A stretch of DNA of 64,000 nucleotides from Porogramme epimiltina (Eukaryota > Basidiomycota > Agaricomycetes > Polyporales > Polyporaceae): positions 1 through 64,000 of the forward strand of contig FTLJ01000231.1 of assembly GCA_900155495.1 (NCBI GenBank), read 5' to 3'. The notes beneath the pieces were generated by a model. The model made no database searches, was not told where the DNA came from, and was given only the letters and a program-made list of their open reading frames with translations. Positions 1 to 64,000 of the stretch are shown here, piece by piece. How positions within the stretch are numbered: position 1 is the stretch's first letter; each line of letters begins with the position of its first letter. Position numbers and translations under genes: made by a program.

Positions 1-263
1 CTCTCTGGGCCGCCTCCCGCCTCTCTCTCCGACTCGACCCACGCCCTCTCCTCTTACCCCCCACCCCCCCCACCCCCGCCTCCCTTCCCCCGCCCCTCAC
101 CCCTCCCTCCCCTCCCTCTCTCCTTCCTCCTCCGCCCTCTTCCGCAAGCCCCGACGTCCTCGACCCCCGTTCCCGACCCGTCCCCCGCACCGCCCTCAAC
201 TCTTCTGTCCACCATCACCCCCCACTCCTCTCAACCACCTCCCTTTCCCACACGCTCACCACC
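1..263. other. Pyrimidine-rich leader upstream of the first gene
   Basis: This stretch is almost entirely C and T (runs of ccctccc and ctctcc) and holds no convincing ORF. It ends in a caccATGG context at 264. Such CT-rich tracts commonly precede transcription or translation starts in filamentous fungi, so it is probably promoter or 5' UTR of the following transcription factor gene. The left part may belong to a neighbour outside the window. Confidence 0.4.
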
Positions 264-3079
264 ATGGACGCCCAGGTCGTCCCCGCAAACCCTCCGTTCG
301 TTCTTTCCTCCCCCACCCTCCCGTCCCTCCAAAATGACCTCTTTCGCTCGCAGCCCCAAGACTCCCGTCGTCAGAGGCGCACGCGCCTGCACTGTCTGCA
401 GGCAGGCAAAGGTACGTCCCCTCTATCTCCCTCCACGCCCCTCGCCCTCATCCCTCCCAAGATGAAGTGCGTTGGCGCGGAGGACGGCACCAAACCCTGC
501 CAGCGATGCATTCGCTCCAACTCAGAGTACGCTCCCTCCCTTAGTTCCGTGCACAACCTCCCCCATCATCCTAACCCTCTCCCTAGATGTATATTCGAGA
601 AGCACCGCCGTGGTCGGAAACCAGGCTCAAAGTTCGTCCCCTTCCCACCCCCCTTTTTTCGTCTTCTCATTCCCTCCCCAGACTCTCAGAGGCGTCCAAG
701 ATGCTCCGTCGCCTCGAAAAAGGCCTCAACAACGCCAAGGCCAAGCAGCCTGCAAACCCTGCCGCCCCCCAGTCTGCCGCCGCCTCGGGCTCCTTTGCCC
801 ACGACGAGCCTGCCGCTACTACGTCCTACGCAGGCCCTTCCAACAATGGCACTCACTCGGGTCAGCAATCCGATGACGACATGGACGAAGACGAAGAAGA
901 GCACCAAGACGATGCCCTTTACCCTGCGCAGGTCATCCGCTCCTCTATCCGCTCTTCTTTCCTCGATGTCGTCATGAACCCTTCCCCTCCCGAGAACCGT
1001 TTACCTTCTGGCAGCCCCACCGATCGTTCGTCCCAGTATGCTCCCAAGGCTGCTTCTCAGAGTCCTCCGCGTTCTCATGGTTCTCCTCAACCCAAGTCTT
1101 GCGGTGACTTCTTTTCCTTTACTCCTAAAGATCCTGTTGCAGCCGGCATCATTCCGGAGGAGGACGTCTCAAAGTACTTCGATGCCTTCTTTCTTCGGCT
1201 CAACCCATTCATCAACCTGTTCGATCCCGCTCTCCACTCCCATGAATACGTTCGCTCCAGGTCGCTGTTCCTCTTCACCGCCATGCTTATGGCCTGCAGC
1301 AAGTTCTTCTGCCCCGAAGTTTACCCCCAAGTGAGGCGTCTCGCACAAGAGTGGTGCATTTACACCTTCGCGGAGGGCGTCGAAAGCGTCGAGGTTGTCC
1401 AGGCTCTTGCTTGCATGACGTACTGGAAGGAGCCTTCTGATCGCCGCACCTGGCAATATATCGGTATGGCGTGCCGCATGGCCGTCAACCTCAGGCTCAA
1501 CCGCTACGTTGGTGCAAACCAAACACACGAAACCCATCAGCAGTTCCTCGAGCGGCGCAACAAGGAGCGAACTTACCTTGTCCTCTTCGTCCACGATCGC
1601 TCTCTCAGCATGCAGACTGGCAAGCATTGGATGCTCCCTGAGGATGACGGCCTCGTCCAATGTCACCGCCGTTGGCACGAAGAGGTTCCTATGGGCCAGC
1701 GTACTGACATCCGCCCTGAGGATGTCATCGTCGCTGCGTTTGTCAACCTTCGCTTGATCGGCTCTGAGGCGACAAACACGTTCTACAACCGTCGGAGTGT
1801 GTTCGAGAGCGAGCTGCACAAATACAACTCCAAGCTTGACCAGTGGCTCGAGTATTGGACGGCGCAGATGGGGAAATGTGAGCATCTCAAACCTCCTGTA
1901 GCGAATACGATTAACCCGGCATTGTTCAGCCCCTCTTGCAGACCCGTTCCACAGCGCGTTCCTCAAGTTTTTCCGTTCCCACGTCACGCTCTTCTTGAAC
2001 TCCTTCGGGCTCAACCTTTCAAGCGAGGTACGTACGGCCGTCCTTCATAACAATAGGCTATTCACGTGTTTTTAGAAGTCGAGGATGGTCCCAAACCGGG
2101 AGGCGGTTCATCATTGCGAGCTTAGTGCTGCCACAAATCTCCAGATCGTATCAAAGGACTTCGCTGGGACACACGTCTTGGTGAGTATACCTGCATATAT
2201 GCGATGAAAAAGGCTAAACCGCTGTGGCTGTAGCGGTATGGTCAGGAATCTGTGACGGTCATGTCGGCATACGCTGCTGTCGTTCTGCTCAAGGTACGAA
2301 AACATTTGTTTTTCATACGCGCATTAGATTGCTTATGTATTTCATAACAGTTGCTTCGCAACCCGGCTACAAGTACCCTGCTTGGGTCAAGCGTGGACCA
2401 GATCCACCACATCATCAACGACGCGGCCGACGCTTACCAGAGTGCTGGCCACGTCACTGGCTCTGAGCTAAACTCTGCGGCGTACCATGCTCGTTTCCTT
2501 CGCCACCTCACTGCTCTAGACTCTGCTGAGCACAAGTCCTTCCGGTCGGACGGCATTCCTCCCTCGTTCGCCCAGGGCCTTCCGCCCATCTCCGCTGCTC
2601 AGCCTCCTATTAGCCGAGCTCTTCACCCTCTGGACCCCTACCAGTCGCAACGTCATCTTGACATGGGACACCCCCACCTTCCGCCCCTGGCCATTCCCGG
2701 AGGCAGCAACAGTAGCAATGGCGCACACAGCTTCTCTATTGGTCACCCGGATTATACCATGGACTCCGCCGTGCGCACGAATGTCTCACCTGGTACCAGC
2801 AACCGCCCGGCCGCCTCATACTCGTCCATGCCTCAAACGAGCGAGTCCGACCAGCGATACTTCGACTACATCCTTGGCGAGGTTGGCGAGGTCGGCGAAG
2901 CTTTGTTCCCCAACTCCGGAGCACCGTTCATGGGCGGTGGCAGCGCCGTAAGCGGGTACCAATTCCCGAGTTCCCAGTACCGCGACGACCCGCAGATGGC
3001 CTATAGTCACCCTCGTACCATGGGGTACCCCATCTCTCCGATGCAGTACAACTCGGGAACGTTTGCCGGGTCTCGCTGA
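264..3079 (+). CDS. Zn2Cys6 fungal-specific transcription factor
   Basis: A sequence-specific nuclear regulator of unknown target genes. The predicted exons are 264-295, 354-411, 462-526, 587-631, 682-1877, 1942-2027, 2076-2180, 2234-2293 and 2351-3079, giving about 791 residues. The Zn2Cys6 cluster has six Cys at residues 23, 26, 33, 43, 46 and 53 (spacing 2-6-9-2-6), followed by a basic RRGRK stretch and a short coiled linker. The middle region (VNLRLNRY, QTGKHWMLPEDD) fits the fungal-specific transcription factor domain. An acidic patch (DDDMDEDEEE) and a Ser/Pro/Tyr-rich tail flank it. The start is uncertain: ATG 264 has the better context and splices in frame through a GTTCGT donor, a donor form reused at 632. 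ATG 334 could instead start directly in the zinc-cluster frame. The target pathway is not inferable. Confidence 0.85.
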
Positions 3080-3637
3080 GCTCTCTGTCCCCGTCATCAC
3101 AGTTTTGGACCTCTTGCTCCTCCGCACCTCTTCCCTCCACGCCCCTCCTCTCCCCCGCGCTTGGACCCGGCCTTTTATTAAGCGTTAAGATTGTAATCCT
3201 GTGCATATTGTCGATTTGTTCATCGCTGTTTCTCCTGCTTGCCTCCGCCCTGCCTTGGTCACCCCCCATGTCACCCCCGTCCGCTCTGATCGTACCTCGC
3301 TGCCCGTCGTCTCCCCGCACCTACCCGTACTCGTTTTATTGTCGCTTTCCTAGTTGCCGTTCCTGTCCCACCATAGCCCACCCCCTGCATCCGAGAACGC
3401 GCTCGCTCGGCGCTGAATCTTCCATCATACCAGGTCATATTGGCATCGTAGAGCGCGGCATTCGTACATATGTTCCAAGCAATGCATTCAATCGGCTGCC
3501 TCGCATCACACGCGCCAAGCAATAGAAGTGAGAGCCAAAGTGAATTTGTACAACAAGGTAACGACGTTATGGGAACATCCACGCCTAGGATGCAAGAGCC
3601 ATGTGCTGAGTTATCAGATAAGATAAGTCCGAGTTTC
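3080..3637. other. Convergent 3' intergenic region
   Basis: This is the space between the stop codons of the transcription factor (+) and NUP37 (-). A T/A-richer patch near 3171-3200 may serve in 3' end formation for the upstream gene. Only short ORFs in shadow frames are present and I see no RNA gene or repeat. Confidence 0.35.
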
Positions 3638-5691
3638 CTACGAGTCCACGCCAATATAGAACACGACGACGTCCCTCCCCACGGCCGCGACGATACGCGG
3701 GATACCGCGGCATGCAACGAAGTCGAACGAACGCACATACAGGGGCCGCTGCGCGACGTGGAACGCAGTCGGTTGCGCGTGCGGGTACGCCGCGTTGTGG
3801 ACGTGGATCACCGCACCCTTGGCGGGGCTGCTCGTCGAGACCGCGAAGTAATCTGGGTAGGTCGGGCACCACCTGCTCGAACGGGAAGACAATGGGCAGC
3901 GCGCCCGGGCACAACGTCAGCGAGCAGGAAACGTCTGTCGGAAACTCGAAGCAGGCCCCGTCCACTCCGGGCCCGCGACCGGGCACGGTCCCGCCCACCG
4001 GGCGGAAGGAGGGGAGGGGGGGGCTAGGCGCTCGGAGACTGTGCGGAGCCGCAGCTGTTACCGCTGCCGCTGTATTGTAGCATTATGGAGCATTGTGCAG
4101 AAAACGGTAACTGCTCCCGGGCCTCCCGTGGCATCATCAGCGCACCCGCGCGGCCTGCGAAGGCGGCGACGTGCGAGCGGCGCGAGGGCGCAAGGTTCGG
4201 GGGCGCAACGGGGCTACGGCTCGGGCAGGACCTACTGCACGCGGCGGGACACGAGGGCAGCCGTCGGTCGGGCGGTGCGGACGGCGCGGACGGTGCGGGA
4301 GGCGTAGACGGCGCGGGAGCGTGGCGGGTGGCGAGGGGAAGAAGGGGGATGGGAGGAAGGGAAGACATACCTGAATTGTTGTCCGCCTTCGGGAAAGCTC
4401 GCGCCTGTGAGGTATGGCTTGCCCCCGTAGAGGTTGCCCATGTCCCAGAGGGAGAAGCGCGCACCATACGCAGCACCCACGCTGTGTCGGACGGGACGCA
4501 AGCAGGATCAGTCAGTGGGAAGGCCAAGGCACACCAGAAGACAGGAGAAGGACGGGCGGGGCGGGGTGGCAGCAGTGAGGCAATTAGGGTGGCAGACAGG
4601 CAGCGCGACAGCGGCGCGGAGGGGCTGCGGCCGGGCCTGATGCCCCCTGTCGGGCCCCGCGAGCGGGTGCCATGAATGGAAGGGGAGGGGCGCATGCACC
4701 CGTTTGAACTCCGCGAAAACGAGAAGTCAAGGGCAGGGAGGGGCTCACTCACAAGTCTGCTGTGGGGTCCCGCCGCCAGGCGACCGAGCCGGACCATTTT
4801 GTGGCCATGCCAGAGGCGGAGTCTGCGAGGGCGCGCGGCTCGACGAGCTCTACGACGGCCTGGTTCCGCCAGGACTCCTGCTCGTTGTCATTCATGTCGG
4901 ACCGCCAGTCCGTGAGGAAGATCGAGCCGCGGCAGTCTCCGACGAGGACCTCCTTGCTTGTCGACGGGTGCGAGTCGACGCTCGTGAGCGGGTGGGGGAA
5001 GGCGATGACATAAGAGGTGGGTTGAGGGCGTTTTGGCGGAGATCTCCCGGGAGAGGGAGGCGAGGCGATGTCGAGGGCCGGATCGAGGTCCCAGACCATG
5101 AGCATCTTGTCATCTGTTGCGCGGACGAGAATGCGGTTAGCTCGGGGAGACAGTAAGGTTAAACGGCGGGGCGGGAGACGCACCGGAGACGGTAGCAACA
5201 TAGCGGCAGCTGTCCTCGCTCCGGCCGCCGCAGAAGGTCATGTCGTTAACCTTTCCATGGTGTCCGCTAAGCCCGCCACCGAAGGGAAAGATCTCCTCGT
5301 CTTTTGAGGCACTTTTTGAGAGAAGATAGAGGCTGAAATCGGAAGCGGCAACTGCTAATCTGCGCCCAGGTGAGCCCGGGCTGCGGATGGGGAGAGCGGG
5401 AAACGCACTCTATTGACCAGTCGTCGGTGGAGGAGGGAGAGCTGACGCGGGATGACCAGGCGACGGCGGTGATACGAGACCCAATGTGGAAGTTGGCAAT
5501 CGTCCTGGAGGACGACTCTTCCTGGGCAGGGATGTGGGCGAGAAGGAGAGAGGAATGGGGGGCAGGAGACGTACGATCTGAATGATCTCGACGGAATGGT
5601 CGCCGCCGATCGCAATGAGGTCGGCTGCGTCATCCTCGTAACATGCGCGAACGACGTGCACGGTGGAGCCGTGGGCGTGGCGGACGTCCAT
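3638..5691 (-). CDS. Nucleoporin Nup37 (WD40 protein)
   Basis: Probable Nup37, a WD40 beta-propeller subunit of the Nup107-160 scaffold of the nuclear pore. The exons in gene order are 5691-5575, 5521-5409, 5359-5184, 5113-4753, 4481-4371 and 3872-3638, coding 370 residues. The N-terminus contains IAIGGDHSVEI. Propeller signatures follow: ITAVAWSS, DDKMLMVWDL and FSLWDMGN. A splice junction restores FRWCPTYPDYFAV, a segment I associate with fungal Nup37, and the last strand reads GRDVVVFYIG. Introns 4 (271 nt) and 5 (498 nt) are much longer than the 49-70 nt norm of the other introns, but the frame across both is exact. It is divergently arranged with the small ORF and UMP kinase. Assignment rests on motif memory, so another WD40 scaffold protein is the alternative. 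Confidence 0.8.
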
Positions 5692-5916
5692 AGGTGCGGG
5701 GCAGGCGTTGCGGGGGTGCGGTGGGTGTGGGCGTCGGTGGCTGAGAAACTGAGACCCGGAGCACGGCTGGGGGGAGGACGCGGAGGGGACGCGTCGTGCA
5801 CGTGCGCGTGTGGGGTGCTTGTGCGTGTGTGCGTTGTGGCTGCGAGGCGTCGAGGCGCGGAGAGAGCGCGGGCCGTTGGAGCTGGCTGGCTCAAGGCTGG
5901 CTGTGTCGCCTTTGCG

Positions 5917-6093
5917 ATGTCTCCGTCTGGCAAGCCCAAGCATCCGAATCCGTTCCTCTTCGTCGCCATCTCCGGCCTCTCCTTCGTCGCCTTCTACGCA
6001 ACTCTCAAGTACAGGGCAGCCACACACCCTGCCTCCGCCCAGCCCCGCCAGCACGACCATCCTCTCGTCCCCCCTCGCCACAAGGACGCTTGA
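5917..6093 (+). CDS. Small single-pass membrane ORF (58 aa)
   Basis: A 58-residue ORF lies immediately upstream of UMP kinase: its TGA ends five bases before the kinase ATG. It has a positively charged head (SGKPKHPNP), one hydrophobic segment of about 18 residues ([18 protein letters not shown]) and a polar His/Pro/Arg-rich tail. This looks like a genuine N-anchored micro-protein rather than random sequence, but I do not recognise a family. It could be a separate gene, part of a bicistronic transcript, or an upstream ORF controlling the kinase. An additional in-frame ATG exists at 5596 but overlaps the first exon of NUP37 on the other strand, which makes the shorter form likelier. Confidence 0.5.
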
Positions 6094-6098
6094 TTGCC

Positions 6099-7033
6099 AT
6101 GCCCGTCTTCGACCACGCCAAGGTCACTGTGCTCTTCGTCCTCGGAGGCCCCGGCGCAGGTCCGTCTGTTCCTTTTCTCTATTCTTCTTTAACTCACCCC
6201 GTTTCGCCACCAGGCAAGGGCACCCAGTGCGCTAACCTCGTCCAAGACTTTGGCTTCTGCCACCTTTCCGGTACGTTTCCTCGTGCGCACTCCTTATACC
6301 TCGCTCATCTCCTCTCCCTCTTTTTCCAATAGCCGGAGACCTCCTTCGCGCTGAACAGCACCGCGAAGGATCCCAGTATGGCGAGATGATCCGCAGATAC
6401 ATTCGTGAGGGCCTCATCGTCCCCATGGAAGTCACCATCAAGCTCCTCGAGAATGCCATGTCCGCCGCCCTCGCAGAGAACCGCGAGGGTGAGGGTTGGC
6501 AAGACGGCAAGGGCCGCTTCCTCATCGACGGCTTTCCTCGCAAAATGGACCAGGCTCTCAAGTTCGACGAGGATGTTAGTTTGCACTATTCTGTCCCCCT
6601 TCTGCTCTCTTTCTCATGTTCTCCCGTCGCCTCGGCAGGTCTGTCAATCTTCCATGGTCCTTTTCTTCACTACGACCGAGGAGGAAATGTCGAAGCGCCT
6701 TCTCGAGCGGGGTAAAACGAGCGGGCGTGAGGACGACAACGAGGAGAGCATCAAGAAGCGGTTCCGTGAGTGTGTCGTTCGTTCCCTTGTGGCATTAATA
6801 TCTAAACATCATTCCCTAGGTACCTACAAGGAGACAACGATGCCTGTCATTGAGCACTACAGCAAGGAGGGCAAGGTTGCGACTGTAAGTCCACTCGTCC
6901 TACAACCCGCTCCTGTTCTCATCTTCTCGGTCAGATTGATGCCACTGCCACCATTGACGAGGTGCATGAGAAGGCTAAGGAGGTTGTACGCCAGATCTTT
7001 GCAGGGGAGGTTGGGCGTAACATCACTGCATGA
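6099..7033 (+). CDS. UMP/CMP kinase (uridylate kinase)
   Basis: Phosphorylates UMP and CMP with ATP in pyrimidine nucleotide synthesis; expected in cytosol and nucleus. The exons are 6099-6159, 6214-6270, 6333-6574, 6639-6765, 6820-6884 and 6935-7033, coding 216 residues, normal for the short NMP-kinase family. The P-loop GGPGAGKGTQC is rebuilt across the first intron. The NMP-binding part (AGDLLRAEQ), [12 protein letters not shown] and the short LID ([19 protein letters not shown]) are all present. The short LID and the GFPRKMDQ segment favour UMP/CMP kinase over long-form adenylate kinase. The start is the first ATG compatible with the family N-terminus; the small ORF just upstream may affect its translation. 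Confidence 0.93.
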
Positions 7034-7212
7034 GCTTCATACCGGGACAATCTAGACACTGCCGATCCTAGAGCGGCTGCTCAGAAGTAATACAGCATAA
7101 ACCTTCCATGTATAAAACAGCAGGACATCTACAATCACCATTACAAGTACACAGGGTGCCTTACGGCGTGCTTCTTCCTTCTCTAGTTCTGCGTGCGGCG
7201 CGTTTGGCACGC

Positions 7213-8494
7213 CTAGACATATAAAGCAAAACCGGTGGAGCTACTCGTAGGTGCCGCCGCAGTGCAAACGGCCCTGCCTCCCTTGGGTATGAGGAGGATG
7301 TCTCCGTCCGTGCAGACAAAGTGGGCCCTCTCGTCGATGTCGTCCTACAGAGAGGTGAGTATCCAATCCTATGTTAACATACTTTACCGAACTCACCGGT
7401 TCCCACTCCCAGCGACCGCAGCGAAAGTATTCCACAACGGTCGGACCAGAGCCGTCCGCGACGACCTTTCCCTCGTCGTCGTACCGCAGCCCAATATGTG
7501 CGCCGTCCTGATATGCACCCCCAAGCACCGCGCCCGCTTTGGCCGCAAACGTAGCCCGCACCTCCTCGGACTCCATAGCAATGGTGGGGTCTCTGAACGG
7601 CCTGACGATGACGACATCGAGCGCGGCGCTCTTGTCGCCGAGGACGTCCCGCCCCCTCGGGCTAATCTTGAACGCAGGCTCGAGCCTATCGACGTTGACA
7701 GTCGAGAGGAAGTACGCGAACGGCCCACCGAGGTCTACAATAGGGTCCTCCTCGGAGCTCGTCTCGTGGGGCACAAACGTCCCCTTTGCAGGATCCCACA
7801 CCTCCACGGCGTCGGCGCCGTCTCGAGGATAGAGCTTGACGGACGCGGCGTACCATCTGGTGATGTTCTGGAGCGCGGCAGTCTTGAAGCGCTCCATGGA
7901 CGGGTCCTCTGCGCGCAAGGCCTCCGAGTCGTGGAGAATGGCGGCGTGGAGAGCGGTGGACGCGACGACGGCGGAGATGGCGACCTGCTCCGGGACGGGG
8001 AGCACGCCGGGCGTACGCACCGGAGGCGGGGTGAGGACGGTAACAGCCAGGTTGAGCGGGGCAGTACGCGGGGCGGGTGTGAGGAGGGCGCGGACGGCGC
8101 GAAGCTTGTACTCTATGGGTTCGTCGTTCGGGGAAGGGGGAAAGACAGAGGCATAGAGGGCGTTGGCGGTGCCGCAGGGGACAAGGGCGACGTGGAAGCG
8201 AGGGCGAGGCGTAGGTGACGGAGTCTTGTTTAGGACATTAATCAGCTCGTGGAGAGTGCCGTCGCCCGAGCCCAGGATGACGGAGACGGGCTGGCTGGCG
8301 GCGGACTCTGGGAGGGCGGAAACGAAGTCGGCGACGATGGTGCCGACATGGCGCGGGCTCTCTGTGGCAGCAACCTTGTCTGGAACGACGGACGACTGTG
8401 TGAGGAGGGGGAGGACGTGATCGCGGAAGAAGGCCTCCGAAGAGCGGTCGCCGCAAGCGGGGTTGTAGATGACGAGGAGGGGCATGGCGGGCAC
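7213..8494 (-). CDS. Diacylglycerol/sphingoid-base kinase-like protein
   Basis: Likely ATP-dependent lipid kinase of the DAGK catalytic-domain family. Two exons, 8494-7397 and 7344-7213, give 409 residues. The N-terminus LLVIYNPACGD and the GSGDGT motif at residues 75-80 are the nucleotide-binding signature of DAG kinase, sphingosine kinase and ceramide kinase. VPCGTANALY matches the conserved P-GTxN-x-A segment. The C-terminal exon supplies the closing strands (HFVCTDGDILLIPKGG). No C1, PH or transmembrane segment is visible, so it is a compact soluble enzyme. The substrate (diacylglycerol versus long-chain base) cannot be fixed from sequence. A second ATG three codons downstream is an alternative start. 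It is divergent from the omega-amidase gene across about 430 bases. Confidence 0.82.
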
Positions 8495-8925
8495 CAGGAG
8501 AGCGGGGGCGTTTAGTTGCCGCTGCCGCGGACGGCCTGGTCGGTGTTCGAGAGTTGTTCGAAGCGACGACGGGGGTGACTAGCCGTCGGTCGCGGGGACT
8601 AGTTGGGAGAGCGGTGGTTTGTCCAGGAGACGGTGCAAGCCCGACCCGCTCGTCTCTGCCGTTTCAGCCCAGCGATGGCCCAGGATGCGCATTGCGCGGC
8701 CCCGTTCGGTTCGGAGTCAGCTGGTGCTCGGCCCGGGCCGATTGCACCAGGATCGGTATCTCATGGCGTGATCGGGGCAGAGGCTATCTTATCTGGGGCG
8801 GATCGGCCAATGGGCGCCTTTGGCCGCCGGCGACTCGGTCATTCGCCCACTGACCGAAGCGCCCGCTCACTAGTCTCACCTGCCCCAGCTCTGCTCTGGG
8901 CCCGCCCTGAATCCGAGCCGCGCCC
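8495..8925. other. Divergent promoter region
   Basis: About 430 bases separate the start codons of the lipid-kinase-like gene (-) and the omega-amidase gene (+). It must carry both promoters. I see no clear TATA element, repeat or RNA gene. Confidence 0.35.
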
Positions 8926-10410
8926 ATGCTCCCTCTCCTCACCCGCCATCTCTCCCGCTCTCTTCGCTCCTCGCCTGCCCTCTTTCGCCCCATGTCCTCT
9001 GCCGCGCCGACCTTCAGACCCTTCAACGTCGCCCTCATCCAGCTCGGTCAGGTCGGCCCTGACAAGGATGGTACGTCATAGCTCCCGCTCCACCGCTCCC
9101 ATCTCTCACCTCCCGCCCATAAGCCAACATCGCCCATGCTCGGGCGATGATAAAGAAGGCCGCGAGCGGCAGCGAAGGTGCAAAGCCTAAGCCTGACCTC
9201 GTCGTCTTGCCGGTACCCGTCCCAGTCCCAGTCCACTCTCCACTAGTCTAACATCGGCACGCGACCCTCGCTCCAGGAATGTTTCAACTCTCTCTACGGT
9301 GCTAGTTTCTTCCCCACGTATGCCGAGACTATCGGCTACACGCCCGGAGAGCCTTTCGATGTCTCGGCTTGCCCAAGCCAGACAGTCAAGATGCTCTCTG
9401 CTGCCGCAAAGGAAGAGGGCGTATGGCTTCTCGGAGGTGCGTCTCGCTTCGTTCAAGCTCAACCGCGCTCGTCCGAAGATCACTCGTCCCCAGGCACCAT
9501 TCCCGAGCGCGAAGAGGGGACGGGCAACCTCTATAATACCTGCACGGTGTATTCGCCTAAAGGTTGGCAAACTCATCCAGAAGACTAACACGTCTCCCTG
9601 ACCTTGCCCCCTCAGGCGACCTTGTTACGATGCATAGGAAGGTGCACCTGTTCGACATCGACATTCCAGGAAAGATTACGTTCAAGGTCGGCACTCTCCT
9701 CAACTCCAGCAGCTAACACCGCTCACGACTTGTTGTATGCAGGAGAGCGAGACGTTGAGCCCAGGACAAACGATTAACCAATTTGACACGGACTTCGCCC
9801 GAATTGGATTGGGCATCTGCTATGACGTCCGGTTCCCCGAGCTTGCCATGACCTGTGCGCGCCGGGGATGCCACGTTCTCATCTACCCGGGCGCGTTCAA
9901 CACGACCACGGGACCGCTGCACTGGGAGCTATTACAGCGCGCACGGTATGCTACCAGGTTCCAGAAGGCACACTGCCGTGCTAATGAAATGGATGCGCTG
10001 CAGGGCGGTGGACAACCAGGTGTTCTTCTCTATGTGCAGCCCTGCCCGTGACCTCAGTCAGGGCTACCATGCGGTAGGTGTATTTGGCAGCGCACAGCAT
10101 AGACCTATTATGACGTGATTCATGTAGTGGGGACACTCGATGGTCGTCGACCCGATGTAGGTGTCGCAGAGCTATCAGGGCGCGCTCGAAGGCTGACGAA
10201 CCACACATAGGGGCCAAGTGCTTGCGGAGTCGGAACACGACGAAGATATAGTTTACGTGCACATTGGTAAGCCCGACGCGCGTTGCTTTGCTGCGGTGGA
10301 CGCTGAGCACACGGACAGACCCGAAGGTGTTCGAGGAGGCGCGGGCGGGGATCCCTGTGACGACGCAGCGGCGGTTCGAAGTGTACCCCGACGTGGCGAA
10401 GGGCGTGTAG
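8926..10410 (+). CDS. Omega-amidase (Nit2-type nitrilase superfamily)
   Basis: Hydrolyses alpha-ketoglutaramate and alpha-ketosuccinamate to the keto acids plus ammonia, finishing glutamine and asparagine transamination. Ten exons: 8926-9070, 9124-9212, 9277-9436, 9494-9562, 9616-9686, 9743-9945, 10004-10073, 10128-10156, 10211-10266 and 10319-10410, coding 327 residues. The Glu-Lys-Cys triad is visible: Glu in VVLPECFNS, Lys in [10 protein letters not shown] and Cys in [12 protein letters not shown]. The segments [13 protein letters not shown] and [10 protein letters not shown] match Nit2 rather than Nit1. The first 23 residues are Arg/Ser-rich without acidic residues and could be a mitochondrial presequence; an internal Met (PMSSAAP) could give a cytosolic form. 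Confidence 0.92.
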
Positions 10411-10701
10411 AGTAGAGCGCGGGGCCGGCGGCGGGCGGGGTGGACGGGGACGGGGACGGGGTGGATGTGCGGCGGGCGCTGTGGGGCAGGGCAGGACAGG
10501 GCAGGGAAAGCAGTGCCGTGTTTCCATATCGGGCGGGGCGAAACGAGAGAGGCCGGGAAACTTCTGGCGCCTTCGACGTGCTTCCACCGCACTCGCCGGC
10601 CTTTTATCCTCCAACGCCTCTTCCTGTCCCCGCTTACTGCTCCACGACATCCTCCTCCTACCCCTCTCCTGCCCCTTCCACCCGCCCACCTCTCTCCCAC
10701 C

Positions 10702-12199
10702 ATGGTCAAGGAAACGTACGCTCTTTGTGCACCTCGTTCCCGGGTCTGTTTAGTAACTCCCGGTCCTGTTACAGCAAGTTTTACGATCTTCTTGAAGTCT
10801 CGCCCGAAGCCTCAGAGACCGATCTCAAGAAAGCTTATCGTAAAAAGTAGTAGCATCCTCTGGATGCATCACCTGTAAAAACATGCTCATCTGCGGCGTC
10901 CCAGGGCCCTCCGTCTTCACCCAGACAAGGGCGGCGACCCGGAGCTTTTCAAAGAAGTGACCCATGCGTACGTCATCGCGTCCGACTGTTTCACCCCGTC
11001 CATCCATCTCAACTGTGCGTTCAGGTATGAGGTACTCTCAGACCCAGATAAGCGCCGCGTATACGACGCCCGGGGAGAGGCAGGACTTAGCGAATCCGGA
11101 GGAATGGGGGGCATGGACCCACAAGTACGCCACATCCTTTTCCGCCTCCCGAATTGCGAACTAAATCGCACCACACCGCTCCCAGGACCTCTTCAGCCAG
11201 CTGTTCGGTGGAGGCGGCTTCTTTGGCGGTCCCGGCGGTCCCTCACGGCAGCAGGGCCCACGCAAGACAAAAGATCTCGTTCACCGCGTGCATGTCACGC
11301 TCGAGGACCTCTACAAGGGCAAGACAACGAAGCTGGCGCTCACGCGCAATGTCATCTGTGTCAAGTGCAGTGGGAAGGGTGGCAAGGAGGGCGCGGTGCG
11401 CTCGTGCACAACCTGCAGCGGGCGTGGTGTGCGCGTCGTCATCCGACAGATGGGCCCGATGATCCAGCAGATGCAGCAGCCGTGCGACGACTGCTCTGGC
11501 ACGGGCGAGATCATCAACCACAAAGACAAGTGCAAGACGTGCAATGGCCGCAAGGTCGTGTCCGAGAAGAAGATGCTCGAGGTGCACATCGACAAGGGCA
11601 TGCGCGGTGGCCAGACCATCAACTTCCGTGGGGAGAGCGACCAGGCGCCTGGCGTCACCCCCGGCGATGTAATCATTGTCATCGAGGAGAAGCCGCATGA
11701 CCGCTTCAAACGCCAGGAGAACGACTTGTTTTACGAGCAGGAGGTGGACCTCCTCACCGCGCTGGCAGGTGGCCAGTTCGCGATCAAGCATTTGGACGAA
11801 CGTGCGCTAGTTGTCAACATTGCAGCGGGAGAAGTCCTCAAGCACGGTGCGTACAAGCTCTCTCGCACCTCTCGCCGCACACATACTGATAGTTCCATTC
11901 TCGTAGACGATCTGAAGGTCATCCGCAGCCAGGGTATGCCCTCCCAACGACACCACGAACCCGGCGACCTCTTTGTCAAGATTACCGTCAAGTTCCCCGA
12001 CCACATGCCGCCCGAGTCCATCCCCCTACTCGAGAAGGCGCTGCCCGCACGGTCGCCTGTTGAGAAGTTCCCCGCGGCGATCCACCTGGAGGAGGTCGAG
12101 CTGGATGAGGTCGACCAGCGGCAGCGGGAGCGCGCGACAGGCGACGACCAGATGGACGAGGACGACGATCAGCCGCGTGTGCAATGCGCGAATCAGTAG
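10702..12199 (+). CDS. Type I DnaJ/Hsp40 co-chaperone (Ydj1 type)
   Basis: Stimulates cytosolic Hsp70 ATPase and delivers substrates, including mitochondrial and ER precursors. Exons 10702-10715, 10775-10846, 10905-10967, 11025-11124, 11186-11846 and 11907-12199 give 400 residues. The J-domain has HPD at residues 34-36. A Gly/Phe-rich linker (LFGGGGFFGG) follows. The zinc region has four Cys repeats: CVKCSGKG, CTTCSGRG, CDDCSGTG and CKTCNGRK. The C-terminal substrate domains include GVTPGDVIIVI. The protein ends in CANQ, a CaaX box resembling the farnesylated tail of yeast Ydj1, so membrane association by prenylation is likely. The first exon is only 14 nt. Confidence 0.96.
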
Positions 12200-12764
12200 T
12201 AGTAGACGCTGACGAGGACGACACCGATGACGGACTCTTGTGTGCTTGTTTTGTACAGTTACCCATGACGCCTAGAGACGAGAGGAGGGGGCCGCTGCTG
12301 CTGTCGATTGCTGTGGGCATTGTCTATCGCATTTTCTTGCACGCCATTCGTAGTTTACGTCGCCTAGTAGCATCCCTCGCTAGACCCTGTGATAGTACAC
12401 TGTTTTATAGCAACACGGCTCTCGGAAACAACGTCCTGCGTGTGCAGCCCTCGACCGACGGCGCGGGCGCGACAGGTGCCTGGGGGAGACTGAGCGGTGG
12501 CGAGAACGCGCGACGCACGTGAACTGTCGACGGACCGCGGGTTGAACGCGACTCGAACCGCCACCTCCCCCGCCGCACAGACACGGCACGCCGCCTCCGC
12601 CTTTGTCCCTGCTTTCTCCTCCCAACCCGACGTCCTTGTTTTGACCGTGTCAACGCCTGCCTTTGCTGTCATTGCTCGCGTATACCCATTCACCACCACT
12701 GCGCCCCCGCAACACGTCCGAGCCGCTCGACACTTGACTCTTGACACCCTCCTCCTCGAACACG
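12200..12764. other. Intergenic region, DnaJ 3' end to Rho promoter
   Basis: About 565 bases between two same-strand genes. The final 150 bases are CT-rich, as expected for a leader before the Rho start. Only short ORFs in non-conserved frames are present. Confidence 0.35.
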
Positions 12765-13613
12765 ATGGCCACTCCGTACAACCCCGGCGAGTCCTCGGGC
12801 CCCCCTCGCAGGCCAGATGTGAAGCGCAAGCTTGTTGTGGTCGGTGATGGTACGCGTTACATGTCGCGCATCATGTCTCCGTGCTAATAGTCTGTTCCAA
12901 AGGTGGATGCGGAAAGACATGTCTACTCATCGTCTACGCGGAGAACAGGTTCCCAGAGGTATGTATTCTTCACATACGATCCGCGAGGCATTTGATTGAC
13001 CAATTCGTCGAACAGGCATATATCCCAACTGTGTTCGAGAACTACGTCACCCTCGTCAACTTTGACGGCAAGCTCGTCGAGCTCGCGCTTTGGGATACGG
13101 CTGGCCAGGAGGAATACGATCGTCTAAGGCCGCTCAGCTATCCAGAAAGCAACGTGATCCTTATCGTCTTCTCTGTCGACTTTCCTGTGAGCCTTGGAAA
13201 TGTCCAGGACAAGGTAAACATCCCTGCCCTCTACCTGCATACATTGGTTCGACGTGCCCGCTTTCTCTCCCTTTCTCTTCGTCTCGTATGCACCCTCGCT
13301 GATCTTGCTCTATGATATACAGTGGTTCCCAGAAGTAGCCCACTTCTGTGAGGGCGTGCCGCTTATTCTGGTCGCGACCAAGACGGACCTACGGCGGGAC
13401 GAGCAGACGCGGCGGATGTTGAGCGCACAGGGGCAGATGCCTGTCACGACCGAGCAGGGCGTCGCCGTCGCACGCGAGATCGGCGCCAAGTACGTCGAGT
13501 GCTCCGCCAAGACGGGCGACAACGTGCGCGAGGTGTTCAACCTCGCGCTCAAGGAGAGCATGCGCGGCAAGTGGGGCAAGATGGTCAAGCAGCGGCGGTG
13601 CGTCATTACATGA
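12765..13613 (+). CDS. Rho-family small GTPase
   Basis: A prenylated molecular switch controlling actin polarity and cell-wall synthesis. Exons 12765-12849, 12903-12958, 13016-13213 and 13323-13613 give 209 residues. All G motifs are present: [10 protein letters not shown] (P-loop), PTVFENYV (effector loop), [25 protein letters not shown] and ECSAKTG. The Rho insert is present ([12 protein letters not shown]). The tail is KQRRCVIT, a polybasic segment plus CVIT CaaX box. The GDGGCGKT spelling and the [10 protein letters not shown] segment recall the fungal Rho4 branch more than Rho1 or Cdc42, but this is from memory and the exact subfamily is left open. Confidence 0.93.
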
Positions 13614-13924
13614 CCGCGCGCGACGGGCGACGTCTAGGACAAACGCGCACATGCATTCTCCGGCGGACGGACGAGGGGCGAGAGGGGATGAGTAGGTGGG
13701 GCGAGGTCAAGGAGGGTATACACGCGGGGGTGGGCGCCGCTGCCCGTGCTCTTTTCGACATGCTGCTACTGCTCACAACGTCTCCACCACACCACAACGC
13801 ACGACATCACGATCAGCACCACCACATCCGCATTGGCATCTGGACCTTGGTTTGACGATCTATATCAGCACTACAGTAGACCTGTCTGCGCCGCGTACTG
13901 TACTAACTATTGCTTTGGTTGTTA
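13614..13924. other. Convergent 3' intergenic region
   Basis: About 310 bases between the Rho stop and the PBN1/PIG-X stop. No recognisable feature beyond presumptive 3' UTRs. Confidence 0.3.
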
Positions 13925-14651
13925 TCAATCTGTTTTTCCGGACGGCTTTGTGGAGAGGCGGCGCGCGGTCCGTATTGACGCAATGAGTAGGTAGAAGAAC
14001 ATGACGATCATAACAAGTGCGGTGCCAACGTCCACCCACGGTAAATCGTCCAGAAGGCCCACCGGGACAGAAACCTGGAGTTGCTCTAAGGGAGCAGAGT
14101 CTGGGATGAGAGTTAATGGTGATGTAGGCCAGCCATCAAGCGACTGGTACGGCTCCAGGACACTCGGCATCGGTGCTACGTCTGAGAAGCACGAGTGTTA
14201 TGAACTTGAGCGCGTGTAGGAGATATTACTTCTACTCACTATCCGCAGCACACGCGAAGAACCCGAGCGGTCGCCTGAGCGTGACGGTGTGTAGAGGAGC
14301 GTCCTGACGTTCCGTCGGCCTGCCGTAGCGGGCATGCAGCGGGACGTCAAGGGTGGCTGTCTCGTGCTGCAGCTGTGACAGGTGGAGCCCGTCGACGGAC
14401 AAGAGGAGGACCGAACCACGGGGGTCCACTGCGGACACGGGGCGTTCTAGATCCGCGGTGCCCCAAAGGGAGGAGTTGTAACCTGGGCGTTGGGCGAGCT
14501 CATACTGGTCCGCGTAGACGTGGGGAGGCAGGTCGTGGAGGATGTGCAGCGAGCAGACAGAGCGGTCGGTATGGGCCCCCAGGCGGACGGTGGTAGAGAC
14601 GGAGAAGTGGAAGCCCTGTGGGTCGAGGGAGGAGGAGAGGGACGAGGCCAT
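13925..14651 (-). CDS. GPI mannosyltransferase I subunit (PBN1/PIG-X family)
   Basis: ER membrane partner that stabilises the catalytic subunit adding the first mannose to GPI anchors. Two exons, 14651-14240 and 14181-13925, code 222 residues. The lumenal part contains a Leu-His-rich core (LHILHDLPPHVYADQYEL) and LERPV, which fit the PIG-X/Pbn1 domain. Near the C-terminus one strongly hydrophobic segment (ALVMIVMFFYLLIASI) is followed by a basic cytosolic tail, which is the topology expected of PIG-X. The length is close to mammalian PIG-X and shorter than yeast Pbn1. No cleavable signal peptide is evident, so an additional upstream exon cannot be excluded. It is divergent from the PFK-2/FBPase-2 gene by about 130 bases. 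Confidence 0.75.
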
Positions 14652-14783
14652 GGCGGAGCGGAGCCAGGCCGCCTCCGTCGGGACAAGGACGCCCTCCGTC
14701 GAGGATCGAGATGCACGTGCAATCGCCCAACCTATCGCCCTCCGCCCGTCCCCTCTCCAGTCTCAAGTCTCCCCACCCCCACA

Positions 14784-17132
<2,349 letters not shown>

Positions 17133-17620
17133 CACAACTGAAGGCTATCGACGGAGTCATAGAAGGAACACAGGAAGTTACTGTACTACATTGATAGATG
17201 GCGCAAGTCGTATCTACGCAGCACATGGAAGTGGGGAAATGTATCTATAGTCATTCCATGTTTGACATGAACGAAACCTGCATGCAACACTTCGCTGAAA
17301 GCTTGTAGTGGCTACTTAACTGATCCTAGTAGCCGATTGCATTCAGAAGTCTAGCCGCTTCGTCTGCTTTTCGGTTCTGGTGCGATGGACACATGCGGCG
17401 AGGCGAAACCATCACACGTAGGAATGAGGTGGACTAACAGATCGCATTCTCTGAAATATCAATAGTGTACGAACCTGGCACTGGACAATGATACATGGGA
17501 GAGCAAGCATACTAGTGACAAGTAATAATCTACAGATGTAATCCCAATCGGCTGTCCGTGCACGAGGTCGACGTACAGGCTCGAGTCACAAATCCGGTCT
17601 CAACACACTTCACGGCCTCA
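17133..17620. other. Convergent 3' intergenic region
   Basis: About 490 bases between the PFK-2/FBPase-2 stop (+) and the AAA-bromodomain ATPase stop (-). More AT-rich than the coding DNA on either side. I see no ORF with recognisable content. Confidence 0.35.
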
Positions 17621-20600
17621 TTACGGAGAAACGGCATCCATGTCATCCATCGCGACCTCTTCTACGAACGTCTGTGCTTCTTGTCGCAGCTCGCGAAGCA
17701 AGTTGGCCCGATCCCATTCCTGTCGATGCTTCCACACTAAGCCCAAGCAAGTTGCACGAAGTTGCTCTAGCTGCTCGACAGTAAGTGACCCGGTCATATC
17801 CCGGAGGTAGTTCCCTAGGCCTTCCAGGGCAGCCTCGTCTAGATGGAAATCGGGCAAGGGGGGTGTTGGGGTTCGTTCGACTTCCATTGGCTGATCAGCC
17901 TGGGATGGCTCCGCGGGCTCTGTTGATTGCACGTTCTCCATCGGATGGTCGCCGTCGAGGATGATCTGGGCGTTCGAAGGCAGGCCCTCACTGTTGTTGT
18001 GTTGCTCGCGAGGCGAGTGGGGTATGGGGGCGGTAGACGCAGGGGTGAACGGATTGTCCGGAGGATCTGTGGGTACACCATGGCGCGTGTCTGTCGGAGA
18101 CATAGGATTGAGTAGAGAAGGATCGAAGCCACCTCGACGAGGGGGCTCGGTCTCCTTATCCTGCTGGCTTTCTGGTATCGCGTCCAACTTTGGTGGCGAC
18201 AGCGCGGATGCAGGCTGGGGAACTTCATCCGCAAAGCGTACGCTCATGGAACGTCCACCGGTGGTGGGTGACAGTAGCTGTTCCGTCGACGTGGAAGGTG
18301 CTTGACCGACCTGACTTTCAGCGTTGCCTTCGCCTTCGCCTTCGGTGCGAACCTTCTTTGAGATGCGCTCTCCGTTCTCGTCCTCGGAAGGAGTGGTCTC
18401 GGCACCATTGGACCTTTGCCTCTTGAGCCTGCGCTCCAGAAGCAGAGGGTCTGTGATCGACGTCTCGGGCTCCTGTCCATTGTTGCGCAAGCTGCGGCGG
18501 GTTCCAGGAGCATAAGTGCCGTTCTGCGCCGCCTGCTGTCGCTCCTGCTCTGCACGCTCCTTCTCTTTGTTCTTGCGGAACTCCTCGCGCCGTCGACGCT
18601 CACGGCCAGCCATGCGCTGGCATTCGAGGCGAAACTGTGGATCAAAGTCTTGAACACTGACTTCAGCTGCAGTGAGCATCGCTTGAGCGCGGAACAATCG
18701 TTCGGGGTCTTCGTTGGACCGCACGCTCGCATTGTGAACGATCTTCCGGAGGTCGTCGAGAAGGTCATCGGGCGTGAGGTAGCGATCCCTGTACAGTTCA
18801 GAATTCATGCGCTCGAGGTCCATGTCGAAGAGAGGCGGTTCTAGGATAAGCTGCTCTTGGACTTGCATCTGCGGTTCGGCAGGTATCTCCACGATTTCTG
18901 CCGTATCAATGATCTCTGTCACGCCATTTGACGTGGCATTCACCTCGACGGAGGTCGAGACAACCCGAGTTTGCGCGGGAGGGGGTGCATTGAAGTCGTA
19001 GTTGTACTCCTCCTGTTATCCATGATTATTAATGCGCCTTTTCTGCGCACGCGAATCAGCCAGACTCACCGCGGTACTCTTGGTGAAACGCTTGAATTTC
19101 CGTCGGAGTTCGCTGAGGATCGGGCCAAGGCGATATTTTAGCAGTGTGACAACACGCTGGTCATTGGCTTCTTGGACAGCAAGCTCCGCTGCTGTAGGCT
19201 GGCGTGGCTCCAATGGCGGCGCGATAGGGAGTTCCTCCAGAACTCGTTTCCTGCGCTTAATACCATCAGGGAAATGGTTGGGCGGTCTGCGCACGTCCTG
19301 CAACAACCCATTGAAAAAGGCTTCCCTCTGTGCCGACGAGGGAGGAGTGAGTACGACACGATTATCCCTCGTCGCCCCAAACCACTGACGGACATCGCGA
19401 GGAAGTTGCGAGAATGCCCCGTCGACGACAGCCAGTAACAATACGGGATCGGTAGGTGCCAAAGTGTCTAGCATGGCGCGTACTGTCGTCCGTGCTGTTT
19501 CTGAGACGGCGGCGCACCACCCCACCAGTGACGGGATATATACGACGGAAGGTTGGTGGCGTTTGGCTTCGACGAACAGCTGCACAATAGCAGCTTCGGG
19601 AGTCTATTAAAGGGCAGGTGAGCTGAGGCTAAGAGAGATGTGCTCAAACATACTCTAGTAGAATCGCTCATGAGTGCACCGAGGTCGAGACTCTGTATAT
19701 GGTAGCCTTCTAGGTGGTGCAAGGCTGCTGCAGCGACGTAGCCGTGGCCCATCCCCACCGACCCATGGAGGACAACCCTCGGACGGTAGATCCGTAGCGT
19801 CTCCATAGATTGCATCATGAGCTCCCGTTCCAGTGCGCCTTCAGAATCTTCATCCTCCCATTCGGCTTCTTCTAAGGCGGTACGCTTTTTGCTAACCGGA
19901 AGGACCTTCCCAATCACCTCCTTCATCTTCTCCAAAGGATCCGAAAGAAGGGGTACCAATTGTGTAGGTAGCGGGGATGCAGCAGAGGAGACAGACCGTG
20001 CTGACGAAGGAACGAGTTCTACGGAGGCAATTGTGTCAATAACCAATGTCTCTGCATCGCGAGACAACTTACTCTTGACAGAGATCATGAAGTCTCTTAG
20101 CTCAACTTCGATCGTCTCTGGTTTTAGGAGGAGGCGGTCATTGGACTTGTAAATCTGAGGATATCGGCGCTGCACAGCATTGAGAGCAGCTTCGGTGCAC
20201 AGAGCCTATTCCAGTGATTAATAGGTTGTGTAAAAGAACACGACACAACACTTACTCGCATGTCGGCACCACCGTATCCCTTGGTCAGCTTAGCCAAGCC
20301 CTTCACGTTCTCTTCGCCCTTCTCGCTTTCCCAGCCAGCCCACTTCTTCGTCATAATCCGAAGAATCCGTTCCCGAGCATCGAGCCCAGGGAGAGGGAAA
20401 TAGAACTCTCGATCGAACCGCCCGGGACGTCGCAATGCAGGATCGATGGCATCCGGTCGATTCGTTGCTCCGATGACAACAACCTGGCCACGGCCATCCA
20501 TACCGTCCATGAGCGCCAGTAGTGTCGACACGATGGAGGCATGGATCTGGTCTTGTTTGGAGGAGCGGACAGGTGCTAGGCCGTCGATCTCGTCAAAGAA

Positions 20601-22678
20601 AATGATACTTGGCTGCTGGTTTCGAGCTTCTTCGAAGAGGAGTCGGAGTTGACGTTCGGCCTCACCGACCCATTTCGAAAGACAGTCGGCGCCCTTACGC
20701 ATGAAGAACGCTGCAATCGCCTTTAAGTTATGATGGAATCAACAAAATCAGCAGGAGACGTACATATACCCTTCCCGTTCGAGCGGCAACTTGCGGCTAG
20801 TGCACGTGCGAGAAGAGTCTTGCCAGTACCGGGAGGTCCATGGAATAGTACACCGCGCGGGGGTGTCAGGTTGAACCGCTGAAACACTTCAGGATACAAC
20901 AGCGGCAGTAGAGTCATCTCCTTCAACGAGTTAATGTCTAGTCAATGAAGCAATCAACATCAGCCCGGCCCCCTACTCAGGGAAGCAGAACCTACGGTCA
21001 TCCAAACCTCCAACCTCATCAAAAGTGACGTTCTGGTTGACACCAAGGGGATCGGCGTCCGCGAGAGCTAAACGGAAGTATGCGGATGAGTAGGAACTTA
21101 ATGAGGGGAGAGTGACAATGACGTACCCGCATCTCCAACTTTGCCGAGGTTAGAGGGAGTCCCAGCTGCAGCCGCTAAGTCTCCGGGTAAGAGACCACCA
21201 GCAGGTGCAGCGCCGCCTGCAAACATGCCTCCACTAGCACCTCCAATTCCTCCAAACGGCTTCCGCGGCGTCCGTGTAGGATAATCAGAATCCTAACGCA
21301 ATGTCAATGCGTTGACAAGATGGATGACGTTTGTGGCACGTACCGAATCGTCTGCAGGGGCACCCATCCATCGACTAAGCTCCGCACCAGTAGCACTCCA
21401 CCCTGGAGGTTTGGGCCTATTTGAACGACCATGGGACCGAGAACCACCTGCGCGAGGTTTAGGAGGGGCACGCATCTCCTCCAAAGGCGGGGGTATTGCG
21501 TAGTTGATCTTCGTCCGTTGGCGTAGTGAATAGGGCTTGCCATCCTGCTCCGGCTCAATGTCGGCGTCGCCCTCAGCGTCCAAATCAGCATCTTCGTCAA
21601 CCTCCATATCAGGTTCTGGAGAGGTAACCGGAGCTTCATCCATAGACCCTTCTCCGTCTGCCGACCCTGACCCTGACGACGGTTCATCGACATAACCATC
21701 CTCATCTTCTTCGTTGCGCGCGCTGGAGCGGGTGCGACGCGTCGACAATCGGTTACGAGTGGAACGGGATGATGATGCTTGGGGCTGAGAACGACCGTTG
21801 GAACGACGCGTGACGCGACCTGCATTTGGCTGGCTTGAAGACGCGTTCTTGCTCCTATTGCGAGTAGGGTACCGTCCCATTTTCACCTCGCCATCTTCTC
21901 CGTCGCTCTCGATGAACCCGTTCAGCTTACCACGGCTGCGTGTGCGCAGAGCGTAGTGAGTGCCGGCTTCCTCTTCATCATCGTCCTCGGGTGTGACAGC
22001 TTTATTCTTCCCTTTGGGTGAAATTACATCGAGAGGGTCGTCTTCACTGGGGGACTCCACGTAGGACTTTTTCTGGATCCGACGACCTCGTGAAGTCACA
22101 CCGTACACGACAGGCTCCTCCTCCTCCTCCTCCTCTTCATTTGGAGCCTGTGCCGCTTCCTCTGCTTCCATTGACGCGTTACTTTCATGGTACTCGGATC
22201 CAGAAGCGGTGGGACTGCTCGGTTGATGACGGGAGGCACCACGGGTGGTAGGGGCCATGTGGGGCAGCCTTATGCGTAAACCTGTAGCGGGAGACTGGCT
22301 AGGGTCTGGAGCCTGATCTGGAAGAGGATAGGGATGGGTTTCTTGGTGGTATTGATGGGTTTGAGGAGGCTGAGGAACGAGAAGAGGGTCGTAGTTGTCG
22401 AAAGCGTAGGGTTGTTGATTCGGTATGGGGACCTGGGGTTGATAACCCTGGTGCGGGGGAAAGTCAGAGGGCGCGAAGTCGTTGAACAAAGGCTGAGGCG
22501 GCAAAGGCTGGGGCGGCGGGGGCTGAGGGTCTGGAAATGTGTTGCTCGGGAAGACGAAAGATTCGCCAGATGGGAAGTTAAAGGTGGGTTGCATGCGATC
22601 GAAGCTGTGGGGCACAACTCCGGTCGGTCTCTCAGGAAGAGGAGGGGGGTCAGAGCATAAGAGGGCACTGCTGTACAC
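17621..22678 (-). CDS. AAA-ATPase with bromodomain (Yta7/Abo1/ATAD2 family)
   Basis: Chromatin-associated ATPase that handles histone H3-H4 during nucleosome assembly and transcription. Exons in gene order: 22678-21344, 21292-21127, 21067-20996, 20937-20764, 20710-20256, 20205-19654, 19603-19070 and 19012-17621, coding 1,559 residues. The N-terminal 450 residues are low complexity: Pro-rich, then acidic (a six-Glu run) and basic. AAA1 has GPPGTGKT near residues 557-564, IIFFDEIDG and the Arg-rich ATNRPDAIDPALRRPGRFDRE, preceded by FFMRKGADCLSKWVGEAERQ. AAA2 is degenerate (HGSVGMGH lacks a Walker Lys), as usual in this family. A bromodomain-like helix bundle (MNSELYRDRYLTPDDLLDDL) follows, then a disordered tail. 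The start may instead be Met 29 (22594). Confidence 0.93.
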
Positions 22679-23972
22679 GTGCAGGGCCCGCTGTATGTTC
22701 AGAAGGCAGCGGCGGAGGAGAGTGGCAGAGGGAGGCGGCGGGACCGGGAGGGAGACAACGGAAGATGGATGTTTGTCCTCAACGCTCTTGGGCGCTCGCA
22801 GATGTATGTATGGCCCTGTTTGGCACGGTGGCGATGCGGGGCGAGCACGCGCCTAACCGCCGACCCACCTGCGTCCTCCCGCGCGCGGCACGGAGGGCGT
22901 CCATCTCCGCAACCCGACGACGACAACGTCCCCCCCGCCGTCGAGCGCAGCGCACACACGCCCGCCCCATACTATCTGGTTCGCATTTCCCGATGCGATA
23001 GAAACATACCAGAGTGCCATCCATCGTCTGCAGCCTCACACCTTATCGGACGCATGTCACTGTATCACCGTCTCCTCCTGACCCCCCACAGAACACTCTT
23101 CCCAACCGCGGTGGGTCGACGTACGGACACCATTTGCTGGGTTTGGAGGGATTATGAAGACGTCGGTGATTCTGGTGACACTGGATAGGCAGAAAAACAT
23201 GCGGTGGGGGCGGCAGACGTGCGGCAAGGCGCAGGAGGTGCATTTGGTGGTCCAGATGGATGTACGAAGCAAAAAAGCGAGCGAACATCGTGCTCAACGG
23301 CGCACTCGACGCCCTGAAGGTTCGCCGGCGATTACCGGGCTCCGTCCCAGACGCTTTTGCTCCCTCACTTCCACAAATGGCAAATTCATCAATTTGTGCA
23401 ACTCCGTTTAGGACTCCGCGTCAGATGATGGAGCCGCTAGATACCGTTCACAATCATGGAAGGAGGGGAATAAGCTGCCCTGGCTCTTGTCACTTGGGTG
23501 TGCTCGCCTGTACCCACTGGTTTTGTCGTAGTTATCTTGCGATCCCAAGCTGCGTCCTCTAAGTTGACAGTTGCGTCGGAGCCTGCCCGCTCTTCTCACG
23601 CCACAACCATGTCGTTGAATTCGGAGATCTAGACGCGTCGTGACACGCAGCCACAACCGCGACTTGCAAGCTCTATTCCCTCCTGGAGCACGTAGCACGT
23701 ATAACTGGTCGCATTCTGTATAATTTAGCCTGCTCCAGGCTCTAGGCAAGGCTGCTCATCCATATCCCCCGGCGTTTGCGCCCTCGGGCCCACTACTGTT
23801 TATCCACGTACCACCGAAGCGTTATGGCCACGAAGAAGCGTTCGTTCTCATTATCACAGTGATTCACTCTTCTGCTTGCTTACTGCAGCGGCCATGTTTA
23901 TTCAGACTCTAATAAACGCACCTCTGCGCACTTGGATCAAGATCAGCCGGGGCCATCCTCTAAGACGCCTAA
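22679..23972. other. Divergent intergenic region of 1.3 kb
   Basis: This lies between the start codons of the AAA-bromodomain ATPase (-) and the polynucleotide kinase-phosphatase (+). It contains only short overlapping ORFs without motifs. It is long for this part of the window and could hide a small multi-exon or non-coding gene, but I see nothing I can support. Confidence 0.35.
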
Positions 23973-25664
23973 ATGTCAGCTTTGTTACCTTCATTTCCGA
24001 GCTTCATCTCATCGACCCGCGTAGTGTTCCCTATTTTTGACAAACCAGGCTCGACCACGACTGATTCTTCTGCTTTTCGTTGGATCTCCCCGTCACTTGG
24101 ACCAAAGCGCTCATGTCTTCATGGCGTCAACGGAGAGCCTAAGGCTTCGCCCAAAGTGGCTGCGTTTGACCTGGACGGCTGTCTCATCCAGTCTTCGTTT
24201 CCAAAGAAAGGTGCCCCGCCCAAGTTCGAGTGGTGGAGAAAGGAGGTCCCCAAAAAGCTCAGACAGGTGCAAGAGGAAGGGTATGTAGTTCTCGATATGC
24301 GTAACTCCCGCTACTACTTATATTTTCCTTCTTTCTAGATATTCCGTCGTAATTATTACGAACCAAGCTCTTCGCACAACCGCCCTCGTCAACGATTGGA
24401 AGAAGAAAATACCGCTTATCGCTGCTACAGTGTGTAACTACCATTCCAACCTACTTAGTTTATATGGGCTGACAATGTTGCGTAGCTGTCAGACGTCCCC
24501 TTTCACATATTTGCTGCTACCGAAAAGGATGGTTATCGTAAACCTATCCCCGGGATGTGGTATGAACTCGAGCGCATTTTTGCGCAAGAGGGTGTGGAAA
24601 TAGGTATATCAGAAGGTTTTACCTTCCCTGGAATAAGCACTCATGCCTACCAGATATCCCGAACTCGTTTTTCATTGGTGATGCAGCCGGTCGCCCAAAT
24701 GATCACTCGTCGACCGACCGTAAGCTTGCACTGAATATTGGACTACCTTTCTATACCCCGGAGGTACCACGTTTTGTCATGACATTACATTTCCTCATAA
24801 TGAGCTCCGTAAACCCACAGGAGTACTTTCTGGGCCTCCCGGCAGCATCATATACATTGCCGGGGTTCAATGTATCGAGCTTAACTTCCGAAGGTAGTCG
24901 CTTTTACTTACGTTCATGCCTCTGTCTAATTTCCTGCACCAGAGTCCTGCATCATGCCCGCAGAACCACCACTTGTACCGGCGTCCCCTTCGCCGGAGGT
25001 TGTGGTATTCGTTGGGTACCCTGCTCTAGGAAAATCGTCATTCTTCCGTACACATTTCGCTCCCGCGGACTACTTACATGTCAACCAAGACACCCTTAAG
25101 ACACGGGACAGATGCGTCAAGGCTGTCGACGAAGCTTTGAAGGAACGGCGGAGCGTCGTTGTTGGTAAAGTCCCCAAATAGTCAACAGCCATTCGCCGCT
25201 CCTCACAATGATGCAGACAACACCAATCGTAATGCACAGACTCGCAAGTACTACATCGACCTCGCGAGGAAATATAACGTGCCGGCAAGGTATTCGCTTT
25301 GCACACACAATCATGCCCTTTACAAGAGCTGATTGTTGTTGAATAGATGCGTCTGGTTTGCAAGCTCTTTGGAGCTGGCGTGGCACAACAACCTCTACCG
25401 CGCCTTCAATATGCCCCCTTCTCTTGCCAAAGCTGAGGTCAGTACATACCGCCTCTCTGGGCGAGTAATGCATTGAACTAGTGTATGCTTCAGCCCAAAC
25501 GAGAAATCGTCCCATACTCGGCGTTCAGTGGCTTCCGCGCGGATTTCGAAGAGCCATCTACAAAGGAGGGCTTTTCGGAAGTACGAAAGATCAATTGGGT
25601 GTTTGAGGGGGATGAGGAGGCCAGAAGAAGGTGGAGTATGTGGCTACAAGTCGACGGGAAGTGA
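23973..25664 (+). CDS. Polynucleotide kinase 3'-phosphatase
   Basis: DNA-end repair enzyme that removes 3'-phosphates and adds 5'-phosphates at breaks; nuclear. Exons 23973-24280, 24339-24429, 24486-24603, 24654-24763, 24821-24893, 24943-25164, 25217-25289, 25347-25437 and 25494-25664 give 418 residues. The HAD phosphatase part carries AFDLDGC at residues 64-70, [15 protein letters not shown] and FIGDAAGR. The kinase part carries the P-loop GYPALGKSS and NQDTL. No FHA domain is present, as in other fungal enzymes. In the first HAD motif the usual Thr after DxDG is Cys. The tail ends with the conserved ARRRWSMWL helix. The N-terminus fits ATG 23973, but a further upstream exon is possible. Confidence 0.94.
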
Positions 25665-25784
25665 TACTACGGAAGATTTTGGTACTGTCTCGATCAGTCT
25701 TTGTCTCCATTCATGTGGTGTTGGAGGTGTACAATGTCTATTGGCTACACTGGCATCTTGCATGGAATACAACTAGCCCGTTGC

Positions 25785-26556
25785 TCATTCGTCCTCGACT
25801 TTCTTTAGTCCACTAACGTCTCTCGTACCCCTGCGAACACGATCCTTCAGCACACTATACAGGGATATGTTGCCAGTATGTAGACGTACATCACCGGCAT
25901 ACCAAAGATATCGATCGCGTCGATACGCGTTTCATCTTCTCCACCCTGGTTGTTCACTACGAAAATCTGCATCCCTTGTAAGCCAGAGGATCATAGCGGG
26001 ACGCAAAGGGAGCATAACCTACATGCAAACTAGTGATCGACTGGAAACGCACAAACCGGAGGGGAAGTTTCCTGCCCTCGCGCAAGTCATCCTCCGTGAG
26101 CTCGATTTCCTGCACGATCGCCTGCTGCTCCTCTGCATCCTCGAAGCTCACCGACGGTCGGTTAATGAGTAGCCGGATCGTCCGCGGACCCTGGGGGATG
26201 TTCTCCGTTTGTAGAGCGATTGAGCGGATCTTCACAGTCTGATTGAACTGCACCAGCGAGAGATTGGCTGTGTTAGCGGCAACAAAAGTGTGCTGCAGGA
26301 CCCATTGGCGAAGGCTCACGGGGATATTGAGAAGTAGTTGCTCATCCGCGTCGCTGAGAATGTGCGCGCTCCCTGTGTTCTTTTTCTTGCTTGCTAAGAT
26401 GGACTTAAGTGTATGCTGAGGTCCTTCGTTGAGGCAGTTGACCTGTTGAATGTCGAGATGTTCGAGCAGGGAGGCCTGCGTATGCGCGGCGCGGGGTCAA
26501 CGCCACACCACACGAGCGAGCAATCGTCGACGGTGCCTCACTTCTGTTTCGGCCAT
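25785..26556 (-). CDS. PITH-domain protein
   Basis: A small protein made of a single PITH (proteasome-interacting thioredoxin) domain without the thioredoxin domain; relatives associate with the 26S proteasome. Exons in gene order: 26556-26542, 26475-26320, 26247-26023, 25966-25890 and 25830-25785, coding 172 residues. Key segments are DADEQLLLNIPFNQTVKI, rebuilt across intron 2, then INRPSVSFEDAEE and ELTEDDLREGRKLPLRFVRFQ. The last are IFVVNNQGGEDETRIDAI and the C-terminal GTRDVSGLKK. The first exon is only 15 nt. Intron 2 leaves an open but non-conserved frame if retained. The gene is convergent with the PNKP gene, the stops being 120 bases apart. Confidence 0.88.
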
Positions 26557-26816
26557 TATGTTTGCAGCAGTTGTGTGTGGTTCAAACGAGCGGACGAGCA
26601 GGTGCAGGGTGGGGTGGTATCGAGGATGAATTAAGAGTTGGACAGAGTACAGGCTCGTAATAGGGTAGAAAGGAACGGGTGAGATTAGATAAGATCAAGA
26701 AGCGACGTATACCGAAGGGGAGAAATACAGCAGCGCAAACAGTAGCGACTCCCTGTAATACTTAGCACACCCGACTGTCCTCTCTTCCCACATCCAGCTA
26801 CGAGGTATATAATCCA

Positions 26817-29290
26817 TCATACAATCACGCACTCGTCCTTCGCATCCTGACGCGTCGGCCGTGCCATGTTCGCCCGCTTGTTTCCATTCCGTTTCATCTC
26901 CGTCAGTCGGTTCATTGCCCTCTTGTTTCCTTGCGCTACGAACCACCGACATAAGTACCACGCCACCAACAGCAAAAGCATATCAAGATTGACTCACCTG
27001 CTGCTCGCATATACCACCGCTTCGCGAACTCGACATCCTGCTTGACACCGATCCCAACCTCTGCATAGTACCCAACCGCATACTCCGCTTTGCTCAGACC
27101 TTTGTTCGCCGCCCTCCTCGCCCACAAGTACGCCTCCGAATCGCTCTGCTTCAGGACACCCTCGCTTCCTGTCAGGTACCACCCACTCAGCGCCAGCTCC
27201 GCCTCTGCGTGCCCCTTCTCCGCCGCTTTCGTGTACCACGCAATAGAGCGCCGCGGGTCCACTGGGCACGTCAGTGAGCCATATTCAAACGCCTGGCCCA
27301 GCTTGTACTGAGAGTGTGTATAACCGAGGTGGCCTGCGCGCTGATAGAGCTCCCTCGCATACGCCGGATCTGGTGGAACGACGCCATTGTTTGGATTCTC
27401 GTGGAGCATCGCGAGCTCATGCAATGCATGTGGGTTCTCCTCGTCCGCCTGTTCCGCCGCGCGTCGCAGCCAGCCGATAGCCTCGCGGGGGCTTGGGGGC
27501 TGCTTGAGAAGTCCGCGGAGGAGGATGACGCCGAGCTTGTACATGGCGGCCGTGTCACCAAGAGAGGCAGCTTTACGGTAGAACGCGGCTGCGCGCTGAG
27601 GGTCCGCACGGGTGCCGGCACCGATCTCATTGCAGACTGCAACACGGTAACACGCAGCGGCATGGTTCTGTTTGGCAGCTTGAAGGTAGAGGTGATAGGC
27701 TCGCTCATGATCGACCTGCAATCCCAGCATACCCGTTCCGTGGCAGTTGGCGAGGAAGAACTGTGCCTCGTCGTAGGGCTGACCTTGCGTTGCGAGTTTG
27801 CGAATTACTTTCAACGACTCCTGGATGAGGGTATCGCGATACTTTCGAAGCCCACGCTGATCTTTGGCGTCCGCACCGATCTTCTTCGCAGCATCGATCA
27901 GGTACTTGGCGTAGAGGAAGTGAGCTTCGGGGTCTGGGTCGTCCTTGATTCGTTGACGGTACTGATCAATGTACTCTTTCGTGTATGGGGGCGCGCTCAG
28001 ATCTATGGCCTTGGACTTCTGCGTGCGAAGGTTTACAGAAGCCGTAGTCTCTGATCGTTGCAACCGAGGACGGGTCATCTCAAATTCAGGCTCTTCTTGC
28101 GGCGGTGGCGGCATCGGCGGCGCCGTCTGGAAAGACGATGCGTTGGAGGGACCTCTTGACAAGCTGGACTGAGACCCGGAAGGATACCCGGGGCCACCCT
28201 GGTACGGACCAGGCCCCAAGTACGGCGCCGATTGGCCGGGAGGAACGGGTGCATAGTTTTGCTGAGGGTATGGCGAAGGCCCAGGTCCAGGGTGGGGGTA
28301 TGGGGACTGGGATGGACCTGGGGGAAGGTAGGGAGCGCCGCCTGGACCGGGAGGTCCTGGAGGATATGGTGCATGCATCGGGGGACCAGGCGGGGCGCCA
28401 CCCGGTGGAGGACCCATGCCCAAGACGTCCGACGCCGCGGCGTAGAGATGGTTGTTGTTGAATTCAGCCCCAGGCGGTGGGCCGTTGTAAGGTCCTTGTC
28501 CGTGTCCATTCCAGCTGCCCGGCGGAGGCGGGTATCCCCTTGGTGGAGCGTGTGGGTTGGGCTGGTACATGGCGGCGGGGTCCTCGTACGAATAGAGACT
28601 GACTAGATCGGCGTCTGGGTCATGACCGTCGCTATAGAAGCTGGTACCCCCGCTCCCTCCAGAGTGAATTGAAGCGGAACGACCAGTGTCCACGCGGCCT
28701 GGCGGCTGGCGGCGCATCTGGTCAGGAGATGTAGGGAGACCCATCGGAGGACCCATGCGCTGGGGGGACTGCATGGACTGCATGGACTGCATAGATCGCA
28801 TGGACATGGACGTGCCTGCACGGGGGATAGGATCGCTGAGAGGAGGCCCGTGGCCGGGAGGACCACGCTGAGCGATGGACATGTTGCCGAACTGGTCGGC
28901 AAGCGCGTTCGGGTTGTAATGGTGGTGGGAGGGAAGTGGGGGGACAGTATCTTCTTCTCCATAGTAGTCGGCGTGCTGTGTGTTGATTGCAGGGACAGAT
29001 CGGTTTTGGTGACGCATGAGGGGCGGATTCACTAGTCGGAAAGCAGGCAGATATCGCGATGGACGGGTATATTAGGACGGTGAGCAGGATGGGGCACAAG
29101 CACGCTCACTGGATTCCTGTCCGTGGGGGGCGCCGTTCACCTCTTCATACGGGGGGACGTCGTAGTCGACGGGGACGGTGTAGGCTCTATGCGGAGCATG
29201 GTTCCAGTGTTCGCTGTCGGGAGGGAGGCCCTGGCGACGAGCATGCATGTCCGGGGGCGGGGCGGGCTGGTGGTCCTGGGCGTCGGCCAT
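26817..29290 (-). CDS. Sel1-repeat chitin synthase activator (SKT5/Chs4-like)
   Basis: Probable adaptor that activates and localises chitin synthase at the plasma membrane. Exons in gene order: 29290-29110, 29031-26998 and 26935-26817, coding 777 residues. The N-terminal half is disordered and Pro/Gly/Tyr-rich, with a short tandem 9-base repeat coding MQS units near 28768-28800. The C-terminal half has about seven Sel1 repeats (for example CHGTGMLGLQ, YKLGVILLRGLL, YKLGQAFEYG). The tail is basic and ends CVIV, a CaaX prenylation box as in Chs4/Skt5. An in-frame ATG at 29455 could extend the N-terminus by 55 residues. The next gene downstream on the same strand is unrelated. Confidence 0.85.
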
Positions 29291-29669
29291 GGCGGCGGGC
29301 GGGGAGAGCTGGACCGAGGAGCGACAGCGGTGGGGGATCGAGGGAGAGCGGCGGAAGGGATGGGGGTGTGGGGAAGTGAGGCCGGCGTCGGACGCGGGAG
29401 AGGACGTTGCTGGGATCGCTTGAGGTGGGATCGCTTGAGTGTTGGGGACATGCACAGCCGATCTTGTTGACGGCCCAAACGTCGTCTCAAATCGTTTCTC
29501 CGTCGCTTTCTCGTCCTATCGATCTCTCGCTCACACCGACGCATATTGCACACCCCGCACACAGCAGCCCGCCGATGGGCGCGGCACACCTGCTCGCCCG
29601 ACGCTGCGTCATGGAGGCGGAAAGAAACTGAAAGCCGGCGTTGAAAGCGTAGGGAATAATGATAAGGGC
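29291..29669. other. Promoter region of the SKT5-like gene
   Basis: About 380 bases between the JHD1 stop and the SKT5-like start, both on the minus strand. It includes an upstream in-frame ATG (29455) for the SKT5-like gene, so part may be coding. No other feature seen. Confidence 0.35.
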
Positions 29670-32181
29670 CTAACTGCCGCTCTCCACAGCCACCCTCCCC
29701 GTGCTCTCCGCATCCGGCCCGCCCTCCATCCTCACGTCCTCCTCCACAGCGCCCTCCCCAGCTACCCGCGCCCCGTCCTCCCCTCCCAGCTCTTCTCTCT
29801 TCTCAGCCTCGGCCGGCGCAGCCGTGGGTACCGGCGTGCCCCCGCTCCAGACCCACTCCTCCAGCACCCGCTCGACCTTCTGTCGTTCTAGCCCCTTCGC
29901 CGTCCGCCGCACCTTCACGATCACATCTCGTCTCCGGACCACCTGAGCCTCATCGCCGCCCTCCTCTTCGCCCATATCCTTCCCGCCCGACAGCTCCCGT
30001 ATCCATTCATCAGTCCCCGAGTCAGGACGCCGGGCCCGGACCGACGCGGTCTCCGTCTCTGTCGGCCGCTCTTCCACCCTATCCCACCCAGGCCGTTTGT
30101 AGTTACGAAAGAGTTCCATGCCGTCGTCGCCGTGGTCCGTCGCAGCCCGCTTTCGTTTTTGCGCAGTTCCGTTGGCCACCGAGTCGCCATTGGTCGATCT
30201 GCCCTTCTTGTGGTTCCGGTTGTCGTCGTCACTGGAATACCCCGAAGCATGCCGCGCCCTCCACCGCAGCTCTCTGGCCAGTGCAGGTGCGTCCTTGATT
30301 CGGTCCCCAGGGACTTCTTCCTTCGCATGGCGCTTGGCTGCGTCCGTCCCACGCTCCATCGTCCGCGTCTCAGCGACGAGGAATTCTGCCAAAGCTTCGA
30401 CACCTTCCAGAATCCGCGGAGGGAATTCCTCCTTCGCCTTGAGATCGCGCAGGTACTTCTCGCCGGCGTACCAGCAGAGTCTAATCCGAAGGTGAGCGGG
30501 GGACGGCGTGAGTAGGTCCACTATTCTTACTTCGCGAAGTAGGGAAACCGGAACTTTTTCGGGACGTGTGTAGCGATCTCAATCTCCCGTACCCGTAGCT
30601 CTGCAGAAATGTCAGCATGATACTTATCGGAGTCCATAGGCGAGATACAACGTACGTGCAGCGACGTTGTATGAATGCAAGAAGTTACCACCAAATACGA
30701 GCGTGTCTGCGGGAGTATACTATTTGACACGGTCATAATGAGAACGAAGCTATCTGCGTATAACCACTCACCACAGCGTGTATCCATCCCGTGGGGATAA
30801 GCATGGTGTTGCCCGTGCTGAGCTCGACCTTGAACACCTCGTCGCACATGTCGCCCAACCATGAATGGCTCTGCATCTCGCTTCCTGACCACCGCTCATA
30901 AGCGGCAAGGTTCGCGGGAGTAGGGCGGATGAAGTAGAAAACCTGGAAGCCATAGATGGGGTTAGCGGAGCAAAACGGAGCCGCTTGCGGGCGCACCTTC
31001 TTGCCGTGCAGAATATGGTAATACACAGACGATCCAGCGAAGTCAATATGCCAATCCTGTGAGAAATGTTCCTCGTGAATGAAATACGCCAAGCCATGAG
31101 ATGCCTACGCACGGTCCACGCTCCGCCCACGCCCATGAGGCAATACAACTGAACTTTGGGATAGGTGTGGCCCCGGCCTCTCTTGGTGCTCGGCCAGAAC
31201 TTTTCTACCCAATCCAGTTCCCGCACGATCCGCGGGGGCAACACGCGATCGGCGAGCTCGGTGCCTGAGATCTCAAGAGATATGACGTTACGAATCTTGT
31301 CGCGCTTCGCGGACTCTGTGTTCCAATACTCGGCCCATTTGCCCAGAGTCCAGTGTACATTTGACTGTGTTGCGACATCTGTGGACCACACGAGCCCCCA
31401 GAGCACAAGTATTACGGCACCATATAAATGAGACAACATGACCCCTGACGGGGGGAAAGCACGTACCGATTACCTCGACTGGGAACTCTTCCCCCAACGC
31501 TTCAGCGACATCGTTGACGGAGAAACCAGTAGGAGGCATCTTCATACCCAGCCCCTCTTCTGTCTCGATGAGGACGGGCTCCGTCATAGCGAGCTCGTCA
31601 CTCTCCAGCCACTCGATGCCCACGTCCGCCCCCTTCATACGCTTGAAGGGGTCTTTCTTGATCTCCTTGCCCTCCATCATCCTCAGCCACCGATTTGGGT
31701 CCATCTCCTGACCCACATTCAGCCCGGCATAGTCACGCTGTGTCTTCTTTCTCGTCGACTTGCGCGTGGGCGGCTTCATCGTGATGACGCGTGCGGGGTC
31801 CGCATCAAGGCAAGGTCTGCAGAACCTGCGTTGTCCACCGCCACCACCGCAAGTCAACAACGTTGTAGCCTCCGCGCACAAAGGGTTACATAAAGAAGAC
31901 GAAACCCACCATTTGTCCACGGCGTCAAGGTCACCATCCCCCGCGCACCTCCAATGGAACCAGATCTTGCACGCGTCACACCGCACCCACTTCTCCTTGT
32001 CCGCTGCGTCCAGCGGCGGCTGTCCCGCCTCGTCCCTGCACGCAGGGCACCTTTCGTCCTGGGCCTTGCCCCCCTCCGCCGCCTCCGGTTCCGGGAGCAT
32101 CTGCGAGTCGTCATCGGCGGCGCCTGTGGAGGGCTCGGGCGTCTTCTGGGCCTTGCCTGTCCGGCGGCGAGGGCGAGCCAT
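29670..32181 (-). CDS. JmjC histone demethylase with PHD finger (JHD1/KDM2 type)
   Basis: Fe(II)/2-oxoglutarate-dependent demethylase expected to act on methylated H3K36. Exons in gene order: 32181-31910, 31825-31467, 31378-31113, 31056-30997, 30942-30772, 30719-30656, 30600-30531 and 30480-29670, coding 690 residues. An N-terminal PHD finger has [19 protein letters not shown] and FCRPC. The JmjC core follows: VEVIDVATQSN, then WHIDF (His and Asp iron ligands near 302 and 304) and [16 protein letters not shown] (third His near 374). The order matches JHD1/KDM2. The C-terminal 270 residues are acidic and basic low-complexity sequence and include WSGGTPVP. No CXXC zinc finger or F-box is visible, as in yeast Jhd1. 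Confidence 0.93.
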
Positions 32182-32652
32182 GGTAAAAACGAGTGTCTGC
32201 GGTGCGTCGTGTGCGCCGTGCGGGCAAGGACGGGTTCGTGGGTATGCTGAGTCGTGGGCGAACCGGTCTGACGAGTGAGGTGGGGAGCGCGCTCGCAGAC
32301 TCCCGCGCCGTGCTGTACCACAACTGCTTGACGCTGACAAGCGATCGCCCAAACAGGCAAGGCAGCTTCGCGGGTTGACGGCCGGACGCTGAGACCGCCT
32401 GTCCGGCTGTCGCCGGCTCTCGTTCTTGAATCTGGACCACCATGCTACCATGTGTACACCTGCAATTCGTCCCAACAACTCTGGCGCGGTCTGGTGTAAT
32501 ATTGGATAAACACGTAAACAGCCAACATGCAAAGTTACAGTTGTTATTCTATTGACCTCTCTATAAGATTAGCAGTTACAACCGGACTGTCCATGTCCTA
32601 CTACAGATACAGTTGACTTCTCGCATGCCTTCTCAAGCTTCACATCATCTAC
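32182..32652. other. Intergenic region, PGK 3' end and JHD1 promoter
   Basis: About 470 bases between the PGK stop and the JHD1 start, both on the minus strand. The JHD1 frame stays open upstream of its ATG but with no conserved content. AT-richer sequence near 32500-32600 is probably PGK 3' UTR. Confidence 0.35.
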
Positions 32653-34283
32653 TCACTGCTTCTCGCTCAGCTCCGCAACGCCAGGAAGGGTCTGCATTGG
32701 CACTATATCAACAGCGCGGACATGGAAGCAAGATTGGGTTGTGCTGACCTTGCCCTCGAGGAGCTCGAGACTCGCGCCGCCACCGGTGCTGACGTGGCTC
32801 AGTTTGTCCTCCGCGCCGTAGTTGGCAACAACGGTAGCGGTATCTCCACCACCGACAATCACAGTCGCGCCATTCTGCGCGGCCTCAATGTTGGCATCGA
32901 GAAGCGCCTTCGAAGACGCCGCGAAAGCCGGGAACTCGAACACGCCGGGGGGGCTAGAGACACCCATTAGTTCCAGGCCAACTTTCCAGACAATCTACGG
33001 CTACTCACCCGTTCCAGAGGATGGTCTTCGCCTCCAAAACCGTCTCGCGGAACAACTCACGACTCTTCGGGCCAGCATCCAGACCCATCCAGTCGTCAGG
33101 GATACCCTCCTCGTCCGTCGTTTGGCCAGTCTGTAGAGGAGTTAACCAATGTCACTGAACGCATTCTGATCTGACGCACCTTGGCGTCCTTGTCGAACTT
33201 GTCGGCAGTGACGTAGTCAATGGGGAAAACGATCTTGATATCGCGCGCCTTGGCCTTCTCAACGAGCGCAGCGACCTTCTCGGACCCAGCAGCATCGAAG
33301 AGGGACTGACCAATCTGCACAAGCACAATTCACACCGTGTCAACACGCTCAACACGCGCTGTTTTGAGGCATCGTACCTTGACGTTGTTCAGCGTCTTCT
33401 TGAAGGTAAAGGCCATACCGCCGCAGATGATCAGGGAGTTGACCTGCAGACCACCATAAGTTGGAGACCATGAAGTAAGTCATCTCTACGCACCTTGTCC
33501 AGCATGTTCTCAATGAGCTGAATCTTATCGGAGACCTTCGCGCCGCCAAGAATAGCGAGGAAGGGGCGCTCAGGGTGCTCGAGGGCCTTGGCGAAGTAAT
33601 CGAGCTCCTTCTTCATGAGGAAACCTGCGGCGCGCTGGGAGAGCTTAACGCCGACCATGCTCGAATGCGCGCGGTGCGCGGTGCCGAACGCGTCGTTGAC
33701 ATAAACGTCGCCGAGCTTGGTGAGGCCCTCGCGGAACTCGGTGACCTTGGCGGGATCGGCCTTGGTCTTCTTGCCCTCCTTGTCCTTGCTCGAGCCCTCC
33801 TCCTCGATGTGGAAACGGAGGTTCTCGAGGAGGATGACGGAGCCCTCAGGGGCGTCGGCGACAGCCTTTTCTACGTCGGGGCCAACGCACTCGTTGACGA
33901 AGGTGACCGACTTTCCGAGGTGCTTCTCAAGCTCGTGGGAGACAGGCTCGAGGGAGTACTTGGGGTTGACCTTGCCATCAGGGCGGCCGAGGTGGGACAT
34001 CAAGATGACCTTGGAGGCGCCTTTTTCCCAGTCAGGACGGGCGGCGCACGGGTGCAGCAAAGGGGCGTACCGTTGTCGATGGCATACTTGACGGTGGGCA
34101 GTGCGGCTACGATACGCTAGGGAGGGGGATGTGAGGGTGTAGAGTAGCTGGCGGGGAGAATGGACATACGGCGGGGTTAGTGACCTTGCCCTCCTGCATG
34201 GGGACATTGAAGTCGACGCGGATGAGGACGCGCTTGCCCTTGAGGTCGAGGTCGGTGATGGAGAGCTTGTTGGCGATGGACAT
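32653..34283 (-). CDS. Phosphoglycerate kinase
   Basis: Glycolytic enzyme converting 1,3-bisphosphoglycerate and ADP to 3-phosphoglycerate and ATP; cytosolic. Exons in gene order: 34283-34170, 34116-34071, 34020-33494, 33443-33378, 33314-33180, 33130-33009, 32953-32749 and 32691-32653, coding 417 residues, exactly the family size. Signatures include [51 protein letters not shown] and [11 protein letters not shown]. The C-terminus [11 protein letters not shown] is restored across the last intron. Intron 2 ends in AAG after a short A run. A TATA-like element sits about 60 bases upstream of the start, fitting a highly expressed gene. Confidence 0.97.
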
Positions 34284-34341
34284 GACTGGGGGTGGTCGGG
34301 AGAAAAAGGGCGATCGATGGTGGGCCGGGGACGGAGGCGGG

Positions 34342-34348
34342 CTTATAT
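34342..34348 (-). promoter_or_regulatory. TATA-like element of the PGK gene
   Basis: The minus strand reads ATATAAG here, about 60 bases before the PGK start codon, in otherwise GC-rich DNA. The position is compatible with a TATA box with a short leader. The same interval also holds the promoter of the divergent RGG-protein gene. Confidence 0.45.
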
Positions 34349-34538
34349 CGACATTCGATGAAGTCAGGCCCCAGTGTGAGGCTCGGCATCTCCCACTCCA
34401 GCTCGTTCTCCCGGCGCATTACCGCATCGGGCGCGCGGCTGCGATTGGCGGGTTCGCGTCTCGGCCGTTTCTGGTCTCGCTCTCCAGAGCCTTCTGTCCT
34501 GTTCCTCGCCCGTCCTCTCCCGTCTTTCTCACTCTCCC

Positions 34539-35466
34539 ATGCCTGACAATCCGCCCCCAGACCAGGCCGCTTCCAATTCCCTCGGCCTGGACCTTGACGC
34601 GCTCAAGCTCAAGGACGATCCAGAACCCGCCGCGCCGAAGCCTCCTCCTGCGGATGGCACTAGTCCATCCGAGGACACCCCCACGTCCCCCACAGACGCT
34701 GCAGACACAAAGACAGAGGGCGACGACAAGGATGCCGCCGGAAAAAAGGAGCCCAAGGAGAAGAAGAAACCGTACGTGAACCCCGATCGTGTCAAGACCG
34801 GTGGGCAGCGGGTGCGTCTCTTCTCCAATCGCGGACAACTGCGCGCCGTATTGAGCGGTCCTCTCAGGAGAAGCCTAGTGAAGAGGAGCTCGCGGAGCGG
34901 ATGGCGCGCATCCGCGAGCAGAACGAGAAGATCAAGCAAAGGAGACTGGTACGCATACTCACTGCATTGGCGGCATGGCTCGACTGACAAACGCGTGCAG
35001 GACGTCCAAGCGGACGAGGACGAGTACAAGAAGATGCAAGAAGTGGAGCGCGTCAAGGTTGCGAAAGCGAAAAAGGTACAGGAGAGCGTGGACAAAGCCC
35101 GCGAGCAGAATGCTCGCCGTAAGATGGATAAGGTATGTCTCCATGGCTTCCAACGACTGTTCGGCTTCCTGACTGCCACCCCCCTGGTAGATCCAAAGCC
35201 GCGAGTGGGACTCTGGGAAGCCCTCGCGGGAATGGAACAAGCCCAAGAGGGCCGACGAGGAGACTGATGACGCTGAGAAGAAAGCGCAGCCGTCGATCGG
35301 CATCCGAGGCGGTGTGCGTGGTGGTGGGCGCGGCGGAGGGCGGGGCAGAGGACGTGGAGGGGGAGGAGGAGTAACGTCCCCTGCTGCAGAGCGGGGTGAG
35401 AAGAAGGATGCACCTGGTGCAGAAACCCCCAGTGCGCCTGCAGAGACCGTTGCTGCGAGCTCATGA
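34539..35466 (+). CDS. RGG-box protein of unknown function
   Basis: Exons 34539-34811, 34868-34948, 35001-35132 and 35191-35466 give 253 residues. I do not recognise a named family. The first 75 residues are acidic and Pro/Ser/Thr-rich. Next comes KKPYVNPDRVKTGGQR and a highly charged predicted coiled coil (EEELAERMARIREQNEKI), continuing as long helices rich in Lys, Glu and Arg. A short REWDSGK box precedes a Gly/Arg tract (GGVRGGGRGGGRGRGRGGGG) and an Ala/Pro-rich tail. The RGG tract suggests RNA or ribosome association. Splicing is clean and the frame exact, so it is very likely a real conserved gene. It shares a 255-base divergent promoter with PGK. Confidence 0.78.
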
Positions 35467-35736
35467 AATATACCCATGTATCAGTACGACTCCTGTATTT
35501 TCGGATGATCCTGTTCGTGCTTTGCTGTAATATTGAAACATCCGAGGCTTGACCTCGCACCCGAATCCCAGTCCGAGCCAGAATCTATGCTGTTGTGAGG
35601 CTCCGGTCCGTCGGTCTCCGGTGCAAGATTTTCCGTAAGCGCCCGATCGCCCTCCTCGAGGCTTGCTCACTTTCTACTTTACAACATCCCCCGCTCGACG
35701 TCTGTGTTTTGCAGCGTCTCTACCACTACTCCCAAC

Positions 35737-38431
35737 ATGGGGCGCGGCGTCCTTCTGACATCCAACCTTCCGCAACTACAAAACCTCATCAAGCGTGATC
35801 CTCCCGCATACAAGGAGGAGTTCCTTCAACAGTGGAATCACTACAACAGCATTCGCCAGATCTTCCAAATCAACCCTGACGAGAATGCCCAACATTTTAG
35901 GGAGCTTGTCTCCTTCATCGCCCAGGTGTGCATAGCTGGCTACCCCTTTTGCGCTCGCCGCTTCTTACTTGTGGAAACAGGTCGCGCAGTGCTACCCTAA
36001 GGAGACGGCAGATTTCCCCTCGCAAATCTCTTCCCTGCTTCTTGAGAGCTATGGCACACTCTCCCCGGACACCCGCAAGTCCCTAGTCCAAAACTTGGTT
36101 ATGCTACGCAACAAGGAGGTCATCACTTCGATCACGTATGCCTTGAGTTCGTTTCTTCACCTTCATTCCGTTCGTTAAACCGCTGTCCTCAGGCTCCTCC
36201 AGACTCTTTTCCCCCTCCTCCCTCGTACGACCTCCTCTTCTTTACGCGCATTCATAAGGAGGACCATTCTTTCTGACATTCGCACCGCCAACCTCCGCAC
36301 CAAAAATCACAAGCTCAACCGCGCGGTGCAAGCGATGCTCTTCGGAATGGTCGAGCGGGGGATGGAAGCGGAAGTCGTTGGAGACAAGGGAAAGCTCAGG
36401 GCAGCAGCGGGGCCCTCTTCAGCTGCTAATAACGGGGAGGAAGCGATGTGGGCCGTTGTTTTGACGAAGGAACTATGGAGGAAGGGTATTTGGTATGTTT
36501 TTCCTTTTTTTTCCTGTCATGGGCTGTGTCAAACTCTCCACACAGGAACGACGCAAAGACCGTTTCCATCATCGCCCTTGGTTGCTTCCATCCCGTAGTG
36601 AAGGTTCAAAGCGGGTCACTGCACTTTTTCCTCGGGAGCGATGAGGAGAAGGAAGACAGTGATGACGAGGAGGAAGACGTAAGCCATCTTGCATGTATAC
36701 TCGAAACGGTTTGCTCAACGCTTGCTATTTTAGCTCCCCGACGTGAAGTCCTTGCAACACCGCCGCGACATCAACAAGAAGACTCGGAGCGGGGACAAAA
36801 AGCTACAGAAGACGATGAAGTCTGTCAAGGCTGTACGTCTGGCCCTCATATCTCGAACGCTTAACCCTCACACCCCCCACAGAAGAAGAAAAAGAAAGCT
36901 GAAGCGGCAAACACGAACTTCCCTGCCATTCAGCTTCTCAACGACCCCCAGACGTTCGGCGAGAAGCTCTACGACATGCTTAACAAGTACGACAAGCGTT
37001 TCTCTCTCGACCACAAGATTCTCCTCATGCAGCTCCTCTCACGCGTCATGGGCGGGCACAAGCTCTGCGTGCTCGGATTCTACACCTACATCATGAAGTA
37101 TCTCGCGCATCACCAGCTCCGCATCCCCGCAATCCTCGTCGCGCTCGCGCAGTCCGTGCACGAATACACTCCCCCAGATGCGCTCACGCCTGTCGTCCGC
37201 AAGCTTGCGCATGAGTTCGTCCACCCTGGCGTTGGCAGCGAAGTCATTGCGGCAGGGCTCAACTCCATCCGCGAGGTTTGTCGCCGTCAGCCATGGGCAA
37301 TGGAGGAGGACCTCCTTGGTGACCTCGTCGAGTACCGTAAGAGCCGTGACAAGGCCGTCACTGCTGCAGCGCGTGGCCTGCTCCAGCTCTTCCGCGAGGT
37401 CAACCCTGGCATGCTCAAGCGGCGTGAACGCGGCAAAGAGGCGAGCATGGGCATAGCCAAGGGCTCACAGCCTCTGCCGTTTGGTCATAGCGCAGAAGCA
37501 GCTGTTGACATCGAGGGCTTGGTGGTATGTGTTTATGTTCTAAGGATATCCCAAGGTCTTGTCCTTACATGATTGTGTGAACAGCTACTGGAAGACCACC
37601 TCAGGAAGCTCCGGGAAGAGGACGGTGTCGCGTCTGGGGACGAACCCGAGGACGATGAAGCAGCGTGGGAAGGCTGGGACGTCGAATCCGACTCCGATGA
37701 GTCCTCCGACGGATGGGTCAGCGTAGATTCGGACAGCGGCGAGGACCTGGAGATCAGCGACAGCGAGGATGAGGATGGGAAGGGCAAGAAGAAATCGAAG
37801 TCCAAGGGTAAAGCGAAGGCTCATGAGGAAGATGCGCCAGACGCTGAGGGTGCGGAGAAAGACCAGACAGAGGAAACGGCAGAGGAAGCGGCGAAGCGGA
37901 TATCAACGCTCGCCACAACCAAGGTACGTCGAGTGTATGTTCATCTCAAGACTATGTGACCGAGTGCCGTTTCAGATTCTTACACCTGCCGACTTCGCCC
38001 TGCTAAACGATCTGCGCATTAAAGCCGCTAACGAGGCTGTAGAACGCGGTGGTGGCAGCGCTGCAAAGCGCAAACTCGCAACGCTTGAGTCGCAGAAGAA
38101 GACCCTCCTCGCCTCCTCAGATGGTAACTTGGTCGAGACTTTCATTTCGGAGAACGACATCCTAGGACCGCGCAAGAAGGCCAAAGCGGACTATGCGGAG
38201 CGCATGGCGTCAATCGAGAAGGGCCGTGAGGGACGTGAGAAGTACGGCTCGCTCAAGGGCAAGAAGAACAAAGCAGCACCAAGCAGCTCGACGAATCGAG
38301 AGAAGGCGCGCAACAAACCGCTCATGATGATTCTCGCCAGCGGCGCGGTGCGCAGCAAGAAGAAGGCGTCGTTACGAGAAAAGCAGCAGAAGCTGCGTGC
38401 ACACATCGAAAGGGCGAAGAAGGCACATTAA
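35737..38431 (+). CDS. SDA1 ribosome biogenesis protein
   Basis: Nucleolar/nuclear factor needed for 60S pre-ribosome maturation and export. Exons 35737-35925, 35981-36135, 36193-36492, 36546-36678, 36734-36832, 36883-37524, 37585-37923 and 37976-38431 give 770 residues. The N-terminal SDA1 region has [19 protein letters not shown] and [12 protein letters not shown]. The central domain holds [19 protein letters not shown] and [19 protein letters not shown] very acidic Ser/Asp/Glu segment (residues about 520-580) precedes the conserved [13 protein letters not shown]. The C-terminus is strongly basic ([24 protein letters not shown] in part). Domain order and size match yeast Sda1. Confidence 0.95.
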
Positions 38432-38575
38432 AAGGGTTTCTATGCTTGACCGTGGACTGCATGTGTGTTCTATTTGGGCACATCTACATGTATAGACTAC
38501 ATATCCTATCCCTCTACTATGTGATGTGACAGATCTATTTGCCGTCGGTTGGGCCCACGGCACTCCTTTTGCCAG

Positions 38576-39916
<1,341 letters not shown>

Positions 39917-39950
39917 GGCGGCTGGTGGCTGGAGGCGATGGGATCGCTGA

Positions 39951-39957
39951 TTTTATA
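39951..39957 (-). promoter_or_regulatory. TATA box of the GAL7 gene
   Basis: The minus strand reads TATAAAA, 35-41 bases before the GAL7 start codon, which would imply a very short leader. It sits inside the 240-base interval shared with the divergent DDX41 gene. Confidence 0.45.
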
Positions 39958-40155
39958 GGCCTTGGAGCGATACGAGAGGTCATGCACACCCGCCATCGTC
40001 GCCTCGGTCGACCGCCCGCCCGCCCTCCCGGCCATGATCTCATCCTCTCCGCCCCGCCGGTCCGTCGCACCGCCAGCGCTTCCACCCAGACGCCCACTCA
40101 GGCCAACGCCACGCTTGGGCGCTAGCAGCCCACTACACCCACCCTCGCTTCCACC

Positions 40156-42401
<2,246 letters not shown>

Positions 42402-42594
42402 TATTGATCTCTTACATGTAGCACTCCCGGCGGCGCGAATATCACCGACGGACCGAAGTTCTCGAAGCTCGGGCATCGGGTGTACGGAAACGTATTGTAT
42501 CCTCCATCCAGCATTCTATCTGTACAAAGTACAACTATTCGACATCTTCTGGTCCACTCTTTCATGTAACGCGTAAGTGCAAGTAAAACCCCTT

Positions 42595-44099
42595 TTACAG
42601 CTTCGATGCCTCCACGAACGTGACACCCTGCAACACGAACTTGGTAAACCGGCAAATCCGAACGCGAGAAACACGCATACATACCTTCTCGATGTTCGTT
42701 GCGAGGTCGCCGAGTGCCGTCTTGATAAGACCCGCCTCGTAGTCAGTGACCTTGCCAAGAGGCTTAATGGCCACGACGCCCTCAGGCTGAAAAGAATGCC
42801 CACATTTAGCATTTAGGTCAAATGGTGCCAGGATCGATGCACACTCACCCCGAGTTCAACAGGTGCAGAGAAGTAGTCAAGGTCGCGGCCGATCTCCTTC
42901 TTGATGACTTCACCGCCCTCCTTGTCGGACGAGAGGTTGACGAAGGTGGGCGCGACGATGCCCTTCTCACCCTTGACGGCACGGATGAGCTTCTCCGCGA
43001 AGTCCGCACCAGCGTACGCCATGGAGAGCGTTGCGGAGCCGGCGCCATCCTTGGCCTTGACGACCTCGTCACCGCCGAACTGGATGCGGTTCGTCAGCTT
43101 CTCGTAGTCCTCCTGGGCGAGGCCCGCGGGGAGAGGGTGCGACGATTGCGAGAGGAGAGGCACGATCTGGACGGGGGGAGTCAATGCGCGGTCTCTGATT
43201 GGACGGGGTGAAAGAACATGCCGTGACGCCGCTGTGGCCACCGATGACCGGGACAACAACCTTGGGGGCGAGTGAGAGGTCCCCAAGGATCTCGGCGACG
43301 AAGGTGGAGGCGCGGACAACATCAAGCGTAGTGACGCCGAAGAGCCTATGGGGCGGAGGTGAACACATTGGTGTGCCAAGGGTATCGCGACGCGCACCTC
43401 TTGGCGTCAAACACGCCATGCTTCTTGAATACCTCCGCAACGATTGGGACGGTCGAGTTGACGGGGTTGGAAATGACGAGAACGAACGCCTTGGGCGCGG
43501 CTGTCGCGATACCGGTCGCAAGATCACGGACGATACCCGCGTTGATCTGGTCAGTTGTGAGCGAGCGTGAGCATCAAATCATGCGAGAAAAGCAGTACCT
43601 TGAAAAGGTCATCTCTACGCCGACCAAGATGTTAGCATACATATGGTACGATGCGGGGAGTTAGTGCTCGCACAAACCTGGTCATCTATATTGGGAATGA
43701 GTGCTGAATCTACTGAATAAAATGGTACGACACGTACACCGGGTTTCCTGGGGACACCGGCGGGGATGACAACGACATCGGCACCGGTGAGAGCCTTCTT
43801 GAGACCCTCGTCGGGGGGAAGGTAGCCCACGACCTTGGCGGGAGTGGAGATGTGAGACAGGTCTGCAGCGACACCGGGAGTGTTCACGATATCGAAGAGG
43901 CTCAGCTGTACCCCTTGTAAGACACTACACGGAGGTTTCTAACGCTGTAAGACATGCCTCGGTGACGAGCGGGTTGTTCTTGAGAAGGAGGGACAGGGGC
44001 TGGCCAATACCGCCTGATCACGGCCGATTAACCACAGCATGGATATGCGAGGGCAGACGAAAACTAACCGGCGGCACCGAGGACAACTGCCTTGACCAT
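42595..44099 (-). CDS. NAD malate dehydrogenase with C-terminal SKL
   Basis: Interconverts malate and oxaloacetate with NAD. Exons in gene order: 44099-44069, 44013-43958, 43905-43738, 43685-43678, 43614-43599, 43546-43398, 43345-43222, 43166-42849, 42786-42685 and 42627-42595, coding 334 residues. The dinucleotide-binding start is [16 protein letters not shown], without a presequence. PRKPGMTRDDLFKINAGI is rebuilt from two micro-exons of 8 and 16 nt. [16 protein letters not shown] holds the active His. Introns 2 and 7 start with GC (GCATGT). The protein ends EASKL, a canonical PTS1, suggesting a peroxisomal location as for yeast Mdh3; a cytosolic pool is possible. Confidence 0.94.
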
Positions 44100-44299
44100 T
44101 GCGCTGTGAGAGGGGCGATTGAGATGTGATAGGAGGTGGATGGAGACGGAAGGAAAGCTCGAGGGGAGGAGCTTGGCCGATCGTTGGGAGGTCTATCGCA
44201 GCCCACGTGATCGCAGTACTCCTCCCCGTGGGGCATCGCGGGCATCGCGAATCTGATCCGTTCCGCGTCCCCGGCCCGTCCCTGGCCCAGCCTTGTCTC

Positions 44300-45502
44300 A
44301 TGCTCCCCTCCACCGCCAAGCTTCCACTCGCCTTTCCATCCATCTCACGGCTCACTCGTCTGCCCGTCGCTCGAGCAGCTCCTTCTCGCAGAAACATCTA
44401 CCTCAGGTCACTCCCCAGCACCATGCCAGAGTCCAAGGTCGTCGGCGTCGAAGACCTCGCCACCTCGGAGGCCAAGTGAGCGTTCCGGCCCTGTCCATTC
44501 CGATTCCGCCCACTAACGGCCAGTCACCCGTGTTTTCCCAATTTCAGGTGGGTCAAGCTCAGGAGATGCCGTTACCAGGATCCGACGGGCCAAGAGGCGA
44601 GCCCGCTCGACGACTCGTACGGCTCCCATTGCTCTCCTGACCTGCTTCCCTAGCGGCTATGGGAGTTTGCGGAGCGCCCTACGCGGTCTCTTAGCGGAGT
44701 AGACGGTGCGCACCATCTCATTCATTCCCCGTGATTTTTGCTAGGAGCAAACATATGTCCTTGGAGCAGGTGTGGCGATCCTCGCACTCCTCCGTTCCGA
44801 GACAAAGGCATTCCCCCCCTCCACCATCATCATCGAGCAGTTCCGGCCCCCTGTCGACAAATATGTCGTTGGTGCGTCATTCCTCACCGCAACCACGCTT
44901 CACCGCTGACGGTCGGCGCATGCAGAGCTTCCTGCAGGTAAGTGTGGCGTGCCATCGTAACCCTGATGCATCGCATGCACTCACTTGCTATCTAGGGCTG
45001 ATTGACAAGAACGAGAACGCCGAACAGGCTGCTATCCGCGAGCTTGAGGAGGAAACTGGATTCAAAGCAGCTGGCGTCATACAGACATCGCCTTTGCTCG
45101 TATGTGACCCAGGTATCATCATCCTGGCGCTTCCTACCGTACAAGGTTCTGAACCATCTGCAGGAATGACGAACGCTAATATGAAGCTAGTCGTACTTGA
45201 CGTCCCATTCTCAGACAATTTAGAGCAGCCAGAGCAGAAATTGGACCCTGGAGAATTCATCAAGGTGCGCGTCGTGGAACTATCCAAGTTGAGGGGAGAG
45301 TTGATAGGTGAGTGTCTTTCGTGAGTATGTGCAAGAGGGCCACTAACCATGTGGATAGAATATGAGAAGAGGGTGATGGTCGCATTTTGCATGCTCATTG
45401 GGGACTGGACTTATTGGCCGATTTTGACAGGGGTTTGTTATCGATGCCCGTCTCGACCATCTCGCTTCCGGGCTCGATTTCGCAGAGAAAATCCGACAAT
45501 GA
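44300..45502 (+). CDS. ADP-ribose/ADP-sugar NUDIX hydrolase (YSA1/NUDT5 type)
   Basis: Cleaves ADP-ribose to AMP and ribose-5-phosphate. Predicted exons: 44300-44475, 44548-44596, 44654-44705, 44770-44871, 44926-44937, 44996-45112, 45164-45307, 45359-45372 and 45431-45502, coding 245 residues. WEFAERPTRS and IEQFRPPVDKYVVELPAGLID precede the NUDIX box (AAIRELEEETGF). CDPGMTNANMKLV and FVIDARLDHLASGLDFAEKI close the fold. Intron 2 can only be removed in frame with a GC donor (GCGAGC). Intron 6 is 51 nt and in frame, but removing it restores the conserved CDPGMTNANM. The N-terminal 40 residues are Arg-rich and may target mitochondria; Met at 44423 gives a short form. Confidence 0.88.
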
Positions 45503-47448
45503 GTTGACCAGAGTGACTTTTATGGTACTAGTATCTCGTGTGTTATCCTCGAGGGTGGATGAGTGTCCCCTCAAACTTTGTACGGAATATTACGTTTGTG
45601 GCTCTGGGTACGTGGCGTGTGGCGCTCCTGTCGGACATCCCCACTGATATTTCTGTCCCACCCAGCTTCCAAATTCTATTGTTCAATGGAATCACGACCT
45701 GTTTGTTTGAAATTACGTCGTCGTTTGGAAAATCCAGTCCCCTATAAATAAACATCTCTGTTACGAACAGGTGTATTAGGTTTCCACATACATGTGAAAG
45801 CTGTACCGCCTTCTTGGCTATATGGTTCCTTCCGTCATTTTATAGCGCCCGCTCACCCCATCTTTTCTTCTAGGTTACTGGTTGGTTGGCATGCAAGAGG
45901 TACCACATAGAGTAAACATACATCTCGGTAATACGCCACGATTGATCCTCTATCCTTGCCGAACAAAATTCCCAGATGATTTCGCTCATCTGGAGCAACC
46001 CAACTATCCGCATCGGGGTCACTAGGACTGACATGTGCACTTTGAAGGTACAGCTTCCCCGTCGGACCCGCTCACCTCAATACAGTGCTATATGTCGAAC
46101 ATTCAGCAGATCAGCAGAACGCGACATCCAAGTCCCGGCATCGCCGCCCGGCATTCGAGGTTGGCATCGTGTCGGATCTCCGATCCGTTCCAAAGGCAGA
46201 CCGGTGTCGGTACCTTGATAAATTGGCAAACTTCCGGTCAAGCTCTCAATCGTTTAACGTTTAGGTCCCACCCTCTCCAGCTCAGGTGAGCGGGAGCATC
46301 TCGTCGGTATGTGGCTCCAGTCAGTGCGGGTAGATGCCTGATAATTTCTTCCGCGCTTCTCCATTTAGAACCACTGGACACGTAAAATTTGCCCACTGTC
46401 GGGCCGCCTTCCTTTGTTGGACGCTTCGTTCTTCACAGCGCAGTCGTGTTTGCAACTGAGCCGTGTAGAGCGGCCAGTCCCCTCCTATCTCGTATTTAGG
46501 AGTATAGCGGCTTCCCAGATTTAATCGCGGGGCTCGCCAGTATTCTTCGTCTCCCTCCTTCCAGGGACCTTTTTACTTTTCTCTGCTCTTGGCTCCGGCC
46601 CACCCCTTGATAACTGGGCCGCGGTCCCGCAACAGTCGTTGCTCAGCCTCCCGTGAACACGGCGTCAAGGCTATCCGCATCCAGATAAGTAGATGACTTG
46701 TATACGTGGCGGCGTGCTAAGCGTACTGAGCTGCGTCTCAGAGCCTGCTGAACCGCGATGCACAGCTATGGGGGCGCCGCAGAAAGAGACGGGGGGCTTG
46801 TGTCCCGTTTCGCCTATTGTAGCATGGGCACGGGTCGGACGCCCACAATGCATACGTTTACACGGAAGCAGGAGGAGAGGATGCGAGGGCGATCGCGGGT
46901 AGAGGACAGCCTCTGTCTGGCGGCACCCATGGCAGGGCATGACATGGGTGGATTCGGGATATGTACCATTGCTATACACCGTGCGGCTTGGTTGGAAGGA
47001 GAGGGTTCGACGTATGGGCAGCACTGGCGGGGGGCGGGACTGGGCGGCCGACACGCGCACGCTAGAGTTTTCCAAGGGGTCGCACGCGAATGGCGGGAAG
47101 ACAAAACACCCATAACAGGACGCTTGCAGGGGCGCCTGCAGGGACACAAGGCGATGCGGGGATGTGGCAGAAGGTTCGATGCAGACGCATGTCGGCACAG
47201 CAGGCGCGCATAGCGGGCACAGAACGGCCCTGTCACACGGACACCAGTGCTGCCTCAACAAGGTTTGGGGAAGGCTGTTCGCGCATCCCCTTCTGCATAA
47301 ATATCCCCTCCCCCAACATTTCTTCCCAACAGTCCTCCACACCTTCGACCCTCGACCCTGGTCCCAACTTCGTCTACTTGATGTGAGTGTCCGCCCTTTC
47401 CCGTACGAGGTCTCTTGCCTATATTAATCTTGTGCAAGTTTATACAGC
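45503..47448. other. 1.9-kb intergenic region before the paralog array
   Basis: No ORF with recognisable content is present; the longest, on the minus strand at 46671-47342, has no motif. This gap marks the change from compact conserved genes to the looser accessory region. The right end holds the likely promoter and 5' UTR intron (47383-47447, GTGAGT to ACAG) of copy A. Confidence 0.35.
47297..47304 (+). promoter_or_regulatory. TATA-like element of copy A
   Basis: ATAAATAT followed by a C/T-rich tract lies about 150 bases before the copy A start. A probable 65-nt 5' UTR intron sits between them, so the mature leader would be short. This resembles a strong fungal core promoter. Confidence 0.4.
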
Positions 47449-48687
47449 ATGGATACCCTCCAGTCCTCCTTTCCAACCGTCGCCCTCCTAGGGTTCACGG
47501 GAAGTGAACAGACCACCGGCGCTCTCTACACCGCCCACGTCACTGGCCGGAAGGCAATACCCAGTCTCTACAACGCTCCCGGCAGCTATGCTGCCGCTGC
47601 CGCCTTCAACGCGCTTTTCAAGACACCTGTTTGGGATGGTCTCCACGCTCAGCCCGGTGTCAGTGTCGACCCTGCCGCTTTGGCTCCCTCTGAGGACACC
47701 ACGCCTGGTCCCAGATACACCGCCGTTAGCTCCGGCACCCGCATCCCATCCACCGGGCCGATCGCCAAACTCCTCATCGAGCACTCTCGCCGACTTCCTA
47801 TTACGACCATCTCGGGTCGTCGCACAACTCCTTTGTCTGTTACCATTGTCGAGCTCCCGGATGCCCCCGCCAGCGAAGACCATCCCGTTGCAAAGGTCTC
47901 GGCTCCCGTGATCATTCCAGTGTTTGCGAGCGCCGCTGCTGCTGCCGCTTCTGGAATCCACGGAGATTGGGTTAATATGTCTATGATTATATTCGGGATG
48001 ATTTGCGGCGGGATGTCCTCATTCGCCCTCCAGTCGGGGGACCTCACCTTCACTCGCCCCGTGTCCACCCCAGGCGTCCCTGCAGGCGATGGATATCTCG
48101 AAGTTGGCAATGAAATTATCGTCCTCAAGGGCACCGAGGCCGCGGTAACCTCTGTGACCCGCGGTCGTTTCTCCCTCCGTTACAAGAGCGAGGGCAGATA
48201 CAACATGATTTCAGCCTGTGGATCCCTCCTCACCGCTCAGTGCATCATTCAACTTCTCGTGGTCCCCTTCGGGACTGTATTTGGCCAATTTTGTTTCTTC
48301 CTCTCCCTAACCGTCGCCTGGATTTACAACTCGTACGTCTCACGCCAGGAGAAGACCGCATGGAAGCGTCTCGTCCTTGAAGACCTCCTCAAAGCGCCGG
48401 TTATGGAGCGTTTCAGCCTTGGGACACGCACGTCCGCTGCCGTTTTCATTATGCAGGAGCTTCAACCCGCGGACGTGGAAGAGCAGCTAGCTCTCCTACT
48501 CCCTAACAGCACACCAGTGTGGAAGACATGGCGCCAGGTTGTTGCGCGCGAGCTTCAGAGTGGGAACCCCAACTTCAAGGCCATACCGACCCCTGCCGCG
48601 TTCAATGCTGATGAAGACAGGCTCCTCAGGACATTGTTCACTGACGCTCAAGCCGCTGTTGATGCTTTCACGCAGTCCAAAATCTAA
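47449..48687 (+). CDS. Paralog array copy A: polytopic membrane protein, unknown
   Basis: A single-exon gene of 412 residues and the most diverged member of the five-gene array. It shares with the others an APGSY block, WDGL, GVSVDPA, SGT, and a central hydrophobic pair around residues 165-205. Further shared blocks are EIIVLKG, VTRGRFSLRY, a second hydrophobic pair (VVPFGTVFGQFCFFLSLTV, WIYNSY), LGTRTS and LLPN. It lacks the VAGFFGGDVAVSAM block of the other copies; the equivalent place reads GFTGSEQTTGALYTAHV. About four membrane segments are predicted by eye. No signal peptide, catalytic motif or known domain is recognised. No coding intron is needed; the 3'-terminal intron of copies B-E is absent. 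Confidence 0.8.
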   Translation: MDTLQSSFPTVALLGFTGSEQTTGALYTAHVTGRKAIPSLYNAPGSYAAAAAFNALFKTPVWDGLHAQPGVSVDPAALAPSEDTTPGPRYTAVSSGTRIPSTGPIAKLLIEHSRRLPITTISGRRTTPLSVTIVELPDAPASEDHPVAKVSAPVIIPVFASAAAAAASGIHGDWVNMSMIIFGMICGGMSSFALQSGDLTFTRPVSTPGVPAGDGYLEVGNEIIVLKGTEAAVTSVTRGRFSLRYKSEGRYNMISACGSLLTAQCIIQLLVVPFGTVFGQFCFFLSLTVAWIYNSYVSRQEKTAWKRLVLEDLLKAPVMERFSLGTRTSAAVFIMQELQPADVEEQLALLLPNSTPVWKTWRQVVARELQSGNPNFKAIPTPAAFNADEDRLLRTLFTDAQAAVDAFTQSKI

Positions 48688-50158
48688 GGGTCAGGACCCT
48701 GGTGAGCATCGTGCGGGCCCCCTCAATATCTACATTATCATCCACTATCACACGAGTGTAGCCTTACAACCTCAGCAGATCGACTACGATTTGTGAGAAC
48801 TTGGAGTTGAAAGCCACTGGTGTGCTGAGCTCTATAATTTGTCCGTGACGATACCCTCTACCGAGATTGGCCGAGAACTACTAGATAGACATTTCAGCGA
48901 TCTCTTCGTGTATTTTCTATTGTCTGACCTGTACTATGTTCCTGATCCGAGTCCGGTCCCAACTCGCTGCGCCACCCTTCCTCTCTCCCCCTCCTCCTCC
49001 TCCTCCCCCCCCTCCTCCTCCAGTCTTGTCTCGTAGCCTCTATCCGATCGTGCTCATGATTGGTCCGTGATACTTTCCTATCCCTATAAGACGAAATATC
49101 CTAGTATACGACTTATCCCGAAATTTGCAATGGAGCCCTTCAATTTGGCGCTCTGAGTCATACCCTTTTTGGAATCGAAGCGATGGTGCGCCCAAAGTAG
49201 GGCCGACCAGAATGAGCTGTACCCAAACCTCTTCTCTTCTGATCTAGGTCCAGTCTCCCCAAATTGCTGCTTTCATGGCCATTATCATGGCATTTAATGG
49301 GGTTCGCCGCCTCGAGTTCCGGCGTAGGTATATCAGGTCACCTGTTGCACCGCCTTGTGCCACCATGCTGCAGAGTCGCCCGCTGCAGCGGAGAACTATC
49401 CACAGCTTCTCGTCTACATGATTGAGATATCGACGCTCTGAACGGAGCGCTGCAATGCCACATACTCTGATGAAACTCTGCGTACAGGTCGGACAGCTGG
49501 CGTGGGTGGGGTGAAACCTGCTCTGCTACCCTTCAAGTAGTACTAATTCATGGAATGTATGTAGCGAGCAGCTCGTTGACACGCCACCCAGCTAATGGGC
49601 CTAAACAGCTAGCTACACCCAAACACGTGCAAGGCGGCGTGAACCCTCGGCAGCTACGGGGTGTCACCGTGTGTGTCTTCTATCTCGCTCGCCTTTGACA
49701 CGCATAGGCCACAGTGCGGTCTAGGTACGTTATATCGGTATCAGCCGCAGGGAGAGTGTGAACACGTTGTTCCGCCGGGGCGGATATAGATCGATAACCC
49801 TGAAATCCGCATATCCGGATCCTATGAAAGGCCCTAGACGCTGTCCTCACTCTTCTGTGAGTCGCGTGAAGAGGTGCTTCTGCGGCCGGGACTTACTAGT
49901 CCCTTTTTTTCCCTAGGGTCGACTGAACCGGAACCTTATATCCGCAGGTCTGGATAGCATTTCACTTACCCGAAGGGCGTGCCACTACGACCTTGCTCTT
50001 GTAGATCCTGCCCGTGCCGGCCAGCATGCTCATTCGCCACCACGCTGTATCCAGGCGCGAACTTGAAAGGAGCCATGAGTATAGCTTCCGTGACTCTTAA
50101 CAGCGCCGCTAGATGTTGAGGGTCTTCTTTCAATTCTCATCTGTTCGATCTCCCAACC
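48688..50158. other. Intergenic region between copies A and B
   Basis: About 1.5 kb without a supportable gene. It holds a CTC-type low-complexity tract near 48990-49021. I looked for remnants of the array motifs (PGSY, WDGLYPG, LGTRT) and saw none, so no decayed copy is evident. Confidence 0.35.
48985..49021. repeat. CTC/CCT low-complexity tract
   Basis: A short run of ctcctcctcctcctc followed by a C run and more ctcctc. It is a simple-sequence tract in the 3' flank of copy A with no coding support. Confidence 0.6.
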
Positions 50159-51598
50159 ATGCCCATCCCAATCGCCAAGCACGCTCTAGACAAACTCAAC
50201 AGTGCCGACTCGCGATTCAACCTCGACATCTCTGGCGTTGCAGGTTTCTTCGGCGGAGATGTCGCTGTATCCGCGATGGGAACTATTCACCTGTACCGCG
50301 GACGAAGGTGGCTTGGGTGGTATAACTCTCCAGGCAGTTACGACATCGCGAAAAGTTATGGTGTTCTCTGCAAATCACGTATCTGGGACGGCCTGTATCC
50401 TGGGGTCAACGTCGACCCTGCAGTTCTTTTCGGGCTCAATCACAAAACTGGCCCTGCCTATCGTGGCGTTCATTCCGGTACGGCTATGGCAAGAACAGGT
50501 CACATCGGGTACCTGCTTGCGGAAGAATGCAAGGATCTCAATCCCGTCCATACCGCGGTCGGAAGGGTGAGCTCAACTGTAATGGTCACCGTGGTCGACC
50601 TCAACGCAGTGCCGGTGGAATACGACGTTCACCCTGTGATCGCCGACCGGTTTGCAACGTACCTTGCGCTTGTACCCATATCCACCACGCTCGCAGCCTC
50701 CATCCTATCAGTTATCGTTGCAGGAGACTGGTATTCATTTGGCCTCATTCTATTCGGTGCTCTCGTTAGTGGATCGTCCTGCATCATCATCGGTTCAGCG
50801 AAGCTCCAAATCCGGCGTCCCGAACCGGCCCCGACGTCCCCACCCGGGAATGGCATCCTCGGCGCTGACAGCTCGAACATCATCGTCCTCCTTGGGCCGG
50901 AGCACGCGACAAACATCGTCACGAAGGGCGGCTTCCACCTTCACTTCAACGGCGAGCCACGATACAACATGATCGGCATCTGCGCACTCTTCCTCACAAT
51001 CCAGTTCCTCGCCCAGCTGCTCATCATCCCCGTGGGCACGCTCTTTGGGCAGCTCATGTTCCTCGCATCGCTCGCGGCGTCTTGGCTGTACACAGCCTTC
51101 CTCTCCTCGATCGACCGGGAGAGCCTCCAACGCGCGATCGTGAACGCGCAGGTCCTCCGAGACCCACCCAAAGTCAAATATAGCCTCGGCACGCGCACTA
51201 TGGGCGCTGTCTTTGCTCTCCTAGTCCTCCGGGACTCCTTTGAGGGCAAGCCCGACGCGCCAGATACGAACACCGCGCTCCGACGGCTCCTTGACGAGCT
51301 CCTTCCAAATGACACGCGGGATTGGACATTGTGGAAAGACATCGTCGTGCGCTCCATGGTCGAGCGAACCTCGATTCCTAACGACATGTCGGCCGCATCG
51401 AGTCACCAAGGCACGACGAACCTCTTGTCAACGCTATTGAGCGATGCTCGAGATGCCGTCAATCTGTTCGAGTCTAGTCAAGAGGAGAGGTGCGTCGCCT
51501 TTGATCTTTACGAAAGAGCCACTCATACCTACCCTCGCGTTTTGTCCAGACAATCGGCAGTATACAGTGACCAAGACAAACCACTGGTAACTGCCTAG
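50159..51598 (+). CDS. Paralog array copy B: polytopic membrane protein, unknown
   Basis: Exons 50159-51489 and 51550-51598 code 459 residues. The N-terminal domain contains ISGVAGFFGGDVAVSAMG at about residues 24-41, then GRRWLGWYNSPGSY, IWDGLYPGVNVDPAVLF and YRGVHSGTAMARTGH. Hydrophobic segments lie near 164-188, 191-213, 270-292 and 295-316, the last two separated by a short PVGTLFGQ turn. The tail has KYSLGTRTMG and LLDELLPNDTRDW. No signal peptide is visible, so both termini may be cytosolic. The 60-nt intron is a multiple of three and open, so retention would add 20 residues and still end at the same stop. Closest relative in the array is copy C. Function unknown. Confidence 0.85.
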   Translation: MPIPIAKHALDKLNSADSRFNLDISGVAGFFGGDVAVSAMGTIHLYRGRRWLGWYNSPGSYDIAKSYGVLCKSRIWDGLYPGVNVDPAVLFGLNHKTGPAYRGVHSGTAMARTGHIGYLLAEECKDLNPVHTAVGRVSSTVMVTVVDLNAVPVEYDVHPVIADRFATYLALVPISTTLAASILSVIVAGDWYSFGLILFGALVSGSSCIIIGSAKLQIRRPEPAPTSPPGNGILGADSSNIIVLLGPEHATNIVTKGGFHLHFNGEPRYNMIGICALFLTIQFLAQLLIIPVGTLFGQLMFLASLAASWLYTAFLSSIDRESLQRAIVNAQVLRDPPKVKYSLGTRTMGAVFALLVLRDSFEGKPDAPDTNTALRRLLDELLPNDTRDWTLWKDIVVRSMVERTSIPNDMSAASSHQGTTNLLSTLLSDARDAVNLFESSQEERCVAFDLYERATHTYPRVLSRQSAVYSDQDKPLVTA

Positions 51599-52576
51599 TC
51601 AAATGCTCACCGGCAGGACCCTATGGGTTTATTGTTTGCGTTTGGTTGTTGCTGGTACTTCGTCGTAGGCAGTTGGGAGAATACCTTGAAGAAGCGATGG
51701 AGACGCGCCGACTGGGTTGACCGTATCTGATGTTCCTCTGTTGACACTCTAAAATATAATGAACTGCTGAGGGAACCGGCGCTTATACCGATGCCACCTC
51801 TCTCAACCTGACCACCACCCTCCTACAACGTCCCATCCTCTAAGTTTCTGGCACGTAAACTATTTGCCGGCCAGCATACCATCCTAGAGACGAGGCAGCG
51901 ATGCCCGGTAACGGATCACGGAGCCGACAGCGCGAACGTTGTGTACGTTCCGGCTGTTTACAGCAACTGAAGTGCGCGTAAGAAAGGTGAGTTCGTCGTG
52001 AAGTTCAAATAATTAACTTTTCGATCACCGTTGTGCCCAAATCGCGGTATGAAAAGAGATTACGCGTATGCACAGCAGAGTCCCCGAACGGTGCGGTCCC
52101 GGTCCACCTCGCGGAGGCGGGCACTCCTTGCAGACCTTCGGCTGCCGGAGATAGATGGGATGTGCATCCTACCTCGGCCGTGTATATGCCGCTTCTGAGG
52201 CGGTTCGCCTGCATCCTGGACACTGACACACTATGGAAGCCTGTACACGCTGTTCATGCTCCTGTGTACCTCACAGGGCCCAACGGAGATGTTTGTAACC
52301 AGCATCTTCAAGAATTGTGAATGCAGGGGCGGCAAGTGTGTCGTTCGTACTTCTTTTGCTCTGTTGATGTTTTTAGAAACCTGACGCCCGGATTGAGCTT
52401 GTCTAAACCCTTGATTAGAACGCGCACCAGCTCTCTTCACAACGCCGCGCACTCTCCTCGTTTCTGGACGCCCTCAGGCTACGATGCGACTATGGCGAGT
52501 ACGGTATAACAGCATGAGCATGCGCGATATACAGAATGCGTAGAGCTCGCCGCTTACCTCCGTCTCACTCCACACC
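51599..52576. other. Intergenic region between copies B and C
   Basis: About 980 bases with several short ORFs on both strands and no recognisable motif. The last 100 bases before copy C should hold its core promoter. Confidence 0.35.
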
Positions 52577-54052
52577 ATGCCCATTCCACTCTCCAAGAAC
52601 GTCCTGGACAGGCTCAACAAGGCTGACTCCAAGTTCAACCTTGACATCTCCGGCGTCGCAGGCTTTTTCGGCGGCGATGTCGCCGTATCCGCTATGGGGA
52701 CCATCCACCTCTACCGCAACCGCCGCTGGCTCGGGTGGTACAACTCCCCCGGTAGCTACGAGATCGCGAAGAACTACGGTGTACTCTGTAGGGCGCGGCT
52801 CTGGGACGCGTTGTATCCCGGGGTCAACGTCGATCCCGCTGTACTCTTCGGGCTCAACGACAAGGAAGGCCCTGCATACCGCGGGGTCCACTCTAGGACG
52901 GCATTGACAAAAACGGGACACCTTGGGTATTTGCTGATGGGGGAATGCGACGAACTGCCAGTTCCTCCCAAACAAGAGCTCATGGACGGACGGAGGAGCT
53001 CGGTCACTTCAGTCACAGTGGTCGACCTGCACAACGTTCCTGCTAAATACAACGTCCGCCCCGCGGTGGACGATGTGGTCCCCATCGTGCTCGCCGTCAT
53101 CCCCATCCTCATCACCCTCGCTGCCGCGGTCCTTTGCATTATCATCGCAGAAGATTGGTTCTCGTTCAGTCTTATTCTGTTCGGGGCACTTGTTAGCGGT
53201 GCATCGTCTATTGTCATCGGATCGGGGAAGCTCGAGCTGTCACGACCGGAGCCCGCCGAGGGGTCACCCTCAGGGGACGGTGTGTTGGGCGCGGGCGGGT
53301 CGCACTTCATCGTCCTCCTCGGTCCAGAGCACGCAACAAATATCATTACGAAGGGCGCATTCCGCTTGCAGTTCGACGGCGAGCCCCAGTACCACATGAT
53401 CGGCATTTGCGCCCTTTTCCTGACCTTCCAGTTCCTCGCACAACTGCTCATCATCCCCGTCGGTACAATTTTCGGCCCACTCATGTTCCTCGTATCCCTG
53501 GCCGCGTCTTGGATATACAGTGCGTTTCTGTCTTCCATAGACCGCGAGAGCCTCCAGTGCAAGATTGTCAACCGGCAAGTCCTGAAGAAGCCCCAGAAGC
53601 TCAAATATATCCTGGGAACCCGGACCATGGCTGTCGCCTTCACGTTGCGGGTCCTTCGTGACTCATTCGATCAGGATCAAGAGGAGTCGCGGAAGGGCGA
53701 TGCCGACGCAAAGGTGCGGGGCGCCCTCGAGAAGCTTCTGGATGAGATGCTTCCGAACGACACTCCCGACTGGAGAGTGTGGAAGGAGTCGATACTGGGA
53801 TGCATCATCAACCGCGACCCTGACTTGAAGACGTCGGCGTTGGAAGAAAATAGCTCGCTCCTTAAAACGTTGTTCTCTGACTCCCGGGATGGACTACGGC
53901 TGTTCAACGACGTACACTTGAAGATGTGAGTACCAAATCATAACACCACTTATCATATATATCATAATGCAATGGTATTTCTTGTATTGTACAGACATAA
54001 GACCGTAGAAGGCGATCAGACCACAAGTGGAACAGAAGTCCCCCCCGCGTGA
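52577..54052 (+). CDS. Paralog array copy C: polytopic membrane protein, unknown
   Basis: Exons 52577-53925 and 53995-54052 code 468 residues. It is nearly collinear with copy B: LDISGVAGFFGGDVAVSAMG, RRWLGWYNSPGSYEIAK, LWDALYPGVNVDPAVLFGLN and KEGPAYRGVHS. The same four hydrophobic segments recur (for example ICALFLTFQFLAQLLIIPVG). The tail has KYILGTRTM, an acidic DQDQEESRKGD insert and LLDEMLPNDTPDWRVWKES. The terminal intron is phase 2 with a GTGAGT donor, as in D and E, and joins to a short polar tail ending EVPPA. Without splicing the protein would stop one codon after the junction. Recent duplication with B is inferred. Confidence 0.85.
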
Positions 54053-54945
54053 ACTTCACGTCGGAGCATTCGGCGTCGTCGGACACTTATCTGGGTTCTG
54101 CGTCGGCGGCGGTGATACTGATACGAGTAGGCCAGAATAGACGGACTGAGCGCTATGACGCACGTAGCTATTATGGTTGCTATATCTATTGTATTTTGCG
54201 TGGCAGCCGAGGCACTGCTCAGGTCAGAAGCGAGCCTTCGCAACTGTGTGCGTAGAAGGCTTCAAGGGAGTCTTTTCTGACGTCTGTGTCAATATCCGGT
54301 TCCGGGGCGGTGGCCGAGAGAACAAGGGCAGTTGTGCTCCTTGAGGGGATTCTGCGGCGATTGTGCACGGTGACAGCCTGCGGGGCCTGCGCGTGGCGGT
54401 GGTCGGGCGACAGCTGTGTCCTTTTGAACACGGGCTCGGGCGGAGCGCGCTCGTGCCCAGCTGGCTAAGCGAATTCCACTCCAGGCTTGGACGGCGAGGC
54501 GCGCACCGTAACCTGCCTTTCCTGCCACCGGTCCGTCATCCACTCCCACCCTCCGCGGCCTCTCCTAGGCTTCTTGCAGCGCCGCACACCGCACGCGCCA
54601 CGACATGAGCCTCCTATGCGGTGTCCAGCGCAAATGCCATCGATAAGGACCTCCGCCTAGGACGTTCTGCCAAGACTGCTCCTTATTCTAATGATCTTGA
54701 AGAACTTCGTCTATGGGCGCGCCGCCCACCAGCTCCGGGTACATGCCTCTGAAGAAGGTAGCCCACGAGGCCTGTCCGTCCTGTCCTAGGCTCACTGCCC
54801 GGCCGCCCGGCCCTCCCAAATATCTGTCCCGCCTCCGCTACGTCCCTCTCCGTCCCCACTCCCCCCCGGGCCCGTCTGGAGTCATTGCTGGGCCGTCTCT
54901 CCCTCCGCTCCGACCTAGTCATCCCGCCAATCCATCCCGCCCGCA
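54053..54945. other. Intergenic region between copies C and D
   Basis: About 890 bases. A minus-strand ORF at 54016-54243 has one hydrophobic segment followed by five Arg, but I cannot join it to a convincing gene. The 150 bases before copy D are strongly C-rich and probably its leader. Confidence 0.35.
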
Positions 54946-56378
54946 ATGACAATCCCCCGCATTCCTCTTCAGGACTCCGACATCAGCCTCGACATAGGAG
55001 GCGTGGCCGGCTTTTTCGGTGGCGACGTTGCCGTCGCGGCCATGGCCACCGTCCACATCTATCCGGGCAGGAAGTGGTTGGGATGGTACAATACCCCCGG
55101 CAGCTACGAGATCGCCAAGCGGTTTGGGCAACTCGGACGCACCCGCTTCTGGGACGGCCTTTATCCCGGTGTCAATGTTGAACCGGCGGAGCTCCTCGAG
55201 CTCGACGGCATCATGGGCCCCAAGTATCGTGCGCTCCAGTCCGGGACCGTCATGGACCGTACCGGCCACCTTGCCCATCTCTTCACGCAAGAGTGTAAGG
55301 ACATCCAGGAGCTAGTGGACTGGGAAGACCCCAAAGACGAATGGCGCAAGACGAAGCCCGTCGACGTTACCATCGCCACCCTTAGCCACGTTCCAGAGAA
55401 GGAGGAACGTCCCCGCATGAACGACAACCACAGCGTTACAGCTAAAGGCCTCCTCGCTCTCATCCCTATCTTCGGCTCGTCCGCCTGCGCCATCTCATGC
55501 GCCATCTTCCGCGACTGGATCTGTTTCTCCATGATCCTCCTCGGCATGTTCGCCAACGGCATTTCGTGCTTCGTCATTGGCCACGGCACCCTATTCTTCA
55601 CGCATCCTGATCCTGCCAAGGGCGCACCTCCCGCCCACGGGTTCCTCGACGGTGGCGAGCAGATCGTGGTCCTCAAGGGCTCCGAAGGTGCCGTAAATCC
55701 GGTGACCAGAGGGCGCTTCTACCTCCGGTACACGGGTGAACCCGATTACCACGCCATCGGGGTCTCCTCGTTCCTTCTCACCGTGCAGTTCATCGTGCAG
55801 TTGCTGCTCGTTCCTCAGGGTGAAATTTTCGGGCAGGTCATGTTCTTGACTTCCCTGGCAGTCTCGTGGATATATAACTCCTATTTGTCGTCGCTTGACA
55901 AGGAGAGCATCCAGAGGCGCATCCTGGTCCGGAAAGTGCTGTGTCAACCGACAATGCGCAAGTATCGGCTTGGCACACGCACCAGTATGGTCGTCTTTGT
56001 GCTCCTCGTGCTCGCGACGCAGGACCAAGACAAAGCCTCGGCGGTAGAGATGGAATCGTTGCGCAAACTGCTCAATGATCTCCTTCCCAATGACACGAAC
56101 GTGTGGCGGGTGTGGAAAACCAGCGTCTTGGCCAAGATAGAGGCTTACTTCCACTCTGGGGAGCGTCTCATCTTTGACCACCAACATGACGGCGATGCCC
56201 TGCTCGTGGACCTCTACAAAGATACGAGGGCGGCCGTCGCTGCCTACGAGAAGTACTGCGAGTGAGTGAAATTGGTCTTTCTCCTGACGCGCTAACCCAC
56301 TAATCATCTACCCCTCGTAGGCTTCCTCAATCGACCGCATCCCCTGGGTCTCCCACCGACGAGAAGCTGCAAAGGTAA
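54946..56378 (+). CDS. Paralog array copy D: polytopic membrane protein, unknown
   Basis: Exons 54946-56261 and 56321-56378 code about 457 residues. Motifs: LDIGGVAGFFGGDVAVAAMA, RKWLGWYNTPGSYEIAK, FWDGLYPGVNVEPAELLELD and MGPKYRALQSGTVM. Later blocks are EQIVVLKGSEGAVNPVTRGRF, the paired hydrophobic segments around VPQGEIFGQVMFL, WIYNSYLSSLDKES, KYRLGTRTS and LLNDLLPNDTNVWRVWK. The Leu-Asp pocket and GPKYRA spelling pair it with copy E. The terminal intron (56262-56320) is phase 2. The second exon either stops at 56378 or splices again from 56374 to 56430 and ends at 56487, giving an alternative tail. Cys-rich TM1 (SSACAISCAIF) differs from B/C. Confidence 0.83.
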
Positions 56379-57023
56379 ACCTGCGTTCCCTCCGCGTGTA
56401 ATAGTCCAGCTGACCCTTGTCGTCAGCGATAAGCGGTTCTCGACCGTGTCTACTGTTGTCGGTAATGAAGTGGCAGACATGGTTTGAACGTCGTGCCCGG
56501 CCACGCGCACACGCTCCATCCAGTACGTTCACCGTCAGCGTGCGTATCGATATAATAGCTCATCTAGCATGGGTTACTAGCTCTGTACCCACTGTTGAAG
56601 CGTTTCGCGTGCCATCCGGATGGCATGCGAATTTTCCATTCGTCATGGTCTCTCTCTATCTAGGCCACGTCTCGCTACTCTCTTGATCACGCTCTCGTCC
56701 GCTGTGTACGGTTTTCCTCATCGCATATAAGCTCTGACATCGTCACAATCTGTATCAGTCAATGTAGATCATACCCTCACGCATTTATATCCTAGCATTT
56801 ATACTACAATGTATCGTGTCTCTACTTTCGTGTCTCAACTGTCGCATCATCAATGATATCTGTCTTGCTTTTTCGTCATTGCTCTTCACATACCTGGGTG
56901 CCTCAGTCGTATTCCGACAGTATTGTGGGGATGCCACACATAGTGAACGTCAAGGACAACTTGGTCATATACAGTGCAAGTCAAACGAATGTGTTAGCTA
57001 CGGCGCCCATATGGTGCACGTCC
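56379..57023. other. Convergent region after copy D
   Basis: About 645 bases between copy D and the stop of the PLC-like gene. It may include an alternative third exon of copy D (56430-56487). The remainder is AT-richer, with no other support for a gene. Confidence 0.35.
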
Positions 57024-58468
57024 TCAGAACCCGTTAAGCTTATCCACGGCAGCCATGGCCTGCCCAACGTTCACATAATCCATGAGGATGAAGCTCGGGT
57101 TGAAGCCCTTCCCGCTGAGCGGCGCGCACCCAGCCACGTTCGCAAGGATCCTACGCACGTTCCAGAAGCGTTAGCGCGAGACACTTTATCGCATGAGGTG
57201 ACACAGGGCACTCACGAGGAGACACTGTTCGTCGTCGCAGCGTCCGAGCGGTCGCTGAGGAGGATGCCCGTGCCGAGGAGGTTGATGTCAAGGAAGTGGT
57301 TGAGGAGGTACATGTGGTCAGACGTCGCGAGCGACCCGCTGATGCGGTCGATTGAGCACGGGAAGGTATCGTCCGTCGAGTCGTACGGCGGCTCCCACAT
57401 CTGGGGCGCTATGCGTGAGTACGCGTGAAACGGCGAAGGGAAAAGCGGGACAGCGCACCATCTGGAACTCGGAGAGGATGTAATTGACGGAGCCGTCTGC
57501 GCCGTAGTCCATGAATACGACGACACGCTTGCCCGAGTCGATGAGGGAGCCGAGCGTCGGCCACTCGGTGCGCTTCATGGGCGTGTGCGGGGGCACGTAC
57601 GCGAGCGACGCGATGCCAGAGTTGACGAACGCGGGGGCCCACACGTCCGTCAGGGACAGGCCCTCGGGGTTCGTGAAGAGGAGGGTGATGACCTCATTCG
57701 GGTTCGCGTCGAGCCAAGTCTTCACAGTCTTAAGGTAGTCTACAGACGTAAGATCAGGGAACGCGCTATAAATGCAGGTTTGACCGCGACATACTCTCGA
57801 CAGTTCCGCCATCGAAAAGGAACTAAGATGGTCACAGATGGGGCTCAACCTTTCTCGTGTGTGAGCAAAGTAGATATAAGCTTACACAGTCTACACAGCC
57901 CGTTCGTAAGTCAAAATAAGACGCAATATAGATAGTAAAGCTCACTAGTGTGGCAGAAGTGGATCACCCCGTCGTTCCTGCACGGACAAAGGACATCAAA
58001 TCTTAATGTCATCGAGACGGAGAATATTAAATTGCTCACATGTGTGCTTGAGCTTGCAGCATACGCACACCGAGGTTGAGTTGGGCGGTGATGTCCACCT
58101 CCTGGTTACGCGCCACTATGTTGCCCAACAAAAATCAGCGGAGGCCAGCAGTGAGGGGGAAACACCTCTTACGTGCGAAGATGTTGTCGGTGGCAGCATA
58201 CGAGTCATGCGCTGTCGTAACACGGACAAATGAGGGAGAAGCATAGGAACACGCGAGAAAGACACGTACAGCCGGCAAAGGTGACGTTGCCATAGCTCTT
58301 GCTACAGAGCTCGGCGTGACCATTGCACACGGTTGCACTATGCACAAATCAGCGCGATGAGAGGTTGAGTGAGGCGCGCACTGCGAACCGTTTCTCTGGA
58401 GCGACTGCGGCGCTGTAAGCGGCAAAAGGTAAGGAGAGGAGGGCGGCGCAAAGTGTGGCAAAACGCAT
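57024..58468 (-). CDS. Secreted PLC-like phosphodiesterase
   Basis: Predicted extracellular enzyme of the PI-PLC X-domain-like superfamily. Exons in gene order: 58468-58389, 58337-58270, 58211-58173, 58115-58040, 57977-57946, 57890-57886, 57822-57795, 57739-57459, 57400-57216 and 57150-57024, coding 306 residues. A signal peptide (MRFATLCAALLSLPFAAYS) is followed by a dibasic EKR site. The two expected active-site His lie in GSHDSYA and HFCHT. Further motifs are KTWLDANPNEVITLLFTNPEG, DSGKRVVVFMDYGADGSVNYIL, FPCSIDRISG and DHMYLLNHFLD. A 5-nt micro-exon is required to join CHTN to FDGGTVE in frame. Substrate unknown. It lies antisense between copies D and E of the array. A TATA box lies about 100 bases upstream of the start. 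Confidence 0.85.
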
Positions 58469-59753
58469 GATGAGCTATGGGCCGTGTGGTGGGGTATCTG
58501 GGGGTATAGAATGCGACCTGCTAGACAAGAGGGCCGCGGAGGCACAAGAGTCCATGGGAAGGGCTTTATATGACGGGTGAATGCCACACAAACGAGCATG
58601 TGGCCGGGAATGCAGAGACCATCAGAAGGCGTAGTAACGGCTGGCCTAAGAGGAATATCCAAGCTATCCGCGCAGCTGCTTTAGGGAGCTATCTACACAC
58701 CCTCACGGTCGAGAAGAATAGACATTTGATTAGCAGAAGCCATGGGAGAGGACTGCGCTCAGAGATATCGAAGGAACAGTTAAGCAGAACCCTTTGTGTA
58801 CCTGTTGGAGCTCTTCCTTCAGTTGAAGAGATCTGAGGGAGAGCCGGAGAGATGGCAAGTCCGCTGGTCGTCGTCAGAATCAAGGGACGCCAGGAACGTT
58901 TCTCTTCCGTAGCAATGGGTGACCCTTTCAGCCACCCGATGGACGGATACGCCACGTGATAGACGCGCTCACGTGCATGTCACGGGGAGAAACAGCATTT
59001 GTCCTTGATTGGCAATTGGTCTCCAAGATCTTAGAAGTCTCTTGGCGCGATAGACCGTTTACTTTTAGGCTGCCTCGATGTGGAACTGCATTCGCAATGG
59101 GAAGCATCCAAGGAATCCCCAAGGCGCTTACTTTGTCCCAGGACTATACCGTAGAGGACGAGTGTCCAGGACGTTGATAGTTGTACAAGTCCGAGAACAA
59201 ATAGTTGTTTTAGTCTCGTGAGCGCACAGCGAGCTCTGTAGCACGATCTCTGACAAGTGTCCCCGAAGTCCGACATCCTCGGCCAATGTCCTGAAATTGA
59301 TCAGCACGCGGCACACTGGATCGCGCAGCTATCCCCATACACCGGGTGAAAAAACTTGGGCTGTGTGCGTGGTTCTTGGGGTATGAGTGTTGTGACATAT
59401 AAGGGAGATAGGTAGGGCATGGTGCACTACTTGTGCTTGAAGCTACAAGTTGTGCTATGACGACGAGGATGCTACTTATCTCGATCAAGAGAATGAATAT
59501 AGAGAGGATCGCGGGTGCCTCGAAGTCGTGGCGGTGTTATATAGTTGCCTCGTTTTTGGCGTGGCACTACTGTTGGCATCACCTCCCCGCCCCGTTGTTC
59601 TTTTGCTCGACTCGGACTCTCGCATAGCTGTCGTTCCCAGCATGAGGCAACCCAGCGGCAATGAGCCTTTCTTTCCTCCGCACCCCGTCCCACCCTAATC
59701 TCCCCTCAGCGACTCTCCCTCCTTCATCACTCCGGCTCCGGGCTGACGACTCC
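58469..59753. other. Divergent region between PLC-like gene and copy E
   Basis: About 1.3 kb holding the promoters of the PLC-like gene (-) and copy E (+). Short ORFs occur on both strands without motifs. A catataag element near 59395 is about 360 bases before copy E and may be too far to be its TATA box. An in-frame ATG at 59661 could extend copy E. Confidence 0.35.
58565..58570 (-). promoter_or_regulatory. TATA box of the PLC-like gene
   Basis: The minus strand reads TATAAA about 100 bases before the PLC-like start codon, a typical fungal spacing. Confidence 0.5.
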
Positions 59754-61185
59754 ATGCCGGCGCCTCTAATTCCCTTGAGCGACTCGGATCTCAATCTCGA
59801 CATCTCCGGCGTCGCAGGTTTTTTCGGTGGAGATGTTGCCGTCTCTGCGATGGCGACCGTCCATGTCTATCAAGGGAGGAAGTGGCTTGGATGGTACAAC
59901 TCGCCAGGCAGTTACGAGATTGCAAAACGCTACGGTCAGCTTGGCCGTTCCCGCTTCTGGGACGGTCTCTATCCTGGCATCAACGTCGACCCCGCAGTCC
60001 TCTTCGAGCTCGATGGTATGAACGGCCCCAAGTATCGTGCCGTCCACTCAGGCACCGTCATGTCCAAGACTGGTCACCTTGCCCACCTCCTCATACAAGA
60101 GTGCAAAAGCATCCCCCCTACCAACATTCACTCCCTGCACCCCTCCCACACCCGTATCACTACCCCAGCATGCGTCACTGTGGTCGACCTCACCCACGAG
60201 CCCCCGAGAGAACAGCACCCCCGTCTCTTTCGCGATTCGACCAGCCCTCTCGCTCTCATTCCTATCCTCGTCTCGTGCGTCACCTCTGCTGCCTGTGCAT
60301 ACTACCGCGACTGGTTTTGCTTTTCGATGATTGTCCTCGGCATGGTCAGCAGTGGCTTGTCCTGCTATGTTATTGGGACCGGCGTATTCACATTCACTCA
60401 CCCCCTCCCCGCAAAAGGAGCACCGCATGGAGATGGAGTCCTTGAGAAGAGTAGCGAGGAGATTGTCATTCTAAAGGGACCGGAAGGCGCGATCAACCCC
60501 ATTACGCGTGGCCGCTTCTCGCTCAAATACTCGAGCGAACCTGAATATCACAACATTGGCCTGTGCTCCATGCTCCTCACTGTACAGTTCCTTGCTCAAC
60601 TCATCATCGTGCCCCAAGGCGAAATCTTTGGACAAATCATGTTCCTTACGTCGCTCGCCATCTCCTGGATGTACAACTCGTATTTGTCCTCACTCGACAA
60701 GGAGAGTGTACAACGCCGCATCCTCGTCCAGCAGGTGCTCCAAACGCCTATGATGCGCAAGTATCAGCTCGGCACGTGGACCATCCTTGTCGTATTTGTA
60801 TTGCTCGTTCTATCCCCTGCGGACGAAGAAGCTTTGCGGAAGGTGCTGGATGACATGCTCCCAAACGAGACCGTGGTGTGGCGGTATTTCAAGAATAACA
60901 TCCTCCATGAAATCCGTAAAATTTCGACGGACGAGAAGACTGCGTTTATCCTCGACAGCGCGATCATCGATGGTTTTGAGCTCAGCGATAGAACACTGCT
61001 CCAAACGTTATACCACGACGCCAGGACGGCGTACACCGCATACGTTGAGTGAGTAACAGCCTAATGCTACAGGATTGTCTTTGTTGCTGATCCTCCCCAC
61101 CAGGCTATATCTTCGAGGTCCCCGGAAATCTGACTGGGTAGCGCCGTCTCCCACAGAGATGCATCACAGTGGAGCGTGTGCATGA
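59754..61185 (+). CDS. Paralog array copy E: polytopic membrane protein, unknown
   Basis: Exons 59754-61048 and 61104-61185 code 458 residues. The start at 59754 aligns with the start of copy D; an in-frame ATG at 59661 would add 31 residues. Motifs: LDISGVAGFFGGDVAVSAMA, RKWLGWYNSPGSYEIAK, FWDGLYPGINVDPAVLFELD and NGPKYRAVHSGTVM. Later blocks are EIVILKGPEGAINPITRGRFSLKY, the hydrophobic pair around VPQGEIFGQIMFL, WMYNSYLSSLDKES, KYQLGTWT and LDDMLPNETVVW. The phase-2 terminal intron matches B, C and D and leads to a 27-codon polar tail. TM1 is Cys-containing (SCVTSAACAYY) as in D. Function unknown. Confidence 0.85.
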
Positions 61186-61847
61186 TGAGTAGGGGGATCG
61201 TGTTCACGCTACTCAACCTGGTTTGTTCATCGCATTTCCATCCCATTACGCGTCTCTTGTGATACGAGCGTAGGTACAGTTCGTGGCGTCTACGTTATGC
61301 TGCTGGCAGTAACTCTATGACCTCATGACCCTAAACATTCACGGCTCATAACGCATCATCTACGCCATCCTTTCCCTACTCGTCCCGGACGCAACATATC
61401 TTCACGACCATACATCACATCGGAGAACCGCTTCTGTCGCACTGTTATCCTGCTATCACCTAGAACTCTGTTCGAATTGGATGCTCATTTAGTGCTTCAC
61501 ATTGCCCTATTGCCCGCTACACTTGGATTCTACTAGTGAATAGCTTTGATAACGCTTTCTAACCTCTCATGATGATCTTTGTACGCCTTGTAGAAGTGTG
61601 CCAATGGAGCCATGTACTTCTATCTGAACATATATCTCTTGCGCTTGGACAGCCCCATGGTTCGCTACGTCTCGGAAGCTCCTTCCTGCCACGACAGTAC
61701 TTTCGGAGGTCTCGAAGGGTGTCACGACCGCGGCGGATAACGCGTGACTACTCCGTGTGACAGTACGCGTCACCGACAGGAGAGGACGGCGCTCAGGAGG
61801 GGCGACGGTTGTGCTCACTTCGGACTCTTGCCTCGCGCCTCTTCCCC
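61186..61847. other. Intergenic region between copy E and the ING gene
   Basis: About 660 bases, AT-richer in the left part, with no supported gene. Probably the 3' UTR of copy E and the promoter of the ING-type gene. Confidence 0.35.
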
Positions 61848-63632
61848 ATGGCTTCACGACGACACAAACGCAGGCGCATCGAACGGGCGGAAGACGAAAT
61901 CATAGAGTTGTCGAGCTCGCCTCCGCGCGACCTAGACGACGCCGACAAGGAGGTGGCCGAGACCGAGCCTTCCCCGGCCGAGCAAGCGCCGCCCGAGGAG
62001 ATCGACGTCGAGGCGTTTGCGAAGGAGCGGGAGATTTGGGATGCGTTCAGAGAGGAGCACTACGAAGGTACGCCTCGTCCACATCTCTATATTCTCAGCC
62101 ACCACCCACATTCGCGCCCCACGCCCCAGTACTCGAGCAGCTGCCTCTCTCCCTTCACCGTGCCTTCACGCTCATTCAAGAGCTGGACCAGCAAGCACAA
62201 GGCATGTCTTCTCATCCGGTGTCGCGCCACACTCCGCACTCATGTGTCACAGAGCATATATCCGCTATATCACCCGCAATTCTGAAGTATGTCTCCATAC
62301 GAAGAGCCTTGGCCGATACGGCGAAGGAACGCCAAGGACAGCAAGAGCCACAAGAGGATGTAAATGGAGCCGCACAGACTAATGACACAAGTTCTTCTCT
62401 GGAGGCCCATGAGCCTATCACTCGCTCTAGAACGAATGGCAAGCTTACCAATGGCAACGTCGACACACCCGAACCTACACCAATGTCTGCACTCTCATCC
62501 GTGAAGGGTCGCTCCCCTCCCCCGACCAAGTCTCTCGCATCCCTCGTACAATCATCAGATTCTACCCGCGAACTTCTTGTTGGCATTGCGCAGTCCGCTG
62601 AAAAGGTCGCGCACGCGTCGAACGAGAAGGAGTATCTGGCGCAGCACGTATATGACTTGGTAAGCCGACTATTACTCTTCCCTCACTCAACTCGAGCGCC
62701 GACTTCTACTCGTCCAGGTTGACCGGTACATTCGTGATCTCGACCGCGCCATCAAGGAGCAAGAAGCGTCCATCTCCCTCGGTTTGCGCCCCGGGACGCA
62801 TCCTGCCTCAATCATCCTTCCTGAGCTGGTGCTGCCCAAAGCCAACCGCCCCCGTGTATTGACAAGCCCCCGGCCCACAGAGATTCCGCCAGAATATGCC
62901 CCCATTGAACCGGATGTGCCGGGAGGACAACAGAGCCGTGAACGGATGGAAGCAGAAGCGGGCGTGGAACAGGAGGCAGAACACTTTGGTGAGGAGCCGA
63001 GTTCAGAACGCGAAAGCCGTACCGGCCCAGAGACCGAATCAGGGCCGTTCTTTGCGGTTCCCGACGATGAGATCATCGTGGTCGACGACGACGCCCAGCC
63101 CTCCGCGACTGCCGGATCCGAAATGCCCACACGAAGAGGGCGGAAACGGCGCAAGCCCGCACGCTACCGCCAAGACCCCTCTCCAGAACGCGTCTCGAGC
63201 GGAAAGAGGCTGGCGGGCGTTGTGGAGGAGCCGTCGGGGACCAGAAGCATGCGCTCTCTTACACTGAAGATTCCCCCGCAGCCTCAATCCATGGCGACAG
63301 TCACAGTAGAGGTTGAGGACCCAGAGGATAACGAGCGGTGGTGTTTCTGCAACCAGGTTTCCTATGGCGAGGTGCGCCGTGTTGTCAATCCTTATGAGCA
63401 GGAGTTGATTGGTTCTTCGTGTCTACAGATGGTTGCTTGCGACAATGACAAGTGTCCGCGTCAATGGGTACGTCTCTCCTTGATTCCACCAATGAGTATG
63501 TTGTTGACAGGAGTGTCTCCGTAGTTCCATCTACCTTGCGTCGGCCTCACGCACATCGACCAGAAAGAAACTTGGTATTGCCGGGATTGCCTCCAACTCC
63601 AGAGGCGGCCTCGGAAGAAGCGAAGGCGGTAG
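61848..63632 (+). CDS. ING-family PHD-finger chromatin protein
   Basis: Probable subunit of a histone acetyltransferase or deacetylase complex that reads H3K4 methylation. Exons 61848-62067, 62130-62201, 62253-62659, 62718-63371, 63429-63467 and 63525-63632 give 499 residues. The N-terminal ING helices include LEQLPLSLHRAFTLIQELD and HVYDLVDRYIRDLDRAI. A long acidic and basic linker follows. The PHD finger is WCFCNQVSYGEMVACDN, CPRQWFHLPCVGL and WYCRDC, ending in a basic RRPRKKRRR tail. Intron 2 (62202-62252, 51 nt) uses a GC donor (GCATGT); if not removed, 17 residues are inserted in frame between QQAQ and EHISAISPAIL. Confidence 0.92.
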
Positions 63633-63875
63633 CCACCTTGGGTCCTGGTAGCGTCTTCCTGTTTTATATTCTATGTATGAGTCTGGGCTACATGCGTATG
63701 CGGGCACTGTGAGTGCGGCTGTATGGTATTATATCGGCACTGTAACGGTATCCTACACAATCTACTAGTACAACAAAATATGGCGGTATATCATCAAGTG
63801 CTCCGGACCTGCATCCCTAGTTTATTGGCTAGGGTCTCCATGTACACCTCTGATGGCGCTGTCAGCGCGCTGCGA

Positions 63876-63980
63876 CTAGACGATGTCATACAAAAGCTCA
63901 CCGGTCTCGTGTCGTAGCTTCCAATACTCCGTCCATAGTTCGTTAATCTCCGCCTGGCTGGCTTTCATGTGGTCGGCCAT
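63876..63980 (-). CDS. Terminal exon of a partial gene at the right edge
   Basis: A 35-codon exon on the minus strand follows an acceptor (TACTAG) at 63981-63983 and ends with TAG at 63876. It encodes ADHMKASQAEINELWTEYW and then KLRHETGELLYDIV. The frame, the good acceptor and the non-random helix-like composition support a real final exon, but the rest of the gene lies beyond the window and I do not recognise the family. Between this exon and the ING stop are about 240 bases of convergent 3' sequence. Confidence 0.4.
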   Translation of the reverse strand: MADHMKASQAEINELWTEYWKLRHETGELLYDIV

Positions 63981-64000
63981 CTAGTACTCACAAGTCAGAC

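Follow-up and report, generated by a model that had tools for sequence, protein, structure and literature searches.

A cluster of five paralogous genes in Porogramme epimiltina belongs to a conserved, undescribed family of predicted membrane proteins

The gene array and its surroundings

The window analyzed here, a stretch of 64,000 nucleotides from contig FTLJ01000231.1 of the polypore Porogramme epimiltina, carries five paralogous genes (A to E), all on the plus strand within positions 47449–61185, as follows from a listing of the frames on both strands between 46500 and 62500. Copy A (47449–48687) is one uninterrupted frame of 412 amino acids that has no need of an intron; in copies B, C, D, and E, the frame runs across short GT-AG introns predicted toward the 3′ end, one or two per gene. 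Copy B (50159–51598) consists of exon 1 (50159–51489), a predicted intron (51490–51549), and exon 2 running to the stop at 51598, while copy C (52577–54052) is built of exon 1 (52577–53925), a predicted intron (53926–53994), and exon 2 with the stop at 54052. Two introns are predicted for copy D (54946–56487), at 56262–56320 and 56375–56426. In copy E (59754–61185), exon 1 (59754–61048) is followed by a predicted intron (61049–61103) and by exon 2 ending with the stop at 61185, exactly where the end of this gene had been placed from the first reading of the sequence. The predicted exon 2 peptide of copy E is ELYLRGPRKSDW, and the motif ELYLRG spans the exon junction. Similar peptides are found in gene models of related species: among five NCBI-named E-type proteins compared at their ends, four show an ELY-like continuation (P0005, P0006, P0017, and P0007, in which it reads ELYLRGPQSSDW), the only one devoid of it being P0004. 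A short CCT/CTC-rich repeat tract (48980–49025) lies between copies A and B.

All ten pairs of A–E proteins are homologous across most of their length, with 34–65% identity and BLASTP E-values from 0 to 3.5e-71; for B and C, identity amounts to 65–66%. Because every pair aligns with an E-value of at most 3.5e-71, the homology is far beyond chance and the array is real. The long frames together with these alignments thus bear out the original prediction of five homologous genes on the plus strand. It is also very unlikely that the frames are spurious, given about 18 genomic places and 729 database homologues of the family (see below).

The sequence blocks listed in the original prediction are indeed present in A–E and follow one another in the same order, though two details have to be corrected. 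The N-terminal block, believed to be exclusive to B–E, has a degenerate counterpart in copy A, GFTGSEQTTGALYTAHV, and the relative P0122 bears GFVGGDQSTSALSTAYV there. The TRGRF block was held to be common to all copies, which is not true for B and C, where it is degenerate (TKGGF and TKGAF, respectively). Copy A, in turn, has degenerate versions of GWYN and WDGLYPG.

The array is not continuous, as a minus-strand gene of several exons (about 57020–58480, with the start near 58470) separates D from E. We take this gene to resemble a secreted PI-PLC-X-like phosphodiesterase; the scanned pieces of it gave no Pfam match, and its partial relatives are located on contigs C646, C132, and C483. It was not found at the other family loci fetched. 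As for the flanks, conserved genes had been expected on both sides of the array. Upstream this is the case: conserved Pfam domains are present in five of the six ORF pieces, namely NUDIX, malate dehydrogenase, SDA1, and, twice, GalT, and these five are ordinary housekeeping genes. Downstream the expectation is not supported, the single ORF piece scanned there having no Pfam domain.

Distribution and history of the family

In the genome of P. epimiltina itself (41.9 Mb in 926 contigs), 22 matches were found, corresponding, after merging by eye, to about 18 places. Of these places, five are on the contig of the window (C191), four on C357, two on C408 (in pieces or at the contig end), and one each on C407, C80, C419, C341, C380 (near the contig end), C251, and C374. 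Two adjoining copies on the minus strand of C357 (L010:2121–4178 and 4997–6979) exceed 530 amino acids due to a long insert that separates the LGTRT helix from the PND motif and is strongly acidic in the first copy; the two copies gave no Pfam match. The copy on C251 (L018, about 3185–4039) is broken by three in-frame stops, aligns poorly in its middle part, and is apparently decaying, and that on C374 (L019:3632–5182) is a very diverged member with 28% identity to E.

Copy E has at least 729 protein homologues at E ≤ 0.01. Among the best 120 of these 729, the matches named by organism are hypothetical or uncharacterized proteins of mushroom-forming fungi, which, among the matches listed, we assign to Polyporales or Boletales; they belong to the same family as A–E and bear no functional name. 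At least 27 database homologues were found for copy A and at least two (E ≤ 0.01) for the C374 copy, one of the latter from Cyclocybe aegerita, which we take to be an agaric (Agaricales); in both searches the roughly 8,000 candidates with the most words in common were scored, and the counts are lower bounds. Among the matches listed, the family thus presumably covers two orders, Polyporales and Boletales, and a trace of it occurs in Agaricales. A scan of genomes of prokaryotic species yielded 153 pattern matches and no relative.

The original prediction depended in part on the existence of intact orthologues in related genomes, and many full-length ones were found. Copy E is 77% identical to proteins of the Dichomitus squalens BD311DRAFT_865121 and Lentinus tigrinus L226DRAFT_179376 type and 53% identical to GSI_13453 of Ganoderma sinense, while copy A shares 60–61% identity with the A-type proteins of Dichomitus and Lentinus and 59% with GSI_13452; query coverage for the example orthologues from these three species is 99–100%. 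The Ganoderma boninense protein P0134 (A0A5K1K321), 59% identical to copy A, bears the UniRef name “Alcohol oxidase” and has no precomputed Pfam domain; the name is probably wrong.

The history of the family was followed in a tree built by a quick method, with SH-aLRT support only, from 86 chosen rows, comprising 72 of the 149 returned database proteins and, from the own genome, 14 of about 18 places; the fragmentary or broken copies on C408 (two), C380, and C251 were not included, nor were the majority of the unnamed database rows and part of the named ones. Copy A belongs to an old A subfamily, in which it is joined by the named A-type proteins from other polypores (15 rows, 100*), whereas copy E clusters with proteins of the E type (15 rows, 98*). 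Copy D joins the C80 copy, its nearest relative in the own genome (77% identity), and Epithele typhae (99*) within a 17-row set (95*) that also contains the C357, C407, and C341 copies along with proteins of Fomes, Daedaleopsis, Ganoderma, Cerioporus, Polyporus, and Lentinus. The remaining two, B and C, form a pair of their own (100*), each being nearest to the other, a result to be read with the sampling in mind, as the homologues of copy E available to the tree were the best 120 of 729 and B/C orthologues of other species may be missing from these. Long branches are seen for C374, C357d, C419, C341, P0148, and P0149, and the joining of the last two was flagged as possibly false.

Of the named A-type homologues, 15 are placed on a contig, and 14 of these share it with a non-A family member, the exception being P0141; such sharing is a proxy, read from contigs of equal size within the tree rows, some of them several megabases long. 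In Ganoderma, locus tags of family members are adjacent or nearly so (GSI_13452/13453 and V8D89_010766/010768). Because A, D, and E group with genes of other polypores and 14 of 15 A-type homologues share a contig in this sense, the cluster looks like an old part of a dispersed family with a local B/C duplication, rather than a recent local burst; only B and C make up a clearly local pair. The earlier view of a local, lineage-specific expansion is therefore not upheld, given that the A, D, and E subfamilies are common to other polypore genera and relatives occur in Boletales and Cyclocybe.

Selection was assessed by the NG86 method, bearing in mind that dS is near or beyond saturation for every pair except D/C80. 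The values obtained were dN 0.25, dS 1.65, and dN/dS 0.15 for B/C; 0.24, 1.52, and 0.16 for C357a/C407; and 0.14, 0.43, and 0.32 for D/C80, the last pair giving 0.14 and 0.49 with a second method, YN00. The higher dN/dS ratio of D/C80 fits the loss of part of the WDGLYPG block in the C80 copy. For C357b/c, D/E, A/E, and B/E, dN is also lower than dS, but dS of 2 or more makes these pairs uninformative. The three informative pairs indicate purifying selection on average, so that of the original claim of a family “under selection” only the purifying kind can be retained, and for these pairs.

Predicted structure and the conserved membrane core

None of the A–E proteins reaches a Pfam or NCBIfam cut-off. 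When 56 family members were scanned singly against Pfam, 13 families appeared at E ≤ 1, each in no more than two members and with a best E-value of 0.0089, and five longer or diverged copies located elsewhere in the own genome gave no Pfam family at E ≤ 0.1. No PDB chain was matched in sequence by copy E alone or by a profile of the 56 sequences, nor did Foldseek find a significant match in the PDB for the AlphaFold2 models of E or A. The description of A–E as multi-pass membrane paralogues without a recognizable domain, made initially from the sequence, is thus backed by comparisons at the levels of both domains and folds. In the literature searched, no paper was recognized as treating the family, nor any with the orthologue identifiers or prefixes sought. 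Taken as a whole, the A–E family is real, conserved, and undescribed, and it is older and wider than originally held.

The AlphaFold2 model of copy E has a pLDDT of 89.8 and a pTM of 0.86; for copy A, the values are 86.1 and 0.76, and the order of the elements is nearly the same. In copy E, both the model and hydropathy place two hydrophobic hairpins: hairpin 1 (60240–60377, plus strand) with TM1 at residues 163–183, a turn at 184–186, and TM2 at 187–208, and hairpin 2 (60549–60692, plus strand) with TM3 at 266–288, a turn, and TM4 at 291–313. The predicted helices are 21–23 residues long, the turns comprise just 2–3 residues, and the hairpins are connected by a link of about 57 residues (209–265). 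Strands are predicted in the soluble parts of both models. The helix that follows hairpin 2 in copy E (316–328) has a hydrophobic moment of 0.07 and is not amphipathic, as calculated for this copy only.

Of the twelve stretches scored in the 56 sequences, conservation is highest in TM3 and TM4. In copy E numbering, Q282, P287, G293, F297, L301, W305, and Y307 are invariant in 56 of 56 and Q278 in 55, and the intramembrane polar residues T276, Q278, Q282, S300, S304, Y307, and N308 are invariant or nearly so. This region provides the family signature, QFLAQL..VPQG..FGQ.MFL.SL..SW.YNSYLSS, which, along with the collinear blocks and a C-terminal LLPND-like motif followed by W, makes up the family traits. 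The signature is recognizable in 11 of 14 own-genome copies; it is also whole in D and altered at the turn in C (PVG, FGP). Its constancy should not be overstated: the PQG turn varies in A (PFG), B (PVG), and C (PVG), FGQ varies in C (FGP), and the diverged C374 copy retains the signature only in part. Further along the chain, D16, H37, D70, D79, H108, D186, H216, D227, E244, R252, and D315 are nearly invariant charged or polar residues, and among Asp, Glu, His, Cys, and Lys, D422 near the C-terminus alone is invariant across all 56 sequences. The mean number of Lys and Arg is 15.5 in the stretch 39–162, 5.3 in 209–265, 5.7 in 314–341, and 9.5 in 358–432, compared with 0.3 and 0 in the two turns; acidic residues outnumber basic ones on average in the soluble stretches 1–38, 209–265, and 358–432.

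Possible role and comparison with known systems

A–E are best read as a conserved cluster belonging to an undescribed family of integral membrane proteins found in mushroom-forming fungi. Four membrane-spanning helices in two hairpins are predicted for each of them. Since both turns are very short, the N-terminal region, the link, and the C-terminal region should all be on one side, and the abundance of Lys and Arg in these parts, along with their near absence from the turns, suggests the cytosol according to the positive-inside tendency. The acidic character of three of the soluble stretches (1–38, 209–265, and 358–432) runs counter to this argument. The cytosolic strands and helices would probably pack into one mixed α/β domain.

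It is on the buried polar residues that any proposal on the role of these proteins depends. Their conservation within TM3 and TM4 would favor a functional site over a plain anchor, and we tentatively propose that these two-hairpin, four-TM proteins with a cytosolic control domain work as oligomers in channel function, transport, or lipid handling, a reading that is possible though short of probable. The hairpins would mediate assembly into an oligomeric membrane complex, as a channel role would require with four TM helices per chain; the polar set of hairpin 2 (Q278, Q282, S300, S304, Y307, and N308 in copy E, together with P287 and G293) would line a conduction or substrate site; the cytosolic part would exert control; and the paralogues might differ in regulation or substrate. 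Against this, the proposed role derives from buried polar conservation, with no relative of known function in sequence or structure, and conserved glutamines and serines within the membrane could equally stabilize helix packing. A bolder version, in which a genuinely new fold threads two TM hairpins through a single cytosolic α/β domain and an ancient polypore cluster encodes small channels, transporters, or lipid-handling proteins of a class not seen before, seems doubtful.

The hairpins could instead wedge into or organize an endomembrane, with the cytosolic part recruiting partners, i.e., the proteins could act as membrane-shaping or scaffold proteins. Two hydrophobic hairpins whose link of about 57 residues leaves both termini on the same side would suit such a role, but at 21–23 residues the helices could cross the whole bilayer, the helix 316–328 of copy E is not amphipathic, and the strongest helix conservation is largely polar, which a wedge does not need; moreover, neither Reticulon nor REEP is among the 13 Pfam families found at E ≤ 1 in the 56 members. 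This makes the alternative somewhat unlikely. A membrane-embedded enzyme, for instance, a lipid-acting one with its active site at the junction of the cytosolic part and hairpin 2, is unlikely: the many nearly invariant charged and polar residues from D16 to D315 and the predicted soluble strands agree with it, yet no catalytic motif has been recognized and no fold relative found, and D422 is the one residue among Asp, Glu, His, Cys, and Lys that never varies in the 56 sequences.

A recognition or signaling family (self/non-self, host, or fruiting signals) diversifying by duplication might be expected to be multi-copy and partly clustered and to include members such as the decayed C251 copy with its three stops and the diverged C374 copy. 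However, turns of 2–3 residues leave no place for a sizeable ligand-binding domain on the far side, the informative pairs are on average under purifying selection, and orthologues are recognizable across genera, which makes this quite improbable. The view that a lineage-specific gene of no wider importance has recently expanded in tandem, at this locus alone, to which only the starred B/C pair points, is highly improbable, as A, D, and E fall into separate subfamilies with members from other genera, mostly on shared contigs, and most own-genome copies sit outside the array.

Large conserved families lacking annotation are a main gap in reading mushroom genomes, and the A–E family is multi-copy, conserved, and has confident models unmatched among solved structures. 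Should its fold prove genuinely new, the family would represent an additional class of membrane proteins, confined, as far as seen, to fungi.

Among known systems, reticulon and REEP proteins use hairpins that wedge into or organize endomembranes. A–E resemble them in having two hydrophobic hairpins and termini on one side, but their helices are longer, strands are predicted in the soluble parts, the conserved core is polar, and an amphipathic helix after hairpin 2 is absent (copy E); the Reticulon profile was not among the 13 listed families. Tetraspanins and similar four-TM proteins have a large structured loop on the outer side between TM helices, unlike the model of copy E, where both hairpin turns comprise 2–3 residues. 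The nearest in kind is Snowball (SNB1), described as a protein with seven TM helices and DUF6533 that belongs to a conserved basidiomycete membrane family of unknown mechanism (PMC10949477). A–E differ from SNB1 in that DUF6533 is absent from the 13 families listed for the 56 members and four TM helices are predicted instead of seven.
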